NCBI GenBank assembly: GCA_040901445.1
Contig: JBBDYQ010000002.1
Location: 62,001 to 126,000, forward strand
Source of the DNA: Thermoleophilaceae bacterium
Lineage (GTDB): Bacteria > Actinomycetota > Thermoleophilia > Solirubrobacterales > Thermoleophilaceae
Direction of reading: 5' to 3'
DNA: 64,000 nucleotides
Positions 1 to 64,000 of the stretch are shown one piece after another. Below the pieces are notes generated by a model. The model was not told the origin of the DNA, did not search any database, and worked only from the letters and a program-made list of their open reading frames with translations. The number at the start of each line of letters is the position of its first letter. The first letter of the stretch is position 1. A program made the translations under genes and the position numbers.

Positions 1-39
1 CGACGCGTCGTCAAGGCGAACGTGGAGCGATCGCGCCAT
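1..39 (-). CDS. N-terminus of a probable ribbon-helix-helix antitoxin (partial)
   Basis: The gene runs off the left edge; only 13 codons are visible, reading MARSLHVRLDDAS. Basic residues followed by a beta-strand-like V-R-L-D stretch resemble the start of ribbon-helix-helix antitoxins of toxin-antitoxin pairs; this is inference from a very short piece. Just upstream (49-67) lies a perfect inverted repeat suitable for autorepression. There is no clear Shine-Dalgarno next to the ATG. An alternative is any small DNA-binding protein. Confidence 0.4.
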   Translation of the reverse strand, partial: MARSLHVRLDDAS

Positions 40-48
40 CACCGAAAC

Positions 49-67
49 GTAGCACGAATGATGCTAC
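49..67. promoter_or_regulatory. Inverted repeat upstream of the left-edge antitoxin-like gene
   Basis: GTAGCA (49-54) and TGCTAC (62-67) form a perfect 6-bp inverted repeat with a 7-bp spacer, starting 10 bp upstream of the ATG at 39. The size and position suit an operator for a dimeric small repressor such as the adjacent antitoxin. No experimental motif is known to me. Confidence 0.4.
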
Positions 68-191
68 ACACGCCAGCCCGTCCGGATCCTCGGTCAGCTG
101 GTCCGACACGTTGCCTCCTTTGCCCTGGGCTTGGCGACGACCACCTGTGATATGTCCCTGGAAAGGCCCTGGGGTCAAACGCGGCCCTGCC

Positions 192-674
192 TCAGGCCGC
201 GACCCGCTCGCCGAAGCGCCGCAGGCAGCCCGGCCAGCCGCCCTCGCCGCCGACGGCGTCGCGGGTCTGCTCCCAGCCGTCGCCGTGGCGATCGAGGTTG
301 CGGTGCTCCAGCTCGACGCGCGTGCGCTCCGGGCCGTCGGAGACGAACCGCACCTCCACCTCGCTCGTCTTGTCCGGGTCGGTCTCGATCTGCCAGCGGG
401 GGTCGATGTCCCAGCTGATCACGACGCGGTCCGGCGGCTCGTAGGCGAGCACGCGGGCCCAGTGGCACTCGCTGCCGTCGGTGCCGCGGTCGTACACCTG
501 GCCGCCCTCGCGCGGCTCGAACACCCGCTCGGCGATCTCGACGTCGAGCAGGTTGTACTCGGGCGGCCACCAGCTGCCGATGCCCTCGGTGAACACCGAG
601 AACGCACGCTCGATCGGCGCCTCCACCACGATCTGCTCGCGCACTGCCGTGTCCTGTGCCTGCTGTCCGGTCAT
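192..674 (-). CDS. SRPBCC/AHSA1-family protein
   Basis: A 160-residue protein of the START/Bet v1-like SRPBCC superfamily (activator of Hsp90 ATPase homologue 1 type). The family signature is visible: an N-terminal strand with EAPIERAFSVFTEGIGSWW, a central ECHWARVLAYEPPDRVVISW segment and a C-terminal helix (GGWPGCLRRFGE). Such proteins form a hydrophobic cavity; those next to ArsR regulators are common but their ligands are unknown. Its ATG overlaps the stop codon of the upstream ArsR gene by four bases, so the two are translationally coupled and almost certainly one transcript. Confidence 0.85.
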   Translation of the reverse strand: MTGQQAQDTAVREQIVVEAPIERAFSVFTEGIGSWWPPEYNLLDVEIAERVFEPREGGQVYDRGTDGSECHWARVLAYEPPDRVVISWDIDPRWQIETDPDKTSEVEVRFVSDGPERTRVELEHRNLDRHGDGWEQTRDAVGGEGGWPGCLRRFGERVAA

Positions 675-991
675 GGGACCTCCTCCTCTGTTTGCTCGAC
701 CGCCGCCTTGTATGACGCCAGGGCGGTGGTCCAGAACTTGTCGAGGTAGGCGCGCAGCGCGCCCACCCCCTCGGGATCGAGCTGGTAGATGCGGCGGTTG
801 CCGGCGGGCCGGTCGACCACCAGCCGCGCGTCCTTGAGCACCCTGAGGTGCTGCGAGACGGCGGGGCGGCTGACCGGCAGCTCGCGTGCAAGCTCGCCGA
901 CGGCGCGCGGTCGATCGGCGAGGCGCTCGAAGATCGCGCGCCGCGTCGGGTCGCCCAGTGCCGTCAATCCATCAGCTCGGTAAGTTGCCAC
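671..991 (-). CDS. ArsR-family winged-helix regulator
   Basis: A 106-residue winged-helix repressor. The N-terminal ALGDPTRRAIFERLADRP and the recognition region SRPAVSQHLRVLKDARLV are classic ArsR/SmtB features, followed by a wing (PAGNRRIYQL). No cysteine cluster for metal binding is present, so it belongs to the non-metal group usually paired with SRPBCC proteins. The start is the GTG at 991: a -10 hexamer (TAACTT, 1004-999 on the minus strand) lies 7 nt upstream, which makes the mRNA probably leaderless. Nested palindromes over the promoter suggest autorepression. Confidence 0.88.
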   Translation of the reverse strand: MATYRADGLTALGDPTRRAIFERLADRPRAVGELARELPVSRPAVSQHLRVLKDARLVVDRPAGNRRIYQLDPEGVGALRAYLDKFWTTALASYKAAVEQTEEEVP

Positions 992-1018
992 GTACGGTAA
1001 GTTAGCACTTACGTGGCA
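986..1018 (-). promoter_or_regulatory. arsR promoter with nested palindromic operator
   Basis: On the minus strand a -10 hexamer TAACTT (1004-999) precedes the GTG start by 7 nt. It is covered by a perfect palindrome with arms GTAAGT (997-1002) and ACTTAC (1007-1012), 4-bp spacer. An outer perfect 8-bp inverted repeat (986-993 TGCCACGT; 1011-1018 ACGTGGCA) encloses it, and a further GGTAAGTT half-site lies at 979-986. This is what an autoregulated ArsR promoter would look like. Confidence 0.6.
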
Positions 1019-1138
1019 CGACGAAGAGGCGAACCGCCGCGCTCAGCGGCGCGCAGGCTGACTGCAGAGCGCCGCGAAGCGCTCGTGCGCTCCTTCCAGA
1101 TCCGTGCACCAGGTCCCAGGCATCCCACCAAGACAACC

Positions 1139-1184
1139 TGGACAGTTCCGTCCAACTTGTGCTAGCTTGGACATCGCTGTCCAA
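1139..1184 (+). promoter_or_regulatory. Promoter and twin operators of the DHA2 exporter gene
   Basis: A -35 TGGACA (1139-1144) and -10 TAGCTT (1163-1168) are 18 bp apart. The first inverted repeat, TGGAC/GTCCA (1139-1154), covers the -35; the second, TTGGACA/TGTCCAA (1167-1184, 4-bp spacer), covers the end of the -10 and the start site. The half-site TTGGAC is shared. The TetR regulator encoded just downstream of the exporter is the obvious candidate to bind here. Confidence 0.65.
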
Positions 1185-1209
1185 CTTCTGCCTCGACACG
1201 GAGACTCCC

Positions 1210-2628
1210 ATGCCCGCCCTGCTCCTCCTCTGCGCCGCCCAGTTCATGGTCATCCTCGACATCACCGTGGTGAACGTGGCGCTGCCGTCGATCCAGGCCG
1301 ATCTCGGGATCGCGATCGACGATGTCCAGTGGCTGATCACCGCCTACACGCTCGCCTTCGGCGGGCTGCTGCTGGTCGGTGGGCGGGCTGCCGACCTCTT
1401 CGGGCGGCGGCCCGTCTTCCTCGCCGGCCTCGCTGTCTTCACGGGAGCCTCCCTCGGCGCCGCGCTCGCCGCCTCCACCGAGGCGCTCATCGCCGCCCGC
1501 GTGGGCCAGGGCATCGGCGCCGCCATGCTCTCCCCAGCCGCGCTCTCCCTGATCACCGTCACCTTCCCCGACGGCCCGCAGCGCCAGCGCGCGCTCGCTG
1601 CCTGGGCGGCCGTCGCCGCAAGCGGCGGCGCGTTCGGCGTGCTCGCCGGCGGCGTCCTGACCGAGGCGTTCGAGTGGGAGGCCATCTTCCTCATCAACGT
1701 GCCGGTCGGGATCGCCGTGGCGCTCGGCGCGCTGCGCGTGCTCCCGGAGGGTTCCGCGGAACCCTGCGACCAGCCCAGGCGCATCGACCTCCCCGGGGCC
1801 CTGCTCGCCACCGGCAGCCTCGTGGCGCTCATCTACGCGCTCGTGGAGGCGCCGTCCGCCGGCTGGGGCTCGGCCCAGACGCTCGGGCTGCTCGCCGCGG
1901 CGGCCGGCGGCCTCGCCGCCTTCGTCGCGGTGGAGCAACGCGCCCAAAGCCCGCTCGTCGCCCTCAGCGTCTTCCGCCGCCGCGCGACCGTCACCGCGCT
2001 CGTACTGATGATCGCCGGCATGGGCACCGTGCTGTCTTCGTTCTTCTTCCTCACCCAGTACCTGCAGCACGTGCTCGGGCACTCGGCGCTCCAGACCGGG
2101 CTCGAGTTCCTCCCGGGCGCGCTGCTGCTCGTGGTGGCCGCCCACGCGGGCGGGCAGCTGATCGCCAAGGTCGGCGCCAAGCCCGTGCTCGGCGCCGGGA
2201 TGACGCTCGGCGCGATCGGGGCGTTCGTCCTCAGCGGGGTCTCGCCCAACGGCAGCTACCTGGCCGACGTCCTGCCCGGCCTGCTGGTGCTCGACGCCGG
2301 CATCGGCCTCGCCGCGTCCGGGATCTTCATCACCGCCATGGCCGGCGTGGGCCACGACGAGGCGGGCCTGGTGAGCGGGCTCACCACCACCGCACACGAG
2401 ATCGGCATCGCGCTCGTCCTGCCGGTGCTCTCCACGATCGCGGTGAGCACCATCGGCAGCGACACGCTCGCGGCGAGTGCGGACATCGACCCCGCCCAGG
2501 TCACCGCCGGCTTCGGCGATGCGTTCCGGGCGGCTGCCGCTATCGGCCTCGGCGCCGCGCTGCTGGCGGTCATCGCCCTCAGACGCGACGACGTGGCTCC
2601 CGGCACACAGCCCGCGTTCGCCCACTAG
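1210..2628 (+). CDS. MFS drug:H+ antiporter, DHA2 (14-TM) family
   Basis: A 472-residue inner-membrane exporter of the EmrB/QacA type. The first helix contains the DHA2 motif LDITVVNVALPSIQ, followed by WLITAYTLAFGGLLLVGGRAADLFGRR (motif A, helices 2-3) and the helix-5 motif in the AAVAASGGAFGVLAGG region. Such pumps expel cationic or hydrophobic compounds using the proton gradient. I chose the ATG at 1210 because helix 1 begins directly after it and a GGAG lies upstream; a longer start at 1159 would run through the operators. The following TetR gene probably represses it. Confidence 0.9.
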   Translation: MPALLLLCAAQFMVILDITVVNVALPSIQADLGIAIDDVQWLITAYTLAFGGLLLVGGRAADLFGRRPVFLAGLAVFTGASLGAALAASTEALIAARVGQGIGAAMLSPAALSLITVTFPDGPQRQRALAAWAAVAASGGAFGVLAGGVLTEAFEWEAIFLINVPVGIAVALGALRVLPEGSAEPCDQPRRIDLPGALLATGSLVALIYALVEAPSAGWGSAQTLGLLAAAAGGLAAFVAVEQRAQSPLVALSVFRRRATVTALVLMIAGMGTVLSSFFFLTQYLQHVLGHSALQTGLEFLPGALLLVVAAHAGGQLIAKVGAKPVLGAGMTLGAIGAFVLSGVSPNGSYLADVLPGLLVLDAGIGLAASGIFITAMAGVGHDEAGLVSGLTTTAHEIGIALVLPVLSTIAVSTIGSDTLAASADIDPAQVTAGFGDAFRAAAAIGLGAALLAVIALRRDDVAPGTQPAFAH

Positions 2629-2653
2629 ACGGCTCCGGTCCGGTCGCTACGTT

Positions 2654-2665
2654 GACATGCATGTC
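2654..2665. promoter_or_regulatory. Palindrome over the tetR start codon
   Basis: GACATGCATGTC is a perfect 12-bp palindrome spanning the ATG at 2661. It shares the GACAT/ATGTC half-site with the exporter operator at 1167-1184, so the TetR protein may also bind here. The match is short and may be coincidental. Confidence 0.35.
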
Positions 2666-3257
2666 CGAGATGGCATCGCGAGGAGGGCGGGCCAAGCGCG
2701 CCGACGCTCAGCGCAGCATCGCCAGGGTCCTGGACGCCGCCCTCACCCTTCTGCCCGACCGGCCCGACGCGAGCATGGGCGACATCGCCCGCGCGGCCGG
2801 GGTGGCGAGGCAGACCGTGTACGCGCACTTCGACTCGCGCGAGAGCCTGCTCGTGGCGGTGGCGGGCCGGGCGCTCGAGCAGGCGGTGGAGGCCATCGAC
2901 GCCGCCGAGCCGGACACCGGGCCGCCCGCGGCAGCACTCGAGCGCCTCACCCGCGCCTGGTGGGACACGGTGCAGCGCCGCGCGCGTGTGCTGCACGCCC
3001 TCGCCGGCGCCTTCCCTCACGCCGAGGGCATCCACGACTTCCACACCCCCATCCTCAGCCGCGTCGAGCGGCTCGTCCGCCGCGGGCGGCGCTCCGGCGA
3101 CTTCGCGAGCGACGTGCCGGTGGGCTGGCTCGCCACGAGCTTCCTTGCCGTCATGCACGCGGCCGCGGACGACGTCGCCGCCGGGCGCATGAAGGCCGAG
3201 GCAGCCGGCGACGCGCTCGAGCGCACCGTTCCGCGCCTCTTCGGCGTGCGCTGCTGA
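2661..3257 (+). CDS. TetR/AcrR-family regulator
   Basis: A 198-residue regulator. The N-terminal helix-turn-helix is clear (VLDAALTLLPDRPDASMGDIARAAGVARQTVYAHFDSRESLL, residues about 20-60), followed by an all-helical ligand domain with WWDTVQRRARVLHALAGAFP and a C-terminal dimerisation region. It lies 32 bp after the exporter gene on the same strand, and the operators at 1139-1184 sit in front of that exporter, which makes it the likely local repressor. The start could also be the ATG at 2670; no strong Shine-Dalgarno separates them. Confidence 0.85.
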   Translation: MSEMASRGGRAKRADAQRSIARVLDAALTLLPDRPDASMGDIARAAGVARQTVYAHFDSRESLLVAVAGRALEQAVEAIDAAEPDTGPPAAALERLTRAWWDTVQRRARVLHALAGAFPHAEGIHDFHTPILSRVERLVRRGRRSGDFASDVPVGWLATSFLAVMHAAADDVAAGRMKAEAAGDALERTVPRLFGVRC

Positions 3258-3271
3258 GGCGATCTCACACC

Positions 3272-3302
3272 TTGACTTCAAGCGCGGTTGAGGCCGTAGC
3301 TT
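3272..3302 (+). promoter_or_regulatory. Promoter with long 19-bp spacer, MerR-type
   Basis: A -35 TTGACT (3272-3277) and -10 TAGCTT (3297-3302) are separated by 19 bp. The spacer contains the near-palindrome CTTCAA-N6-TTGAGG, similar to SoxR/MerR-type operators. MerR activators act on such over-long spacers by twisting the DNA. No merR gene is in the window, so the regulator would be encoded elsewhere. Confidence 0.5.
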
Positions 3303-3336
3303 GCCCGCAGCCCCGAACCCCACCGGAGGACCCCAG

Positions 3337-4713
3337 ATGACCGAACCCGCCACGCCCGCCCTGCCCCTCGACGACCTGCGCGCCTCGCTGGCGGGGCGCG
3401 TGCTCACGTCCGCCGAGCCAGGTTACGAACGGGCGCGCGAGGTCTTCAACATGGCCTTCGACCTCCGCCCCGCGCTCATCGCCCGGCCCGTGGGGGCGGA
3501 CGACATCGCAGCCGCGATCGCGTTCGCTCGCGACACCGGCCTCGAGCTGGCGATCAAGGGCGGCGGCCACGGCATGGCCGGCCACGGTGCCACCGACGGC
3601 GGCCTGCTGCTGGACATGTCGGACATGAAGGGGATCGAGATCGACCCGCACGCCCGCACCGCCTGGTCCCAGGCCGGCCTCACCGCCGGCGAGTACACCG
3701 ACGCCGCCGCCCGCCACGGCCTGGCCACCGGCTTCGGCGACACCGGCTCCGTGGGCATCGCCGGCATCACGCTGGGCGGAGGCATCGGCTGGCTGGTGCG
3801 CAAGCACGGGCTGACGATCGACAGCCTGCTCGCCGCCGAGCTCATGACGGTCGACGGCGAGCTGGTGCGCGCCGACGCCGACAGCCACTCCGACCTCTTC
3901 TGGGCGCTGCGCGGCGGCGGCGGCAACTTCGGCGTGGTCACGCGTCTGCAGTACCGGTTGGAGGAGGTCGACGGGATCCTCGCCGGCCTCTTCGTGCTCC
4001 CGGCCACGGCCGAGAACTTGCGCCGGTTCATCGACGCAGCGGCCCAGGCGCCCGACGAGCTCACGATCATCAGCCACGTCGCGCCCGCCCCGCCGGCGCC
4101 GTTCCTCCCCCCCGAGCAGCACGGCAAGCTCGTGCTGATGGGCATGTTCGCCTACGCGGGCGACCCCGGCGCGGGCGAGCGCGCGATCGAGCCGATCCGC
4201 AGCATCGCCACGCCGATCGCCGAGATCGTGCGGCCGGTGCGCTACCCCGAGATCTTCGGTCTCTTCGGCGAGGGGCCGCCCAGGGTCGCGATGGCCACGC
4301 GGACCTCGTTCTCCGACGACATCGACGAGGCCACCGCGGCGGCCATCGTCGAGCGCGTGCGCACCGCGCCGGTCCGCGGCGCCGTGCAGATGCGCGTGCT
4401 CGGCGGCGCCATGGCCCGTGTGCCGGCCGGCGCCACCGCCTTCGCGCACCGCGACCGGCGCGTGATGGTGATCACCGGGGCCATGGGCGATGACCCCGCG
4501 CAGGCGCCCGACCTCGACGGCTGGGCACACGAGACGGCGGCGGCGCTCGGCCTCTACGGCAACGGGGCGTACGTGAACTACCTCGCCGACGAGCCCGAGC
4601 GCGTGCGGGAGGCGTACCCGGACGCGACCTACGAGCGCCTCGCGCGAGTCAAGGCGCAGTACGACCCGGACAACGTCTTCCGGGTGAACCAGAACATCGC
4701 TCCTGCCGCGTAG
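3337..4713 (+). CDS. FAD-linked oxidase with berberine-bridge-like C-terminus
   Basis: A 458-residue flavoprotein: FAD_binding_4 (PCMH) domain at residues about 40-205 and a BBE domain at the end (YVNYLADEPERVREAY ... YDPDNVFRVNQNI). The histidine that takes FAD covalently is in GGGHGMAGHG. The second attachment cysteine of bicovalent enzymes is absent (GDTGSVGIAGITLGGG), so attachment should be single. Such enzymes oxidise alcohols, sugars or alkaloids with O2; the substrate here is unknown. The ATG at 3337 follows a GGAGGA site. A paralogue lies at 26164-27585. Confidence 0.88.
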   Translation: MTEPATPALPLDDLRASLAGRVLTSAEPGYERAREVFNMAFDLRPALIARPVGADDIAAAIAFARDTGLELAIKGGGHGMAGHGATDGGLLLDMSDMKGIEIDPHARTAWSQAGLTAGEYTDAAARHGLATGFGDTGSVGIAGITLGGGIGWLVRKHGLTIDSLLAAELMTVDGELVRADADSHSDLFWALRGGGGNFGVVTRLQYRLEEVDGILAGLFVLPATAENLRRFIDAAAQAPDELTIISHVAPAPPAPFLPPEQHGKLVLMGMFAYAGDPGAGERAIEPIRSIATPIAEIVRPVRYPEIFGLFGEGPPRVAMATRTSFSDDIDEATAAAIVERVRTAPVRGAVQMRVLGGAMARVPAGATAFAHRDRRVMVITGAMGDDPAQAPDLDGWAHETAAALGLYGNGAYVNYLADEPERVREAYPDATYERLARVKAQYDPDNVFRVNQNIAPAA

Positions 4714-4833
4714 CCGCCGGCGGGGCTGCGCGCGCCAGGCGACCGCGATCACGCGCGGGTCCTGGCCGTGCTGGCGGCGGGCGAGCGCGACGCCGATCGC
4801 GGGGCGTCCCTGTCGGGCCCGTATGCTCTGCGC

Positions 4834-5739
4834 ATGACCGGCCTGCCTGTCCAGGTCAGCCGCCACGAGTCCGAGATCGGCTGGTGGGAGATGGTCTCGC
4901 GAGGGCCCTCGGAGCGGCTTCGCCAGCAGGTGCGGGGCTACTGCGGCTACGAGGAGGAGACCACCGGCTTCACCCGCCGGCGCGAGCTCCCCTCGGGCGA
5001 GGTGGTGGTGATCATCGGCTTCGGCCCCAAGCTGCGGACCACCTACCCGGGCCTGGCGCACGACCGCGTGCTCACGCACCGCTCGTTCGTCGCCGGGCTC
5101 CACGACACGCACTGCTTGGTCGAGACGCCCGGCACCCAGGCCGGCATCCAGCTCAACCTGACGCCGCTCGGCGCCCACCTGCTGCTCGGGTTGCCGATGC
5201 ACGAGCTCACCAACCGCGTCGTGGACCTCGGCGACGTGCTCGGCGCCGACGCCGACCTGCTGGTGGAGGAGCTCCATGATGCCCCGGACTGGCAGGCGCG
5301 CTTCGAGCTCCTGGACGACGTGCTCGTGCGCCGGCTCGACTCGGCGCGCCCCGCGTCCCCCGACGTGGCCTGGGCCTGGCAGCGCATGATCCGCAGCGGC
5401 GGGCGACTCCCGGTGGGCGAGCTCTGCGAGGAGCTGGGCTGCAGCCGCAAGCACATCGTCCGCCGCTTCGACGAGCAGATCGGGCTGGCGCCGAAGACCT
5501 TCGCCCGCGTGCTGCGCTTCCAGCGCGCCGTGCACATGCTCGGCCACCGCGACGGCGCGAGCTGGGTGGACGAGCGCGAGCGCGGCGCCGGGCGGGGGAT
5601 GACCTGGGGCGAGGTCGCGCTCGAGTGCGGCTACTTCGACCAGGCGCACATGAACCGCGACTTCCGCCAGTTCGCCGGCGCCAGCCCGGGCGAGCTGGCG
5701 GCCAGCCTGCTCCCCGACGGCGGCGGGCTCGCCGGCTGA
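4834..5739 (+). CDS. AraC-family transcriptional regulator
   Basis: A 301-residue regulator with a variable N-terminal sensing domain and a C-terminal double helix-turn-helix: first helix pair LCEELGCSRKHIVRRFDEQIGLAPKTF, second WGEVALECGYFDQAHMNRDFRQFAGASPGEL. The ATG at 4834 is 6 nt after a TATGCT hexamer (4822-4827), indicating a leaderless transcript; the open frame extends further upstream to 4768 but without family sequence. It precedes two VOC genes on the same strand, which may be its targets. Confidence 0.88.
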   Translation: MTGLPVQVSRHESEIGWWEMVSRGPSERLRQQVRGYCGYEEETTGFTRRRELPSGEVVVIIGFGPKLRTTYPGLAHDRVLTHRSFVAGLHDTHCLVETPGTQAGIQLNLTPLGAHLLLGLPMHELTNRVVDLGDVLGADADLLVEELHDAPDWQARFELLDDVLVRRLDSARPASPDVAWAWQRMIRSGGRLPVGELCEELGCSRKHIVRRFDEQIGLAPKTFARVLRFQRAVHMLGHRDGASWVDERERGAGRGMTWGEVALECGYFDQAHMNRDFRQFAGASPGELAASLLPDGGGLAG

Positions 5740-5819
5740 TGGCAGGTCACATTCGTCCAAGACGCGCGCGGGCGGCCCGCCTAGCGTGGCGCTGACTGCA
5801 ACGAGCGAAGGAGACCGCG

Positions 5820-6284
5820 ATGAGCGTGGAGACGAGCAGCGCGACCGGAGAGACAGCGAAGGGCGCGCCCAATATCTACCCGTGCCTGGGCTACCGCGAT
5901 GCCAGGGCGGCGATCGCCTGGCTCTGCGAGGCGTTCGGCTTCGAGGAGCGGATGGTGCACGCCGGCGAGGATCGCGACGTGGCTCACGCCGAGCTCAACC
6001 TCGGCCCCGGGATCGTCATGCTCGGCTCGCAGCAGGAGGGCATGCCCAGCGCGGGCGAGCTCACGCCGAGGCCCACGGGCGACGAGCTGAACTTCGCGCA
6101 GCTCCCGTTCTCCATCTACGTGGCGATCGAGGACATCGATGCGCACTGCGCCCGGGCCCGCAGCGCCGGCGCCGAGATCGTGCGCGAGCCGTTCGACACC
6201 GACTACGGCTCGCGCGACTACGCGGCGCGCGACCTCGAGGGCAACGTCTGGAGCTTCGGCACCTACCGGCCCGTCGGAGGCTGA
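5820..6284 (+). CDS. VOC-family protein (glyoxalase/PhnB-like)
   Basis: A 154-residue vicinal-oxygen-chelate protein. It contains the two beta-alpha-beta-beta-beta modules in one chain: NIYPCLGYRDARAAIAWLCEAFGF at the start of the first, and IDAHCARARSAGAEIVREPFDTDYGSRDYAARDLEGNVWSFG in the second, close to PhnB/glyoxalase-like proteins. The DPEGN-like loop (DLEGNVW) is typical. Metal ligands are not obvious, so catalysis is uncertain. A GAAGGAG site precedes the ATG. It is followed after 4 bp by another VOC gene. Confidence 0.85.
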   Translation: MSVETSSATGETAKGAPNIYPCLGYRDARAAIAWLCEAFGFEERMVHAGEDRDVAHAELNLGPGIVMLGSQQEGMPSAGELTPRPTGDELNFAQLPFSIYVAIEDIDAHCARARSAGAEIVREPFDTDYGSRDYAARDLEGNVWSFGTYRPVGG

Positions 6285-6288
6285 TGGG

Positions 6289-6684
6289 ATGGAGTTCAAG
6301 CTCGAGCTGATCCCGGTTCCGGTCTCCGACGTCGACCGGGCCAAGGCGTTCTACGCAGAGCGGGCCGGCTTCACGGTGGACAACGACGTAACGGTCCGGG
6401 AAGGCCTGCGCTTCGTCCAGCTGACCCCGCCGGGATCGGACTGCTCGGTCTCGATCGGTGAGGGCATCACCGAGATGGCGCCCGGCTCGCTCCAGGGACT
6501 TCAGCTCGTCGTCGAGGACGTCGAGGCGGCCCGTGACGAGCTCTCGGCGCGAGGGCTCGAGGTCTCCGACATCCAAGACTTCCCGTGGGGCCGGTTCGTG
6601 TTCTTCAGCGACCCCGATGGCAACCGCTGGGCGGTCCAGCAGATCCCGGACTACGGCGAGGGACGCACCCAGCCCGAGGTCTAG
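6289..6684 (+). CDS. VOC-family glyoxalase-like protein
   Basis: A 131-residue vicinal-oxygen-chelate protein with PVPVSDVDRAKAFYAERAGF at the first module and RGLEVSDIQDFPWGRFVFFSDPDGNRWAVQQI at the second, the usual signature of small bacterial glyoxalase/bleomycin-resistance relatives. Start is the ATG at 6289, 4 bp after the previous stop, implying co-translation. Its stop codon overlaps that of the convergent sufD gene within a CTAG tetranucleotide (6681-6684), so the two opposing transcripts must terminate inside or across each other. Confidence 0.85.
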   Translation: MEFKLELIPVPVSDVDRAKAFYAERAGFTVDNDVTVREGLRFVQLTPPGSDCSVSIGEGITEMAPGSLQGLQLVVEDVEAARDELSARGLEVSDIQDFPWGRFVFFSDPDGNRWAVQQIPDYGEGRTQPEV

Positions 6685-7898
6685 GCAGCGAGCAGCTCGT
6701 CGAGCCGGCGCTCGAGCGCCCCGCCCACGACCTCGCGCACCGGGCCCTCGGCGAAGCGCTGCACCAGCTCCTGCAGGAAGCCCTCGATGACCAGCCGGGT
6801 GGCGGCCTCGCGCGGCAGCCCGCGCGACATCAGGTAGAAGAGCTGGTCGCGGTCGATCTGGGCGATGGCCGCCGCGTGCGTGCAGCGCACGTCGTTGGCC
6901 TCGATCTCCAGGCCGGGGATGGCGTCCGCGTGCGCGCGCTTGGACAGCAGCAGGTTGCGTGACTCCTGGAAGGCGTCTGTCTGCTGCGCGCCCACGTCGA
7001 CCTTGATCATCCCCCGCCACACCGCACTGCCGCGATTCTGCAGCACGCCGCGGAAGGCCAGGTCCGATGTCGTGTGCGGCGCCGCGTGCTCCTGCGTGGT
7101 ATCGAAGTCCAGGTGCTGGCGACCCATGCCGGCGTAGGCGCCCGTGACCTTGGCGTCGGCGCCCTCGCCGGCCAGCTTGGTCTCCATCCGCACCTTGCCG
7201 TTCTTGCCGCCGAAGCCGATCGCCGCCCAGTCGAGCGAGCCGTGCTTGCCCACCTCGGCGCGCTGGGTGCCGAACATCCACGACTCGTCGTTGAGCTGCT
7301 GGCCGCAGACGTAGTGCAGGTTCGCGTTCTCCCCCACCACGATCTCCACGACCGTGTTGAGCAGGCCCTCGCCCTCGGGCTCGGCGCTCAGGTACTGCTC
7401 CCACACCTCGGCCTCGGCGCCCTCCTCCACCACGATCATCGTGCGCCAGTTCAGCGCCTCGCCGGCGAGCACGGTGGCGGTGACCGCGATGGGCACCTCC
7501 ACCCTCACGCCGCGCGGCACGTAGATGAACGCGCCGCCGGCGAACTCGGCCTCGTTGCGGGCCACGAACGGGTCGATGTCGGTGCGCGGCACGATCTTGC
7601 CGAAGTGCTCCTCGACGATCGGGGCGTACTCGTCCGACGAAGCAGCCTCGTCCAAGGGCATGACCACGGCGCCCTCGGGCACGCCCGCGGGCGGCTCGAG
7701 CAGCACGTCGGAGGGCGCCGGCGAATTCCCGGCCGCGCGCTCGAACGCGTCCAGCTCCAGCCCCTTCAGCTCGGTGAACTCCCAGCCCGGCGTGCCCTTG
7801 AACGAGGGCAGCCCGAGCTCGCCCGTCAGAACTGCGGCGCGCTCCCGGCGCGCCGCAAGCCAACCCGGTTCGGCTACAGCCGAGGCCCCGCTAGCCAA
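6681..7898 (-). CDS. sufD: Fe-S cluster assembly protein SufD
   Basis: A 405-residue scaffold subunit of the SufBC2D complex. The beta-helix core is evident ([80 protein letters not shown]), as is the C-terminal helical region with [31 protein letters not shown], including the conserved cysteine/histidine near the SufB interface. It is the last gene of the operon and overlaps sufB by 8 bases. Confidence 0.95.
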
Positions 7899-9324
7899 TG
7901 GACCCTTCCATCTGGAGCTCGATCAGGCGGTTCATCTCGACCGCGTACTCCATCGGCAGCTCCTTCGTGATCGGCTCGATGAAGCCGTTCACGATCAGCT
8001 TGGACGCCTCCTCCTCGCTGATCCCGTGCGACTGGAGGTAGAAGATCTGCTCGTCGCCGATCTTCGAGACGGTGGCCTCGTGGCCGACGTTCACGTCGTC
8101 CTCGCCGATGCGGATGGTGGGGTAGGTGTCGCTGCGCGAGTCCTCGTCGAGGAGCAGCGCGTCGCACACCACCGTGGAGCGCGACTCCGTGGCGCCCTTG
8201 GCCACCTCCAGCAGGCCGCGGTAGGAGGAACGCCCGCCGTCCTTGGAGATCGACTTGGCGAAGATGTTCGACGTCGTGCGCGGCGCCGCGTGGATGATCT
8301 TGCCGCCCGCGTCCTGGTGCTGACCGTTGCCGGCGAACGCGATCGACAGGATCTCGCCGTGGGCCTCCTCGCCCATGAGGTACACGCTCGGGTACTTCAT
8401 GGTGAGCTTGGAGCCGAGGTTGCAGTCCACCCACTCGACCGTCGCGCGCTCCTGCGCCACGGCCCGCTTGGTCACGAGGTTGAACACGTTCTGCGACCAG
8501 TTCTGCACAGTCGTGTACCGAATCCGCGCGCCCGGCTTGGCGATGAGCTCCACCACCGCGGAGTGCAGCGAGTCGGACGAGTACGTGGGAGCCGTGCAGC
8601 CCTCGACGTAGTGAACGTGCGAGCCCTCGTCGGCGATGATCAGCGTGCGCTCGAACTGGCCCATGTTCTCCGTGTTGATGCGGAAGTAGGCCTGCAGTGG
8701 CATCTCCACCTCGACGCCCGGCGGCACGTAGACGAACGAGCCGCCCGACCACACGGCGGAGTTCAACGCGGCCAGCTTGTTGTCGTTGGGCGGGATGATC
8801 GTGGCGAAGTACTCGCGCACGATGTCCTCGTGCTCGCGCAGGGCCGTGTCCATGTCCATGAAGATCACGCCCTGCTTCTCGAGCGCCTCGTTGACCTGGT
8901 GGTAGACCACCTCGGACTCGTACTGCGCGCCCACGCCGGAGAGGAACTTGCGCTCGGCCTCGGGGATGCCCAGGCGGTCGAACGTCTTCTTCACGTCCTC
9001 GGGCACCTCGTCCCAGGAGCGCTCAGCGCGCTCGGACGCGCGGACGAAGTAGTGGATGTTGTCGAAGTCGATCTCGGCCAGGTGCGGGCTGCCCCACGTG
9101 GGCATGGGCCGGGCGAGGAAGTGGTCGAGCGCCTTGAGGCGGAAGTCGCGCATCCACTGCGGCTCGCTCTTGAACTCGGAGATCTTCTCCACGATCTCGC
9201 GGTTGAGCCCCTTGGGCGCCTTGTAGAGGTAGTTCTCGGCATCGTGGAAGCCGAAGCGCTCCGTGTAGTCCGCGTTGATGCGGGAGAGCTCCTGCTGCTC
9301 GGCAAGTACTTCAGGGGTTGCCAT
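7891..9324 (-). CDS. sufB: Fe-S cluster assembly scaffold SufB
   Basis: A 477-residue SufB, usual length. Seen are the N-terminal region ([18 protein letters not shown]), the beta-helix ([66 protein letters not shown]), and the C-terminal [28 protein letters not shown] motif. SufB with SufC and SufD builds nascent clusters from persulfide sulfur delivered by SufS/SufU. It starts 3 bp after the Rieske gene; the order C-S-U-ferredoxin-B-D differs from the B-D-C-S-U order common in other actinobacteria. Confidence 0.96.
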
Positions 9325-9327
9325 GTC

Positions 9328-9663
9328 TCAGTCGACCTCCAGCTTGATCGTGTCGTCGTCGATGACGACGTCGAAGGTGTCCACCGCCACGTAGGCGGGA
9401 AGCGTCTTGGGCTGACCCGTCTTCAGGTCGAAGAGCGAGCCGTGGCGCGGGCACTCGATGGTGCACAGGTCCTGGTCGAGCGTGCCCTCCACCAGCGGGC
9501 CGTTGTCGTGCGAGCAGCGGTCCTCGATCGCGTAGACGGTGCCGGCGCAGTTGAACACGCCGATCTCGAGGTCCTCCCACTCCACCAGGCGCATGCCGCC
9601 GGGCGGGAGCTCGGACAGCTCACAGACGGTGATCGTTTCCTTCGTCACAAATTTCCTAGTCAC
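9328..9663 (-). CDS. Rieske [2Fe-2S] ferredoxin of the SUF operon
   Basis: A protein of up to 111 residues with a Rieske fold. The cluster ligands are in CSHDNGPL (Cys-x-His) and CPRHGSLFD (Cys-x-x-His), and FNCAGTVYAIEDR is typical of the ferredoxin component of non-haem oxygenases. Its place between sufU and sufB suggests electron supply for cluster assembly; this is inference. Two GTG starts are possible: 9663, or 9648, which has AGGAAAT in front. The sequence CTAGGAAAT occurs twice here, so the ribosome site appears duplicated. Confidence 0.88.
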   Translation of the reverse strand: MTRKFVTKETITVCELSELPPGGMRLVEWEDLEIGVFNCAGTVYAIEDRCSHDNGPLVEGTLDQDLCTIECPRHGSLFDLKTGQPKTLPAYVAVDTFDVVIDDDTIKLEVD

Positions 9664-9676
9664 GAGATCGGATTTC

Positions 9677-10114
9677 CTAGAGGGAGTCTAGCGATCCGCC
9701 GGGCGGAGCCTTGGCCTCGGGGGTGTCCCCCTCCCAGGCAACGGCCTGGCCCAGGGAGGCGCTCTTGAGCACCTTCAGGGAGAGCAGCGCGCACTTCATG
9801 CGGGTGGCGGAGATGTCGATCCCCAGCAGGTCGAGCACGAAGTCCTTGTCGAGCCTGAGCAGCTCGTCGAGGGGCATGCCCACGATCTCCTCCGACGCCA
9901 TCGACGCCGACGCCTGCGAGATGGCGCAGCCATGGCCGCTGAAGCGCAGGTCCTCGACCTTGCCGTCCTCGCCCACCTTGATCTGCACCTTGAGCTCGTC
10001 GCCGCACAAAGGGTTGGAGTCCTCGAACTCGAGGTCGGCGTCCTCGAGCTCGCCCCAGTTCTGGGGCCGCTTGTAGTGCTCGAGGATCTGCTCGCGGTAG
10101 AGCTGGTCCATCAT
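9677..10114 (-). CDS. sufU: SufU sulfur-transfer protein
   Basis: A 145-residue IscU-like protein of the SufU subgroup. The zinc/sulfur-acceptor ligands are visible: Cys-Gly-Asp in [10 protein letters not shown], Cys in [10 protein letters not shown] and Cys in [11 protein letters not shown], with the insert between the last two that separates SufU from IscU. SufU accepts persulfide from SufS and passes it on to SufBCD. The ATG at 10114 overlaps the sufS stop in an ATGA, so the two are coupled. The C-terminal 20 residues are acidic/proline-rich and not conserved. Confidence 0.93.
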
Positions 10115-11307
10115 CCGAGCTTCAGCACCTCGCGCACGCGCGCGAGGCCGTCGACGAAGCTGTCCACGTCCTCGCGCGTGTTGTGCACGGCGAAGCTGGC
10201 GCGCGTGGTGGCCGCCACGCCGAGCTTGCGCATGAGCGGCTGCGCGCAGTGGTGGCCGGCGCGCACGCAGATGTTGCTCGCGCCGAGGATCTCCGCCACG
10301 TCGTGGGGATGGGCGCCGTCGAAGGCGAAGGAGACGAGCGAGCCGCGCTGCTCGGCGGCGGGCGGGCCGTAGGTGGTGAGACCGGAGACTTCGTTGAGAC
10401 GCTCCAGCGCGTAGGAGGTGAGCTGCGCCTCGTGCTCGCGGATGGCGTCGATGCCGATCGAGTCGAGGAAGCGGATGGCCGCGCCCAGTCCGATGGCCTC
10501 CACGATCGGCGACGTGCCCGCCTCGAACTTCCATGGCAGCTCGTTCCAGCGCGACTCGTGCCAGTCCACGCGGCTGATCATGTGCCCGCCGCCGATGAAC
10601 GGCGGCAGCTCCTCGAGCAGCTCGCGGCGGCCGTAGAGCACGCCGATGCCGGTGGGCCCGTACATCTTGTGCGCGGTGAAGGCGTAGAAGTCGGCGTCCA
10701 GCTCGCCCATGTCGATGCGCATGTGCGGCGCGGCCTGCGCGCCGTCCACCAGCAGCAGCGCGCCGGCGGCGTGGGCGCGCTTTGCGATCTCGGCGATGGG
10801 GTTGATCGTGCCGAGCACGTTGGAGACGTGGGCCACGGCGACGAGCTTTGGACGCTTGCTCGCGAGCAGCTCGTCGAGGGTGTCGAGCTCGAGCACGCCG
10901 TCGTCGTCCACGGGCACGTAGTCCACCTGCGCGCCGACGAGCTGCCAGGGCACGATGTTGGAGTGGTGCTCCATCTCGGTGAGGAGCACGTGGTCGCCGG
11001 GCTGGACGAGCGTGCGCGCCACGAGGTTGATGGCCCCACTCGCGTTGCCGGTGAACACGACCTCCTTGGTGGAGGCGCCGATCCAGCGCGCCACGATCTC
11101 GCGCGCGCCCTCGAAGTCGTCGGTGGAGCGCGCGGCCAGCGGATAGACGCCGCGGTGGATGGAGGCGTGGCGCGTGCGGTAGGCGCGGTCCATGGCCTCC
11201 AGCACCTCGGCCGGCTTCTGCGACGTGGCGGCGCTGTCGAGGTAGACGAGCGGGCCCTCGTCGAACTCCTCGCGGAGGATGGGGAAGTCGAGCGCGGTGC
11301 CGATCAC
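10111..11307 (-). CDS. sufS: Cysteine desulfurase SufS (group II)
   Basis: A 398-residue PLP enzyme that removes sulfur from cysteine. Conserved features: [12 protein letters not shown] at the N-terminus, [16 protein letters not shown], the catalytic triad region [11 protein letters not shown], the PLP lysine in [18 protein letters not shown] (Lys214) and the active-site cysteine in [11 protein letters not shown]. The loop before the cysteine is the short group II form. The start is a GTG at 11307 overlapping the sufC TGA by four bases; frame extension upstream runs inside sufC and is not coding. Confidence 0.95.
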
Positions 11308-12068
11308 GCGGCGGCCTCGACCTCGTCCCCGATCCAGCCGTAGCCCTTCTCCTCGAGAACGGTGACGAGCTCGGGACCGCCCTGCTTGACGATCCGCCCC
11401 TGCCACATCACGTGCACCTGGGTGGGCTCGATGAGGTGGAGGATGCGCTGGTAGTGGGTGATGATGAGCACCCCCATGTCGGGGCCGGCCACGTGGTTGA
11501 CGCCGTTGGCCACGGTGCGCAGGGCGTCGATGTCGAGGCCGGAGTCGGTCTCGTCGAGCACCGCGATCTCGGGCTTCTGGAGCGCGAGCTGGAGGATCTC
11601 CATGCGCTTCTTCTCGCCCCCGGAGAAGCCCTCGTTGAGGTAGCGGGAGGCGAACTCCTTGGGCACGTCGGTGAGCGCCATGGCGGCCTCGACGGTCTTG
11701 CGGAAGTCCTTGAGCTTGATGGCGTCCTCGCCGTGGTGGTCGCGGTGCGCGTTCATGACCGTGCGCAGGTACTTGGTGACGGTCACGCCGGGCACGGCCA
11801 CCGGGTACTGGAAGGCCATGAACAGGCCCATGCGGGCGCGTTCGTCGGTGTCGGCCTCCGTGATGTTCTCGCCCTTGAAGAGGATCTCGCCCTCGGTGAC
11901 CTCGAGGTTGGGGTGGCCCATGATCGCGTTGGCCAAGGTGGACTTGCCGGAGCCGTTGGGGCCCATGAGGGCGTGGATCTCGCCCTTGCCCACGGTGAGG
12001 TCGAGGCCCTTGAGGATCTCCTTGTCCCCGGCGCTCACGTGCAGGTTCTTGATCTCCAGGTCAGGCAT
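11304..12068 (-). CDS. sufC: SufC ATPase
   Basis: A 254-residue ABC-type ATPase of the SufBCD complex. Walker A is GPNGSGKST (residues 36-44), the ABC signature is [11 protein letters not shown], Walker B with the SufC-specific D-loop is [16 protein letters not shown], and the H-loop is IITHYQRIL. It is soluble and works with SufB/SufD, not with a membrane partner. It is the first structural gene after the Rrf2 regulator (24-bp gap). Confidence 0.96.
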
Positions 12069-12092
12069 TCGTCTCCAGTTTTCGTTCGGGTG

Positions 12093-12551
12093 TCAGGCGG
12101 CGGTGGTGGCGCTCGTGTGCGCCTCCGAGAACTCCACGAGCTCTTGCAGGGAGGTGCCCTGGAGCGCGCGGATCACGCCGCCCTGGACGCGGGTCCACAG
12201 AAGCTTGGTCGCGCAGGCGCGCCCGGCGTCGTCGTGGTGCGAGCAGGCCACGTGCTGGATGCCCTGGGGAGTGAAGCACTCCATCGGGGCGATCGTTCCT
12301 TCGAGCGCCTGCACCACCTCGCCCATGTCGATGTCGGTCGCCGGCTTGTTGAGCCGGTAGCCGCCGTGGGCGCCTCTGGTGGCGGCCACCAGGCCGGCCT
12401 TTTTCAGGTCGGCCACGACGTGCTCGAGGTAGGAGAGCGGCAGCCGCTCCGCCTCGGCGATCGCCTTGAGCGAGGTGGGCCGCTCGCCGTCGTGGCGGCC
12501 GAGCTCGACCATCAGACGGACGCCGTACTCGGTCTTGGCCGAGAAGTTCAT
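12093..12551 (-). CDS. Rrf2-family Fe-S regulator of the SUF operon (IscR/SufR-like)
   Basis: A 152-residue Rrf2 protein. The N-terminal winged helix is clear (AKTEYGVRLMVELGRHDGERPTSLKAIAEAERLPLSYLEHVVADLKKAGLV, then a GAHGGYRL wing). Three cysteines in the C-terminal half (MECFTP, VACSHH, RACATK) match the IscR cluster-ligand pattern, so it likely senses Fe-S status and represses the operon it heads. A -10 TAGGAT is 10 nt before the ATG, and an IscR-like half-site lies just upstream. Actinobacterial SufR proteins are larger, so SufR is not the best name. Confidence 0.9.
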   Translation of the reverse strand: MNFSAKTEYGVRLMVELGRHDGERPTSLKAIAEAERLPLSYLEHVVADLKKAGLVAATRGAHGGYRLNKPATDIDMGEVVQALEGTIAPMECFTPQGIQHVACSHHDDAGRACATKLLWTRVQGGVIRALQGTSLQELVEFSEAHTSATTAA

Positions 12552-12561
12552 CCGGCCTTAA

Positions 12562-12584
12562 ATCCTAGCAGTGGAGTCGGTTAT
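12562..12584 (-). promoter_or_regulatory. SUF operon promoter with IscR-like half-site
   Basis: On the minus strand a -10 TAGGAT (12567-12562) lies 10 nt before the Rrf2 start. Directly upstream, ATAACCGACT (12584-12575) matches nine of ten positions of the IscR type-1 half-site ATASYYGACT; the second half-site is poorly preserved. This suggests autoregulation by the Rrf2 protein. Confidence 0.4.
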
Positions 12585-12964
12585 TGCTGCTGGAAGCCGA
12601 GGGCGTGCGCGGCCTGGGCGAGCCGATCGTCGAAGGTGACGATTGCCCGGGCCTCGGCGTCCTGGGCGGCCAGCAGCACGCAGCAGTCGGGCAGCTTCAG
12701 GCCCGTGCCGGCACGCAGGTTGGCGAGGCGGGCGCCCGCGTCGTGGCCGAGCGGCACCTCCTCCAGACCGAGGTCGCGCAACGCCGCGGATGCGCGGTCG
12801 AGCCGGCCGACGGCCGCCGGCCCGGCGAGCACCTCTGCGACCGTCAGCGGACTAGCGGCCAGCGCGTGCTCGGCGACGTCGAGAAGTTGCGTCTCCGCGC
12901 GCTCGTGGTGGACGTCCCGCTCATCCAGGTGGGCGATGAGCACGCTGGCGTCGAGGACGATCAC
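12581..12964 (-). CDS. PIN-domain RNase toxin (VapC-like)
   Basis: A 127-residue PIN nuclease. The acidic metal-binding residues are in place: Asp5 (MIVLDASVLIAHLD), Glu44 (TVAEVLAG), Asp93 (LPDCCVLLAA) and Asp112 (TFDDRLAQAA). VapC toxins cleave tRNA or rRNA and are inhibited by the protein of the preceding gene. Its ATG overlaps the stop of the antitoxin gene by four bases (ATGA), the usual vapBC arrangement. Confidence 0.88.
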   Translation of the reverse strand: MIVLDASVLIAHLDERDVHHERAETQLLDVAEHALAASPLTVAEVLAGPAAVGRLDRASAALRDLGLEEVPLGHDAGARLANLRAGTGLKLPDCCVLLAAQDAEARAIVTFDDRLAQAAHALGFQQQ

Positions 12965-13230
12965 TCGGCCCAGTCGTCGCGGAGGCGGCTCAGGTACTCC
13001 TCCGGATACGCGCCGGTCAGGGCCCCGCTCGTCCGGCTGATGGCCTCGCGCCGGCGAGCGGCGTCGTCCTCGCGCTCTCCGCCGATGGCCTCATGGCCGG
13101 CCTGCACGAGCCGCAGCAGAAGCCTGGAGCGCCTGCCCCGATCGCCCGGCCAGCGGCGGGCGGCGTCGTCCAGGGCGCGGGCGATCTCCTCGGTCTCCGT
13201 GATGCTGTGGCGCCGGCGCTCGGTGGGCAT
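12961..13230 (-). CDS. VapB-like antitoxin
   Basis: An 89-residue protein upstream of, and overlapping, the PIN toxin. The N-terminus MPTERRRHSITETEEIARALDDAARRWPG suggests a ribbon-helix-helix DNA-binding unit, and the C-terminal half is charged, as in toxin-neutralising tails. I start it at the ATG 13230; the open frame reaches 13269, but a TACACT hexamer lies 10 nt before 13230. The assignment rests mainly on gene order. Confidence 0.7.
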   Translation of the reverse strand: MPTERRRHSITETEEIARALDDAARRWPGDRGRRSRLLLRLVQAGHEAIGGEREDDAARRREAISRTSGALTGAYPEEYLSRLRDDWAE

Positions 13231-13293
13231 CGCGACAGCAAGTGTAGCACCCTCCGATGGGTGCAGCACCGCTCTTTTCGGGGAGAGGTTGCG

Positions 13294-13881
13294 TCAGAGC
13301 GCCAGCGCGTCGAGCTGGCCGTTGAGCTCCTCGAGGACCTCGCTGGTTGCCCTGCGCTGGTTCTCCGCGCGCGCGACCATCATCGCCGCCTCGCACATCG
13401 CCCCCAGCAGCATGTGGGCGAGCGGCGCCACCGGGCGCTTGGCGATCCTCTGGGCGTCGATGGCGTTCTGGATGCCCGCGTGCAGCAGCGCGCCGGAGTG
13501 GCGCGCCTCGATCGCGCGCATCTGCTCCCAGCCGAGCACGGACGGGGCGTCGAGGAGGGTGATGCGCTGGACGCCGGGGTCGAGGGAGGCCTCGAAGAAG
13601 GCTCGGCAGCCGTGTGCGAACGCGTCCCAGGGATCCCGCCTGGCTGCCGCGGCGTTCGTGACCTGCTCGGCGAGCCGGCGCTGCTCCTCCTCGTAGACGG
13701 CCTTGAAGAGGTCGCGCTTGTCATCGAACTGGTGGTAGAGGGCGCCCTTGGTGACGCCCGCTCTCGCCACCACGCCGTCGAGGAAGGTGGCGGCGTAGCC
13801 GTCCTGGGCGAACAGCTCGCGCGCGGCCTCCACGAGCTTCGCGCGCGTGACTTCGGATCGCTCTTGCTGGGTGGGGGCCAT
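13294..13881 (-). CDS. TetR/AcrR-family regulator
   Basis: A 195-residue regulator. The helix-turn-helix spans about residues 10-55 (TRAKLVEAARELFAQDGYAATFLDGVVARAGVTKGALYHQFDDKRDLF), and the C-terminal part matches the TetR_C group containing RITLLDAPSVLGWEQMRAIE. It is divergent from a SnoaL-like gene, with a palindrome-rich intergenic stretch, so it probably controls both. The start is ATG 13881; an ATG at 13902 is also possible. Confidence 0.87.
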   Translation of the reverse strand: MAPTQQERSEVTRAKLVEAARELFAQDGYAATFLDGVVARAGVTKGALYHQFDDKRDLFKAVYEEEQRRLAEQVTNAAAARRDPWDAFAHGCRAFFEASLDPGVQRITLLDAPSVLGWEQMRAIEARHSGALLHAGIQNAIDAQRIAKRPVAPLAHMLLGAMCEAAMMVARAENQRRATSEVLEELNGQLDALAL

Positions 13882-13895
13882 ACGCCGTCGGCCAG

Positions 13896-13930
13896 CATAC
13901 ATACCTGACGTACGTACTTGGAGTATGTAA
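13896..13930. promoter_or_regulatory. Palindromic tetR/snoaL intergenic region
   Basis: The 60-bp gap between the two divergent starts contains the self-complementary core ACGTACGT and outer CATAC/GTATG arms about 18 bp apart. This is the expected position for the TetR operator, but the exact binding unit is not clear. Confidence 0.45.
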
Positions 13931-13941
13931 CTGTTCCGCTC

Positions 13942-14826
13942 ATGAACGAGCGAGAAGTTCTCAGTGTGTACGCGGAGGCGAAGGGGCGGCGGGACGTGGC
14001 GGCGGCTCTGGCCGTGTGCACGGACGACTGCACGTACTCGAGCGCGGGCTTCGGCGCGCCCGTGCGCGGAAAGGAGGCGCTGCGGGCGTTCTACGGCGCG
14101 CTGTTCGAGGCGCTGCCCGACTACTTCGGCGACTTCGACGCGGTGGTGCACGACGCCGGCGGCGCGGTGGCCTGGGGCCGCTGGGGCGGCACCGTGTGCG
14201 GCGACTTCATGGGCCTGGGCGCGCGTCCGGGCGCGCGGATCGACGTGCCGGTGGCGTTCGTGTGCACGTTCCGCGACGGGCTGCTGGCCTCCGACACGGG
14301 CTACTTCGACGTGGCCACCCTGTGCTCGCAGGCGGGTATCCCCCTGGCGGCGCTGCAGCCACGCTCGGGCGCCGAGTTCGTGGAGCGCTTCGTCTCGTTC
14401 TGGCGCGCCCCCGACCCGGCGCTGATCCCCTCGCTCGTGCACCCCGACGTGCGTGCCCGCTTCGTGGGCGTTGTGGACGACGTGGTGGGCGTTGAGGCCT
14501 ACCGCGCGCAGATCGCGGCGGCCCTCGCGGTGGCGCCGGACCTGCGACTCGAGGTCGTGGGCGGCTTCTCCGAGGGCGAGCGCGTGCTGATCGAGTGGCA
14601 TGCGTGCTGCAGCGCCGGAGGCCGTCCGGTGGAGTTCGAGGGGATGGACCGCCTCGTGGTGCGCGACGGGCTCGTGGTGGACGCGCGCGTGACCTACGAC
14701 ACGGGCCCGCTGCGCGACGCCCTCGCGGCGGCCGGGGCGCCCGGGACGGCCCGGGCGCCCGGGACAGCCGGGGCGCCGGCGGAGCCGGCGGCCGCCGAGC
14801 CGGCGGGACAGCCGACGGCGCCCTGA
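13942..14826 (+). CDS. Protein with two SnoaL/NTF2-like domains
   Basis: A 294-residue protein made of two tandem SnoaL-like folds: residues about 1-125 (EVLSVYAEAKGRRDVAAALAVCTDDCTY ... FRDGLLASDTGYFDVATL) and 140-265 (FVERFVSFWRAPDPALIPSLVHPDVRARF ... LVVRDGLVVDARVTYDTGPL). Members act as cyclases, isomerases or ligand carriers; no specific residues identify a reaction. The last 30 residues are low-complexity Gly/Ala/Pro, encoded by imperfect 18-bp DNA repeats, and mark the beginning of a repeat-rich stretch. Start at ATG 13942, divergent from tetR. Confidence 0.8.
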   Translation: MNEREVLSVYAEAKGRRDVAAALAVCTDDCTYSSAGFGAPVRGKEALRAFYGALFEALPDYFGDFDAVVHDAGGAVAWGRWGGTVCGDFMGLGARPGARIDVPVAFVCTFRDGLLASDTGYFDVATLCSQAGIPLAALQPRSGAEFVERFVSFWRAPDPALIPSLVHPDVRARFVGVVDDVVGVEAYRAQIAAALAVAPDLRLEVVGGFSEGERVLIEWHACCSAGGRPVEFEGMDRLVVRDGLVVDARVTYDTGPLRDALAAAGAPGTARAPGTAGAPAEPAAAEPAGQPTAP

Positions 14827-15240
14827 ACCGCAGCGGGCGCCGCTGCGCAGGCCCGCCCCCGCCTGGCTTCGCGCCGGTCCGGACAGCTCGCCGGCGCGAG
14901 TGCGGGCGCGGGCGCGGGCTGGTGGTGCCCAAAAGCCCCTGGGGATTGTGCGCAACAAAGTTTCGTGGGAGGCACACAAGTTGCCTGTGGCGCACATTGT
15001 TTGCGCACAATCCCCAGGCACGTTCGAGCGAAGTGTGAGGTCCCCCCGGCGGAGCCGCTTCGGCGCGGCGTCGGCGCCGGGCCAGAGCGGCTGAGCGGCG
15101 TCGGCGCCGGGCCCGAGCGGCTGAGCGGCCTCGGGGCCGGGCCCGAGCGGCTGAGCGGCCTCGGCGCCGGGCCGGAACGGCTCAACGGCCTCGCCGGGCC
15201 CGAGCGGCTCAGCAGCGGCTCGGTGCGTGGCCCGAACGGC
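14827..15240. other. Gene-free repeat-rich stretch
   Basis: No believable coding sequence. It contains a long inverted repeat (14938-15018) and a 30-bp tandem array (15071-15249, described separately). Open frames across it on both strands are repetitive (GAGPERLSGL or LSRSGPAPRP units) and follow from the repeat rather than protein constraint. Confidence 0.6.
14938..15018. repeat. 81-bp structure with perfect 18-bp inverted arms
   Basis: CCTGGGGATTGTGCGCAA (14938-14955) is repeated as its exact reverse complement at 15001-15018. The 45-bp interior holds a smaller GGCA/TGCC hairpin (14971-14985). The element could fold into a long cruciform or RNA hairpin. No T-run follows, so it is not a simple terminator. 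It looks like a small non-autonomous repeat, but only one copy is in the window. Confidence 0.6.
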
Positions 15241-15249
15241 TCAACGACG
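15071..15249. repeat. 30-bp GC-rich tandem repeat, about six units
   Basis: Units starting at 15071, 15101, 15131, 15161, 15191 and 15220 share the core CCGGGCCCGAGCGGCT. The first four are full 30-bp units with few substitutions; the fifth is one base short and the sixth is diverged. Being a multiple of three, the array leaves frames open on both strands. Confidence 0.75.
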
Positions 15250-15621
15250 TCCGCGAGCGGGCACTTGCCCGGACGGACGGCGGCTTCCCCCACGCCGGCG
15301 GGCCGACGGCGGTGGGAGCATGCGGGCCGCGTCGAGGGCGCCGAGCACGACGGCGTCGAAGACCTCCACCTCACGCGCGCGCGGGTGAAAGGCGCCGCGG
15401 AGCGCCTCGTAGGCGGCGTCCGGCCGGCTGCCGGCGCCGGTCAGGGCTCGGCGGGCGGCGAGCACGTCCCGCCAGCGGATTCGCATGCCGCCGGCGCGTA
15501 GCGAGGCCGCGATCGAGATCAGGCGGGCGTCGCGCGAGCGCACAGTGAGCCGGAGGCTAGCGGGCGCCGCCCGGGGGCCCGGGCCGGGCGCGATCGCTGC
15601 TGGGTCGCTTTGCCCCGACAT
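15241..15621 (-). pseudogene. Possible remnant of a VWA/CoxE-like protein
   Basis: The frame encodes about 126 residues. Its middle part (SIAASLRAGGMRIRWRDVLAARRALTGAG, then YEALRGAFHPRAREVEVFDAVV) resembles the N-terminal region of CoxE-like von Willebrand factor A proteins (helical segment, short LR repeat, then a V-F-D motif). The rest of such a protein (about 300 residues with a MIDAS motif) is missing: downstream the frame ends at the 30-bp tandem array, and upstream it begins inside the palindromic element at 15599-15643. I read it as a decayed fragment; it may instead be a short lineage-specific protein. Confidence 0.35.
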
Positions 15622-15643
15622 ATTCGGGGTAAAGCGACCCAGC
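15599..15643. repeat. Dispersed palindromic element, copy 1
   Basis: A 45-bp hairpin-forming element: 20-bp arm 15599-15618 (GCTGGGTCGCTTTGCCCCGA), loop CATAT, 20-bp arm 15624-15643, with one mismatch. The left arm and the following CAT are identical to copies 2 and 3 (27838-27901, 34725-34788). It ends 3 bp before the stop codon of the peptidase-like gene. Confidence 0.85.
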
Positions 15644-15646
15644 GGC

Positions 15647-16315
15647 CTAACGGCGCGCCGCCGCGCGGCGCCTGTCCGCGCGGCGCGCCGCCGCCCGGCG
15701 CCTGTCCGCGCGGCGCGCGGCCGCCCAGAAGCTGGTGCGCCCCGCCCCGCCGCGGCGCGAGAGGCCGAAGTGGATGTGGTCGCGGTGGGCGGCCGTGCGG
15801 TTCACGCGGCGCTTGCGGCGGCCGCGTTTGTCGTAACAGACCGAGTACGGCCGCATCCGCTCGCCGCCGGCGAACCAGGCGCGGCAGTTGTAGATGATCT
15901 CCTGCACCCCCATCCGGCGGGCGAGCGCGCGCTCGTTGCCCAAACGATCGGGCGCCAGCAGCAGCGCGATGATGCGCGAGGCCTCACGGCGCTCGCCCCG
16001 GCGGGCGGCGTCGAGGTGCCAGTCGAGCGCGCGGCCCTCGGCGTGCAGGGAGTAGTTGTCCTCGCCGAGCTTCTCGCAGCGCATGATGCCCCAGGAGCTG
16101 CCGCGCGCATGGCGGTCGAGCCAGTCCTCCAGGGCACGGGTGCCGCGCATGGGCGAGCGGCGGCAGCGCTCGGCGCGGTCGTAGCGCTCGTCGTCGATCG
16201 GCTCGCGCACGAGCCGGTCGGCCGGGTTGCGGGGCACGCGCTCGAAGGCCGCGGAGGCGACTCCGGGCACGGCTGCGAGGCAGATCAAGAACACGGCGGT
16301 GAGGGCTCCGCGCAC
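15647..16315 (-). CDS. Secreted M15/ARB_07466-like peptidase-fold protein
   Basis: A 222-residue exported protein with a signal peptide (residues 1-22, LTAVFLICLAAVPGVASA). The motifs SLHAEGRALDWHLDA and HRDHIHFGLS place His, Asp and His as in the zinc site of LAS/M15 D-Ala-D-Ala peptidases, especially the ARB_07466-like group, so a cell-wall role is plausible. The last 30 residues are an Arg/Ala tail (RADRRRAAAR repeated) encoded by a 30-bp DNA duplication, directly next to the palindromic element; it is probably an acquired extension. Confidence 0.75.
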   Translation of the reverse strand: MRGALTAVFLICLAAVPGVASAAFERVPRNPADRLVREPIDDERYDRAERCRRSPMRGTRALEDWLDRHARGSSWGIMRCEKLGEDNYSLHAEGRALDWHLDAARRGERREASRIIALLLAPDRLGNERALARRMGVQEIIYNCRAWFAGGERMRPYSVCYDKRGRRKRRVNRTAAHRDHIHFGLSRRGGAGRTSFWAAARRADRRRAAARRADRRRAAARR

Positions 16316-16346
16316 GAGCCCTTCATCGGCCCACCGCGCAAACCCT

Positions 16347-17594
16347 TCAGCCCGCGGTCCACTGGCGTGGACGGATGAACGTGCCCAGCGGACCCACCTG
16401 CCACGGCCCGTCGCCGTCGTGGGACGCGGCGAGCCACGCCGAAGCGTCCGCCCGGCCCATCTCGATCAGCGCCTCCACGAAGTGCTCGTCGAAGAAGAGC
16501 AGGCTCAGAAGCTCCCCGTGCGTCTTGCTCACGCCGCCGATCAGCTCGTTGAGCAGCCGGAAGTCGGGGTCGCGCAGGCCGCGCAGCCCGGAGTACCGGC
16601 GGTCGTACACGCTCGCCGCCACCTCCCCGATCGCGCCGCGCTCGGCGGTGCCGATGAAGATGTAGGGCACCTGCCGGTAGGGCTCCTTTCCGCGCATCGT
16701 GCGGTAGAGGCGCGCGCCGGTGGCGGTCTCGTCGGTGAAGAACGCGTTCACGTTGCCGAGCGTGCGCATGTCCTCGATCAGCGGGTCCACGAGGGAGCCC
16801 TCGAGCAGGTGCAGCATGCCGTCGCCGAAGTCCGGCGGCGGCAGGTCGTCGCCCGAGTCCTCGCGCTCCATCACCGGGCCCTGGATGGAGTCCACCGCCA
16901 CGACCACGAGCCGCTCGGCGCCGAGGTCCAGCGCCGGCTTGATCGGGGCGTTCAGGCGCGTGCCGCCGTCCACGTACCAGCCGCGCACCTGCTGGGGGCG
17001 CTCGATGAGGACCGGCGGCCAGATGAGCGGGATCGCCGCCGAGGCCCCCACGTGCTCGACCTCGATCTGCGCCGGCACGTACGCGATCGCGTGGGAGCGG
17101 TGGAACTCACGCTCGTCGGCCGCCTGCACGAAGACGACGGTCTTGCCGCTGCGCGCCGACGTGGTGACCGCAGCCACGGCCTGCACCGTGCCGTCGCGGA
17201 CGTTGGCGTCGAGCTGCTCGAAGTCGATCCAGTGCGGCAGGCTCTTCCACAGCGGCGCCGGGTCGAGCAGGCTCGGCAGCCGCACGCCGGGCACGCCGGC
17301 GAGCTGGCCCGCGTAGCGAAGGGCGGCCAGCGGCCCGGTGCGGGCGAGGATCGGCCGGATGATGTCGCCCTTGCGCATGACCCGCCAGGTGTCGAGCAGG
17401 AGCTCCACCTGCTGCACCGCGGGCAGGTGGTGGTTGGAGGCGAGGGCCGCGGCGTTGATGGCCCCCACGCTCGTGCCCACGTAGGTGCCGGGCCGCTCGC
17501 CGCGGCGGTCGAGCTCGGGCAGGATCACCGACAGCGCACCCGCCTCGTAGGCGCCGCGCGCGCCGCCGCCGGCGAGGACTAGGGCGGACCCCAC
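16347..17594 (-). CDS. Patatin-like phospholipase
   Basis: A 415-residue protein with a patatin fold. It shows the oxyanion loop GGGARGAYEAG at residues 9-19, the nucleophile elbow GTSVGAIN (Ser about 42), and the catalytic Asp in DGGTRLNAPI. The RssA/YchK-like group hydrolyses membrane lipids; no signal peptide is present, so it is cytoplasmic or membrane-associated. It starts 4 bp after the stop of the aldehyde dehydrogenase fusion gene and is followed after 31 bp by the peptidase-like gene, so the three form an operon. Confidence 0.9.
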   Translation of the reverse strand: MGSALVLAGGGARGAYEAGALSVILPELDRRGERPGTYVGTSVGAINAAALASNHHLPAVQQVELLLDTWRVMRKGDIIRPILARTGPLAALRYAGQLAGVPGVRLPSLLDPAPLWKSLPHWIDFEQLDANVRDGTVQAVAAVTTSARSGKTVVFVQAADEREFHRSHAIAYVPAQIEVEHVGASAAIPLIWPPVLIERPQQVRGWYVDGGTRLNAPIKPALDLGAERLVVVAVDSIQGPVMEREDSGDDLPPPDFGDGMLHLLEGSLVDPLIEDMRTLGNVNAFFTDETATGARLYRTMRGKEPYRQVPYIFIGTAERGAIGEVAASVYDRRYSGLRGLRDPDFRLLNELIGGVSKTHGELLSLLFFDEHFVEALIEMGRADASAWLAASHDGDGPWQVGPLGTFIRPRQWTAG

Positions 17595-17598
17595 TGCG

Positions 17599-19389
17599 CT
17601 AACCGAGAACGTGGGCCAGGCGCTTGACGTTGCGCAGGTTGGCGTGCGTCACGTTGTCGGTGGTGGAGTTGCCCCCGAACGTGCCGCAGCCCAGGGTGAG
17701 CGACGGCTCCAGGCCGGTGACCACCCCGCAGCAGCCCATGGCCGAGGGCGCGTTCACCAGCACGCGGCTGGCCGGCATCTCGCGCGCGAAGCGCTCCACG
17801 CGCGCGGGGTCCTCGGTGTGGATGTTGGCGGTGTGGCCGCTGCCCTCGTACTCGAGCAGGGCCCGGCAAAGCGCGAACCCCTCCTCGTCCCCGTCCACCG
17901 TGAAGAGCGACAGCACCGGCGCGAGCCGCTCGCGGGCCTGCGCGCCCTGGGGATTGGACGAGTCCGCACAGAACACCAGCAGCCGCGCGTCGTGGCCGCG
18001 CTCCAGGCCCACCGCCTGGGCGATCTTGCCGGCCGCCTGGCCCACGAACTGCAAGAGCAGGTCGCCCTCCGCGTCGAAGGCGCCGGCGATAAAGCGGGCG
18101 GTCTCGTCCTCGTCCAGGACGACGGCGTCGTTCGCCTCGAGGGCCTCGACCATGACGTCGCGCAGCGTGACGTCCACCACCAGGTGCTGCTCCGAGCCGC
18201 AGATGAGCCCGTAGTCGAACGCCTTGCTGTCCACCACGGACTTGGCGGCCCGCTGCACGTCGGCGTCCGCCGCCACCCAGGCGGGCGCGTTGCCGGCGCC
18301 CACGCCGATGGCCGGCTTGCCGGAGCTGTAGGCGGCCTTGACCATGGCCGGCCCGCCGGTGGCCAGGATCAGCCCGACGTCCTCGTGGCGCATGAACTTG
18401 GCGGTCTTGCGCCGGCTGGTGCGCTGGCGGATCCACTGCACGATGCCCTCCGGCGCACCGTGCTCGTCCAGGACCTCCTGGATGATCTCGCCCACCGTGT
18501 TGCCCAGTTCCTGGGCCATCCGGTGGCAGCTGAGGATGATCGCGTTGCGCGACTTGAGCGCGATCAGCGTCTTGTTGATGAAGGTGGGGACCGGGTTGGT
18601 GACCGGCACGAGGCCGACGATCACCCCCACCGGGCTGGCGATCTCGGTGACACGGCGCTCGGACTCCTCGGCCAGCGGCCCGAAGCCCGGCTTGCCGGCC
18701 ATGGCCGCGTAGACGCCGAGCGAGGCGAACTGGATCTTCATGGCCTTGTCGGCGGGGTTGCCGATGTGGGTCTGCTCGACCGACGCCTGAGCGAGCTCCT
18801 CCGCGCGCGCGGCCACCGCCTGGGCCACGGCCTCCAGCAGCTTGTCCACGCGCTCCTCGTCCCAGCTCTCGAACTCGCGCTGGGCGGCCACCGCCCTGGC
18901 CACCATGGTGTCCACCTCGGGATCGCGGGCCTCGTCGGCGGCCTGCTCTGACAGCCGCTCGTTGGCGCGCTGGAGCTTGCCGGCCACGTCGCGGGCGAGC
19001 GAGCGCAGCACGTCCACGCCCGTGCCGGGGTCCTCCTTGAACAGGCGCTTGAGCCCGTCGGTGGAGAAGCGGCGGGCCACCACGTCGGTGTGCGCCACGG
19101 CGTTGAGCGAATGCGGGTTCCCGCCCAGCAGGCTGACCTCGCCGAGGAACGACCCCGCGCCCACGTAGTCGAGCACGGAGTCGGTGTCGAGCTCTTCGGA
19201 GTGCGACTCCAGGCGCACCTCTCCCTCGTCCACCACGTAGAACGCCTCGCTTCGCTCACCGCGGGCGAAGATCTTCTCGCCGGCCGAAAAGCGCGCCTCC
19301 TCGCCGTAGGGCTGGAGCCCGGTCAGCAGCTCGACCTGGAACGCGTCGAGCACGCTCCCCTTCGGGTTCATGAGGCGCTCGGAAGTCAT
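17599..19389 (-). CDS. Cyclic-nucleotide-binding domain fused to acylating aldehyde dehydrogenase
   Basis: A 596-residue fusion. Residues about 15-130 form a Crp-type cNMP-binding fold (FSAGEKIFARGERSEAFYVVDEGEVRLE; GAGSFLGEVSLLGGNPHSLNAVA). In the phosphate-binding cassette the usual PRxA arginine is replaced (NPHSLNA), so classical cAMP binding is doubtful. Residues about 160-596 are a CoA-acylating aldehyde dehydrogenase of the AdhE/EutE type: VGVIVGLVPVTNPVPTFI, GVGAGNAPAWV, catalytic Cys in GLICGSEQHLVV, and GCGTFGGNSTTDNV. The AdhE alcohol dehydrogenase half is absent. A TAGAGT hexamer lies 6 nt before the ATG, so it is probably leaderless. It is divergent from the MMPL gene. Confidence 0.88.
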   Translation of the reverse strand: MTSERLMNPKGSVLDAFQVELLTGLQPYGEEARFSAGEKIFARGERSEAFYVVDEGEVRLESHSEELDTDSVLDYVGAGSFLGEVSLLGGNPHSLNAVAHTDVVARRFSTDGLKRLFKEDPGTGVDVLRSLARDVAGKLQRANERLSEQAADEARDPEVDTMVARAVAAQREFESWDEERVDKLLEAVAQAVAARAEELAQASVEQTHIGNPADKAMKIQFASLGVYAAMAGKPGFGPLAEESERRVTEIASPVGVIVGLVPVTNPVPTFINKTLIALKSRNAIILSCHRMAQELGNTVGEIIQEVLDEHGAPEGIVQWIRQRTSRRKTAKFMRHEDVGLILATGGPAMVKAAYSSGKPAIGVGAGNAPAWVAADADVQRAAKSVVDSKAFDYGLICGSEQHLVVDVTLRDVMVEALEANDAVVLDEDETARFIAGAFDAEGDLLLQFVGQAAGKIAQAVGLERGHDARLLVFCADSSNPQGAQARERLAPVLSLFTVDGDEEGFALCRALLEYEGSGHTANIHTEDPARVERFAREMPASRVLVNAPSAMGCCGVVTGLEPSLTLGCGTFGGNSTTDNVTHANLRNVKRLAHVLG

Positions 19390-19445
19390 GCCCCGACTCT
19401 ACCCCGCATCCGTGGGCGCGCCAGGCTAGGGTCGGGACCACGCCG

Positions 19446-21653
19446 ATGTTGGGGATCTTCGCTCGCGCCGTGTCCGGCCCTCGCACGAAATGGATCGTGG
19501 TGGGCGTGTGGATCGCGCTTGCCGTGGTGCTCGGGTCGGTGGGCATGATGAAGCTGCCCGACCGGGTGGACGACCAGGTGGGCACGTCGGCCGCCAACCC
19601 GGGCGACACCCAGTCCGCGCAGCTGGCCGACACCCTGCGCGAGCGCTTCGAGGGCGGCGAGACCTTCCTGACGCTGGTGGTCTACCGGCGCGAGGGCGGG
19701 CTGACGGAGGCCGACCGCCAGGTGCTGCTGCGCGACGCCGCGGCCGCCGCGGAGCTGGAGGGCGTGGGCCCGCCGACGACGCCCTTCGGCCCCGAGGGCA
19801 GGCCGGAGCTGGCGTCCCCCGGCGGGGAGGTGGCCTTCACCGCGCTGCCGCTGCTGGCGCCCAAGGCCGAGGACCGCACGGAGACGCTCGACGAGCTGCG
19901 CGAGCTCACCGGCGAGGGCTCGGGCGGCCTGGAGGTGCGGGTGACCGGGCCGGGGGCGCTGCAGAGCGACATCAGCACGGCGCTGGAGGCAGCCGACGCC
20001 CCGCTGATCGCGCTCACCGCGCTGTTCGTGCTCACCCTGCTCCTGCTCATCTACCGCTCCCCCATCGTCGCCCTGCTGCCGCTGCTGGTCGTGGGCGTCT
20101 CGCTGGCGATCGCCCAGGGGCTGATCTACCTCTATGCCGAGGCCGCCGACGCGACGGTGGACCGCACGGCCCTGTCCCTGCTCGCCGTGCTCGTGTTCGG
20201 CGCGGGCACCGACTACTGCCTGCTGCTGGTGTCGCGCTACACGTCCGCGCTGCGCCGGTACGAGGACAAGCACGCCGCCATGGCATCGGCCTTCCCCGGC
20301 GCCTCACCCGCCATCGCCGCCAGCGGGATCACGGTGGCGGCGGCACTGCTCACGGCGCTGGTGGCGACGCTGGAGAGCAACCAGATCCTCGGCCCGGTGA
20401 ACGCCATCGGCATCCTCGTCGTCCTCGCCGCGAGCCTCACGCTTCTGCCCGCGCTGCTCACGATCGCGGGACGGCGCGGGTTCTGGCCGAGTCGCGGCGC
20501 GGTGGAGGTGCCCCCGGAGGCGGCGGAGCGCCCGCAGCCGCAGCTGCTGCCTGGACTGGGACCGCTCCCGGAGGGGCTGCGCACCTCGGCCGAGTCCGCC
20601 GGTGTGGTGGGCGAGCGCGAGGGAATCTGGGGCCGCATCGGCGCGCGCGTGGTGCGCCGGCCCGTGGTTGCGGTGGCGGTGTCCGCCGCCCTGCTGGGGG
20701 CCGGCGCGCTGGGCCTGCTCGGCTACGGGCTCGAGGTGGACCAGATCGACGAGTTCCGCGAGGACACCGCGTCCACCGAGGGTTACGACCTGCTGCGCAC
20801 GGGCTTCCCGGAGGGCGCGCTCGTGCCCACCAACGTGCTGGTGGACAACGAGGACGGGCCGCCCGACGCGGCCGTGGCGCAGCTGCGGTCGGAGATCGGC
20901 GAGATCGAGGGCGTGGCGGCGGTGTCCGAGATCCAGCGCCGCTCGCGCGACGGGCAGGCGGCCACCTTCTTCGTGACCTTCGCCGACGACCCCTACGGCG
21001 ACCCCGCGCTCGACCGGGTGGAGCAGATCAGGAGCGAGGTGCTGGCCGACGCGCCGCCCGGGGTGCGCGCGCTGGCGGGCGACGGCACCGCCGCGCGGCT
21101 GGACTACCGCGACGCCGGCGCCGCGGACCAGAAGCGCATCGTGCCGCTGGTGCTGCTGGTGATCTTCATCACGCTGGTGCTGCTGCTGCGTGCCCTGGTG
21201 GCGCCGCTGTTCCTGCTGGCCACCGTCGTGGCCTCGTTCTTCGCCGCGCTCGGCATCTCGCTGGTGGCCTTCAACGTCCTGCTGGGCGAGTTCGCCGTGG
21301 ACCCCGCCTACGTGCTCTTCAGCTTCATCTTCCTGGTGGCGCTGGGGGTGGACTACAACATCTTCCTGATGAGCGCCGTGCGCGAGGAGGTGCCCGAGCA
21401 CGGCACCCGCGAGGCCATCCTGCGGGCCATCAGGAGCACCGGCCCGGTGATCACCAGCGCCGGCCTCATCCTGGCGGGAACGTTCGCGGTGCTCACCACG
21501 CTGCCGCTGGAGGTGCTGCTGCAGATCGGCTTCACGGTGGCGCTCGGCGTGCTGCTCGACACCTTCCTCGTGCGCACGGTCACCGTGCCGGCGATCGCCT
21601 GGCTGCTGGACGAGCGGACCTGGTGGCCCTCACGCCCGGCCGGCCGGCGCTAG
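19446..21653 (+). CDS. MMPL/RND-family membrane transporter
   Basis: A 735-residue membrane protein with the MMPL layout: TM1 (WIVVGVWIALAVVLGSVGMM), a large extracellular loop, TM2-6 (LLLLIYRSPIVALLPLLVVGVSLAIAQGL; VLVFGAGTDYCLLLVSRY), a repeat of the same unit (LVLLVIFITLVLLLRALVAP; VALGVDYNIFLMSAVREE). The GTDYCLLL and GVDYNIFL motifs supply the proton-relay Asp-Tyr pairs. Such pumps export lipids or hydrophobic compounds. A TAGGGT hexamer is 13 nt before the ATG. Its stop codon TAG is also the first half of the -10 of the next gene. Confidence 0.9.
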   Translation: MLGIFARAVSGPRTKWIVVGVWIALAVVLGSVGMMKLPDRVDDQVGTSAANPGDTQSAQLADTLRERFEGGETFLTLVVYRREGGLTEADRQVLLRDAAAAAELEGVGPPTTPFGPEGRPELASPGGEVAFTALPLLAPKAEDRTETLDELRELTGEGSGGLEVRVTGPGALQSDISTALEAADAPLIALTALFVLTLLLLIYRSPIVALLPLLVVGVSLAIAQGLIYLYAEAADATVDRTALSLLAVLVFGAGTDYCLLLVSRYTSALRRYEDKHAAMASAFPGASPAIAASGITVAAALLTALVATLESNQILGPVNAIGILVVLAASLTLLPALLTIAGRRGFWPSRGAVEVPPEAAERPQPQLLPGLGPLPEGLRTSAESAGVVGEREGIWGRIGARVVRRPVVAVAVSAALLGAGALGLLGYGLEVDQIDEFREDTASTEGYDLLRTGFPEGALVPTNVLVDNEDGPPDAAVAQLRSEIGEIEGVAAVSEIQRRSRDGQAATFFVTFADDPYGDPALDRVEQIRSEVLADAPPGVRALAGDGTAARLDYRDAGAADQKRIVPLVLLVIFITLVLLLRALVAPLFLLATVVASFFAALGISLVAFNVLLGEFAVDPAYVLFSFIFLVALGVDYNIFLMSAVREEVPEHGTREAILRAIRSTGPVITSAGLILAGTFAVLTTLPLEVLLQIGFTVALGVLLDTFLVRTVTVPAIAWLLDERTWWPSRPAGRR

Positions 21654-21663
21654 GCTCGACTCG

Positions 21664-23304
21664 ATGCCCGCTCCACGCGTCCTGGTCCTCGGCGGCGGCT
21701 ACGTGGCCATGTACCTCGCCCGCGGGGCCAAGAAGGCCATCAACGCGGGCGAGCTCGAGTGTACGGTCGTCAACCGCTCGAACTTCCAGGCCTTCCACGG
21801 CTTCGCGGGCGAGATGGTCTCCGGCCGCCTCTCCCCCAGCCACATCTGCAGCCCGGCGCGGCGGCTGTTCCCCCCCGCGCAGGTGCACGTGGCGGAGATC
21901 CAGAAGGTGGACCTCAAGAACAAGGTGGTCACCACCGCGCGCTCGCTGGACGGCGCCCGCACCGTGCTCTCCTACGACCACCTGGTGGTGTGCATGGGCA
22001 CCCAGGACCGCACCGAGGCCTATCCCGGCCTGGCCGAGCATGCCTTCCGCCTCAAGGCCTACGAGGACTGCCTGCGGCTGCGCAACCACATCATCCAGAT
22101 GTTCGAGCTGGCGGAGATCGAGAAGGACCCGGAGGAGCGCCGCCGGCTGCTCACGTTCTTCATCGCCGGCGGCGGCTATGCGGGCACCGAGCTGGCCGGC
22201 GAGCTGGCCGACCTCGCCCGGCTCCTCACCAACAAGGAGTACAGGGGCATCCGCCGCGAGGAGTGCCGCCACGTGCTCGTGCACCCCGGCCCCACGATCC
22301 TCCCCGAGCTCTACGGCAAGGACGGCAGCGGCCCGGAGGCGCATCCCAAGCTGGTGGAGGCCGGCATGCGGCGGATGCGCAAGCTGGGGGTGGAGGTGCT
22401 CACGGAGACGAAGGTGGCCGCAGCCACGCCCAACGAGGTGCAGCTCTCCAACGGCGAGCGCATCCCCACCCGCACGATCATCAGCGCAGTGGGCATGCAG
22501 CCGCAGCCGATCGTGGAGAAGCTCGACCTGCCCAAGGACGAGGGCGGGCGCATCGTGTGTGACGAGCACTGCCGGGTGGAGGGCTACGAGGACATCTGGG
22601 CGGGCGGCGACTGCGCAGCCATCCCGCTGCCCAAGAACCCCGGCGTCACGTGCCCGTCGGTGGCCATCTACGCGATGAAGCAGGGGCACAAGATCGGCAA
22701 GAACCTGTCGCGAGTGGCCACGGGGAAGGAGCCCAAGCCGTTCACCTACCCGGGCATCGGGCAGGGCGCCTCGGTGGGCCGGCGCTACGCGGTGGCGGAG
22801 CTGAAGGGGATCGAGATCAAGGGCTTCCTCGCCTGGGTCATCTGGCGCACCCTGCTCACCTACTACTTCCCGAGCTGGGACCGGCGGCTGCGGATCATGA
22901 CCGACTGGTGCATCTGGCCGATCGTGGGGCGAGACATCGTGGAGCTGCCCACCGGCCGCCGCGACGACTACGACATCCGCCACAACGTCTTCCAGCCGGG
23001 CGAGATCGTCGCCCAGGAGGAGCGCACGGGCAAGTACATCCACGTGATCGTGGAGGGCGAGGTGGAGCTGCTGGACACCAAGGACGGCATGGAGCAGGTG
23101 CTCGACACCCTGGGCCCGGGCGCGCACTTCGGCACGCGCTGGCTGGAGAGCTTCGAGATGGAGGTGGCGCGCGCGAAGACGGTGGTGCGCACGGTCGCGC
23201 TGCGCCGCGACCAGGCGCCTCAGCTGCAGGAGGTGCTGCGCTCCACGCGGCTGATCACCGCCGAGTCGGGACACTTCCCGGCGATCGTCGAACCGCCTCG
23301 ATGA
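21664..23304 (+). CDS. NDH-2-like FAD/NAD(P) oxidoreductase with C-terminal cNMP-like domain
   Basis: A 546-residue flavoprotein. The FAD dinucleotide fold is at the N-terminus (VLVLGGGYVAMYLARG), a second NAD-binding fold at about residue 165 (FFIAGGGYAGTELAGELADL) and the third FAD motif at about 315 (IWAGGDCAAIP), as in type II NADH dehydrogenases; the helix FLAWVIWRTLLTYYF fits the membrane-anchoring region. Residues about 437-535 add a Crp-like cNMP-binding barrel (HNVFQPGEIVAQEERTGKYIHVIVEGEVELLD; GPGAHFGTRWLES) with a degenerate ligand cassette. Leaderless start: TAGGCT ends 7 nt before ATG 21664. Its 3' end overlaps the convergent selenoprotein-like gene by 50 bp. Confidence 0.85.
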   Translation: MPAPRVLVLGGGYVAMYLARGAKKAINAGELECTVVNRSNFQAFHGFAGEMVSGRLSPSHICSPARRLFPPAQVHVAEIQKVDLKNKVVTTARSLDGARTVLSYDHLVVCMGTQDRTEAYPGLAEHAFRLKAYEDCLRLRNHIIQMFELAEIEKDPEERRRLLTFFIAGGGYAGTELAGELADLARLLTNKEYRGIRREECRHVLVHPGPTILPELYGKDGSGPEAHPKLVEAGMRRMRKLGVEVLTETKVAAATPNEVQLSNGERIPTRTIISAVGMQPQPIVEKLDLPKDEGGRIVCDEHCRVEGYEDIWAGGDCAAIPLPKNPGVTCPSVAIYAMKQGHKIGKNLSRVATGKEPKPFTYPGIGQGASVGRRYAVAELKGIEIKGFLAWVIWRTLLTYYFPSWDRRLRIMTDWCIWPIVGRDIVELPTGRRDDYDIRHNVFQPGEIVAQEERTGKYIHVIVEGEVELLDTKDGMEQVLDTLGPGAHFGTRWLESFEMEVARAKTVVRTVALRRDQAPQLQEVLRSTRLITAESGHFPAIVEPPR

Positions 23305-23818
23305 CCGCCTCCGTCGGCGGGTTGTCGCCCGAGTCCTTGCTGTAGTGGGCGAAGGCCGCGCGGCCGTCGGCACCCACCACGAACGTGCCGGGCAGCTGCG
23401 CCGTGTCCCCCACGGGGATGCCCGGCAGCGAGCCCTTGCGCACGGCCTTCGCGTACTTCGGCATGAGCTGCGGGCCGAGGAACTGCACGAGGGAGCCGCG
23501 CTCCAGGCCCACGGACTTGTAGGCGCGGCGGTCGGGGTCGCCGAGGCAGTCGAGCTCGACCTCGCGCTTGCGGCAGAAGTTGCGCGCCGGCTCGGCGCGG
23601 TACTGGAACACGGCCACGACGTCGCCGCCCGCGGCGCGGATCTGCTCCCGGGCCTCGTCCAACTGGACGAGGTGCTCGCGGCAGAACGGTCAGCCGAAGT
23701 GGCGCATGAAGGCGATGACCAGCGGTCCCCGCTCCCAGCGCGCCCTCAGCTCCACCGGGCCGTCCACGGAGTCCACGACGAGCTCCGGGAAGGCGTCACC
23801 GACGGTCAGCTTGGCCAT
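23255..23818 (-). CDS. Putative selenoprotein: peroxiredoxin-like (AhpC-TSA_2/PRXL2 type) with in-frame TGA
   Basis: A 187-residue thioredoxin-fold protein if the TGA at 23692-23690 is read as selenocysteine (residue 43). The context is RHFG-U-PFCREHL, where Cys homologues have the C-x-x-C redox motif, giving UxxC (Sec43, Cys46). The reading frame is typical of the family on both sides of the TGA: GDAFPELVVDSVDGPVEL before it, and VVAVFQYRAEPARNF ... LPGTFVVGADGRAAFAHYSKDSGDNPPTEAV after it. A perfect 8-bp hairpin with an AGUU loop follows 17 nt after the TGA, as a bacterial SECIS should. Leaderless start: TAGGGT ends 6 nt before ATG 23818. Without recoding it would be a 42-residue stub, and ordinary annotation would start at 23662. 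Confidence 0.8.
23653..23672 (-). promoter_or_regulatory. SECIS-like hairpin for selenocysteine insertion
   Basis: On the coding (minus) strand, 17 nt after the TGA, CCTCGTCC and GGACGAGG form a perfect 8-bp stem closed by the tetraloop AGTT. The loop G is the second loop base and about 26 nt from the TGA. This agrees with the published bacterial SECIS description (apical G near the loop start, 16-37 nt from the UGA). Confidence 0.7.
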
Positions 23819-23824
23819 GGCCAG

Positions 23825-23857
23825 ACCCTATACGGGCCGGCGCACGGGGTGTATGGT
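23825..23857. promoter_or_regulatory. Divergent -10 elements, selenoprotein-like gene and zincin gene
   Basis: In the 50-bp gap, TAGGGT (23830-23825, minus) is 6 nt before the ATG of the peroxiredoxin-like gene, and TATGGT (23852-23857, plus) is 11 nt before the ATG of the exported zincin. The two promoters are back to back. Confidence 0.5.
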
Positions 23858-23868
23858 TGGCGGGCCTT

Positions 23869-24606
23869 ATGAGGCGGGGGAGCTTTGCAACGCTCGCGGT
23901 GATGGCGGTCCTGGGGATGACCGCGGCGCCCGCCAGCGCCCAGCCGATCGAGATCGGCCACATCCCGGAGTGCCTCGAGCTCGTGCCCGCGGCCATCGCG
24001 GTGCCGCCCGGCAGCCCGGTCGGCCTCGACGTGCGCGTGCTGCTCGACGGCGTCGCTCCGGCGCGCGGCGCGGAGATCTTCAACCTCGTCAGCCAGTCCT
24101 ACGGGCCGGTGGGCATGCCGGTCAACGCCACCTTCCAGTCGGTGACCTTCAGCGGCACGGATGCCCAGGGCCTGATCGACCAGTCCAAGGCGCTGTTCGG
24201 CGGCGTCCGGCCGGCGGGCACGGACGTGGTCTACACGCTCACGTCGAAGGACATCACGGCCGCCGGCAACCCCGCCGTGGCCGGCCTCGCGGACTGCATC
24301 GGCGGCGTGGCGTTCCCCGACCGCGCGTTCGCGGTGGGCGAGGAGCTCGACCCCGACAGCTCCGAGCTCGGGGGCCTCGTGCTCGCCGCCAACCTGTCGG
24401 CCAAGGTGGCCGCGCACGAGGTGGGCCACCTCTTCGGCGGCCACCACCACTACGCGAACTGCGTCGAGGGCCTGCTGAGCGAGCTCGGCGCCGAGCTCTC
24501 GCCCTGCACCCTGATGTTCAACGCGGTCGACCTCTCCTCGTTCCCCTTCTCGGTCGTGAACAGCCTCGTGGTGCGCGGGCACGCCGAGGCATACGCCGCG
24601 GGCTGA
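23869..24606 (+). CDS. Exported zinc metalloprotease (metzincin-like)
   Basis: A 245-residue protein with a signal peptide (residues 1-25, ending ASA-QP). The zinc motif HEVGHLFGGHHH fits HExxHxxGxxH with three His ligands and catalytic Glu, the metzincin signature, and a methionine in CTLMFN about 35 residues later could be the Met-turn. Four cysteines may form disulfides. The substrate is unknown; the rest of the sequence does not match a family I recognise. The ATG at 23869 is preferred over the in-frame TTG at 23857, which overlaps the -10. Confidence 0.75.
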   Translation: MRRGSFATLAVMAVLGMTAAPASAQPIEIGHIPECLELVPAAIAVPPGSPVGLDVRVLLDGVAPARGAEIFNLVSQSYGPVGMPVNATFQSVTFSGTDAQGLIDQSKALFGGVRPAGTDVVYTLTSKDITAAGNPAVAGLADCIGGVAFPDRAFAVGEELDPDSSELGGLVLAANLSAKVAAHEVGHLFGGHHHYANCVEGLLSELGAELSPCTLMFNAVDLSSFPFSVVNSLVVRGHAEAYAAG

Positions 24607-24669
24607 GCCTGAACATCGCCTGAACGGGCGTGGCCGGGCGCCGCGTTCGCCACTACGATGGGCCGCCGG

Positions 24670-26085
24670 ATGTGGCTCGTATTCAAGTCCGGCGACCGGG
24701 CTGGCCGCTCGATCGAGGTCGCCGGCGACAGCTTCACCGTGGGCCGCGACGCCGCCTGCGAGCTCACCCTGGACGACGTCAAGCTGTCGCGCCGGCACGC
24801 CCGCCTGCGCGCATTGGCGGACGGCCGTGCCGTGCTCGAGGACCTCAACTCCACCAACGGCACGTACGTGAACGGCTGGCGCATGGACCGCGCGGTCACG
24901 CTCGGTGGCGGCGAGCAGGTGCAGTTCGGCGACACCGTGCTGGAGGCATCCCTCCAGCAGCCCGCCGACGCCGGCGCCACGCAGTTCGGCGTGATCGTGC
25001 AGCCGCCCGGCCAGCCGGTGCCCGAGCGGCGCAGCCAGTCCGCGATCCAGCGGGTGATGCTGCAGCGCTCGGTGCGACGGCTCACCCTCGTCGCGGGCGC
25101 CGCGCTCGCGTTCGCCACGGTCGCCGTGGTGCTGCTGGTCACCGGGGCGCTCTCGGGCGACGATGACGGCGACGGCGCCTCCGGTGTCGCCGACATCGTG
25201 GAGCAGGTCACGCCCTCCACCGCGCTCATCACCTCCATCCGGGACGGGCAGCCATTCGCCGGCGGCACCGGCTGGGTGCTCGACGCCGAGGAGGGCCTGA
25301 TCGTCACCAACTACCACGTGGTCAACGGCGGCGACGCCTTCGCCGTGGCCGTGGACGGAGACGAGCAGGAGGCCACGATCGTCGGCGCCGCGCCTTGCGA
25401 GGACCTGGCCGTGCTCGAGGTCGACGACACCGACGACCTGGTCACGCTGCCGCTGCTCGAGGACCAGGACACCCTGCGCCCGGGGCAGAACGTGGTTGCC
25501 GTGGGCTTCCCGGGCAGCGCATCCGCGGACAGCAACCTCACCACCACCACGGGCGTCGTGTCCGTGGTGAAGACGGAGTTCGACGAGACGGGGATCGACA
25601 CGCCGCACTACGAGAACGTCGTCCAGACCGACGCCGCCATCAACCCCGGCAACTCCGGCGGTCCGCTGGTGGACGGCCAGGGGCGGCTCGTCGGGGTGAA
25701 CACCGCGGTCCGCACGCTCGACTCCGGCGGCCAGCGCATCATCCAGGGACAGGGCTACGCCATCGGCGTGGACCGCGTGCGCGAGATCACCGAGGACCTG
25801 CGCGAGGGCGACTCGATCGCCTGGACCGGCCTCGGCCTGGTCTCGAGCCTCACCCAGCCCAACGCTCCCACCGGGCTGATCGTGGCGGGCGCCGTCCCGG
25901 GCACCGCGGCCGAGGACGCCTTGGGCGACGCCCAGGTGGTGGTCACGGCCATCGACGGGACGCCGATGGACGGCTCGCTCGTGCGCTACTGCGATGCCGT
26001 GGGCGACAGGGACTCGGGCGACGAGGCCGTGTTCACCGTGACCGACGGCTCACAGAGCGCCCAGGTGCGCGTGCCCTTCGAGTAG
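24670..26085 (+). CDS. FHA domain - transmembrane helix - HtrA-like serine protease
   Basis: A 471-residue membrane protease. Residues about 1-90 are an FHA domain (FTVGRDAACELTLDDVKLSRRHARL; LEDLNSTNGTYVNGWRM), which binds phosphothreonine. A single helix follows at about 138-160 (LVAGAALAFATVAVVLLVTGAL). Then comes a trypsin-like domain: His in LIVTNYHVVNGGD, Asp in CEDLAVLEVDD, Ser in INPGNSGGPLVDG, and a C-terminal PDZ-like segment. A phosphoprotein-binding head inside and a protease outside suggests signal-controlled proteolysis (inference). Start: TACGAT at 24654 overlaps the upstream ATG (24658), so ATG 24670, at the FHA boundary, is more likely. Confidence 0.88.
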   Translation: MWLVFKSGDRAGRSIEVAGDSFTVGRDAACELTLDDVKLSRRHARLRALADGRAVLEDLNSTNGTYVNGWRMDRAVTLGGGEQVQFGDTVLEASLQQPADAGATQFGVIVQPPGQPVPERRSQSAIQRVMLQRSVRRLTLVAGAALAFATVAVVLLVTGALSGDDDGDGASGVADIVEQVTPSTALITSIRDGQPFAGGTGWVLDAEEGLIVTNYHVVNGGDAFAVAVDGDEQEATIVGAAPCEDLAVLEVDDTDDLVTLPLLEDQDTLRPGQNVVAVGFPGSASADSNLTTTTGVVSVVKTEFDETGIDTPHYENVVQTDAAINPGNSGGPLVDGQGRLVGVNTAVRTLDSGGQRIIQGQGYAIGVDRVREITEDLREGDSIAWTGLGLVSSLTQPNAPTGLIVAGAVPGTAAEDALGDAQVVVTAIDGTPMDGSLVRYCDAVGDRDSGDEAVFTVTDGSQSAQVRVPFE

Positions 26086-26089
26086 GCGC

Positions 26090-26118
26090 TTGACACGCCC
26101 GGGGACCTGGGCGAGTGT
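26090..26118 (+). promoter_or_regulatory. Promoter of the second FAD-linked oxidase gene
   Basis: A consensus -35 TTGACA (26090-26095) is followed after 17 bp by a weak -10 GAGTGT (26113-26118). The roughly 40-nt leader carries a GAAGGAG ribosome site before the ATG at 26164, in contrast to the many leaderless genes nearby. Confidence 0.45.
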
Positions 26119-26163
26119 GGTTCACGGACGTACCTGGCCCCGCCCACGATCGAAGGAGACGAA

Positions 26164-27585
26164 ATGCTGGAGCCCGCGCTGGCGCCTGCAGCGGTTCAGG
26201 ACCTGGCGAGCAGCTTCGGCGGCACGCTTCTCCAGCCCGGAGACGACGGCTTCGACGACGCGCGAATGGTCTGGAACGGGATGTTCGACCGTCATCCCGC
26301 GCTGATCGCACGCTGCAGCGGTCCGGCCGACGCCGCCGCCGCCGTCCACTTCGCCCGGGCCAACGATCTGCTCGTGGCCGTCCGCGGCGGCGGGCACTCC
26401 GCCTCCGGCCACGGAACCTGTGACGGCGGGATCGTGATCGACCTGTCGCCGATGAAGGGCATCGAGGTCGATCCCCAAGCGCGGACGGCGCGTGCCCAGC
26501 CGGGCCTGACGTGGAGCGAGTTCGATGCGGCCACGCAGGAGCATGGGCTCGCCGTGACCGGCGGGCGCTTCTCCACCACCGGGATCGCCGGGCTCACGCT
26601 CGGGAGCGGCAGCGGCTGGCTCGAGCGCAAGTGCGGCCTGACCGCCGACAACCTGCTGTCGGTCGAGATCGTCACCGCGGACGGCAGCCTGCTCACCGCG
26701 AGCGAGCAGGAGCATCCCGACCTCTTCTGGGGCATCCGGGGCGGAAGCGGCAACTTCGGGATCGTCACCTCGTTCGTCTACCGCCTGCACGAGGTGGGAC
26801 CGGTGATCTACGGCGGTCTCATGATGTCGCGGCCCGAGCGCGCCGGCGAGATCGTGCGGTTCGTCAGGGACTACATGCGCGACGCGCCGGACGACCTCGG
26901 CGCGGGAATCGCCTTCATCAATGCGCCGCCGGAGCCGTTCGTGCCGGCGGATCTGCAGCTGCAGCCGGCCGTCGGCGTCGTGATCTGCTGGACCGGGAGC
27001 CACGAGGAGGGCGAGCGCATCGTCGCGCCCATCCGTGAAGCGGCCCAGCCGGTCGTCGACGTGGTCCAGCCGATGCCGTACACCGCCCTTCAGAGCATGC
27101 TCGACGCGGGCGGCCCGCACGGCACGCGCGGCTACATGAAGGCGGAGTTCATGGAGGAGATGACCGACGCGGCCATCGACAAGCTCGTCCAGCATGGCGC
27201 CAACCGCGCCGGCCCGATGGCGCAGCTGCTGCTGGAGCCGATGGGCGGCGCCATCAGCCGCGTCGGGGACGACGACACGGCGCTCGGCCGCCGCGACGTC
27301 CCGTGGTGCTACCACGCGCTCGGGATGTGGATGGAGCCCGACCCCGAGACGGCCGACGCCCATGTCGTCTGGGCTCGCGGGCTTACGGAGGACCTCCGGC
27401 CTCACACCACCGACGGCGTGTACCTCAACTACACGTCCGACGAGGGGGATGACCGCGTTCGCTCGACCTACGGCGCCGCGAAGTACGACCGGCTGGTGGC
27501 GATCAAGGACCGCTACGACCCGGAGAACCTCTTCCGCCTGAACCAGAACATCCGCCCCTCCGGGAGGGCGCCCGCGCACCCCTAG
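26164..27585 (+). CDS. FAD-linked oxidase with berberine-bridge-like C-terminus (paralogue)
   Basis: A 473-residue relative of the protein at 3337-4713. The PCMH FAD domain has GGGHSASGHGTCDGG with the covalent His and GRFSTTGIAGLTLGSGSGWLERKCGL, again without the second attachment Cys; the BBE domain ends with YLNYTSDEGDDRVRSTYGAAKYDRL and YDPENLFRLNQNI. Substrate unknown. A clear Shine-Dalgarno (AAGGAG) fixes the ATG at 26164. It is convergent with the beta-propeller gene; the palindromic element copy 2 lies between them. Confidence 0.88.
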   Translation: MLEPALAPAAVQDLASSFGGTLLQPGDDGFDDARMVWNGMFDRHPALIARCSGPADAAAAVHFARANDLLVAVRGGGHSASGHGTCDGGIVIDLSPMKGIEVDPQARTARAQPGLTWSEFDAATQEHGLAVTGGRFSTTGIAGLTLGSGSGWLERKCGLTADNLLSVEIVTADGSLLTASEQEHPDLFWGIRGGSGNFGIVTSFVYRLHEVGPVIYGGLMMSRPERAGEIVRFVRDYMRDAPDDLGAGIAFINAPPEPFVPADLQLQPAVGVVICWTGSHEEGERIVAPIREAAQPVVDVVQPMPYTALQSMLDAGGPHGTRGYMKAEFMEEMTDAAIDKLVQHGANRAGPMAQLLLEPMGGAISRVGDDDTALGRRDVPWCYHALGMWMEPDPETADAHVVWARGLTEDLRPHTTDGVYLNYTSDEGDDRVRSTYGAAKYDRLVAIKDRYDPENLFRLNQNIRPSGRAPAHP

Positions 27586-27769
27586 CCGGGGTGAGCAGCG
27601 GGGTCCGGGCCACGATCAGGTCGGCCTGCGCATCCGCGAGCTGCTCGCAGCGGATCTCGGCGTGATCGAAGCCGCCGGCCACGGCTTCGATCTCCCGCCG
27701 GCCCAGGCCGAAGTCCCGTGCGGCCTTCGTGATCGCCAGATAGCGGAGGACGGGATTCGCGGTCTCCAT
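27503..27769 (-). CDS. Doubtful small ORF of unknown function
   Basis: An 88-residue frame starting METANPVLRYLAITKAARDFGLGRREIEAVAGG. The first 60 residues have a plausible helical composition, and a GGTGG precedes the ATG. The last part overlaps the 3' end of the oxidase gene by 83 bp and turns into Gly/Ser/Arg-rich sequence, which suggests it is not conserved there. I do not recognise the family; it may be a remnant. The rest of the gap to 27924 holds only the palindromic element (27838-27901). Confidence 0.3.
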   Translation of the reverse strand: METANPVLRYLAITKAARDFGLGRREIEAVAGGFDHAEIRCEQLADAQADLIVARTPLLTPARGARAPSRRGGCSGSGGRGSPGRSGP

Positions 27770-27837
27770 GCCACCAACGTGCCCGGGTCGCGGCGGCCCG
27801 ACACGCCCTTTCGCACCGTCACCCTCTCCGGGGGGCG

Positions 27838-27901
27838 AAATCCAGGCGCTGGGTCGCTTTACCCAGAACATGTCGGGGCAAAGCGACCCAGCGGCGCGAA
27901 C
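27838..27901. repeat. Dispersed palindromic element, copy 2
   Basis: A 64-bp block that is the exact reverse complement of copy 3 (34725-34788), 64 of 64 positions. Its inner 47 bp (27847-27893) form a hairpin with near-complementary arms beginning CGCTGGGTCGCTTT. It lies between the convergent genes at 26164-27585 and 27925-29364. Confidence 0.95.
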
Positions 27902-27924
27902 AATCTCTCACCGAGCTCGAAGCG

Positions 27925-29364
27925 CTACTGGCCTGAGTCCGCCAGCCGCGCCAACCCGCCCAGCACGCCCACGTACGCGCTGCCGTCCGGGCCGAGGGTG
28001 ACCGGCGCGTAGTTGTTGTTGAACCCCAGGCCGGCGCCGGCCAGGCGCTTGAAGACCGTCTCGCCCGTGTCCCAGTCCAGCGCCGTGAGGTACCAGGGGT
28101 CCTCGGCGTCGCCGGGGGGCTTGGTGTAGGTGTAGACGAGGCCGTTGGCCGCCGACAGCTTGGGCACCACGGTGGGCGCGATCTCGTCGCTCTCCCACAC
28201 CACGCTGCAGGTGGCCAGGTCCACGCGCGCGAGGCCGGGCGCGGTCACGGCGCCGTCGTTGGTGGCCAGCGGGCCGGTGTAGCCGTAGTTGTTCTCCGCC
28301 ACCAGCGAGTCGGGCGTGGCGATGAGCGACTGGTCCGTGGCGCTGCTGCCCTGGTCGAAGACGGGCACCTTGCAGACCTCGCTGCCGTCGGCACGCGAGT
28401 GCACCACGACGTTCATCGGGTCGGCGTTGTCGGTGATTGCCACGTGCTCGGTGCCCATCACCGTGGGCGTGGTGCCCGAGCCGGCGTGCACCTGGCCGGG
28501 CTTGGAGATCCCCGAGTTCTCGTACTCGGCGCGCCAGGCCACCACGGGCGTGGCGCCGGCCCCCGCCTCGTAGCGATAGAACGCCTTGTCCGTGACCACG
28601 TACACGCCGCCGTCCTCGTCCACGGCGAACGAGTTGGCGATCTCCTCACCCATGCGCACCGAGTGCACGCGTCCGGAAGCCGGGTCCACCCAACCCACCA
28701 CGCCCTCGATCGAGGCGAACCAGATCCGCCCCGACCAGTCCGGCAGCGCCGAGATGATCTTGTCCCCGAACGCGAGCTGCGCCGACAGGTCGTAGGTGCG
28801 GTCCAGGGCGAAGCCGCCGGCCTGCTCGCGCACCACCCAGATCTGCCGCGTGGTGGTGGGGATGACCGCGCGGTCTGTGTGGTCGAGGTAGAAGTAGCCG
28901 CCGCCGGCGAAGTCGTTGAAGATCGACAGGCTGGTGAGGATGCGCGGGGGCAGCGGGAAGATCGAGAGCAGCTCGAGCGTCTCGGGGTCGAGCTTGACGA
29001 GCTTGGGCCCCTCCAGCCCCACGCAGATGGTGACGATGTCCCCGCGCGAGTCGAACGTCACCGACGCGCACACGCCCTCGAGGAAGGTCGAGTTGCGGCG
29101 GGTGTTCTCCCCCAGCGGCCCCGGGCCCTGGTGCACGTCGGTCTGGTAGGCGTCCACGTGCAGGTTGCTGCGGCCGTTGGGCGCCATGAACGGATGGCGC
29201 GGCGGGTCGGGCACGACAAGCGGGTCCGGCGTCGCCGGGTCGCCGATCGCGGCGGGAGCCTGCGGCGGCGGGATCTCCGGGATCGGGATGGCCGGGACGA
29301 GCGCGGACGCGGAGGCCGGCAGCGCCAGCGCGGCGGAGGCGACTGCGAGCGCGGCGCGCCTCAC
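27925..29364 (-). CDS. Exported beta-propeller-like protein
   Basis: A 479-residue protein with a signal peptide after the GTG start (VRRAALAVASAALALPASASA) and repeated propeller-like blades (for example KLVKLDPETLELLSIFPLPP, GVVGWVDPASGRVHSVRM, WYLTALDWDTGETVFKRLAG), similar in style to PQQ-like quinoprotein folds but without clear PQQ ligands. The GTG at 29364 overlaps the stop of the upstream hydrolase gene in a GTGA, so the three exported proteins (31373-33439, 29361-31394 and this) form one coupled unit. The function is unknown; it may act with the two hydrolases. Confidence 0.75.
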   Translation of the reverse strand: MRRAALAVASAALALPASASALVPAIPIPEIPPPQAPAAIGDPATPDPLVVPDPPRHPFMAPNGRSNLHVDAYQTDVHQGPGPLGENTRRNSTFLEGVCASVTFDSRGDIVTICVGLEGPKLVKLDPETLELLSIFPLPPRILTSLSIFNDFAGGGYFYLDHTDRAVIPTTTRQIWVVREQAGGFALDRTYDLSAQLAFGDKIISALPDWSGRIWFASIEGVVGWVDPASGRVHSVRMGEEIANSFAVDEDGGVYVVTDKAFYRYEAGAGATPVVAWRAEYENSGISKPGQVHAGSGTTPTVMGTEHVAITDNADPMNVVVHSRADGSEVCKVPVFDQGSSATDQSLIATPDSLVAENNYGYTGPLATNDGAVTAPGLARVDLATCSVVWESDEIAPTVVPKLSAANGLVYTYTKPPGDAEDPWYLTALDWDTGETVFKRLAGAGLGFNNNYAPVTLGPDGSAYVGVLGGLARLADSGQ

Positions 29365-31394
29365 GGCCCCGTCCACCCGTCGAGGTAGCAGGGGAACGGG
29401 CCGCACGGGTCGATCACGACGCCGCCCGGGCGCAGGAACTCGGAGATCAGCTCGCGGCCGGCCACGGTCTCGCTCGAGTCCGGGCCGTGCGGGTCCACGC
29501 CGGCGCGGTTGGGCACGTTGTCCACCGGCGGCGGAGTGGTGCCCTTCTCCTCACCGCCCTCGGTGCGCAGCGGCCCCACGTCCCACACGGTCAGCGCGGA
29601 GCCCGCGAACGGGAACGCGCCGATCTCGGGGATGCCGGAGAAGGCGTCCACCGCGGGGTCGCGGCCGGGGTCGAGCTCGGGTGCCCGCACGGAGGCGCCG
29701 ATCGTACGCGCCTCCACCAGCGCCGACCAGTTCGTGACCTGGTGGTCGCCCCAGGCGATGTTGAGCAGCACCTCGTGGGGCGGAGTGCGCGGGAGCGGAT
29801 CGTCGGTCATGTGCTGCGCGTACCCGTTGGCCTCGCCCCGATCCCACAGCATCTGGATCATCGAGAGGATCAGCGAGCGCTCGAGCACGTCCGGATACGT
29901 GCGGTACATCACCTGAGCGTAGATGTCGAAGTCCACGCTGCGGCGCAGCAGGGTGGAGTAGTTCATGCCCGGCACGCCGAGCGTGGCGCGGTCGAAGTCC
30001 GGGGCCACCGCCGTGAGCGCGCCGCCGATGATGCCGCCCTGGCTGCCGCCGTCGTAGTAGAGGCGCGACGTGTCGATGACCGACTCGCCGTCCATCCGGA
30101 AGGCCGGGTGGGAAGAGAAGCCCTGCGGGTGGATCATGGCCCGCCCGAGGAAGAGGAAGTTGAGCATCCCCTGCTGCACGCGGTCCACGAGCGAGGGGAA
30201 CAGCGAGAGGTCGACGAGCAGGGTCACCGCGTTCGGGATGTCCTCCGAGGACATGCCGATCCAGTCGGTCGCGCACATCATGAAGTTGTGCTCGGCGGCG
30301 AGCGCGGTCTTCGACCCGCCGTTCACCCCGTCGGCGCTGCCGAACAGGCCGTGCCCGTAGAGGGAGGGACGCGCGGGCGTGCCGGCCGCCGCGCGCGGCA
30401 CGTTGCAGATGAAGTTGGCCTCGTGGCTGCCGGGCACTATCCGCAGCGGCAGGTTGTCGGGGCCGATGATGAAGCGCGTGCCGGAGATGCACGCCACGCC
30501 GGCGGCGAGGTAGCAGGGCACGCTCACGGTGCCGGTCACGCGCCGGGCGATGCGGGCATCCTGGGCCGGCGAGAAGTTCTCCACCGAGTCGACCGTGAAG
30601 GCGGGCGAGGCGCCATCGACCTGCATGTCCGCCAGGTCCGTGTCGCCGAGCTGGGCGAAGGCGTCGTCGCGGATGTGCAGCATGCGCTCGGTGAGCGAGC
30701 GCTCGCTCGCCACCGTGAAGTCCCACGCCAGGTACAGCGACTCGCGCTCGATGCCCGCCTCGCCCAGCGTGCCGAACAGGTCCTCCATGTGACCGCGGCG
30801 CCCGCCCGCGTTGGGCGCCGGGTTGTCGCGCCAGGCCCGGAACGGCGGGCGCGCCTCGATCGTGTTGCCGCCCGCGTCCCTGAGGTCGCGCAGCGCCACG
30901 ATGTAGCGGTGCCCCTCCTCCCAGTTCACGGCCGGGCGGATGAGCAGCGCGGTGTCGGCGGCGCTGGGCGGGTTGCCCTCGAGGTCCTCGGAGCGGTCGA
31001 GCTCGGCCCAGATCGGGTGGCGCTCGCCCGAGTCGGCGTCGATCACCACGATCGGCGCGCCGGGGTCGAGGCTGCGGGCGAGGTCGGTGAGCGGAACGGG
31101 ATCGGTCGCGGCAAACGCCGCCGGGGTGTCGAGCCCGGGCACCTTCGCCACGATCATCTGGCCGGGCGAGAAGCCGTCGGCGCGGTTGTACTCGCTCGGG
31201 TCGATCGGCTTGCCGATGACGTTGCGCGGCATGTCGAGCAGCGAGAAGCTCACCCGGCGGCCGGTGTCGGTGGAGGGATCCGCGACGGTGTGCTCGTCGC
31301 TCGGGAACGGCAGCAGGGGCGGCGCGGCCCCGGCCGGCGCCGCCGCGGCGAGGGCGACAGCGAGAGCTGCCGCTAACCCGGCGGCGCGTAGCAC
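29361..31394 (-). CDS. Exported alpha/beta-hydrolase-like protein, paralogue B
   Basis: A 677-residue protein starting at the GTG 31394 with a signal peptide (VLRAAGLAAALAVALAAAAPAGAA). After a mature N-terminus with LLPFPSDEHTVADPSTDTGRRVSF (similar in style to the N-domain of VolA-type lipases) comes a hydrolase core with SLYGHGLFGSADG and the nucleophile elbow YDGGSQGGIIGGA (G-x-S-x-G). A catalytic His could be in AWGDHQVTNW. It overlaps the upstream paralogue by 22 bp. The stretch FRAWRDNPAPNAGGRRGHMED to ADMQV is nearly identical to the paralogue because of a 206-bp identical DNA tract. Confidence 0.75.
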   Translation of the reverse strand: MLRAAGLAAALAVALAAAAPAGAAPPLLPFPSDEHTVADPSTDTGRRVSFSLLDMPRNVIGKPIDPSEYNRADGFSPGQMIVAKVPGLDTPAAFAATDPVPLTDLARSLDPGAPIVVIDADSGERHPIWAELDRSEDLEGNPPSAADTALLIRPAVNWEEGHRYIVALRDLRDAGGNTIEARPPFRAWRDNPAPNAGGRRGHMEDLFGTLGEAGIERESLYLAWDFTVASERSLTERMLHIRDDAFAQLGDTDLADMQVDGASPAFTVDSVENFSPAQDARIARRVTGTVSVPCYLAAGVACISGTRFIIGPDNLPLRIVPGSHEANFICNVPRAAAGTPARPSLYGHGLFGSADGVNGGSKTALAAEHNFMMCATDWIGMSSEDIPNAVTLLVDLSLFPSLVDRVQQGMLNFLFLGRAMIHPQGFSSHPAFRMDGESVIDTSRLYYDGGSQGGIIGGALTAVAPDFDRATLGVPGMNYSTLLRRSVDFDIYAQVMYRTYPDVLERSLILSMIQMLWDRGEANGYAQHMTDDPLPRTPPHEVLLNIAWGDHQVTNWSALVEARTIGASVRAPELDPGRDPAVDAFSGIPEIGAFPFAGSALTVWDVGPLRTEGGEEKGTTPPPVDNVPNRAGVDPHGPDSSETVAGRELISEFLRPGGVVIDPCGPFPCYLDGWTGP
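30631..30836 (-). repeat. 206-bp tract identical to 32649-32854
   Basis: Every base of this coding segment equals the matching part of the adjacent paralogue, while flanking codons differ (for example at 30630 and 30837). This indicates recent gene conversion or strong constraint at the DNA level. Confidence 0.9.
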
Positions 31395-33439
31395 GGGCCG
31401 CCGCCGCACACGTCGATGATCTGGCCGCCGATCTGCAGGAACGCCGACTTCTGCTCGCGCGCCGCCGGCTGGCGCCGCGGGAACTCGTGCGGGTCGTCCC
31501 CCGCGCGCGGCGGCGTGTTGGTGGTGGGCGGCGTGGGCGTGCCGCTGTCCCACACCACCAGCGCGGAGCCGCCGTACGGGAAGGCCGGGATGGCCTCGAT
31601 GGCGTAGAACGGATCGACGCTGGAGTGGCGCCCCGCGTCGAGCATGGGCTTGTGCAGCATGCGGGCGCCGATCGTGCGCGCCTCCACCTCGGCGCTGACG
31701 TCGGCCACCTGGTGGTCGCCGAAGGCCACGTGCATGAGAACGCGGTGCTCGGGCGTGTTCGGCAGCGGGTCGTCGGTCATGTGGTGCGCGTAGCCGTTGG
31801 CCTCGGCGCGGTCCCACAGCATCTGGATCAGGGCGAGCGTGAGCGGGCGCTCGAGCTCGTCCGGGTAGGCCGTGTACATCAGGCTGCTGTAGCCGAAGCC
31901 CTCGCCCCCGTTCATCGCCACGGTCAGCATGTCGTCACCCACGAAGTCCACCGAGCGCCGCAGCAGCGTGGAGTAGTTCATCCCCGGCACCCCGAGCACC
32001 GCGTGCTGGAAGTCCGGCGCCACGGCGGTGAGCGCGCCGCCGATGATGCCGCCCTGGCTGTTGCCGTCGTAGAACAGCCGCTCGGTGTCGATCACGCTCT
32101 GGCCGCCGTCCTGGAAGACCGCGGCCCTCGAGAACCCGTCCGGGTGGATCATCAGCCGGCCCAGGAAGAGCTGGTTGAGCATGCCCTGCTGCACGCGGTC
32201 GGCCAGCGTGGAGAAGCGCGACAGGTCGAGCAGGATGGTGACGACGTTGGGCAGGTCCTCCTCGGACATGCCGTCCCAGTCGGTGGCGCAGAAGACGAAG
32301 TTGTGGTCGTTGCCGAGCGACTTGAGCTGCGACTGCCCGATCTCCCCCGCGCTGCCCAGCAGGCCGTGGCCGTAGAGCGACGGCCGCGCCGGGCTGGCCG
32401 CCGACGCAGAGCGCGGCACATGGCAGATGTAGTTGGCCTCGACGCTGTTCTCGGTGAGGCGCAGCGGCTTGCCGTCGGCCCCGTAGCGGAAGCGGGTGCC
32501 GGTGACACACGTGAGGCCGGCCGCGAGGTAGCAGGGGACCTGGAACGTGCCCTCGATGCGACGGGCGATGCGCGCGTCCTGCTCGGGCGTGTAGTCCGTG
32601 ACGGCGTCGACCGTGTAGGCGGGCGCGCGACCCTCGACCTGGAGGTCGGCCAGGTCCGTGTCGCCGAGCTGGGCGAAGGCGTCGTCGCGGATGTGCAGCA
32701 TGCGCTCGGTGAGCGAGCGCTCGCTCGCCACCGTGAAGTCCCACGCCAGGTACAGCGACTCGCGCTCGATGCCCGCCTCGCCCAGCGTGCCGAACAGGTC
32801 CTCCATGTGACCGCGGCGCCCGCCCGCGTTGGGCGCCGGGTTGTCGCGCCAGGCGCGGAACGGCGCCCGCGCTTCCAGCGTGTTGCCGGCCGCGTCCCTG
32901 AGGTCGCGCAGCGCCACGATGTAGCGATGCCCCTCCTCGAAGTTCACCCCGGGGCGGATGAGCAGCGTGCGGTCGGCCGGGTCGGCGGGGTTGGCGTCGA
33001 TCTCCGACCAGATCAGGTGGCGCTCGCCCGTGCCGGCGTCGATCACCACGACCGGCTGGCCGGGGTCGAGCGAGCGCGCCATGTCGGTGATGGGCACGGC
33101 GCCCGTCTGCTCGAAGGCGGCCTGGTTGTCGAGCCCCGGGACCTTGGTGATGATGAGCGAGCCGGGGCTGAAGCCGTCGGAGCGGTTCATGTCGCGCGGG
33201 TTCACGGGCTTGCCCACGATGTTGCGCGGCATTCCGAGCAGCGGCAGGTTCACGCGCCGGCCGGTGTCGGTCGTGGCGTCAGCGACCGTGAAGCGGTCGT
33301 TGGGGAAGGGATAGAGGCAGTGCGACGGGTCGAGCTCGTCGCAGTCGAGCACGCCGGGCACCTGCGCGGCAGCGGGCGCGGCTGCCGCGATCAGCCCGCA
33401 GACGGCGAGCACAAGAGATGCCGAGAGCCTCCCTGCCAC
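31373..33439 (-). CDS. Exported alpha/beta-hydrolase-like protein, paralogue A
   Basis: A 688-residue protein with a signal peptide (residues 1-25, ending AAAQ). The N-domain (CLYPFPNDRFTVADATTDTGRRVNLPLLGMPRNIVGKPVNP) and the hydrolase core (SLYGHGLLGSAGEIG; YDGNSQGGIIGGALTAVAPDF with G-x-S-x-G; FGDHQVADVSAE with a possible catalytic His) match those of the following gene throughout. Family members in related bacteria are uncharacterised; lipase or esterase activity outside the cell is a reasonable guess. First gene of the three-gene exported-protein unit. Confidence 0.75.
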   Translation of the reverse strand: MAGRLSASLVLAVCGLIAAAAPAAAQVPGVLDCDELDPSHCLYPFPNDRFTVADATTDTGRRVNLPLLGMPRNIVGKPVNPRDMNRSDGFSPGSLIITKVPGLDNQAAFEQTGAVPITDMARSLDPGQPVVVIDAGTGERHLIWSEIDANPADPADRTLLIRPGVNFEEGHRYIVALRDLRDAAGNTLEARAPFRAWRDNPAPNAGGRRGHMEDLFGTLGEAGIERESLYLAWDFTVASERSLTERMLHIRDDAFAQLGDTDLADLQVEGRAPAYTVDAVTDYTPEQDARIARRIEGTFQVPCYLAAGLTCVTGTRFRYGADGKPLRLTENSVEANYICHVPRSASAASPARPSLYGHGLLGSAGEIGQSQLKSLGNDHNFVFCATDWDGMSEEDLPNVVTILLDLSRFSTLADRVQQGMLNQLFLGRLMIHPDGFSRAAVFQDGGQSVIDTERLFYDGNSQGGIIGGALTAVAPDFQHAVLGVPGMNYSTLLRRSVDFVGDDMLTVAMNGGEGFGYSSLMYTAYPDELERPLTLALIQMLWDRAEANGYAHHMTDDPLPNTPEHRVLMHVAFGDHQVADVSAEVEARTIGARMLHKPMLDAGRHSSVDPFYAIEAIPAFPYGGSALVVWDSGTPTPPTTNTPPRAGDDPHEFPRRQPAAREQKSAFLQIGGQIIDVCGGGPCYAPPG
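32649..32854 (-). repeat. 206-bp tract identical to 30631-30836
   Basis: Second copy of the identical tract, within paralogue A. It encodes the region from GGRRGHMEDLFGTLGEAG to DTDLAD, upstream of the nucleophile elbow. Confidence 0.9.
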
Positions 33440-33490
33440 AGGGACTCATCATTCCAAGACGCGCGCCCACTCTCGTCGGGTGGGGCACAG

Positions 33491-33531
33491 AAAAACGAAG
33501 CGCCGCTTGTGACGAATCACAAGCGGCGCTT
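33491..33531 (-). terminator. Intrinsic terminator of the cold-shock gene
   Basis: Perfect 15-bp inverted repeat (33498-33512 and 33517-33531, arms AAGCGCCGCTTGTGA, loop of 4) followed on the minus strand by CG and five T (33495-33491). It lies 21 bp after the stop codon of the cold-shock gene. It is the only classical T-tailed terminator I recognise in the window. Confidence 0.9.
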
Positions 33532-33552
33532 GGAGCTTCGGTGTTCCGGCGA

Positions 33553-33756
33553 CTAGAGCGTCTGAACCTGAACGGCCTTGGGGCCCTTCGGCCCGGCCTC
33601 CGACTCATAGCTGACGCGGGACCCCTCGGGGAGCGAGCGGTAACCCTCGGCAACGATCCCGCTGTGATGGACGAACAGATCCTGCCCGCCATCGTCAGGG
33701 GTGATGAAGCCGAAGCCCTTGTCGTCGCTGAACCACTTCACGGTGCCTTCCGGCAT
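33553..33756 (-). CDS. Cold-shock protein, CspA family
   Basis: A 67-residue single-domain OB-fold RNA chaperone. RNP1 is [10 protein letters not shown] and RNP2 is DLFVHHSGI; the beginning [14 protein letters not shown] and the end [13 protein letters not shown] are standard. The ATG at 33756 has GGAGGA upstream; the frame extends 5 codons further (33771), which is less likely. It is followed by a strong terminator, so it is a monocistronic gene. Confidence 0.95.
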
Positions 33757-33925
33757 GAGCGTGTCCTCCACGGCTCGTGTGCTGCGTACGCGGAGGATCC
33801 GTCATGAGACGGCACCACCAAACGCCTGCACCACTTCTGCCCGACTCATCTCGAGGCGGGCCTGACGCGCGGGACGGTAGCAGTTTGCCCGGCGCGCACA
33901 ACCGCGCGGGACTACGCTGGCATCG

Positions 33926-34717
33926 ATGTCCCGCCGAGCCGCCGCAGCGGCCGCCGCCGCCGCGATCGCCGTGCCCACGGTCCTCGCCGCGCCCGGAGGG
34001 GGCGCCCCGGGCGGCTCGCCCGCCCGCCACGCCGCGCCCGCCCGGGCGCATGCCGGCTCGCCCGCCGCGGGCGCCGCTCGCCGCGTGCGCGAGCGCATCA
34101 GGGTCGGCCGCTCGCTGCGGGGGCGCCGCATCGACGTCGTGCGCCTGGGCCGGCCGGACGCGCGCCGCACCGTCCTGGTGGTGGGCGCCATCCACGGCGA
34201 CGAGCCCGCCGGCCGCACGGTGGCCCGCCGGCTGGAGACCGGCCCGCTGCCGCGCCGCACCGACCTCTGGGTGGTGCGCGACCTCAACCCGGACGGCCGC
34301 ACAGCGCGCACGCGCGTGAACGCCCGCGGCGTGGACCTCAACCGCAACTTCCCCCAGCGCTGGCGCCGCCTTCCCCGCGGCCGCTTCTTCTCGGGCCCGC
34401 GCCCGGCCTCCGAGCCGGAGACGCGCATCGCCCAGCGACTCATCCGCCGCATCCGCCCCGACCTCACGATCTGGATCCACCAGCCCTACGGGATCGTGGT
34501 GGACACCGGCGCGGCCGACCCGGCCGTCGAGCGCCGGGTGTCGCGCCTGCTCGGCCTGCCGCTGCGGCGGCTGGCCCGATACACCGGCACGGCGGTCGCC
34601 TGGCAGCGGAGCGTGCTGCCGCGCACCGACGCGCTGGTGGTGGAGCTGGGCCCGTCACGGCTGTCGCGCGGAGGCGCGGAGCGGGTGGCCCGGAAGCTGC
34701 GGCGGCTGGCGCCGTAG
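33926..34717 (+). CDS. Exported M14-like zinc carboxypeptidase/amidase
   Basis: A 263-residue protein with an Ala-rich signal peptide and a short Pro/Gly/Ala linker. The M14 zinc site is visible: H-x-x-E in GAIHGDEPAG, then a substrate-binding region RGVDLNRNFPQRW, zinc His in IWIHQPYG, and a glutamate in ALVVELGPSRL. The small size and NRNFP motif recall MpaA-type murein peptide amidases, so cell-wall peptides are plausible substrates. TACGCT ends 7 nt before ATG 33926: leaderless. Confidence 0.82.
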   Translation: MSRRAAAAAAAAAIAVPTVLAAPGGGAPGGSPARHAAPARAHAGSPAAGAARRVRERIRVGRSLRGRRIDVVRLGRPDARRTVLVVGAIHGDEPAGRTVARRLETGPLPRRTDLWVVRDLNPDGRTARTRVNARGVDLNRNFPQRWRRLPRGRFFSGPRPASEPETRIAQRLIRRIRPDLTIWIHQPYGIVVDTGAADPAVERRVSRLLGLPLRRLARYTGTAVAWQRSVLPRTDALVVELGPSRLSRGGAERVARKLRRLAP

Positions 34718-34724
34718 CCCGATC

Positions 34725-34788
34725 GTTCGCGCCGCTGGGTCGCTTTGCCCCGACATGTTCTGGGTAAAGCGACCCAGCGCCTGGATTT
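34725..34788. repeat. Dispersed palindromic element, copy 3
   Basis: Exact reverse complement of copy 2 (27838-27901) over 64 bp, begins 8 bp after the stop of the M14 gene, between two convergent genes. It can form a long hairpin but is not followed by a T-run. Confidence 0.95.
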
Positions 34789-34813
34789 TCGCGCGCTCGG
34801 AGCGGCCTCGGCA

Positions 34814-34860
34814 GGGGGGCGGGGCAGGCGGGGCGGGGCGGGGCGGGGCGGGGCGCGGCG
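34814..34860 (+). repeat. GGGGC pentanucleotide run
   Basis: After a run of six G, the unit GGGGC is repeated about six times, with one interruption. The plus strand has more than four closely spaced G-runs, so a G-quadruplex is possible. It lies immediately downstream of the subtilase stop codon (C-rich in that mRNA). Confidence 0.7.
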
Positions 34861-34864
34861 GCGC

Positions 34865-36652
34865 TTAGCGCCGCGCGCGCGCCCGCGGGAAGCGCAGGCG
34901 GCGTGACGCGCAGTTGCCGTTGGCGTCGCAGGCGATGGCGAGGTACTCGCGGCCGCTGCGGCGGCGGATCGTGCGCTTGACCCGGCGGCGCGTGGGATCG
35001 ACGATGAAGTTGAGGCGCCCGTTGCGGAACCGCTCGGCGAGCGCGTACTGGACGCCGCCCGCGCGCCGGTCGCCGCTGTCGGCGCGGTCGCGGCCGGAGA
35101 AGATCTCGACGCGATGGCGCCGGCCGCTGGAGCGGACGCGGGTGCGGAAGCGCGGGGCGAGCACGTCATAGCGGCGCGCGGCGTCCACGGCCGCCTGGGC
35201 ATCCACCACGCCGGCGCCGGTGAACTCGTTCCACCCCGGCCCGCCGAAGGTCTGGCGCGCGGAGCGCTGGACGACGTCGGCCACCTGCTCGGAGGCGAGG
35301 CGCGGCTGCGCCTGCCAGGCGAGGGCCGCGACGCCGGAGGCGATCGGCGTGGCGAAGCTCGTGCCCTCGCTGTAGCCGTAGCGGCCGCCGCCGAAGCCTG
35401 CCTGGAACACCGGAGCGCAGGGATCGCCGGCGTCGAAGATCAGGTTGGGATTGCCCGGCACCGCCGAGAAGACCCCGTCGTCACAGCCGCGGGTGCCGCC
35501 GCCCGGCGCGGCCACAGAGACGAACGCGTTGTGGGTGGAGAAGTCCGTGGGCCGGAGGTCCGGGCGCACCGCGCCGACCGAGAGGCCGATGCCCACCTGG
35601 CCGCGCGGCCCGCCCACGGCCGCCGCGGGAAACTCGACCTGGTTGCCGCTCTGCGCGCCGTTGCCGGACGCCGCGACGGGCAGGACGTCGCTGAGGAAGG
35701 CGAACTCGAGTGCGCGCGACTCGCCCTCGGAGATGTTGCCTCCGCCGAGGCTCATGTTGAGGATGTCCGCGCCGCTGCGGATGGCCACGTCCTTGGCGAC
35801 GAGCAGGCTGCGGGTGGAGAACGAGCCGGCGCCGTCGTCCGCCCTGATGCCGAAGATGCGCGTGCGCCCGGCAACGCCACGGCCGCCGACGCCGTTGTCG
35901 TTGGTCATCGAGACGAGGCCCGAGACGAAGGTGCCGTGGCCCACGCCGTCGGTGGCGTCGTCGGAGCCGTCGGTGGAGTTGAAGGTGGCGGCCACCTGCG
36001 GCCCGACGTCGGGATGGTTGACGTCCACGCCGCTGTCGATGACGGCGACCACCTTGCTCGAGCCGCCACCCACCGCTGCAAGGGCCGGGCCCGCGCGCAC
36101 GGCGTCGAACGCCCAGCCGAAGGGGATGCCGGTGGAGGGATCGATGGAGTCCGCTGAGTCGGCCGAGATGTGGAAGGAGCGGTCGGGCTCGATGGCGGCC
36201 ACGCGCGGGTCGCGCCCGAGCGCGGCGACCAGGGCGGCGGGCGAGGCGGCGCGGACGGCGATCACGCCGAGGCTGTGCACCACCTCGACGCCGGTGCCGA
36301 GGCGGCGGGCCTCGGCGGCAAGCGCCGGCACGTCGTCGTGCGAGCGGGCCGAGACGAGTACGTGGGCCGGCTCGGTGCGCGCGGCCAGAGCACGGAGGTC
36401 GGCGCCCACGCGCGCGGCGGAGGCGCCGGCCACCCGCGGGCCGCCGAGCGGAAGGCGGGCGGCCGTGGCCGCGTGCGCCCCGGAGTGGAACACCTCCTTG
36501 GCGGCGGCGGCCTCGAAGCCGGCGGGAGGCGCCGCGGCGGCCTGGCTCGGGACGACGCCCAGAGCGACCGCGACGACCAGGCAGGGCGCGAGGATGCGCG
36601 CCCGGAGGCGGCGCGAGCAGGGGGCCAGGGACGACATGCGGGCGCGGGTCAT
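34865..36652 (-). CDS. Secreted subtilisin-like serine protease (S8)
   Basis: A 595-residue (or 590 from ATG 36637) preproenzyme: signal peptide to about residue 41, propeptide-like region to about 165, then the S8 domain with Asp in VVAVIDSGVDVNHPDVG, His in GVGHGTFVSGL, oxyanion Asn in VAASGNGAQ and Ser in GTSFATPIASGVAAL. The C-terminal 110 residues are Arg-rich and beta-structured, ending in a basic tail. TACGAT overlaps the first ATG, making the second ATG a good alternative start. Confidence 0.9.
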   Translation of the reverse strand: MTRARMSSLAPCSRRLRARILAPCLVVAVALGVVPSQAAAAPPAGFEAAAAKEVFHSGAHAATAARLPLGGPRVAGASAARVGADLRALAARTEPAHVLVSARSHDDVPALAAEARRLGTGVEVVHSLGVIAVRAASPAALVAALGRDPRVAAIEPDRSFHISADSADSIDPSTGIPFGWAFDAVRAGPALAAVGGGSSKVVAVIDSGVDVNHPDVGPQVAATFNSTDGSDDATDGVGHGTFVSGLVSMTNDNGVGGRGVAGRTRIFGIRADDGAGSFSTRSLLVAKDVAIRSGADILNMSLGGGNISEGESRALEFAFLSDVLPVAASGNGAQSGNQVEFPAAAVGGPRGQVGIGLSVGAVRPDLRPTDFSTHNAFVSVAAPGGGTRGCDDGVFSAVPGNPNLIFDAGDPCAPVFQAGFGGGRYGYSEGTSFATPIASGVAALAWQAQPRLASEQVADVVQRSARQTFGGPGWNEFTGAGVVDAQAAVDAARRYDVLAPRFRTRVRSSGRRHRVEIFSGRDRADSGDRRAGGVQYALAERFRNGRLNFIVDPTRRRVKRTIRRRSGREYLAIACDANGNCASRRLRFPRARARR

Positions 36653-36685
36653 CGTAGTTCAGGTCCCGCGCTACCGCGAGCAGAA

Positions 36686-37321
36686 TTAAGGGGTGCGTTC
36701 GCGCTCGCCGGCGGGCGACATCAGCGCCACCGGCACGCCCAGCCCGGCCGAGCGGCGCAGCGGCAGGATCCTGCGGCCGTCCTGGACCGCGTCGCGCAGC
36801 GACCCCGCCCGCTCGCCGAGGTGGCCGGCGGCCGCCTCGAGGTCGTCCGCGACCAGCGCCAGCCCCCAGAGGCGCGCGGGACGCGCCGGGTCGTCGGGGT
36901 CGGGCTCCTGGATCACCTCCAGGATCTCGGCCCCCAGCCGGAAGAAGGCCTGGCGGGGCGCGCCCGCCGGGGTGGGCTCCTCGCGGATCCGGCGCAGATC
37001 GAGCCCGGCCGCGCGGAGCACGGCCACGGTGCGGTCCAGGTCCGGGGAGATGGCCACCACGTGGTCTATGCGCGTGACCCCGTTGGCGTGCTCGCCGGGC
37101 TCGACGGGCGGCCGCTCGGACAGCTCGGTCTCGAGCCCGTCGAGCTTCGTGGTGCGCGCCCCGCGCAGCGACCAGCCCAGGATGCCACGCCCACCGCGCC
37201 CCCCGGCAAGCCGCACGCGCACGGCGCCGAGCCGCAGCTCGCCGTCGACGACGGAGAAGCCGAGCGCCTCCCACGCCTCCGGCGCGTCGGCGATCGCGAT
37301 CTGGTCGATCGTGACGGTCAC
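36686..37321 (-). CDS. Two-module VOC-like protein
   Basis: A 211-residue glyoxalase-like protein starting with GTG 37321. The first module (IDQIAIADAPEAWEALGFSVVDGELRLGAVRVRL) is followed by a second (TRIDHVVAISPDLDRTVAVLRAAGLDLRRI ... QAFFRLGAEILEVIQEP ... LWGLALVADDLEAAAGHLG), close to glyoxalase_3/VOC proteins of unknown role. The start codon is only 22 bp from that of the divergent PPOX gene, and a TAAGGC hexamer is 6 nt upstream, so a leaderless transcript is likely. Confidence 0.8.
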   Translation of the reverse strand: MTVTIDQIAIADAPEAWEALGFSVVDGELRLGAVRVRLAGGRGGRGILGWSLRGARTTKLDGLETELSERPPVEPGEHANGVTRIDHVVAISPDLDRTVAVLRAAGLDLRRIREEPTPAGAPRQAFFRLGAEILEVIQEPDPDDPARPARLWGLALVADDLEAAAGHLGERAGSLRDAVQDGRRILPLRRSAGLGVPVALMSPAGERERTP

Positions 37322-37327
37322 ACGCTC

Positions 37328-37337
37328 GCCTTACCCT
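37328..37337. promoter_or_regulatory. Overlapping back-to-back -10 elements
   Basis: On the plus strand TACCCT (37332-37337) ends 6 nt before GTG 37344; on the minus strand TAAGGC (37333-37328) ends 6 nt before GTG 37321. The hexamers share two base pairs, so both genes cannot be initiated at the same moment. Confidence 0.5.
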
Positions 37338-37343
37338 GGAAGC

Positions 37344-37775
37344 GTGGCGGACGCACCTCTCGATGAGCTCCCGGGCTGGGCGCTCGAGCTCCTGCGCTCG
37401 GCACGGGTGGGCCGGCTCGGCATGATCGACGACCGCGGGGGGCCGCGCGTGCTGCCCGTGACCTTCGCCCTTGCCGGCGGCGCGGTGTGGAGCGCGGTGG
37501 ACCACAAGCCAAAGCGCCGGCCGGGCGCCGAGCTCGCCCGCGTGCGCTTTCTCCGCAGCCGCCCGGCCGCCTCGCTCTGCGTCGACCGCTACGACGACGA
37601 CTGGTCGCAGCTCGCGTGGGTGCAGGCGCTCGGGCAGGTCGCGGTGGTGGAGGACGAGCCGCCCGGCGACGCGCTCGCGGCTCTCGTGGAGAAGTACGCG
37701 CCCTACGGGGAGCGCGCGCCGGACGGTCCTCTCCTGCGCCTCCGGGTGGACCGGGCTCTGTGCTGGCGGGCCTAA
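37344..37775 (+). CDS. PPOX-class (pyridoxamine oxidase-like, F420-type) protein
   Basis: A 143-residue split-barrel flavin/F420-binding protein. The order LLRSARVGRLGMIDDRGGPRVLPVTFALAGGAVWSAVDHKPKR ... SLCVDRYDDDWSQLAWVQALGQVAVVE matches the TIGR03668 (Rv0121c-like) group assigned to F420-dependent PPOX proteins in actinobacteria. It is probably a cytoplasmic reductase or F420 carrier; the substrate is unknown. Leaderless GTG start, divergent from the VOC gene. Confidence 0.85.
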   Translation: MADAPLDELPGWALELLRSARVGRLGMIDDRGGPRVLPVTFALAGGAVWSAVDHKPKRRPGAELARVRFLRSRPAASLCVDRYDDDWSQLAWVQALGQVAVVEDEPPGDALAALVEKYAPYGERAPDGPLLRLRVDRALCWRA

Positions 37776-37796
37776 AGGCCCCCCGCGCGTCCACCG

Positions 37797-40430
37797 ATGA
37801 CTTGGACCATGGCCTCGGTCGAGCAGGGGACAGAGGTCGGCGAGCGGGTATCGGACTCGGGGATCCGCCCCCTCATCGCCGCCTCACTCGAATACGACGC
37901 GACGCTCGAGCAGCTCGCGCAGGCCGCCGTGCCCGGGTTCGCCGACTGGTGCCACGTCTGCGTGCTCGAGGAGGACGGCAGCATCCGGACCGTCGCCATC
38001 GCCCACGCCGACCCCGAGCGCGAGCGACAGGCCTGGGACGAGGTGGACCGCTACCCCCTCGACCCCGACACCGACGACGGCCCGGCCCGCGTGATCCGGA
38101 CCGGTGAGCCGCAGGTGGTCCCGCACGTCGCGCCGGACCACTTCGACGGCCTCGCGCACGACCGCGAGCACCTCGCGATCATCCGCGCGCTGGGGATCGT
38201 GTCCGGCATGGCGATGCCGCTCAAGGCGCGTGGCCGCACGCTCGGGGCGATCAGCTTCCTCACGGCCGAATCGGGCCGGCGCTACGGGCAGGCCGACGTG
38301 GAGCTCGCGCAGAAGCTCACGACCCGCGCGTCGGCTCTCGTGGACAACGCCCGCCTCTACACCCAGCTCCGGCGCTCGCACGAGCAGCTCCGGATCATCC
38401 TCGACGGGGTCGACGACGGCATCATCGTCCAGGACCGCGAGAGCGCCTTCGTGTTCGTGAACGACGCCGCCGCGGAGGCCTGCGGGTTCGGCAGCGCCGA
38501 CGAGCTCATGCGCACGCCCGGCCCCGAGATCGCGGCCCGCTTCGAGATGGAGGACGAGGACGGCAGGCCGGTGCCGCTCGACCAGGTCCCCGGTCGCCGG
38601 GTGCTGGCCGGCGAGCCCGCGGCGGAGATGGTCATGCGCTGGCGCGAGCACGGGGCGCGCGAGCAGCGCTGGTCCCACATCAAGGCCCGCGCGATGCACG
38701 AGGACGGCGAGCTGGCCTACGTCATCACCATCTTCAGCGACATCACCGAGATGCGGATGGCCGAGCAGGAGCGCTCCGCCACCAAGTTCCGCGGCATCGT
38801 CGAGTCCGCGCCCGATGCGCTGGTTGGAGTGGACGCAGACGGCCGCATCGCCGTGGTCAACGAGAAGGTCGAGGCGCTGTTCGGCTACTCGCGGGCGGAG
38901 CTGCTCGGCAAGCCGATGCACATGCTCTGGCCGCGCCGCCTGCCGGCCGTCTCCCCTGGCCCGGCCGGTGCTCCGGCCGGCGGCGCAGTGGAGCACACGG
39001 GCCTGCGCCGCGATGGGAGCGAGTTCCCGGCCGAGGTCACGATCAGCCCGATCGAGACAGAGGACGGGCCGCTGTTCATCTCGATCGTCCGCGACGTCAC
39101 CGAGCGCAAGCGCGCCGAGGAGCGGATCGCACATCTCGCCTTCCACGACGCCCTCACCGGCCTACCCAACCGCTCGATGCTGGAGCAGCACCTCGAGCTC
39201 GCCCTCACCCGCGCGCGCCGCGGCGGGCAGTCGGTGGCGCTGCTCTACGTCGACCTCGACGAGTTCAAGGTGGTCAACGACAGCCTCGGGCACGCCGCGG
39301 GCGACGAGCTGCTCGTCCAGGTCGCCCGCCGGCTGGCCTCCCTGACGCGCGAGAGCGACCTGCTGGCCCGCCAGGGCGGCGACGAGTTCCTCGTGCTGGT
39401 GGCCGACCTCGACACCGGCGACCACGCAGGCTCCGCGCCGAGCGCGGTGGCGCGGGTGGCCGAGCGGATCCACTGGGCGCTGCGCGACCCCTTCACCGTA
39501 GAGGGCCGCGAGTGCCGGCTGGGCGCCAGCGTGGGAGTGAGTGTCTTCCCCCACGACGCCGGTGACGCCGCGGGCATGCTGCGCCACGCCGACGCCGCTC
39601 TCTACAACGGCAAGGCGCTTGGGCGCGGGGCCACCGTGATCTACGCCGACGACGAAGCCGACCCGATGGAGCGCCTCTCCCTCACGACGCGGCTGCGGCG
39701 CGCTGTGGAGGGCGGCGAGTTCGTCCTGCACTACCAGCCGGTCGTGGACCTGCGCGACGGCCGGATCGTGGGCGCCGAGGCTCTGGTGCGCTGGATCGAC
39801 CCCGAGCGCGGGATGATCCCGCCGCTCGAGTTCATCCCGGCGGCCGAGGCGCTCGGCCTGATCGAGCGCATCGGCGAATGGGTGTTCGACGAGGCCTGCC
39901 GGCAGGTGGCCGAGTGGCGCCGGCAGGGCGAGGACGTCCCGGTGAGCATCAACCTGTCGCTGCGCCAGGTCTGGCAGGCGGACCTCGCCGAGGACCTGCT
40001 CACGCGCGTGCGCGACGCGGGCCTCGACCCCGGCCGCTTCGTGCTCGAGCTGACCGAGTCCACCGCGATGACCGACTCCGTGCGCGGCGAGCAGGCCATG
40101 CGTGCGCTGGCCGACGCCGGCTTCAGGCTGGCCATCGACGACTTCGGCACCGGCTACTCGTCGCTCGCGCGCCTCAGGGAGATGCCCGTCGACATCCTCA
40201 AGATCGACCGCTCGTTCGTGGCCGACGCGCACGCGGACGCGAGCATCGTGCGCACGATCGTGGAGCTGGCGCGCAACCTCGGGCTGCGGCCGCTGGCCGA
40301 GGGCATCGAGACGCCGGAGCAGTGGCGCGCGCTGCTCGAGGCGGGCTGCGTCTACGGCCAGGGCTTCCTGTTCGCCCGGCCCGTGCCGGCGGCCGAGCTG
40401 CCCACCGGTGCGGTCGCTCTCCCCCACTAA
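37797..40430 (+). CDS. GAF-PAS-PAS-GGDEF-EAL cyclic-di-GMP enzyme
   Basis: An 877-residue cytoplasmic signalling protein. Order: GAF-like domain (about 20-180), PAS (about 185-310), PAS (about 320-435, RGIVESAPDALVGVDADGRI), GGDEF (about 440-610) and EAL (about 620-870). The GGDEF signature is intact (ARQGGDEFLVL; VDLDEFKVVNDSLGH), as are EAL residues (VGAEALVRW, NLSLRQ, IDDFGTGYSSL, EGIETPEQW). So it could both make and break c-di-GMP. No membrane segment is seen. ATG 37809 is an alternative start. Confidence 0.93.
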   Translation: MTWTMASVEQGTEVGERVSDSGIRPLIAASLEYDATLEQLAQAAVPGFADWCHVCVLEEDGSIRTVAIAHADPERERQAWDEVDRYPLDPDTDDGPARVIRTGEPQVVPHVAPDHFDGLAHDREHLAIIRALGIVSGMAMPLKARGRTLGAISFLTAESGRRYGQADVELAQKLTTRASALVDNARLYTQLRRSHEQLRIILDGVDDGIIVQDRESAFVFVNDAAAEACGFGSADELMRTPGPEIAARFEMEDEDGRPVPLDQVPGRRVLAGEPAAEMVMRWREHGAREQRWSHIKARAMHEDGELAYVITIFSDITEMRMAEQERSATKFRGIVESAPDALVGVDADGRIAVVNEKVEALFGYSRAELLGKPMHMLWPRRLPAVSPGPAGAPAGGAVEHTGLRRDGSEFPAEVTISPIETEDGPLFISIVRDVTERKRAEERIAHLAFHDALTGLPNRSMLEQHLELALTRARRGGQSVALLYVDLDEFKVVNDSLGHAAGDELLVQVARRLASLTRESDLLARQGGDEFLVLVADLDTGDHAGSAPSAVARVAERIHWALRDPFTVEGRECRLGASVGVSVFPHDAGDAAGMLRHADAALYNGKALGRGATVIYADDEADPMERLSLTTRLRRAVEGGEFVLHYQPVVDLRDGRIVGAEALVRWIDPERGMIPPLEFIPAAEALGLIERIGEWVFDEACRQVAEWRRQGEDVPVSINLSLRQVWQADLAEDLLTRVRDAGLDPGRFVLELTESTAMTDSVRGEQAMRALADAGFRLAIDDFGTGYSSLARLREMPVDILKIDRSFVADAHADASIVRTIVELARNLGLRPLAEGIETPEQWRALLEAGCVYGQGFLFARPVPAAELPTGAVALPH

Positions 40431-40514
40431 CACGACGAACGTGGCGGACTGGCCCCCCGGGGGTACAGCGAGCGACGTTCGAGGCGTGGCGGGTAATCTC
40501 CCCGTCGGGAGGCG

Positions 40515-42824
40515 ATGCGACGCAGGGTCACGATCCTGCCGGCGCTTGCGCTGGCATGCCTCGCGGCGGGAGCCGCGGCGGCCGACGAGCACGAGGGAGT
40601 CGTGCCCGTGGACCTGCCCGTGCTCTCGGAGGGCGTGCCCCGCGGGGAACTGGCGCGCGAGCCGGCGGCCGGCGCGGGGCCGGCCGCGAAGACGGTGGAC
40701 GGGGCGATCGGCGACTGGGTGGGGCGGCCCACCCGCTTCGGGGGCTCCCTCGCCTTCGACCGCGGCGAGCTGATCTACCAGGACCACCTCTTCGACGCCT
40801 ACGGCGCGGACGACGGCCGCGACGCGCAGCGCCTGGCCGTGCTCGACCCGCTGGCGGACGCAGTGCCCGAGACGCGCCGCCTGGACGCCGCCCAGCAGGC
40901 CGACATCCCCGGCGAGTTCGGCCTTGCCACGCCCGAGGAGCTGTCGGTCCAGACCCACTACGGCGACCTCGAGCACCAGGACGCGGCCGACCTGGCGGAG
41001 CTGCGCGTGGCCGCGGATGCGGACGCCCTCTGGTTGCTTGCCCGCACCACCACGATGACCGCCGCGGAAGGCACCGCACTGCTCGTGCTGCTGGACACCG
41101 CGCCGGGAGGCGCGCGCCATGACGTGCCGTTCGGCAGCGGTCTGGCCACCGAGCGCGCCGAGCTGGCGCTGCTGCTGGCCGGCGACGGCGGCCAGGTCGC
41201 GGATCTCGAGGCGGGCACGGTGGAGGAGCTGCCGGCCGGCAGCGTGGCCACCGACCCGGGCGGCTACGGCAACGCGATCGAGGCGCGCCTGCCGCGCTCG
41301 CTGCTCGGCGGCGTGGCCGGCGTGGGCGTGGCGGCGGTCAGCGGCGCGCACGACGGCGGCGGGATCACCCCGGCCAACGCGGCCTTCCGCACCGACGAGC
41401 CCCCGCGTGAGCACTGGGACAAGCGCCAGGCGCTCGCGCTCGCGGCGGGCTCCGTCGACGAGTTCTTCGCCCAGGCGCCGCTGGACGAGCTGGCCGCGGG
41501 CCGCAGCGAGCGCGTGACGCCGGGGCCCGGCTACCACGACCGCGTCTTCGTGTCGGACGAGGCCATCTCGCAGGAGCGCGGCAGCCAGGGCATCCACCAG
41601 CACTACGGCCTCTACATCCCCGAGGCGCACCGGCCCGGCACGCCGTCGCCGCTGCAGCTCTGGCTGCACTTCCGCGGCGGGCTCGGCCACACGGCCGCCA
41701 ACCTCGTGCCGCGCGTGTTCCGCCACTACGGCGAGGACGTGGACACGATCGTGGTCACGCCGGAGGGCCGCGGCAGCTCGCGCTGGTACGTGGGCAAGGG
41801 CCACGTGGACGTGCTCGAGGTGTGGGAGGACGTGATGGACACGCTCGACGTCGACCGCGACCGCGTGTACGTGAGCGGCCACTCCATGGGTGGATGGGGC
41901 TCCTACCTGCTCGGCGTGCTCTACCCCGACCGCTTCGCCGCCGCCATGCCGGTTGCAGGGCCGGTGACCCAGGGCGCCTGGTTCGGCTGCGACTCCGACC
42001 CCTGCTACCAGGGCGCCAACGGCGGCGATGCCCGCGTGCAGCACACCCGCCGGCTGCTGGACAACGTGCGCCACGTGCCGCTGGCCATCTTCCAGGGGGC
42101 CATCGACGAGCTCGTGCCGGTCGCCGGCGTCAGCGCCCAGGCGCTGCGCCTCACCGAGCTGGGCTACCCGCACCGCTACTACCTCTTCCCGGCCTACGAG
42201 CACTACTCGCACCCGATCGTCGACGAGTGGATCGAGGGCGTGCGCTACATGCATCAGTTCAGCCGCGACCCCAACCCCGCGCGCGTGACCTACGCGCGCG
42301 ACATGCCGTTCGAGCGCGCCACCGAGAGCGTGCAGTCCGACGATGTGCCGCTGGACTTCGACTTCGACACCGCCTACTGGATGAGCGAGCTCGAGCCGGC
42401 GGACGCCGAGAACGGGGTGGCGCGCTTCGACGGCCGCTCGCTCGCGCGCTCGGAGCAGCCCTCGCTTGCGCTGCCCGAGGCCGGAGGGCCGCTGAGCCCG
42501 GGGCAGATCGGCCCCTACGTCATGACCGGGCTGCGGCGCGCGCCGGACCCGCTCGCGGAGACCCCGGCGGCGGGCAACGGCTTCGAGGCCACCCTGTCGG
42601 GCGCCACGGCGGTGCGGCTGGACCTGGAGCGCATGGGAATCCAGGCGGCGGCGCCCGTCGAGGGCGCCGTGACCACCGACCGCGCGCTGGAGCTGCGCCT
42701 CGACGGGCCGTTCTCCACACTGCCGCCGGTGACCGTGGACGGCGAGCCGGTGACGGCCACGGTCGACGGCGGCGTGTTGCGCGTCCCGCTGCCCGCGGGA
42801 GGCTCTACGCTGCGGATCGGCTGA
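40515..42824 (+). CDS. Exported prolyl-oligopeptidase-like alpha/beta hydrolase
   Basis: A 769-residue protein with a signal peptide (residues 1-23). The N-terminal half is beta-rich; the hydrolase domain (about 370-610) has PLQLWLHFRGGLGH, the nucleophile elbow YVSGHSMGGWGSYL, an acid in FQGAIDELVPV and His in AYEHYSHPIVDEW. It recalls PHB-depolymerase/S9-like esterases. A C-terminal all-beta part follows. TAATCT lies 15 nt before ATG 40515, with GGGAGG between them. The substrate is unknown. Confidence 0.8.
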   Translation: MRRRVTILPALALACLAAGAAAADEHEGVVPVDLPVLSEGVPRGELAREPAAGAGPAAKTVDGAIGDWVGRPTRFGGSLAFDRGELIYQDHLFDAYGADDGRDAQRLAVLDPLADAVPETRRLDAAQQADIPGEFGLATPEELSVQTHYGDLEHQDAADLAELRVAADADALWLLARTTTMTAAEGTALLVLLDTAPGGARHDVPFGSGLATERAELALLLAGDGGQVADLEAGTVEELPAGSVATDPGGYGNAIEARLPRSLLGGVAGVGVAAVSGAHDGGGITPANAAFRTDEPPREHWDKRQALALAAGSVDEFFAQAPLDELAAGRSERVTPGPGYHDRVFVSDEAISQERGSQGIHQHYGLYIPEAHRPGTPSPLQLWLHFRGGLGHTAANLVPRVFRHYGEDVDTIVVTPEGRGSSRWYVGKGHVDVLEVWEDVMDTLDVDRDRVYVSGHSMGGWGSYLLGVLYPDRFAAAMPVAGPVTQGAWFGCDSDPCYQGANGGDARVQHTRRLLDNVRHVPLAIFQGAIDELVPVAGVSAQALRLTELGYPHRYYLFPAYEHYSHPIVDEWIEGVRYMHQFSRDPNPARVTYARDMPFERATESVQSDDVPLDFDFDTAYWMSELEPADAENGVARFDGRSLARSEQPSLALPEAGGPLSPGQIGPYVMTGLRRAPDPLAETPAAGNGFEATLSGATAVRLDLERMGIQAAAPVEGAVTTDRALELRLDGPFSTLPPVTVDGEPVTATVDGGVLRVPLPAGGSTLRIG

Positions 42825-42856
42825 GTCCGGGGACACGGGCCGCTACCCTGTATGGC

Positions 42857-43066
42857 ATGGCCAGCGAAGGCAAAACGGCCCCCAAGACGGCCCCCAAGAC
42901 GGCTCCGAAGACCGTGCAGGAGCGTCAGAAGGCGCAGCGCGAGGAGAAGCTGGAGGCGATCCGCGAGCAGGTCGAGAGCGGTTCGCTCGTCATCCGCAAG
43001 ATGACGCAGACCGAGCGCAAGCGCTATCCGGCGCAGAACCGCCCGCCCAAGCGGCGCGGCGGCTGA
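42857..43066 (+). CDS. Small basic protein of unknown function
   Basis: A 69-residue protein. The first 20 residues contain three TAPK repeats (tandem 12-bp DNA unit), then a charged helix (EERQ-type, EKLEAIREQVESGSLVIRKM) and a basic tail (TERKRYPAQNRPPKRRGG). The middle part looks conserved in style with small actinobacterial proteins that may bind nucleic acid. TACCCT ends 7 nt before ATG 42857: leaderless. It is the only candidate in the gap before the helicase. Confidence 0.7.
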   Translation: MASEGKTAPKTAPKTAPKTVQERQKAQREEKLEAIREQVESGSLVIRKMTQTERKRYPAQNRPPKRRGG

Positions 43067-43091
43067 GCTACCACCAGGCTGACGCCGGCGG

Positions 43092-44312
<1,221 letters not shown>

Positions 44313-44331
44313 TGGGTACTGCTCCTTTACG

Positions 44332-44432
44332 GCGGCCATCTTGGCCGCGAGCGATTCGGGAGATTCGACTGCCCGAATCGCGCTCGGAGCGCACTCACAG
44401 ACAAGAACCTCCGGATGGCAGGGAGGCCATCC
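44332..44432 (-). promoter_or_regulatory. Structured 5' leader of the DEAD-box helicase gene
   Basis: Three hairpins in a row precede the ribosome site on the minus strand: GGATGGC/GCCATCC (44432-44413), a long stem of CGAGCGCGATTCGGG with CCCGAATCGCTCG (44386-44348, one bulge), and GCGGCC/GGCCGC (44348-44332), the last only about 10 nt before AAGGAG. A TACCGT hexamer near 44450 may be the -10. Confidence 0.5.
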
Positions 44433-44456
44433 GCGCCGATGACGGTAGCAGGGTGC

Positions 44457-45812
44457 TCAGCCGCCGGTGGTTTTCCAGACCGCGGTGGCAGCCGCGTCCA
44501 CGCCCGTCTGCAGCAGCCCCTCCACGGCGATCCGCCCGTCGCAGCCCAGCGCGGTGCAGCCCTCCGGGGCCTGCGGGCCCAGGCCCACGGCCCCCGTCAG
44601 CGCCCGCGCGTCTACGAAATAGCCGAGGTCGACGGGCGTGGGCGCGCGGTCGGGAAGGGGTCCCGGGTCCGGGATGTCCGCATCGCGCACGCCGCGCATG
44701 AGGATCCGGAAGAACTCGTGCATCCAGTCGCCGGTGTTCGCGGTGACGAGCGTCTGCGGGTCGAGGCTGACGTTGCCGAACGTCCCGGTTCGCACGATCA
44801 CCATGTCGAGGCTGGGGATGACCATGACCAACTGGTCCTGGAAGCCGATCGACAGGTACAGGTCCGCGGGCGCGCTCTTGACGAGCGAGCGCGGCCCCTC
44901 GACGACCTTGCGGCTTGGGAGGCTCGGCGTGACGGCGCCGCCGCCCGCGTTGGTCCAGATCGCGAAGCCGTAGGCGGGATTGGGCGCCGTGGGCGTGTGG
45001 GCTTCCTCGAGCCAGGCGGCGTCGAGCAGTCGCTCGCGGCGCCAGGTGCCGCCGCTGAGCATGAGGGCGCCGATGCGCGCGAGGTCGGCCGGCGCCAAGT
45101 GGAGATGTGCCCAGCCAGCGGTGTGGCCGGCGCGCTCGCGCTCCCAGAACCAGTCCCGGCGATCGATGCCCAGGGGCCCGAACAGCTCCCTCTGCGCGAA
45201 CGCCTGCAGGTCCTCCCCCACCGCCCTCTCCACCACGTATGCGAGCAGCGTGAGGGTGAACTGGGCGTACTCGAACCAGGTGCCCGGCTGGTGTTCGAAC
45301 GGCAGGGCCAGCGTGTAGCGCACCGAGTCGGCGGGGAGACCCGCCAGCTCCGGCGTCCAGCTGAAGCGCAGTCCCGAGGTCTCGGTGAGGAGGTGGCGGA
45401 TGGTGATCGCCCGGTGCTCGGCGTCCACTCCGGGCCAGTCGGGCAGGTACTCGCCGATCGGGTCATCGATGTCGAGCAGGCCCAGCGTCGTGGCCCGGCC
45501 GGTGAGCAGCGAGACGACGGCCTTCGTGGTGCTCCAGACGTCGTTGGGCACGTCCTCGGTGAGCGGGTCGAGCACGCTCGCGCCCGCCAGGCAGCCGTGG
45601 CGGTACACGCGCACCGACAGGGCGCTGCGCGTGGTGGCGAAGCCGATGGCGTCGCGCACGGCCGCGGGGTCGAGGCCGAGGTCGTCCGGGGCCGCCTGCT
45701 CGAACGGCTGCGACCCGGCGGGGTCGGGGCACTCGCGGGCCTGAGCGGCGGCGGCCGGCAGCGCCGGTGGCGCCAGTAGCGCCAAAGAGACAAGAAGTAT
45801 GGTTCGTCTCAT
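44457..45812 (-). CDS. Exported serine hydrolase (beta-lactamase/esterase class C fold)
   Basis: A 451-residue protein with a signal peptide (residues 1-23, RRTILLVSLALLAPPALPAAAA). The S-x-x-K motif is WSTTKAVVSL, with the second motif in FEYAQFTL (Tyr) and a third region in FAIWTNAGGG. Helical elements such as HLLTETSGLRFSW fit EstB/PBP4-like family VIII esterases. Substrate unknown; penicillin binding or ester cleavage are both possible. Leaderless: TATTGT ends 7 nt before ATG 45812. It is divergent from a TetR gene that begins 21 bp away. Confidence 0.88.
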   Translation of the reverse strand: MRRTILLVSLALLAPPALPAAAAQARECPDPAGSQPFEQAAPDDLGLDPAAVRDAIGFATTRSALSVRVYRHGCLAGASVLDPLTEDVPNDVWSTTKAVVSLLTGRATTLGLLDIDDPIGEYLPDWPGVDAEHRAITIRHLLTETSGLRFSWTPELAGLPADSVRYTLALPFEHQPGTWFEYAQFTLTLLAYVVERAVGEDLQAFAQRELFGPLGIDRRDWFWERERAGHTAGWAHLHLAPADLARIGALMLSGGTWRRERLLDAAWLEEAHTPTAPNPAYGFAIWTNAGGGAVTPSLPSRKVVEGPRSLVKSAPADLYLSIGFQDQLVMVIPSLDMVIVRTGTFGNVSLDPQTLVTANTGDWMHEFFRILMRGVRDADIPDPGPLPDRAPTPVDLGYFVDARALTGAVGLGPQAPEGCTALGCDGRIAVEGLLQTGVDAAATAVWKTTGG

Positions 45813-45835
45813 ATCTGCAACAATACACCCTGATG
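45810..45835. promoter_or_regulatory. Very short divergent promoter, serine hydrolase/tetR
   Basis: Only 20 bp separate the two start codons (45812 minus and 45833 plus). The minus -10 TATTGT (45825-45820) lies in it. GTAT/ATAC arms (45797-45800 and 45823-45826) flank the centre, so the TetR protein could bind here and control both genes. Confidence 0.4.
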
Positions 45836-46405
45836 TCAATAGCCCTCGACCGAGCCCCCAAGCCCACCCCCCAGGACGCCATCGCGCTGGCACGGCGCAA
45901 ATGGCTGCGCGGCGAGAGCGTGGACATGGGCGCGCTCGCCACGGAGCTCGACACCAGCCGCGCCACGCTGTACCGCTGGGTGGGCAGCCGGGAGCGGTTG
46001 ATCGGCGAGGCGCTGTGGTCGCTCTTCAGCGAGATCTTCGAGGAAGGCAAGGCCCGCGCCTCGGGCAGCGGCGCCGCCCTCATCCACCAGGTGTTCGAGC
46101 ACGGGCTGCGAACGATGGGCGCCAGCCCCGCCATGCGCGCGTTCATCGCCAGGGACCCCGAGTACGCGCTGCGCGTGCTCACCTCCAAGGCCAGCGTGGT
46201 GCAGGGCAGGGCGATCGCCGCGTTCCGCGACCTCATCGCGGAACAGCCCGGCTACACGCACCCGCTCGACCCGGATACGCTCGCCTACCTGACCGTCCGC
46301 ATCGCCGAGTCGTTTCTGTACACCGACGTCATCACCGGTGGCGAGCCGGACCTCGACAAGGCCGTGGCCGCCCTCGCCGTGATGCTGGGAACGGAGCCAA
46401 AGTGA
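45833..46405 (+). CDS. TetR-like regulator (QsdR-type C-terminus)
   Basis: A 190-residue regulator. The helix-turn-helix is near residues 20-55 (KWLRGESVDMGALATELDTSRATLYRWVGSRERLIGEALW), with a C-terminal domain of the QsdR/TetR_C type (MRAFIARDPEYALRVLTSKASVVQGRAIAAFRDLI ... YLTVRIAESFLYTDVITGGEPDL). Its stop overlaps the start of the following enoyl-reductase-like gene in a GTGA, so both are one operon; it is divergent from the serine hydrolase gene. Confidence 0.85.
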   Translation: MSIALDRAPKPTPQDAIALARRKWLRGESVDMGALATELDTSRATLYRWVGSRERLIGEALWSLFSEIFEEGKARASGSGAALIHQVFEHGLRTMGASPAMRAFIARDPEYALRVLTSKASVVQGRAIAAFRDLIAEQPGYTHPLDPDTLAYLTVRIAESFLYTDVITGGEPDLDKAVAALAVMLGTEPK

Positions 46406-47646
46406 ACTCAGAACGCCCGCACGACATCGTCCTCTTCGGCTGCACCGGCTTCACCGGCGAGCTGGCGGCCGAGTATCTCGCCCGCCACGCCCCGCCGGAC
46501 ACGCGCTGGGCCCTGGCAGGGCGCAACCAGGCCAAGCTCGAGGCGCTGCGCGAACGGCTCGCGCAGACCACGCCGGCGTGCGGCGAGCTCACGCTGCTCC
46601 AGGCCGACGCCGGCGATCCGGCTTCGCTGCGCGAGGTGGCGGAGTCCACGCGCGTGGTCATCACCACCGTCGGGCCCTACATCAAGTACGGCGAGCCGCT
46701 CGTGGCCGCCTGCGCCGAGGCCGGCACCGACTACGTGGACCTCACGGGCGAACCCGAGTTCGCGGACCTCATGTACGTGCGCCACCACGCGCGCGCGGCC
46801 GAGACCGGCGCCCGCATCGTGCATGCCTGCGGCTTCGACTCCATCCCCCACGACCTCGGGGTGCTGTTCACCGTGGAGAAGCTGCCCGAGGGCGTGCCGA
46901 TCAAGGTGGACGGCTACGTCCGCGCCGGCGGGACGCCGTCGGGCGGCACGTTCCACACGGCGATCACCGGCATGTCCCGCGTGCGCGAGATGGCGAAGGT
47001 CGCCAAGGAGCGGCGGAACATGGAGCCTCGGCCCGAGCACCGGCGCGTGCGCGGCGCGAAGGGCGCCCCCCACCGCGCCGGGGACGTGAACGCCTGGGCC
47101 GTGCCCCTCCCCACGATCGACCCGCAGATCGTGCTGCGCTCGGCCCGTGCGCTCGAGCGCTACGGCCCCGACTTCTCCTATGGCCACTGGGCCGCGGTCA
47201 AGCGCCTGCCGATCGCCGTGGGCGGGGTTGCGGGCGTGGCCGGCCTCGCGGCGCTGGCGCAGCTGCCGCCCGCGCGCAGGTGGCTGCTCGGTCGCCTCAA
47301 CCCCGGCGAGGGCCCGAGCCCCGAGAAGCGCGCCAAGTCCTGGTTCAAGGTCCGCTTCGTGGGCGAGGGCGGCGGGCAGCGCGTGGTGACGCAGGTCTCC
47401 GGCGGCGACCCCGGCTACAGCGAGACCTCGAAGATGATCGCGGAGTCCGCGCTCTGCCTGGCGCATGACGAGCTGCCGTCATCCGCCGGGCAGGTCACCA
47501 CCGCCGAGGCGATGGGCGACGCGCTCATCGAGCGCCTCCAGCGGGCGGGGATCAAGTTCGAGGTGCTCGAGGGCGGGGCGGGCCCGGAGCGGGAGGCTCA
47601 GTTCAGCGAAGGATCGAGCGGCATCCGCGCCACGAGCGCGAACTGA
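46402..47646 (+). CDS. Saccharopine-dehydrogenase-like / trans-acting enoyl reductase family protein
   Basis: A 414-residue protein starting with GTG 46402. The N-terminal Rossmann fold (HDIVLFGCTGFTGELAAEYLA) and the following GPYIKYGEPLVAACAEAGTDYVDLTGEPEF, then CGFDSIPHDLGVLFTVEKLP, match the Rv2449c/Rv2953 group. Rv2953 is the trans-acting enoyl reductase of phenolic-lipid synthesis; others are uncharacterised. A hydrophobic segment (IAVGGVAGVAGLAALAQL) may bind a membrane. Its 3' end overlaps the convergent yqgE-like gene by 49 bp. Confidence 0.88.
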   Translation: MNSERPHDIVLFGCTGFTGELAAEYLARHAPPDTRWALAGRNQAKLEALRERLAQTTPACGELTLLQADAGDPASLREVAESTRVVITTVGPYIKYGEPLVAACAEAGTDYVDLTGEPEFADLMYVRHHARAAETGARIVHACGFDSIPHDLGVLFTVEKLPEGVPIKVDGYVRAGGTPSGGTFHTAITGMSRVREMAKVAKERRNMEPRPEHRRVRGAKGAPHRAGDVNAWAVPLPTIDPQIVLRSARALERYGPDFSYGHWAAVKRLPIAVGGVAGVAGLAALAQLPPARRWLLGRLNPGEGPSPEKRAKSWFKVRFVGEGGGQRVVTQVSGGDPGYSETSKMIAESALCLAHDELPSSAGQVTTAEAMGDALIERLQRAGIKFEVLEGGAGPEREAQFSEGSSGIRATSAN

Positions 47647-48140
47647 CCGCCCTTGCGCGCCAGCACCGCGCTCCAGAGCCCGTCGGGATCGCCGGTGAAG
47701 ATCTCCTCGGGCACAGCCGGCTCCACGATCCAGTCCTCGCGCTCCAGCTCGGCGTCGAGCTGGCCCGGCCCCCAGCCGGCATGACCGGCGTACACGCGCA
47801 CCCGCCTGGTGGCGCGATCGAGGTCGTCCAGCTCGTCGTCGGTCCCCGGCAGCCCCACGTGGCCGCACACCAGCAGCCCCGCCGCATCAGGGTCGGCGTA
47901 CTCGCCGAGCACCACCACCGAGTCGGGGGCCACGGGGCCGCCCACGTGCACGAGGTCCGCGCCCGCCAGCCCATCGAGCTCGGGCACGGCGTCGGCCACG
48001 GTGGTCTCGGACGCGCGGTTGAGGATCACGCCCATCGCCCCCTCCTCGCTGTGCTCGGCCAGGAGCACCACGGAACGGGCGAAGTTGGGGTCCAGCAGGG
48101 CGGGTGCCGCGATGAGGTAGTGGCCACGCAGCGATTCCAT
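47598..48140 (-). CDS. YqgE/AlgH-family protein
   Basis: A 180-residue UPF0301 protein. The family signature is clear: MESLRGHYLIAAPALLDPNFARSVVLLAEHSEEGAMGVILNRAS and VRVYAGHAGWGPGQLDAELEREDWIV. The biochemical function is unknown; AlgH affects alginate expression in Pseudomonas. It stands alone, convergent with the enoyl-reductase-like gene and 23 bp upstream of the end of nothing else on its strand except the exported esterase. Confidence 0.92.
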   Translation of the reverse strand: MESLRGHYLIAAPALLDPNFARSVVLLAEHSEEGAMGVILNRASETTVADAVPELDGLAGADLVHVGGPVAPDSVVVLGEYADPDAAGLLVCGHVGLPGTDDELDDLDRATRRVRVYAGHAGWGPGQLDAELEREDWIVEPAVPEEIFTGDPDGLWSAVLARKGGQFALVARMPLDPSLN

Positions 48141-48163
48141 CCAGTCGATTCAACCACTCCGGG

Positions 48164-49288
48164 TCAGCCGGAGCAGGGCCGCTCGAACGGCAGCGCGGCG
48201 GTGAAGCTGCAGCCCGAGCCGCCGTCGACGGTCACGGTGCCGCTGCCGCTGCCGCTCAGGCGGTCGCCGGCGCGGGCGAAGCGGGCCACCGCGCCGGGCG
48301 CCGCCGAGAACTCGAAGCCCAGGCCCCACATCTCACCCGACTGCGCCACGGTCTCATACGTCCAGCTCGCGGGGTCGGCCGCCACATCGCGGAACAACCC
48401 CCAGCGGAAGGCCTTGCGCAGGTCCTCGCGCCAGTAGGGCCAGTCGTGCACGCCGAGATGGGCGTCGAAGGTCACGCCCGCACCGGCGTGGCGCGCCCGC
48501 AGCGCGAACTCCAGGCTCTGCAGGAACAGCTCGAGCTCGACCACGCCGCTCGCGAGCGCGGTCGGGGTGGCCGGGACCCCCGGGCGCGGGATCCCGGTGC
48601 CGGTGGCCACGTACAGGCGGGTGTGGCGCAGGTTCTCCACGAGCGCCACGGGATCGTGGCCCTCGGCGTAGGCGCCGGTGATCGGCCCCCAGACCTGCTC
48701 GTAGGGAGCGCCGGCGATGGGCTCGAGGGCGAGCAGGATCTGCGGGCGGCGGATGGACACCAGCGCGGACATGGGCACCGCCGCGCCGAAGTAGCCGGGC
48801 CGCTGGGTGGCGTAGAACGCCGTGCCGAAGCCGCCCATCGAGAAGCCGGCGATGGCGTGCCAGCGGCGCCCGTCCCTGACGCGGAAGCGCTCCTCGATCA
48901 GCGGTATCAGCTCGTCGAGGTGGTAGCGCTCCCAGCCGGGATCGCCGCGCAGTCCGCCGTTCCACCAGTTCGTGTAGAAGCCGTCGCGGCCGCCGTCGGG
49001 CATGACGACGATGGCGTCCAGGCCTTTGGCGGTCTGCAGGATGTCGCCCTTGGCCGGCAGCGCCCAGCTCGCGTGGCCCTCCCCGGCGCCGTGCAGGAGG
49101 TATAGGACGGGGTATTCGGTGTCGCCGTCTTCGTAGCCGTCGGGGAGGAGGACGTTGGCCTTGAGGGTTTCTCCGCCCGCCACGTGCTCACTCGGCGTTT
49201 CGATGGTGAGCAACTGCTGGGCGGCACTCGCGGGCGCCGCGGCGAACAGGAAAACAGCAGCAATGAGGGGAGCGAGCCGACGGTGCAT
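48164..49288 (-). CDS. Exported esterase (antigen 85/esterase D-like)
   Basis: A 374-residue protein with a signal peptide (residues 1-22, ending ASAAQ). The esterase fold is evident: ANVLLPDGYEDGDTEYPVLYLLHGAGEGHASW, the loop VVMPDGGRDGFYTNWWNG, the nucleophile elbow HAIAGFSMGGFGTAFYA (G-x-S-x-G) and His in HLGVHDWPYWREDL. This is the putative esterase group that includes mycolyltransferase relatives. The last 60 residues form a small beta-sandwich containing two Cys. Substrate unknown. Confidence 0.87.
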   Translation of the reverse strand: MHRRLAPLIAAVFLFAAAPASAAQQLLTIETPSEHVAGGETLKANVLLPDGYEDGDTEYPVLYLLHGAGEGHASWALPAKGDILQTAKGLDAIVVMPDGGRDGFYTNWWNGGLRGDPGWERYHLDELIPLIEERFRVRDGRRWHAIAGFSMGGFGTAFYATQRPGYFGAAVPMSALVSIRRPQILLALEPIAGAPYEQVWGPITGAYAEGHDPVALVENLRHTRLYVATGTGIPRPGVPATPTALASGVVELELFLQSLEFALRARHAGAGVTFDAHLGVHDWPYWREDLRKAFRWGLFRDVAADPASWTYETVAQSGEMWGLGFEFSAAPGAVARFARAGDRLSGSGSGTVTVDGGSGCSFTAALPFERPCSG

Positions 49289-49409
49289 CCGGTCGCGACG
49301 CTATCCGACGGCGTGCACCTCGCGCGCCGGATGAAGCGTCCTGCTTTGGGCGGCTGTACGGCGCCCAGGGCAGGAGGGTGGCCGCGATGGCGCCTCGTAC
49401 AGTGCCCAT

Positions 49410-50369
49410 GTGCCGGCCATCGACCTCGACGACGTCCGCACCGCCGCGCAGCGCATCGCGGGCGTGCCGCACCGCACGCCCCTGCTGCGCTCACGGACGC
49501 TCGACGGCGTCACCGGCCTGCGCCTCGCGCTCAAGGCCGAGAACCTCCAGCGCGCGGGCTCGTTCAAGCTGCGCGGCGCCTTCCACCGCGTCTCCACTCT
49601 GCCGGCGGATGCGCTGGCCGCCGGGGTATGCGCCTCGTCCTCGGGCAACCACGCACAGGCGCTCGCGCTCGCCGCCGCACTGTGTGGAACCCGCGCGACG
49701 ATCCTCATGCCGCGCGACGCGCCCGCCTCCAAGCGCGCCGCCACCGAGGGCTATGGCGCCGAGGTGATCGAGTTCGACCGCTACGCCGACGACCGCGAGC
49801 GGCTCACCGCCGCACTGGCTGCCGACCGCGGCCTCACGCTCGTCCACCCCTACGACGATCCCTTCGTGATGGCGGGCGCCGGCACCGTGGGGCTGGAGCT
49901 GGTGGAGGACGCGGGAGAGCTCGACGCCGTGGTGGTGCCCACGGGCGGCGGCGGGCTGCTGTCGGGCTGCGCCACCGCGGTGAAGGGGCTCTCCCCGGGC
50001 ACGCGCGTGGTGGGCGTGGAGCCGGCCGCCTCCGACGACGTGGCTCGCTCGCTCGCGGCCGGCGAGCGCGTGCGGGTGAAGGTGGGACAGACGATCGCCG
50101 ACGGCCAGCAGCTGCCCACCCCGGGTGCGCTCACGTTCGAGGTGATCAGGGCGCTCGTGGACGACGTCGTGACGGTGTCCGACGACGAGATCGCGGCCGC
50201 GATGCGCTTCCTGTTCGAGCGCCTGAAGGTGGTCGTCGAGCCGAGCGGCGCCAGCGGGCTGGCCGCGGTGCTGGCCGGCCGGGCGGGCCGCCCGGGCGAA
50301 CGCGTGGGCGTGGTGCTCTCGGGCGGCAACGTGGACGCCGCGCGCTTCGCGGCGCTGACGAGTGCTTAG
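49410..50369 (+). CDS. Threonine/serine dehydratase, PLP-dependent
   Basis: A 319-residue fold-type II PLP enzyme. The PLP lysine is in LQRAGSFKLRGAFHRV; the phosphate-binding glycine loop is TGGGGLLSGCA, and SSGNHAQALALAA binds the substrate carboxylate. There is no C-terminal ACT domain, so it resembles catabolic TdcB-type or serine-racemase-like enzymes that turn threonine into 2-oxobutyrate. Leaderless GTG start at 49410: TACAGT ends 6 nt upstream. Its stop overlaps that of the convergent indolepyruvate oxidoreductase gene by 4 bp. Confidence 0.9.
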   Translation: MPAIDLDDVRTAAQRIAGVPHRTPLLRSRTLDGVTGLRLALKAENLQRAGSFKLRGAFHRVSTLPADALAAGVCASSSGNHAQALALAAALCGTRATILMPRDAPASKRAATEGYGAEVIEFDRYADDRERLTAALAADRGLTLVHPYDDPFVMAGAGTVGLELVEDAGELDAVVVPTGGGGLLSGCATAVKGLSPGTRVVGVEPAASDDVARSLAAGERVRVKVGQTIADGQQLPTPGALTFEVIRALVDDVVTVSDDEIAAAMRFLFERLKVVVEPSGASGLAAVLAGRAGRPGERVGVVLSGGNVDAARFAALTSA

Positions 50370-53300
50370 GCGGCGACGGGCTCGCGCAGCGCCTCGCGCA
50401 GCTCGGCCGCGCGCTCGCGGAAGCGCTCCACGTTGCCGAGCTTGATCTCCTCGTAGCCGCGGATCAGATCGGGAAGCTCGCAGAGCTCGCGCGCGGCGTC
50501 GGAGCCCGCGCCGGCGGCGATCGCCGCCTCCACGTGCTCGAGGTACTCGCCCACCAGCGCGCGCTCCACACGACGCACCTCGGCGTAGCCGAACACGTCC
50601 AGGCGCGTGCCGCGCAGGCGGCGCCCGGCGCGCAGCATCCGGAACGCCGGCACGAACCAGCGCCCGAGCTTGAGCTTGCGCTTCATCCCCAGCGCCCGCA
50701 GCAGCGGCGGGTGGAGGTTGAACCAGACCTTGGCGCCCTCGCCGAACTCGGCCGTCAGCCGCGCTCGCTCGACGGTGTCGAGGTGCAGGCGAGCGACCTC
50801 GTACTCGTCCTTGTAGGCCATGAGCTTGAAGAGGTTCTCGGCCACCGGCTCGGCCAGCTCCGGCCGGGTGGCTGCCACCCAGGCCACGACGTCGGCGTAG
50901 CGCTCGGCGTAGGCGAGGTCCTGGTACGCGGCGAGCTCGGGCACCCGCCTCTCCAGCAGCCGCCGCAGCTCGCTGCCCGGAGTGGGCGCCGCGCGCTCGA
51001 CCAGGGCCAGCTCGGCATCCGAGACAACGGGCGCCGGGGGCTCGGGCTCGCGCGTGGCCTCGGCCACCGCGTCCGGGTCCGCCACCACGGCGCGCCCCCA
51101 TGCGAACGCCGCCAGGTTCTTCTCCACCCCGGCGCCGTTCAGGCGGATGGCCTGCTCGAGGGCGTCGAGCGAGATCGGCAGCGCGCCGCGCTGCCAGGCC
51201 GCGCCGAGCGCGAGCATGTTCGAGGGCATGTGGTCCCCGAACAGCGTCTCGGCGAGCGCCTGCGCGTCGATGTGGACGTTGGCGTCGCGCCGGGTGCGGC
51301 CATCGATGAGGTCGAGCTGCGAGCGCAGCCCTCCGAAGCGCTCCTCGGTGTCCACCACCATCTTCCCGGTGGGCGTGGCGTGGGTGGAGACCACGGCCAC
51401 GGTGCGCGACGGGTCGCACACCGCGAGGTTCGTCTCGCTCGCGGCGCCGAGCAGGTCGAAGCCCAGGTAGAGGTCCGTGCCGGCGGCCGACGCCTTGCTC
51501 GACCCGGACACCGCACTGGTGGAGATGCGCACGTCGGACACGACCGGGCCGCCCTTCTGGCTCAGGCCCGTCTGGTCGAGGCCCGCCACGTGGCGGCCGT
51601 CGATCAGGGCGGCCATGCCCATGATCTGGCTGACCGTGACCACGCCGGTGCCGCCGATGCCCATCATCCGCACCGTGAACTCGTCGCCGGTGACGAGACG
51701 CCGCGGCTCGGGCAGCCCCGCCGGCGGCCGCGGCGTCTCGTGCTCGGCCTTGCGGCCGCCGACGACGGTGAGGAACGAGGGGCAGTCGCCCTCGAGGCAG
51801 GAGTAGTCCTTGTTGCAGGAGGACTGGTGGATCTGGGTCTTGCGGCCGAACTCGGTCTCCACCGGCAGCACGCTGAGGCAGCTGGACTTCTTGCCGCAGT
51901 CGCCGCAGCCCTCACACACCCGCTCGTTGATGTGGATGCGCTCGGGCGGGTCGGGCGCCTTGCCGCGCTTGCGCTTGCGGCGCAGCTCGGCGGCGCACTC
52001 CTGATCGTGGATGAGCACGGTCACGCCCTCGGTCTTCGCGAGCTCGCGCTGGGCGGCCATCAGCTCGCCGCGGTCGCGGACGTCGGCGATCGCGGCCAGC
52101 TCCACGCCGCGATAGCGCTCCGGCTCGTCGGTCGTGACCACCACCCGCTTCACGCCCTCGATCTCCAGCCAGCGGGTGAGCTTGGGCACCGACAGCGCGC
52201 CCTCCACCTGCTGACCGCCGGTCATCGCGACCGCGTCGTTGTAGAAGAGCTTGTAGGTGACGTTCACGCCGGCGGCCACGGCGGCGCGGATGGCGAGCGA
52301 GCCGGAGTGGTGGAAGGTGCCGTCGCCGAGGTTCTGGACGAAGTGGTCGTCGTCGGTGAACGGCGCCATGCCGATCCACTGCGTGCCCTCGCCGCCCATC
52401 TGCGTGATGCCGGTGATCTCACCGCGGCCCTCAGGGTTGAGCAGGATCATCGTGTGGCAGCCGATGCCGCCGCCCACAAGCGTGCCGTCCGGCGCCGGGG
52501 TCGAGCTGTTGTGCGGGCAGCCGGAGCAGAAGAACGGCGTGCGCTGCGCGCCGTTGCCGTCACCGGCCATTGGCAGGGTGAGCGGGCCGCGCTCGGCGGC
52601 GTCGAGGCGTGCGACCCGCGCCTCCACCGAGTCGAGCACCACACGGCGGCGCAGCCGGGCCGCGACGGCGCGGGCGATGACGTCGGCGTCGAGGTCGCTC
52701 GCGGCGGGCAGCAGGGTCGCGCCCGACTCGTCGCGCCTGCCCACGACGCGAGGGGTGTGGGGGCCGCCGTAGAGCACGTCCCTGATCTGCGGCTCGAGGA
52801 AGGCGCGCTTCTCCTCCACCACCAGCACCTCGTCCAGGCCGGAGGCGAAGCGCTGCACGATCTGGGGTTCGAGCGGCCAGATCATGCCCAGGCGCAGGAT
52901 GCGCACACCCGCGCGGTCGAGCTCGCGCGCGCCCAGGCCGAGGTCCGTGAAGGCCTGGCGCAGATCGTGGTAGGACTTGCCCGCGGCCACGATGCCGAGC
53001 CAGGCGTCGCGCGCGCCCTCGATCCGGTTGACGTCGTTGTCGCGCGCGTAGGCCACGGCCAGCTCCGTGCGCGACCCCAGCATCGTCTCCTCCATCCGGA
53101 GGGAGGCCGGCGCCAGCAGGTGCGCGTCCGGCACGTGCTCGTAGCCGGTGTCGGGCAGCAGCGGGCTCACTCGCCCGGGCGAGACCTCGGCGGTGCCGGC
53201 GGCGTCGGCCACGTTCGTGACGATCTTCATGCCGGCCCACAGGCCCGACGCGCGCGAGCAGGCGAATGCGTGCAGCCCGAGGTCCAGCACCTCCTGTACG

Positions 53301-53890
53301 TCGCCGGGGAAGAAGACCGGCATGTGCAGGCTCTGCAGCAGCGCCTCGGAAGCGCTGGGGATGGTGGAGGACTTGCAGCTGGGGTCGTCGCCCACCAGGG
53401 CGAGCGCACCGCCGCTGCGCGAGACGCCCACGAAGTTTCCGTGGCGCAGCGAGTCCATCGCGCGGTCGAGGCCGGGCGCCTTGCCGTACCACATGCCCAA
53501 CACGCCGTCGTAGCGCGCGCCGGGCAGCGCGGCAGCCAGCTGGCTGCCCCACGCCCCGGTGGCGCCGAGCTCCTCGTTGAGGCCGGGCACGTGGGCCACG
53601 TGGTGCTCGCGCATGATCTCGCGGTTGCGCGACAGCTCCTGGTCGAAGCCGCCCAGCGGAGAGCCCTGGTAGCCGGAGATGAACGTGCCGGTGTGGAGGC
53701 CGCGGCGGCGGTCGGAGCGGTGCTGGTCCAGCGGCAGGCGGGCCAGCGCCTGGACGCCGGTCAGGTAGATGCGGCCGCGCTCGAGGACGTAGCGGTCCTC
53801 CAGCGAGACGTCACGCCGCAGCGGCGTGACCTGCTCGGCGCGCTCCATGCGGCGCCGGGTCTGGCGTCGTACGACTGGCGGGGCCGCCAT
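50366..53890 (-). CDS. Indolepyruvate:ferredoxin oxidoreductase, single-chain
   Basis: A 1174-residue 2-oxoacid:ferredoxin oxidoreductase with all modules in one chain: N-terminal pyrimidine-binding part ([21 protein letters not shown]), TPP-binding part ([30 protein letters not shown]), a cysteine-rich cluster region ([18 protein letters not shown] ... [15 protein letters not shown]) and the gamma part ([15 protein letters not shown]). It oxidatively decarboxylates aryl- or branched 2-oxo acids to acyl-CoA and reduces ferredoxin. The ATG at 53890 has GAGGAGGAG upstream; 53908 is unlikely. It is divergent from the amino acid dehydrogenase that would supply its substrates. Confidence 0.93.
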   Translation of the reverse strand: [1174 protein letters not shown]

Positions 53891-53981
53891 GAATCTCCTC
53901 CTCACCAAGATTGGCTAGGTGAATTTACCACCCTGCCCGCGGTATTGCCAGGTCAAACACCCGTCTAGAAGAGGACAAATC

Positions 53982-54014
53982 CCGGTTGTGGTCAACCGGT
54001 CCGCGGGGTATGGT
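53982..54014 (+). promoter_or_regulatory. Promoter and operator of the amino acid dehydrogenase gene
   Basis: -35 TTGTGG (53986-53991), 17-bp spacer, -10 TATGGT (54009-54014), 8 nt before ATG 54023. A perfect 7-bp inverted repeat CCGGTTG/CAACCGG (53982-53999, 4-bp spacer) covers the -35. The GntR/FCD regulator encoded after the dehydrogenase is a good candidate to bind here. Confidence 0.55.
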
Positions 54015-54022
54015 CATTGGAT

Positions 54023-55120
54023 ATGACCTTTATCGCCCACCCACCGGACGTCTCCGTAAGCGCTCCCACCACGCCGATCCCGCGCCACGACGACGACCAC
54101 GAGCGGGTGGTGATCAGGCAGGACCCGCGCACCGGCATGCGCCTGGTGGTGGCCGTGCACTCCACGGTGCTCGGCCCGGCGCTCGGGGGCTTGAGGCTGC
54201 GCGCCTATCCCGGCGGGCTGCGCGACGCGCTCGACGACGTGCTCGGCCTCGCCCGCACGATGACGCTGAAGGCCTCGGCCGCCGGCCTCGACCTCGGCGG
54301 CGGGAAAGCCGTGATGATCGACGACGGCCGCGAAGACCTCCGCCGCGCGCGCCTCGAGGGAGCCGCCGACGTCATCAACGAGCTCGAGGGCGCCTACATC
54401 ACCGCGGAGGACATCGGCACCACCTGTGCGGACATGGACGTGATGGCGGGTCGCAGCCCCTGGGTGGTGGGCCGGTCCGCCCAGAACGGGGGCGCGGATG
54501 ATCCCTCGCCCGTCACGGCCGAAACCGTGCGCCGCGCGATGCGCCGCGGCCTCGAGGCCGCCACCGGCTCGGGCGAGCTGGACGGGCGCCGCGTGGGCCT
54601 GATCGGGCTCGGCAAGGTGGGCTGGGCGCTGGCCGCCGCGGTGGCCGCGGAGGGCGCGCGCGTGACGGCGTGCGACCTCGACGGCGAGCGCGCCGAGCGC
54701 TTCACCGCGGAGCACGGTGGCCAGACGGCCCCCTCGGCGGAGGCGATCCTCGGCATGGAGCTGGACGTGCTCGCGCCCTGCGCCGCGGGCGGCATGATCG
54801 ACGACGCTCTCGCCGGCGCCGTGCGCTGCAAGGTGATTGCGGGCGCCGCCAACAACCCGCTCACCAGGCGCGAGGTCGCCGCGCGCCTGGCGCGCCGCGG
54901 GATCCTCTACGTGCCGGACTTCCTGGCCAACTGCGGCGGGCTGATCCACGTGGAGGCCGACTGGCACGGATTCGACCCCGCGCGGGTCGAGGCGGGCATG
55001 CAGCGCGCCATGCTGCGGCTGGACCGAGCCATCGCCGCCGCGGCCGCCGAGGATGCCACGCCGCTCGAGGTGGCGGAGCGCCAGGCCCTCGAGCGTGTGG
55101 AGGCCGCCGGGCACAGATAG
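54023..55120 (+). CDS. Leu/Val/Phe-type amino acid dehydrogenase
   Basis: A 365-residue NAD-dependent enzyme of the Glu/Leu/Phe/Val dehydrogenase family; the length fits Leu/Val/Phe rather than Glu dehydrogenases. Seen: MRLVVAVHSTVLGPALGGLRLR, catalytic Lys in TLKASAAGLDLGGGKAV, EDIGTTCADMDVM, and the Rossmann motif VGLIGLGKVGWALAAAVAAEGA. It deaminates branched or aromatic amino acids to 2-oxo acids, which the divergently encoded indolepyruvate oxidoreductase can use. Leaderless start at 54023. The TAG stop is part of the -10 of the following GntR gene. Confidence 0.92.
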   Translation: MTFIAHPPDVSVSAPTTPIPRHDDDHERVVIRQDPRTGMRLVVAVHSTVLGPALGGLRLRAYPGGLRDALDDVLGLARTMTLKASAAGLDLGGGKAVMIDDGREDLRRARLEGAADVINELEGAYITAEDIGTTCADMDVMAGRSPWVVGRSAQNGGADDPSPVTAETVRRAMRRGLEAATGSGELDGRRVGLIGLGKVGWALAAAVAAEGARVTACDLDGERAERFTAEHGGQTAPSAEAILGMELDVLAPCAAGGMIDDALAGAVRCKVIAGAANNPLTRREVAARLARRGILYVPDFLANCGGLIHVEADWHGFDPARVEAGMQRAMLRLDRAIAAAAAEDATPLEVAERQALERVEAAGHR

Positions 55121-55133
55121 AGTGGGTGCGGCC

Positions 55134-55934
55134 GTGGACCGTTCGTTCGAGCCCGTCGCCACGCGCCGCACGTTCGAGGAGGCGGTCGAGCAGATCGCTG
55201 AGAAGGTCAGGTCGGGCGATCTGGCAATCGGCGACCGGCTCCCGTCCGAGCGCGACCTCGCCGCGCAGATGCGCATCAGCCGCCCCACCGTCCGTGAGGC
55301 GGTGAAGGTCATGGCACAGGCCGGCGTGCTCGAGGTGCGCCGCGGGCAGAGTGGAGGCATCTTCGTGCGCAGCGAGCTCGTGCCGCGCGACCTGCTTCGC
55401 ACGAGTTGGGAGGTGCGCGTGAGCGAGGTGTCCGGCGTGCTCGAGGCGCGGCGGCTGCTCGAGCCGCGCGTGGCGCAGCTCGCCGCGGTGCATGCAAGCG
55501 AGGACGACTTCGCGAAGATGCGCTCCACGATCGACCGCCAGCGCGAGCTGGCCGAGGCCAAGGACTTCCTGCGTCAGGAGGACCTGTTCCTCCAGCTGGA
55601 CCTCAAGTTCCACCTCGTGATCGCGCGCGCCACCGGCAATTCCACGATCGTCTCGCTCATGCGCCAGCTCTTCCGCCGCCTCGAGATCGCGCGCGACATG
55701 GCCGTTCATGCCGAGACGATCCCGGACTGGGTGATCGGCGTGCACGAGCGGACCCTCGACGCCGTCCGCTCGGCCGACTTCGCCATGATCGACTCCGTCA
55801 TGGACGAGCACCTCAGCCAGCTCGAGCAGGTGTGGGAGCGCGAGACCGGGCGCGGCCTGGTGCGCCCCCTCCCCGACTTCCTGCAGCCGGTGGCCGAGCG
55901 CTCGAGCGCGCTGCGCGCGAGCGGCAAGCACTGA
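55134..55934 (+). CDS. GntR/FadR-family (FCD) regulator
   Basis: A 266-residue regulator with an N-terminal winged helix (FEEAVEQIAEKVRSGDLAIGDRLPSERDLAAQMRISRPTVREAVKVM) and a C-terminal FCD helical ligand domain (VSGVLEARRLLEPRVAQLAAVH ... FHLVIARATGNSTIVSLMRQLF ... VHERTLDAVRSAD), with His and Asp residues suited to metal-carboxylate binding. TAGAGT ends 10 nt before the GTG 55134. Its position next to the dehydrogenase suggests control of the amino-acid cluster by a 2-oxo or carboxylic acid (inference). Confidence 0.88.
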   Translation: MDRSFEPVATRRTFEEAVEQIAEKVRSGDLAIGDRLPSERDLAAQMRISRPTVREAVKVMAQAGVLEVRRGQSGGIFVRSELVPRDLLRTSWEVRVSEVSGVLEARRLLEPRVAQLAAVHASEDDFAKMRSTIDRQRELAEAKDFLRQEDLFLQLDLKFHLVIARATGNSTIVSLMRQLFRRLEIARDMAVHAETIPDWVIGVHERTLDAVRSADFAMIDSVMDEHLSQLEQVWERETGRGLVRPLPDFLQPVAERSSALRASGKH

Positions 55935-55945
55935 GCGCGCTCCCC

Positions 55946-56995
55946 ATGGGCTTCCTCTCCTCCGTCACCGGCTTCGGCGCCCGCGACCTCGCGGTGGACC
56001 TGGGCACCGCCAACACGCTCGTCTACGTGCGCGGGCAGGGGATCGTGGTGTCCGAACCGTCGGTGGTGGCCATCGACCAGGCCACCGGCGCGGTGCACGC
56101 GGTGGGCGACGAGGCCCAGCGGATGATCGGACGCACGCCCGCGAACATCTCCGCCATCCGCCCGCTGCGCCACGGCGTGATCGCCGACTTCGAGGTCACC
56201 GAGCAGATGCTGCGCTACTTCATCCGGCGCGTGGACCAGCGCCGCATGGCCCACCCGCGCATGGTCATGTGCGCGCCGTCTGGCATCACCGAGGTGGAGA
56301 AGCGCGCGGTGACCGAGGCGGCGCTGGCGGCGGGCGCGCGCCAGGTGCACCTGATCGAGGAGCCGCTGGCCGCCGCCATCGGCGCGGGCATGCCGATCGC
56401 GGAGCCCATCGGCAACATGGTCGTGGACGTGGGCGGCGGCACGACCGAGGTGGCGGTCATCTCGCTGGGCGGCATCGTCGTGTCGGCCTCGATTCCGGTG
56501 GGCGGCTACGAGCTCGACGACGCCATAATCGGCCACGTCCGCAACGTGCACGGCATCGCCATCGGCCAGCCCTCGGCCGAGGCGGTCAAGTTCGAGATCG
56601 GGTCGGCCGGCCCGACCGGCGACGAGCTGACCACCGAGATACGCGGCCGCCATGTGATGTCGGGGCTGCCCAAGAGCGTCGTGCTCACCGACCAGGAGAT
56701 CCGGGTGGCGCTCACCGATCCCGTCCAGGCGATCATCGATGCCATCAAGGACACGCTCGAGCGCACGCCGCCCGAGCTGGCCTCCGACATCGCCGAGCGC
56801 GGCATCCTGCTGGCCGGCGGCGGCTCGCTGCTGCAGGGCTTTGCGCAGCGCGTGACCGACGACACGCGCATGGACGCCGTGCTGGCCGAGTCTCCGCTCA
56901 CGTGCGTCGTGCTCGGCTCCGGGCGCTCGCTCGAGGGCTTCGATGCCCTCGAGGCCAACGGCGGCTCACGCCGGCGCGCCCGGGTGCACCGCTAG
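55946..56995 (+). CDS. mreB: MreB-like actin-family protein
   Basis: A 349-residue MreB: phosphate 1 loop DLAVDLGTANTLVYVRGQG, phosphate 2 MVVDVGGGTTEVAVIS, adenosine motif GILLAGGGSLLQGF and the conserved RPLRHGVIADFEVTEQMLRYF. It forms membrane filaments that guide elongation-phase wall synthesis. mreC, mreD, pbp2 and rodA are not adjacent here, which is unusual; the neighbours are a GntR gene and a glycoside hydrolase. Start at ATG 55946, 11 bp after the GntR stop. Confidence 0.93.
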   Translation: MGFLSSVTGFGARDLAVDLGTANTLVYVRGQGIVVSEPSVVAIDQATGAVHAVGDEAQRMIGRTPANISAIRPLRHGVIADFEVTEQMLRYFIRRVDQRRMAHPRMVMCAPSGITEVEKRAVTEAALAAGARQVHLIEEPLAAAIGAGMPIAEPIGNMVVDVGGGTTEVAVISLGGIVVSASIPVGGYELDDAIIGHVRNVHGIAIGQPSAEAVKFEIGSAGPTGDELTTEIRGRHVMSGLPKSVVLTDQEIRVALTDPVQAIIDAIKDTLERTPPELASDIAERGILLAGGGSLLQGFAQRVTDDTRMDAVLAESPLTCVVLGSGRSLEGFDALEANGGSRRRARVHR

Positions 56996-57000
56996 GCCAC

Positions 57001-58176
57001 GTGGACGTCGCCGCCGGGGCGCGGGCGCTGCTGGAGGCGAACTGGCGCGAGGGGCGCTACCGGGCCATCGATTACGCGTTCGGCGTGCCGAGCCCGCGCA
57101 GCTATCCGTGGCAGTGGTACTGGGACTCCTGCTTCCACGCGATCGTCCGCAGCCGCTTCGACCGCGCGGGCGCGCGGCGCGAGCTCGAGACGCTGCTCGC
57201 CGCGTCCGAGGGCGGCTTCATCGGCCACACGATCCTGTGGGGGCGGCCACTCGACCTCGGGCGGTCGCTGCGCTACAACATCGCGTCGCGCGCCGACCTG
57301 ATGACCCGCACGATCCAGCCGCCCGTGCTGGCCTGGGCGTGGCGGATCGCCGTGGGCGACCCGGCTCGGGAGCCCGGTCTGGTGCGCCACCACGACTGGC
57401 TGCGCTCCCACCGCGACCTCGAGGGCGACGGGCTGCTGTGGCTCCTGCAGCCCGACGAGTCCGGCATGGACGCGTCGCCGAAGTTCGATCACGTGTGGGG
57501 GCGGATGGCGCAGGGGCTGCCTCTGTTCCCGCTGCTGATCGCGCGCAACCGGCGCCTCGGCTTCGATCTTCGGCGCGTGGCCGCGGCCGGGCGGCCCGTG
57601 GTGTGCGAGGTGCTCGTCAACGTCATGTGGTCGCTGTCCGAGCAGGCGCTCGGCCGGCCGTCGGTCACGCCCGCGCTGGTGGATCGGCTCTGGCACGAGG
57701 ACGCGGGGCGCTTCGCCGACGACGTGCGCGGGGCCGTGAACCCATTGGAGCCGGCGCGGCGGCCTCTCACGTGGGACACGCTGGCGCCGCTCGCGCTGCC
57801 CGACCTCCCCGAGTCCATCGGACGCCGGCTGGTGGAGGAGGTGCTGATGGCGCCGCGCTTCGCCGCTGGCGTCCCGCTCCCCGCGGTCGCGCTCGATGAC
57901 CCCCTGCACTCCTCGCGCGAGACCTGGTGGGGCCGCCACCGCCACTGGCGCGGCCCGAGCTGGGTGAACTCGGCCTGGCTGGTGTCGCTGGGCCTGCGCC
58001 GGCTGGGCTACGGCGAGGTGGCTGACCGGATGGCGCAGCGGCTCGCGGAGGCGGTCGCGGCCGAGGGCTTTCGCGAGTACTACGAGGCCCGCCACGGCCA
58101 CGGCATGGGCGCGCGCGACTTCGGCTGGTCCACGCTGCTGTGGGAGCTGGTGGAGCCACGCCCGCTGCCGCTGTAG
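57001..58176 (+). CDS. GH63/MGH-type glycoside hydrolase
   Basis: A 391-residue (alpha/alpha)6-barrel enzyme starting at GTG 57001, 5 bp after mreB. The motif SYPWQWYWDSCFHAIV near residue 35 is characteristic of the GH63/mannosylglycerate-glucosylglycerate hydrolase group, with an acidic pair in DESGMDASPKFDHVW and HRHWRGPSWVNSAWLVSLGL late in the sequence. Likely substrates are alpha-glucosides such as glucosylglycerate; this is family-based inference. No signal peptide, so cytoplasmic. Confidence 0.85.
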   Translation: MDVAAGARALLEANWREGRYRAIDYAFGVPSPRSYPWQWYWDSCFHAIVRSRFDRAGARRELETLLAASEGGFIGHTILWGRPLDLGRSLRYNIASRADLMTRTIQPPVLAWAWRIAVGDPAREPGLVRHHDWLRSHRDLEGDGLLWLLQPDESGMDASPKFDHVWGRMAQGLPLFPLLIARNRRLGFDLRRVAAAGRPVVCEVLVNVMWSLSEQALGRPSVTPALVDRLWHEDAGRFADDVRGAVNPLEPARRPLTWDTLAPLALPDLPESIGRRLVEEVLMAPRFAAGVPLPAVALDDPLHSSRETWWGRHRHWRGPSWVNSAWLVSLGLRRLGYGEVADRMAQRLAEAVAAEGFREYYEARHGHGMGARDFGWSTLLWELVEPRPLPL

Positions 58177-58198
58177 GGGGGCGAGTTTGGGCAACGTC

Positions 58199-58233
58199 CG
58201 AGATTAGGGGTCGATATGCGACCCCAATCCTCG
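58199..58233. promoter_or_regulatory. Palindrome across the AbiEi-like start codon
   Basis: GGGGTCG (58207-58213) and CGACCCC (58219-58225) flank the ATG (58216-58218 lies in the 5-bp spacer), and the repeat extends outward to CGAG/CTCG at 58199 and 58233 with small offsets. It could be an operator or an RNA hairpin hiding the start. Confidence 0.5.
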
Positions 58234-59094
58234 AATGTCCACCGGGCGATCGCCCGGATCGCCGGCCGGGCGAAGGGAGTGGTGACCCGGAGCGAGCTCA
58301 TGGAGGCCGGCCTGAGCGCCGGCCAGGTCAAGCGGCGCGTGCGCAGCGGCCTGCTGATCCCGGAGTTCCCCGGGGTCTACCGCGTGGGGCATGCCGCGGC
58401 CAGCACCGAGGCGAAGTACATGGCGGCGGTCAAGGCCTGCGGCGAGGGCGCCGCGCTCAGCGGGCTGGCGGCGGCGCACCGCATGGGACTGATCAAGGGA
58501 CGTCCGCCCGCGCCTGAGGTCGCCGCACCGGCGCGGCGTGAGATCCGGGGCATCCTGACGCACGAGTCGAGCCGGATCGAGCGCTGGACTTTCGACGGCA
58601 TCCCCACGACCACCGTCGCAAGAACGCTGGTCGACCTCGCCGGTCGGCTCACAGAGGAGGAGCTGACCCTCGCCTGCCACAGGGCGCAGGCGAATTACGG
58701 CACCACCCCCCGGCAGGTGGAACAAGTCCTCCAGCACCGCCCCACGACCAGAGGGGCCAACAAGCTGAGACGAGCCATCCGAGGAGAAACCCACGTCTCC
58801 CTAAGTGCCCTGGAACGGAAGTTCCTGAGAAGGCTCGGCGAGGCAAACCTCCCGCTCCCCGACGAAACCAACCAATACGCCGGCACCAAACGAGTCGACT
58901 GCCGCTGGCGAAAGCAGAAGCTGACAGTCGAGCTCGACTCCTACACCTTCCACAACACCCGCCACGCCTTCGAGCAGGACCGCAGGCGCGAACGCGAGGC
59001 CTACGCCAGAGGCGACGACTTCCGCCGCTACACCTGGGGCGACGTCTTCGAAGACGCCGCCCCGATGCTCAAGGAACTGGCAGGCCTGCTTTGA
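58216..59094 (+). CDS. AbiEi-like antitoxin domain fused to a DUF559-type endonuclease-like domain
   Basis: A 292-residue protein. N-terminal winged helix (GVVTRSELMEAGLSAGQVKRRVRSGLLIPEFPGVYRVGH) matches the AbiEi antitoxin N-domain; the middle is helical; the C-terminus (VDCRWRKQKLTVELDSYTFHNTRHAFEQDRRREREAYARGDDFRRYTW) resembles very-short-patch/DUF559 nucleases, with Asp, Glu and Asp as possible metal ligands. Such proteins are common in actinobacteria without an adjacent AbiEii toxin, as here. The 3' third (58740-58990) is visibly richer in A and less GC-skewed than its neighbours, hinting at transfer. A palindrome surrounds the ATG. Confidence 0.8.
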   Translation: MRPQSSNVHRAIARIAGRAKGVVTRSELMEAGLSAGQVKRRVRSGLLIPEFPGVYRVGHAAASTEAKYMAAVKACGEGAALSGLAAAHRMGLIKGRPPAPEVAAPARREIRGILTHESSRIERWTFDGIPTTTVARTLVDLAGRLTEEELTLACHRAQANYGTTPRQVEQVLQHRPTTRGANKLRRAIRGETHVSLSALERKFLRRLGEANLPLPDETNQYAGTKRVDCRWRKQKLTVELDSYTFHNTRHAFEQDRRREREAYARGDDFRRYTWGDVFEDAAPMLKELAGLL

Positions 59095-59095
59095 C

Positions 59096-60286
59096 CTACG
59101 CCGCCGCCGGCCTGTACACCGACACCACCGCTGCGCCGCCCAGGCCGATGTTGTGCTGGAGGCCGACCTTGGCGCCCTCCACCTGCCGCTTGTCCGCCTG
59201 GCCGCGGACCTGCCAGGTGAGCTCGGAGCACTGCGCGAGGCCGGTGGCGCCGAGCGGGTGGCCCTTGGAGATGAGGCCGCCGGAGGGGTTCACGACCCAC
59301 TTGCCGCCATAGGTGGTGGCCTCGTCCTCGACGAGCTTGTGGCCCTCGCCCTCGTCGGCGAGGCCCAGCGCCTCGTAGGTGATGAGCTCGTTGGCGGAGA
59401 AGCAGTCGTGCAGCTCGATCACGTCCACGTCGTCGATCGATACCTCGGCCTCCTCCATGGCCTGCTCGGCCGCCTTCTTCGACATGTCGAAGCCGACGAT
59501 CTTGATCGAGCTCTTCTCCTCGAAGGTGGACTGCATGTCCGTGACCATGGACTGGCCGGCGATCTCCACCGCCTGGTCCCAGAGGCCGTGCTCGTCCACG
59601 AAGCGCTCGGACGCGATGACGGCACAGCCCGAGCCGTCAGAGGTGGGCGAGCACTGCAGCTTCGTCAACGGGTCGTGGATCATCTTCGCGCCCTTGATGT
59701 CCTCCAGGGAGTACTCGTCCTGGAACTGGGCGTAGGGGTTGTTCACCGAGTGCTTGTGGTTCTTCCAGCCGATCCACGCGTAGTGGTCGGGGTCGGAGCC
59801 GTAGCGCTCCATGTGCTCGCGGCCGGCGTTGCCGAACATCTGCGGCGCGAACGGCGACTGCTCCGGCTCGCGCACCTCGAACATCGTGGAGAGGTGCTTG
59901 TCCATCGGGTTCGTGCGGTCCGTGTACTTCACGCCGAGCGAGCCCTTTTCCATCTTCTCGAAGCCCAGCGCCAGCGCGCAGTCCACGAGCCCGCCCTTGA
60001 CGGCCTGGCGCGCCATGTACAGCGCCGAGGAGCCCGTCGAGCAGTTGTTGTTGACGTTGACCACCGGGATCCCGGTGAGGCCGAGGCCGTACACCGCCCG
60101 CTGCCCGGACGTGGACTCGCCGTAGCAGTAGCCCACGAAGGCCTGCTCCACGGAGTCGTAGGGGATGCCGGCGTCCTCGAGCGCCTTGGTCCCGGCCTCC
60201 TTCGCCATGTCCGGGTAGTCCCAGTCGCGCGCGCCCGGCTTCTCGAACTTCGTCATGCCGACCCCGATCACGAAAGTCCTGTTCAT
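59096..60286 (-). CDS. Thiolase-family (SCP-x/lipid-transfer type) acyltransferase
   Basis: A 396-residue thiolase of the sterol-carrier-protein-x group. The nucleophilic cysteine is in [14 protein letters not shown] (Cys about 86), the His in [17 protein letters not shown] and the end is [16 protein letters not shown]; the second active cysteine of classical thiolases is not present. These enzymes shorten branched or steroid side chains in beta-oxidation. ATG 60286 (RBS-like GAGGCTGCGGGG) is preferred to 60301. It is divergent from the glycoside hydrolase gene and lies 1 bp from the end of the AbiEi-like gene. Confidence 0.9.
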
Positions 60287-60370
60287 CCCCGCAGCCTCCA
60301 AGTCTCGGTGAACAAGGCGTCATCTTTCCAGATGGGAACACTTTTGGGGGACTCGGGTTATCGTGGCCCG

Positions 60371-61825
60371 ATGCTCAAGACCGTCTGCGCGGCCCTGACA
60401 GCTGCCACCGCCCTGCTCGTGCTCCCGGCCGCGGCGTTCGCCGACCCCGACGCCGAGGTGGCGATCATGGACGACCAGCTCATCCTCACCCACAAGCAGG
60501 TGAGGGTGGACGGTGCGATGACGGTCTTCGGGCAGCTCGGCGTGGACCGCGTGCGCGTGTCGGCCTACTGGCGCGACATCGCGCCCTCGCCGCGCTCCAC
60601 GCGCAAGCCGCGCCGGTTCGACTCGATGGACCACACCGAGCGCCGCTACGACTGGGACAACCTCGACCGCGTCGTGGACTCGGCCAACGCGCACGGCCTC
60701 AAGCTGCTCATCTCGATCACCACGCCCGGGCCGGTGTGGGCATCGGAGTCGCCGCGCCGCAAGAATCCGGTGTGGAAGCCCAAGCCGGTGGAGTTCGCGC
60801 GCTTCGCGCAGGCGCTTGCCACGCGCTACGCGGACCGGGTGGACATGTACGCGCTGATGAACGAGCCCAACCAGGGCGCGTGGCTCCAGCCCCAGCGGGT
60901 GGGCAACCGGCTCTACTCGCCGTACCACTACCGCCGCATGGTCAACGGCGCCTACTCGCGCGTGAAGGAGGCCGACCCCACTTCGACCGTGATCATCGGC
61001 GAGCTCGCACCCACCGGCGGGCGCGGCGGCGACGGCACCACCCGGCCGATGCGCCCGCTCACGTTCCTGCGCGAGCTCGGCTGCGTGAACAGCCGGCTCA
61101 ACCCCACCCGCAGGGGCTACTGCCGCGACTTCGAGGCGCCCGCCGGCGACATGTTCGGCACCCACCCCTACCAGGTGCGCGGCAAGCCGAGTCTGCGCTC
61201 ACGCAACCGCGACGACGCGGCGATAGCCGACCACGAGCGCGTCTTCGGAGTGCTCGACTCCCTCACGAGCCAGGGACGCATCCTGTCGATGCAGAAGCCG
61301 CTGATGGACATCTACTACACGGAGTTCGGCTACCAGACCGACCCGCCCGACCCGCACGAGGGCATCTCGCGCAAGCGCCAGGACGACTACCTGCAGGAGG
61401 CAGCGTTCATGACCTGGCAGCAGCCGCGCGTGCGCGGCAACACCCAGTTCCGCCTCACCGACGGCGAGCTGCGGCGCGGCGAGCGGGGCCGGGCCCGGTA
61501 CTTCGAGATCCAGAGCGGCCTGCTGTCCTCCCGCGGGCGGCCCAAGCCCTCCTACTACAACTTCTTCGATCCGTTCTGGATCGAGAACACGCGCCCGCGC
61601 GCGGGCGAGCCCGTGCTGTTCTGGGGCCAGGTCCGGCCCGGAGGGTCGCAGAGCTACGTGCTCGAGTACCGGCCCCGGCGCGGCGAGCCGTGGGTGGCGC
61701 AGTTCGACTCGATGACGAACGAGGCCGGCTATTTCACGAGCCAGTTCGCACCGGCGAGCGGCGAGTACCGCTTCCGCTGGAACGAGGGCGTCTCGGCCAC
61801 GCGCTCGGTGCGGGTGCGCGACTAG
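60371..61825 (+). CDS. Exported clan-A glycoside hydrolase (GH5/GH39-like)
   Basis: A 484-residue protein with a signal peptide (residues 1-24, ending AFA-DP). A (beta/alpha)8 barrel follows (GQLGVDRVRVSAYWRDIAP; DNLDRVVDSANAHGLKLLISITTPGPVW). The acid/base Glu is in DMYALMNEPNQGAW and the nucleophile in IYYTEFGYQTDPPD, the clan-A pattern. A C-terminal beta-sandwich (about 395-484) resembles a carbohydrate- or wall-binding unit. Substrate unknown. Its TAG stop forms the first half of a TAGGGA -10 for the next gene. Confidence 0.85.
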   Translation: MLKTVCAALTAATALLVLPAAAFADPDAEVAIMDDQLILTHKQVRVDGAMTVFGQLGVDRVRVSAYWRDIAPSPRSTRKPRRFDSMDHTERRYDWDNLDRVVDSANAHGLKLLISITTPGPVWASESPRRKNPVWKPKPVEFARFAQALATRYADRVDMYALMNEPNQGAWLQPQRVGNRLYSPYHYRRMVNGAYSRVKEADPTSTVIIGELAPTGGRGGDGTTRPMRPLTFLRELGCVNSRLNPTRRGYCRDFEAPAGDMFGTHPYQVRGKPSLRSRNRDDAAIADHERVFGVLDSLTSQGRILSMQKPLMDIYYTEFGYQTDPPDPHEGISRKRQDDYLQEAAFMTWQQPRVRGNTQFRLTDGELRRGERGRARYFEIQSGLLSSRGRPKPSYYNFFDPFWIENTRPRAGEPVLFWGQVRPGGSQSYVLEYRPRRGEPWVAQFDSMTNEAGYFTSQFAPASGEYRFRWNEGVSATRSVRVRD

Positions 61826-61834
61826 GGAGCGCCC

Positions 61835-62623
61835 ACGGACGACCGGCCCACCAACGGGGATCTGCTCAGGGCCGCGCCCGCGTTCGCGCGGCTGGCCGCG
61901 GGCGCCTGGCTGCGCAGCGCGGAGTGGACCGTCGAGTCCTCGGTCCGCGCCGGCCGCGGTTTCGTGCGCGCGGCGCTCTCGGGCGAGTCACCCGCGGAGC
62001 TGCTGGAGCAAGCGGGCACCGGGCTGCGCGAGCAGGCCCGCCGGGTGCTCGGGGTCACCGAGATCGAGGAGCGGGTGGACAAGACCACCGGCGCCGTGGA
62101 CGGGACAGGCTCGCTGCGCGACCGCGGCACCGAGCTGCTCGAGCGCTCGGCGGACGTCGCCGCCGAGGACGACGCCCACCCCTCCTATGACCGCATCCTC
62201 ACCCAGCTCGCGCCCGACGAGGCGCGGGTGCTGCGCCTGCTCGCCACCGAGGGCGCTCAGCCCGCGGTGGACGTGCGCACGTGGCGGCCGCTCGACGTGG
62301 GCTCGCAGATCGTGGCTCCCGGGCTCACGATGATCTCCGCGCACGCCGGCTGCCGCCACGCCGAGCGACTGCCCGCCTACCTCAACAACCTCTTCCGCCT
62401 CGGCCTGGTCTGGTTCTCGCGCGAGCCGCTCGAGGACCCGGCCGCCTACCAGGTGCTGGAGGCCCAGCCCGACGTGCTCGGGGCCGTGCGGCGCGCCGGG
62501 CGCGCGCGCACCGTGCGGCGCAGCATCCGGCTCACCCCGTTCGGCCTCGACTTCTGCGAGACCTGCCTGCCGCTCACGACCGCCGAGTTCGATGTGCTGC
62601 AGGGGGAGGAGCCGGCCGGGTAG
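61835..62623 (+). CDS. Abi-alpha (DUF4393)-like protein with probable ACG start
   Basis: About 262 residues if translation begins at ACG 61835. The sequence TDDRPTNGDLLRAAPAFARLAAGAWLRSAEWTVESSVRAG is clearly protein-like, yet no ATG, GTG or TTG exists in frame between the upstream TAG (61823) and GTG 61964, which would remove 43 residues. TAGGGA (61823-61828) ends 6 nt before the ACG, the same spacing as other leaderless genes here. The C-terminal half (ILTQLAPDEARVLRLLATEGAQPAVDVRTW ... YLNNLFRLGLVWFSREPL ... IRLTPFGLDFCETCLP) resembles DUF4393, linked to phage abortive infection; that link is tentative. Confidence 0.65.
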   Translation, partial: TDDRPTNGDLLRAAPAFARLAAGAWLRSAEWTVESSVRAGRGFVRAALSGESPAELLEQAGTGLREQARRVLGVTEIEERVDKTTGAVDGTGSLRDRGTELLERSADVAAEDDAHPSYDRILTQLAPDEARVLRLLATEGAQPAVDVRTWRPLDVGSQIVAPGLTMISAHAGCRHAERLPAYLNNLFRLGLVWFSREPLEDPAAYQVLEAQPDVLGAVRRAGRARTVRRSIRLTPFGLDFCETCLPLTTAEFDVLQGEEPAG

Positions 62624-62633
62624 GATCGCCCCG

Positions 62634-63836
62634 ATGGCAGGGGGGCTGCGCCGGCTGGGACTGGGGGTGATCGTGACCCTTGCGCTGCCCGCCGCCGCCG
62701 CCGGCCAGGCGCCGGGGCTGCAGGAGTTCGAGGGGCCGATCCACGAGCACACGGCCTACTCGGACGGCGAGCCGGGCACGCGGCCGGCCGACGCGTTCGC
62801 CGCGGTGCGCGGCCACGGCAGCGACTTCATGGCGCTCACCGAGCACTCGGACACGCTCCAGCTCCCGATCGTCACCAACACGAAGTGCTTCGAGCCGCAG
62901 GTCCTGGTCACGTGCCTGTTCTCGGACCAGGAAGACGAGCTGGACTCGCTGCGCAAGTGGGACGCCATGGCCGAGCAGACCGACGCGGCCACCGACGCCG
63001 GCTTCGTGGGCATCCGCGGCTTCGAGTGGACCAACGACCGCCACGGCCACATCAACGTCCTCTTCTCCCGCCACAACACCAATGCGAAGATCGACGGCGG
63101 CTACCTGTCGATGAGCTTCTTCTGGTCCTGGTTCACGCGGCCGGCGTCACAGGGCGGCGGCGCCGACGGCCTCGCGATCTTCAACCACCCCGGGCGGCGC
63201 GAGCTCGGCGAGCTCGTGCCCGGCGGCTTCATCAGCCCGTTCACCCCCGACATCCCGCTGCCGGGATCGGACTGGGACGACTTCGCTTTCGTTCCCGCCG
63301 CCGACGCGCGCATGGTGGGGATCGAGCTCTTCAACGGCGGCTCGGACTACGGCAGCCCGAACGACCTTCATCCGGCCGGCAGCTACGGCCAGGCCCTCGA
63401 CCGGGGCTGGCACGTCGGCGCCGTAGGCGCGGAGGACACCCACGACACGGGCTGGGGCCGGCCCGAAGAGCGCAAGACCGTCGTCCTCGCTCCGGCTCTC
63501 AGCCGCGCGGACCTGCGCGACTCGATGCTGGCCCGCCGCTTCTACGCGGTGCGGCACGCCGGCATCCGCATGAGCTTCACCGTCGACGGCCAGGAGATGG
63601 GCTCGCGGCTGTCCGTTGCGGCCGGTGACCCGCTTGCGGTCGAGGCCGGCACGCCCGAGCCGGGCGCCACGGTGGAACTGGTCACCAGCGGCGGCGAGGT
63701 CGTGGCCGGCGGCCCGGGCTCGCTGTCGGTCTCGCGACCGGCTTCGGCGGCGGAGCGCTGGTACTTCGTGCGGGTGCGCGACGCCGAGGGCGAGTCGCTG
63801 GCGTACTCGAGCCCGGTCTGGGTCGAGGCCGGCTAG
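62634..63836 (+). CDS. Exported PHP-domain metallohydrolase (CehA/McbA-like)
   Basis: A 400-residue protein with a signal peptide (residues 1-23). The PHP metal site is visible: IHEHTAYSDGEPGTRPADAF, FMALTEHSDTLQ, IRGFEWTNDRHGHINV, IFNHPGRRE, and GAVGAEDTHDTGW. CehA/McbA-type enzymes hydrolyse phosphoesters or carbamates. The C-terminal 90 residues form a beta domain. Leaderless start: TAGGAT (62621-62626, containing the upstream TAG stop) ends 7 nt before ATG 62634. Confidence 0.88.
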   Translation: MAGGLRRLGLGVIVTLALPAAAAGQAPGLQEFEGPIHEHTAYSDGEPGTRPADAFAAVRGHGSDFMALTEHSDTLQLPIVTNTKCFEPQVLVTCLFSDQEDELDSLRKWDAMAEQTDAATDAGFVGIRGFEWTNDRHGHINVLFSRHNTNAKIDGGYLSMSFFWSWFTRPASQGGGADGLAIFNHPGRRELGELVPGGFISPFTPDIPLPGSDWDDFAFVPAADARMVGIELFNGGSDYGSPNDLHPAGSYGQALDRGWHVGAVGAEDTHDTGWGRPEERKTVVLAPALSRADLRDSMLARRFYAVRHAGIRMSFTVDGQEMGSRLSVAAGDPLAVEAGTPEPGATVELVTSGGEVVAGGPGSLSVSRPASAAERWYFVRVRDAEGESLAYSSPVWVEAG

Positions 63837-63839
63837 GCG

Positions 63840-63998
63840 CTAGACCGCCTCGACCCGCTCGCGCGGCTGGTCGCCGTTGGAGGCCTTCACCTGCCCGTCG
63901 CCGCCCCGGTACGGGCCCGGCTTGGGCCGCGGCGTGCCTCCGGGGAACGCCAGACGGAGGATCGTGCGCTGCACGGTGCCGAGCTGCTTGCCGAACGG
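63840..63998 (-). CDS. C-terminus of an unidentified protein (partial)
   Basis: Fifty-two residues are visible before the TAG: PFGKQLGTVQRTILRLAFPGG, then a Pro/Gly/Arg-rich hydrophilic tail. The start lies beyond the window. Convergent with the PHP-domain gene, stops 4 bp apart. I do not recognise the family. Confidence 0.55.
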   Translation of the reverse strand, partial: PFGKQLGTVQRTILRLAFPGGTPRPKPGPYRGGDGQVKASNGDQPRERVEAV

Positions 63999-64000
63999 CC

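Follow-up and report, generated by a model that had tools for sequence, protein, structure and literature searches.

A predicted SelL-related selenoprotein with a UxxC motif and a covarying SECIS hairpin in a Thermoleophilaceae bacterium

SelB takes part in the insertion of selenocysteine (Sec) in bacteria, and the animal protein SelL carries the motif UxxU. It is well established that bacteria insert Sec at a stem-loop directly 3' of the UGA, and in bacterial selenoprotein genes this stem-loop lies within the coding region, immediately downstream, with a small apical loop that contains a G (PMC1088965). As far as the available parts of PMC9312934 and PMC13188914 go, both list an AhpC/TSA_2 selenoprotein (PF13911 / cd02970) with the motif UxxS. 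The same parts describe a Prx-like thiol:disulfide oxidoreductase selenoprotein of PF00578 with UxxC/UxxU (PMC9312934) and give the motif of Sec peroxiredoxins as TxxU / PxxxTxxU (PMC13188914).

The window, by which we mean the whole 64,000-nucleotide stretch of Thermoleophilaceae DNA that was analysed, contains a gene that we compare with these systems. Its features are as follows.

23255..23818, minus strand: full predicted selenoprotein frame, with ATG at 23818, 187 residues and the terminal TGA at 23257-23255
23690..23692, minus strand: UGA predicted to be read as Sec, residue 43, in the motif RHFG-U-PF-C
23681..23683, minus strand: TGC codon of the putative resolving Cys, residue 46, of the UxxC motif
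23653..23672, minus strand: predicted bacterial SECIS hairpin, with an 8-bp stem CCUCGUCC/GGACGAGG and an AGUU loop
23255..23662, minus strand: artefactual truncated ORF of 135 aa with a TTG start, a possible output of standard gene calling

Read from 23818 to 23255 on the minus strand, the frame has only one internal stop, the TGA at 23692-23690, and its translation is MAKLTVGDAFPEL...RHFG-U-PFCREHLVQL.... A first-pass annotation made from the sequence alone had named this TGA as the sole break in the frame, and the coordinates it gave are exact. It had also foreseen a truncated protein of 135 residues from 23662, which does exist as a mechanical ORF; the TTG taken as its start is a Leu codon that spans the loop of the hairpin. 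Cys46 is invariant in an alignment of eight sequences.

The neighbouring gene on the plus strand (21664-23304) is convergent and overlaps the 3' end of the selenoprotein gene by 50 bp; its product resembles type-II NADH dehydrogenases and carries a cyclic-nucleotide-binding domain at its C-terminus. The sequence TATAGGGT lies at 23825-23832 on the minus strand, a few bases upstream of the ATG. With so little space for a leader, the selenoprotein mRNA may be leaderless. We found no promoter or terminator consensus near the gene.

The hairpin, CCUCGUCC-AGUU-GGACGAGG, begins 17 nt past the UGA, with 25 nt from the UGA to the loop and 26 nt to the loop G, so the perfect stem, the loop and the spacings were all described correctly at first pass. 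It is a stem-loop of the kind set out in PMC1088965. The 56-nt stretch that contains it folds with a minimum free energy of -26.1 kcal/mol and a z of -2.2 against shuffled sequences, a value that, given the high G+C content of the DNA, is modest on its own. Of the 1086 TGAs in the window, 5% precede an 8-bp hairpin, loosely defined, with a G in its loop; a single one, the TGA at 23692-23690, precedes a hairpin whose AGT loop lies at exactly 25 nt. With such a z, and with loose hairpins after so many TGAs, the argument from the single sequence is weak alone; it is chiefly the comparison of related genes that speaks strongly against chance. In Rfam the sole match, to a miRNA, scored far below the cut-off.

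The source genome (3.54 Mb in 25 contigs, rated 100% complete) has the machinery for Sec. The first-pass annotation had proposed a search for the sel genes and would have counted a lack of selB, selC or selD as refuting its reading; all of them were found: SelA (474 bits) directly adjoins SelB (307 bits), SelD (380 bits) is on the window's own contig, and there is a tRNA-Sec (68.7 bits) that ARAGORN reports as tRNA-SeC with anticodon tca. A TGA also interrupts the genome's gene for the formate dehydrogenase alpha subunit, FdhA, in frame at the classic Sec site, NQARI-U-HSSTV (locus L056, G000 contig C10:4164-4910). As in the SelL-related gene, this UGA is followed by a perfect stem with a loop that contains AGU (here AGUCU), but the distance from the UGA to the loop is 18 nt, compared with 25 nt in the genome's three SelL-related genes. 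The FdhA gene, with its TGA and its own hairpin, is thus evidence for Sec decoding that is independent of the peroxiredoxin-like gene. The other two SelL-related genes are paralogues, 57% and 32% identical to the gene in the window, and both have TGA at the same codon.

Among the 232 genomes of the order, 42 have a homologue at E 1e-10. The Sec column could be aligned at 32 loci, where the codon is TGA in 21 and TGC in 11, so that the gene's own TGA stands opposite TGC in 11 homologues and TGA in 20 others. The first-pass placement of the TGA at the first Cys of the homologues' motif, giving UxxC, therefore agrees with where their Cys codons align. In a phylum-wide sample a homologue is present in 67 of 396 genomes; at the 19 loci read, the codon is TGA in 15 and one for Cys (TGC/TGT) in four. 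Together these make 36 TGA genes, 21 in the order and 15 elsewhere in the phylum, although counts over related genomes reflect common ancestry and are not independent events. SelA occurs in 16/19 of the order's TGA-form genomes as against 4/11 Cys-form genomes (p 0.015) and 76/213 of its remaining genomes (p ~1e-4). The three TGA-form genomes that gave no SelA match are all drafts, with completeness of 68-87%.

A protein tree requires at least four changes between Sec and Cys and has two subfamilies with both forms in each. A peptide-pattern scan of the whole collection found only two relatives, because the pattern demands Cys and not TGA; one of them, 46% identical and with the Cys pattern, is from a Thermoleophilaceae MAG. 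In the two-stop frames of the phylum sample that we read in search of a SelL-like UxxU, the second position is never UGA. One homologue (L029, G211 contig C315:7094-7637) lies in two frames with the break just past the redox motif, which suggests a frameshift or an assembly error. Another genome has a tandem pair of homologues with one TGA each (G256 contig C130:56113-57203).

The hairpin is conserved together with the TGA. The UGA is followed at exactly 25 nt by AGU(U/C) in 21/21 TGA homologues of the order and by AGUU at 15/15 TGA loci elsewhere in the phylum. Over the 21-gene set, 97.6% of the cells of the 8-bp stem are paired and six of the eight pairs have changes on both sides, with a covariation score of 0.489 compared with 0.185 for shuffled alignments (0/500 reach it) and no more than 0.13 for slid controls. 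In the phylum set, 13/15 have at least six of the eight pairs, five or more of them consecutive beside the loop; the other two have imperfect stems, with four and six of eight pairs and only three consecutive beside the loop. The hairpin is not conserved among the Cys forms, of which 14/15 lack the AGUU loop. One Cys homologue from a genome with SelA (L024, G070) retains a CAGTTG loop on a broken stem; possibly this loop is a relic of a Sec ancestor, from a change of Sec to Cys.

The SECIS loop dictates TTG as the Leu codon that spans it, and 20/21 TGA genes have TTG there; TTG makes up 1.6% of the Leu codons in six genes of the window. A hairpin restricted to TGA forms, a covarying stem and a rare codon kept in place argue for selection on the RNA and not on the protein alone. 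When the source genome was scanned with a SECIS covariance model, the three paralogues came back at 55-76 bits. The model's weaker matches, at about 20 bits and less, had no credible selenoprotein frames where we inspected them and were set aside as chance.

We believe that the gene very probably encodes a functional SelL-related (PRXL2/AhpC-TSA_2-like) thioredoxin-fold selenoprotein, with Sec supplied by SelA/SelB/SelD and the SECIS and with chemistry at Sec43 and Cys46. The machinery, the two paralogues that share the TGA and the covarying hairpin all favour the selenoprotein reading proposed at first pass. A recent nonsense mutation at the active-site codon would make the gene a pseudogene, and this is what the output of a standard gene caller would suggest, with the frame stopped at codon 43 and a remnant of 135 residues; however, the same-codon TGA recurs in genes across the phylum and twice more in this genome, and a covarying hairpin lies downstream of it, which makes the pseudogene very improbable. 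A sequencing or assembly error is less probable still. One base change would be enough to turn the TGC of the Cys homologues into TGA, but such an error would need to strike the same codon in dozens of genomes, each time with an AGUU hairpin that the Cys forms do not keep. The first-pass remark that error or decay would not predict the hairpin was well founded: with loop and compensatory stem conserved in TGA forms only, the SECIS appears to be under selection, which neither explains. Organism-wide reassignment of TGA to Trp or Cys would account for one frame that runs through a TGA, but TGA terminates both the selenoprotein gene itself and the convergent NADH dehydrogenase gene, the read-through accompanies a local hairpin, and the genome has SelA, SelB, SelD and tRNA-Sec. 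We consider reassignment about as improbable as the pseudogene.

What the Sec enzyme does is more evenly balanced. It might be a thiol-disulfide or other reductase and not a peroxidase, and we give the two equal weight; this contests only the peroxidase half of the reading and leaves the selenoprotein claim untouched. UxxC is a thioredoxin-type motif and differs from TxxU, which the available part of PMC13188914 assigns to Sec peroxiredoxins; the residues around Sec43 are RHFGUPFC, and PxxxTxxU is absent there. The only sequence relatives in the PDB, 9us9 (E 3e-7) and 9usa (1.6e-4), are both named prostamide/prostaglandin F synthase. On the other side, the Pfam models AhpC-TSA_2 (PF13911; 53.1 bits, gathering cut-off 27), AhpC-TSA and Redoxin all match the protein, without deciding the matter.

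For the selenoprotein, we have high confidence in Sec insertion at residue 43, by analogy with established Sec decoding. SelA, using the selenophosphate made by SelD, would form Sec-tRNA with anticodon UCA; SelB would bind the AGUU-loop hairpin downstream of the UGA and bring the Sec-tRNA there, and the ribosome would put in Sec43 instead of stopping. From the UxxC motif and what is known of thioredoxin-fold enzymes, we infer a catalytic cycle in which the selenolate of Sec43 would attack a peroxide, a disulfide or, less probably, some other oxidised substrate. Cys46 would then resolve Sec43 as a selenenylsulfide, and a thiol reductant would reopen the bond.

Genes like the one at 23255..23818 on the minus strand are easily mis-annotated as truncated or as pseudogenes, and the 36 TGA members provide a clean covarying SECIS model, alongside one genome that has two UGA-to-loop spacings. 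We know of no established bacterial function for the PRXL2/SelL fold, and the paired Sec and Cys homologues offer a direct test of what selenium contributes in it.

The 187-residue protein exceeds the curated cut-off of the NCBIfam model NF040769, 'SelL-related redox protein' (133.9 bits against 120, residues 20-175), so it belongs to a kind already known; animal SelL has UxxU where this protein has UxxC. Besides the SelL-related family curated by NCBI, AhpC/TSA_2 selenoproteins are in the available parts of PMC9312934 and PMC13188914. The UxxC form of the SelL-related/AhpC-TSA_2 family was not found in those parts of the two prokaryotic selenoproteome reviews, and the UxxC group is possibly a new sub-lineage. 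Somewhat short of an even chance, in our view, is the larger proposal of an undescribed phylum-wide UxxC SelL-related lineage (probably Actinomycetota) with a rigid 25-nt SECIS, 7 nt off that of FdhA and apparently served by the same SelB. Within what those reviews list, the AhpC/TSA selenoprotein (PF13911 / cd02970) is of the same Pfam family and likewise has Sec first in the redox motif, but it is UxxS where the protein described here is UxxC. The Prx-like thiol:disulfide oxidoreductase of PMC9312934, as described there in the available part, shares the thioredoxin fold and UxxC with our protein; it belongs to PF00578, whereas the best matches here are PF13911 and NF040769.
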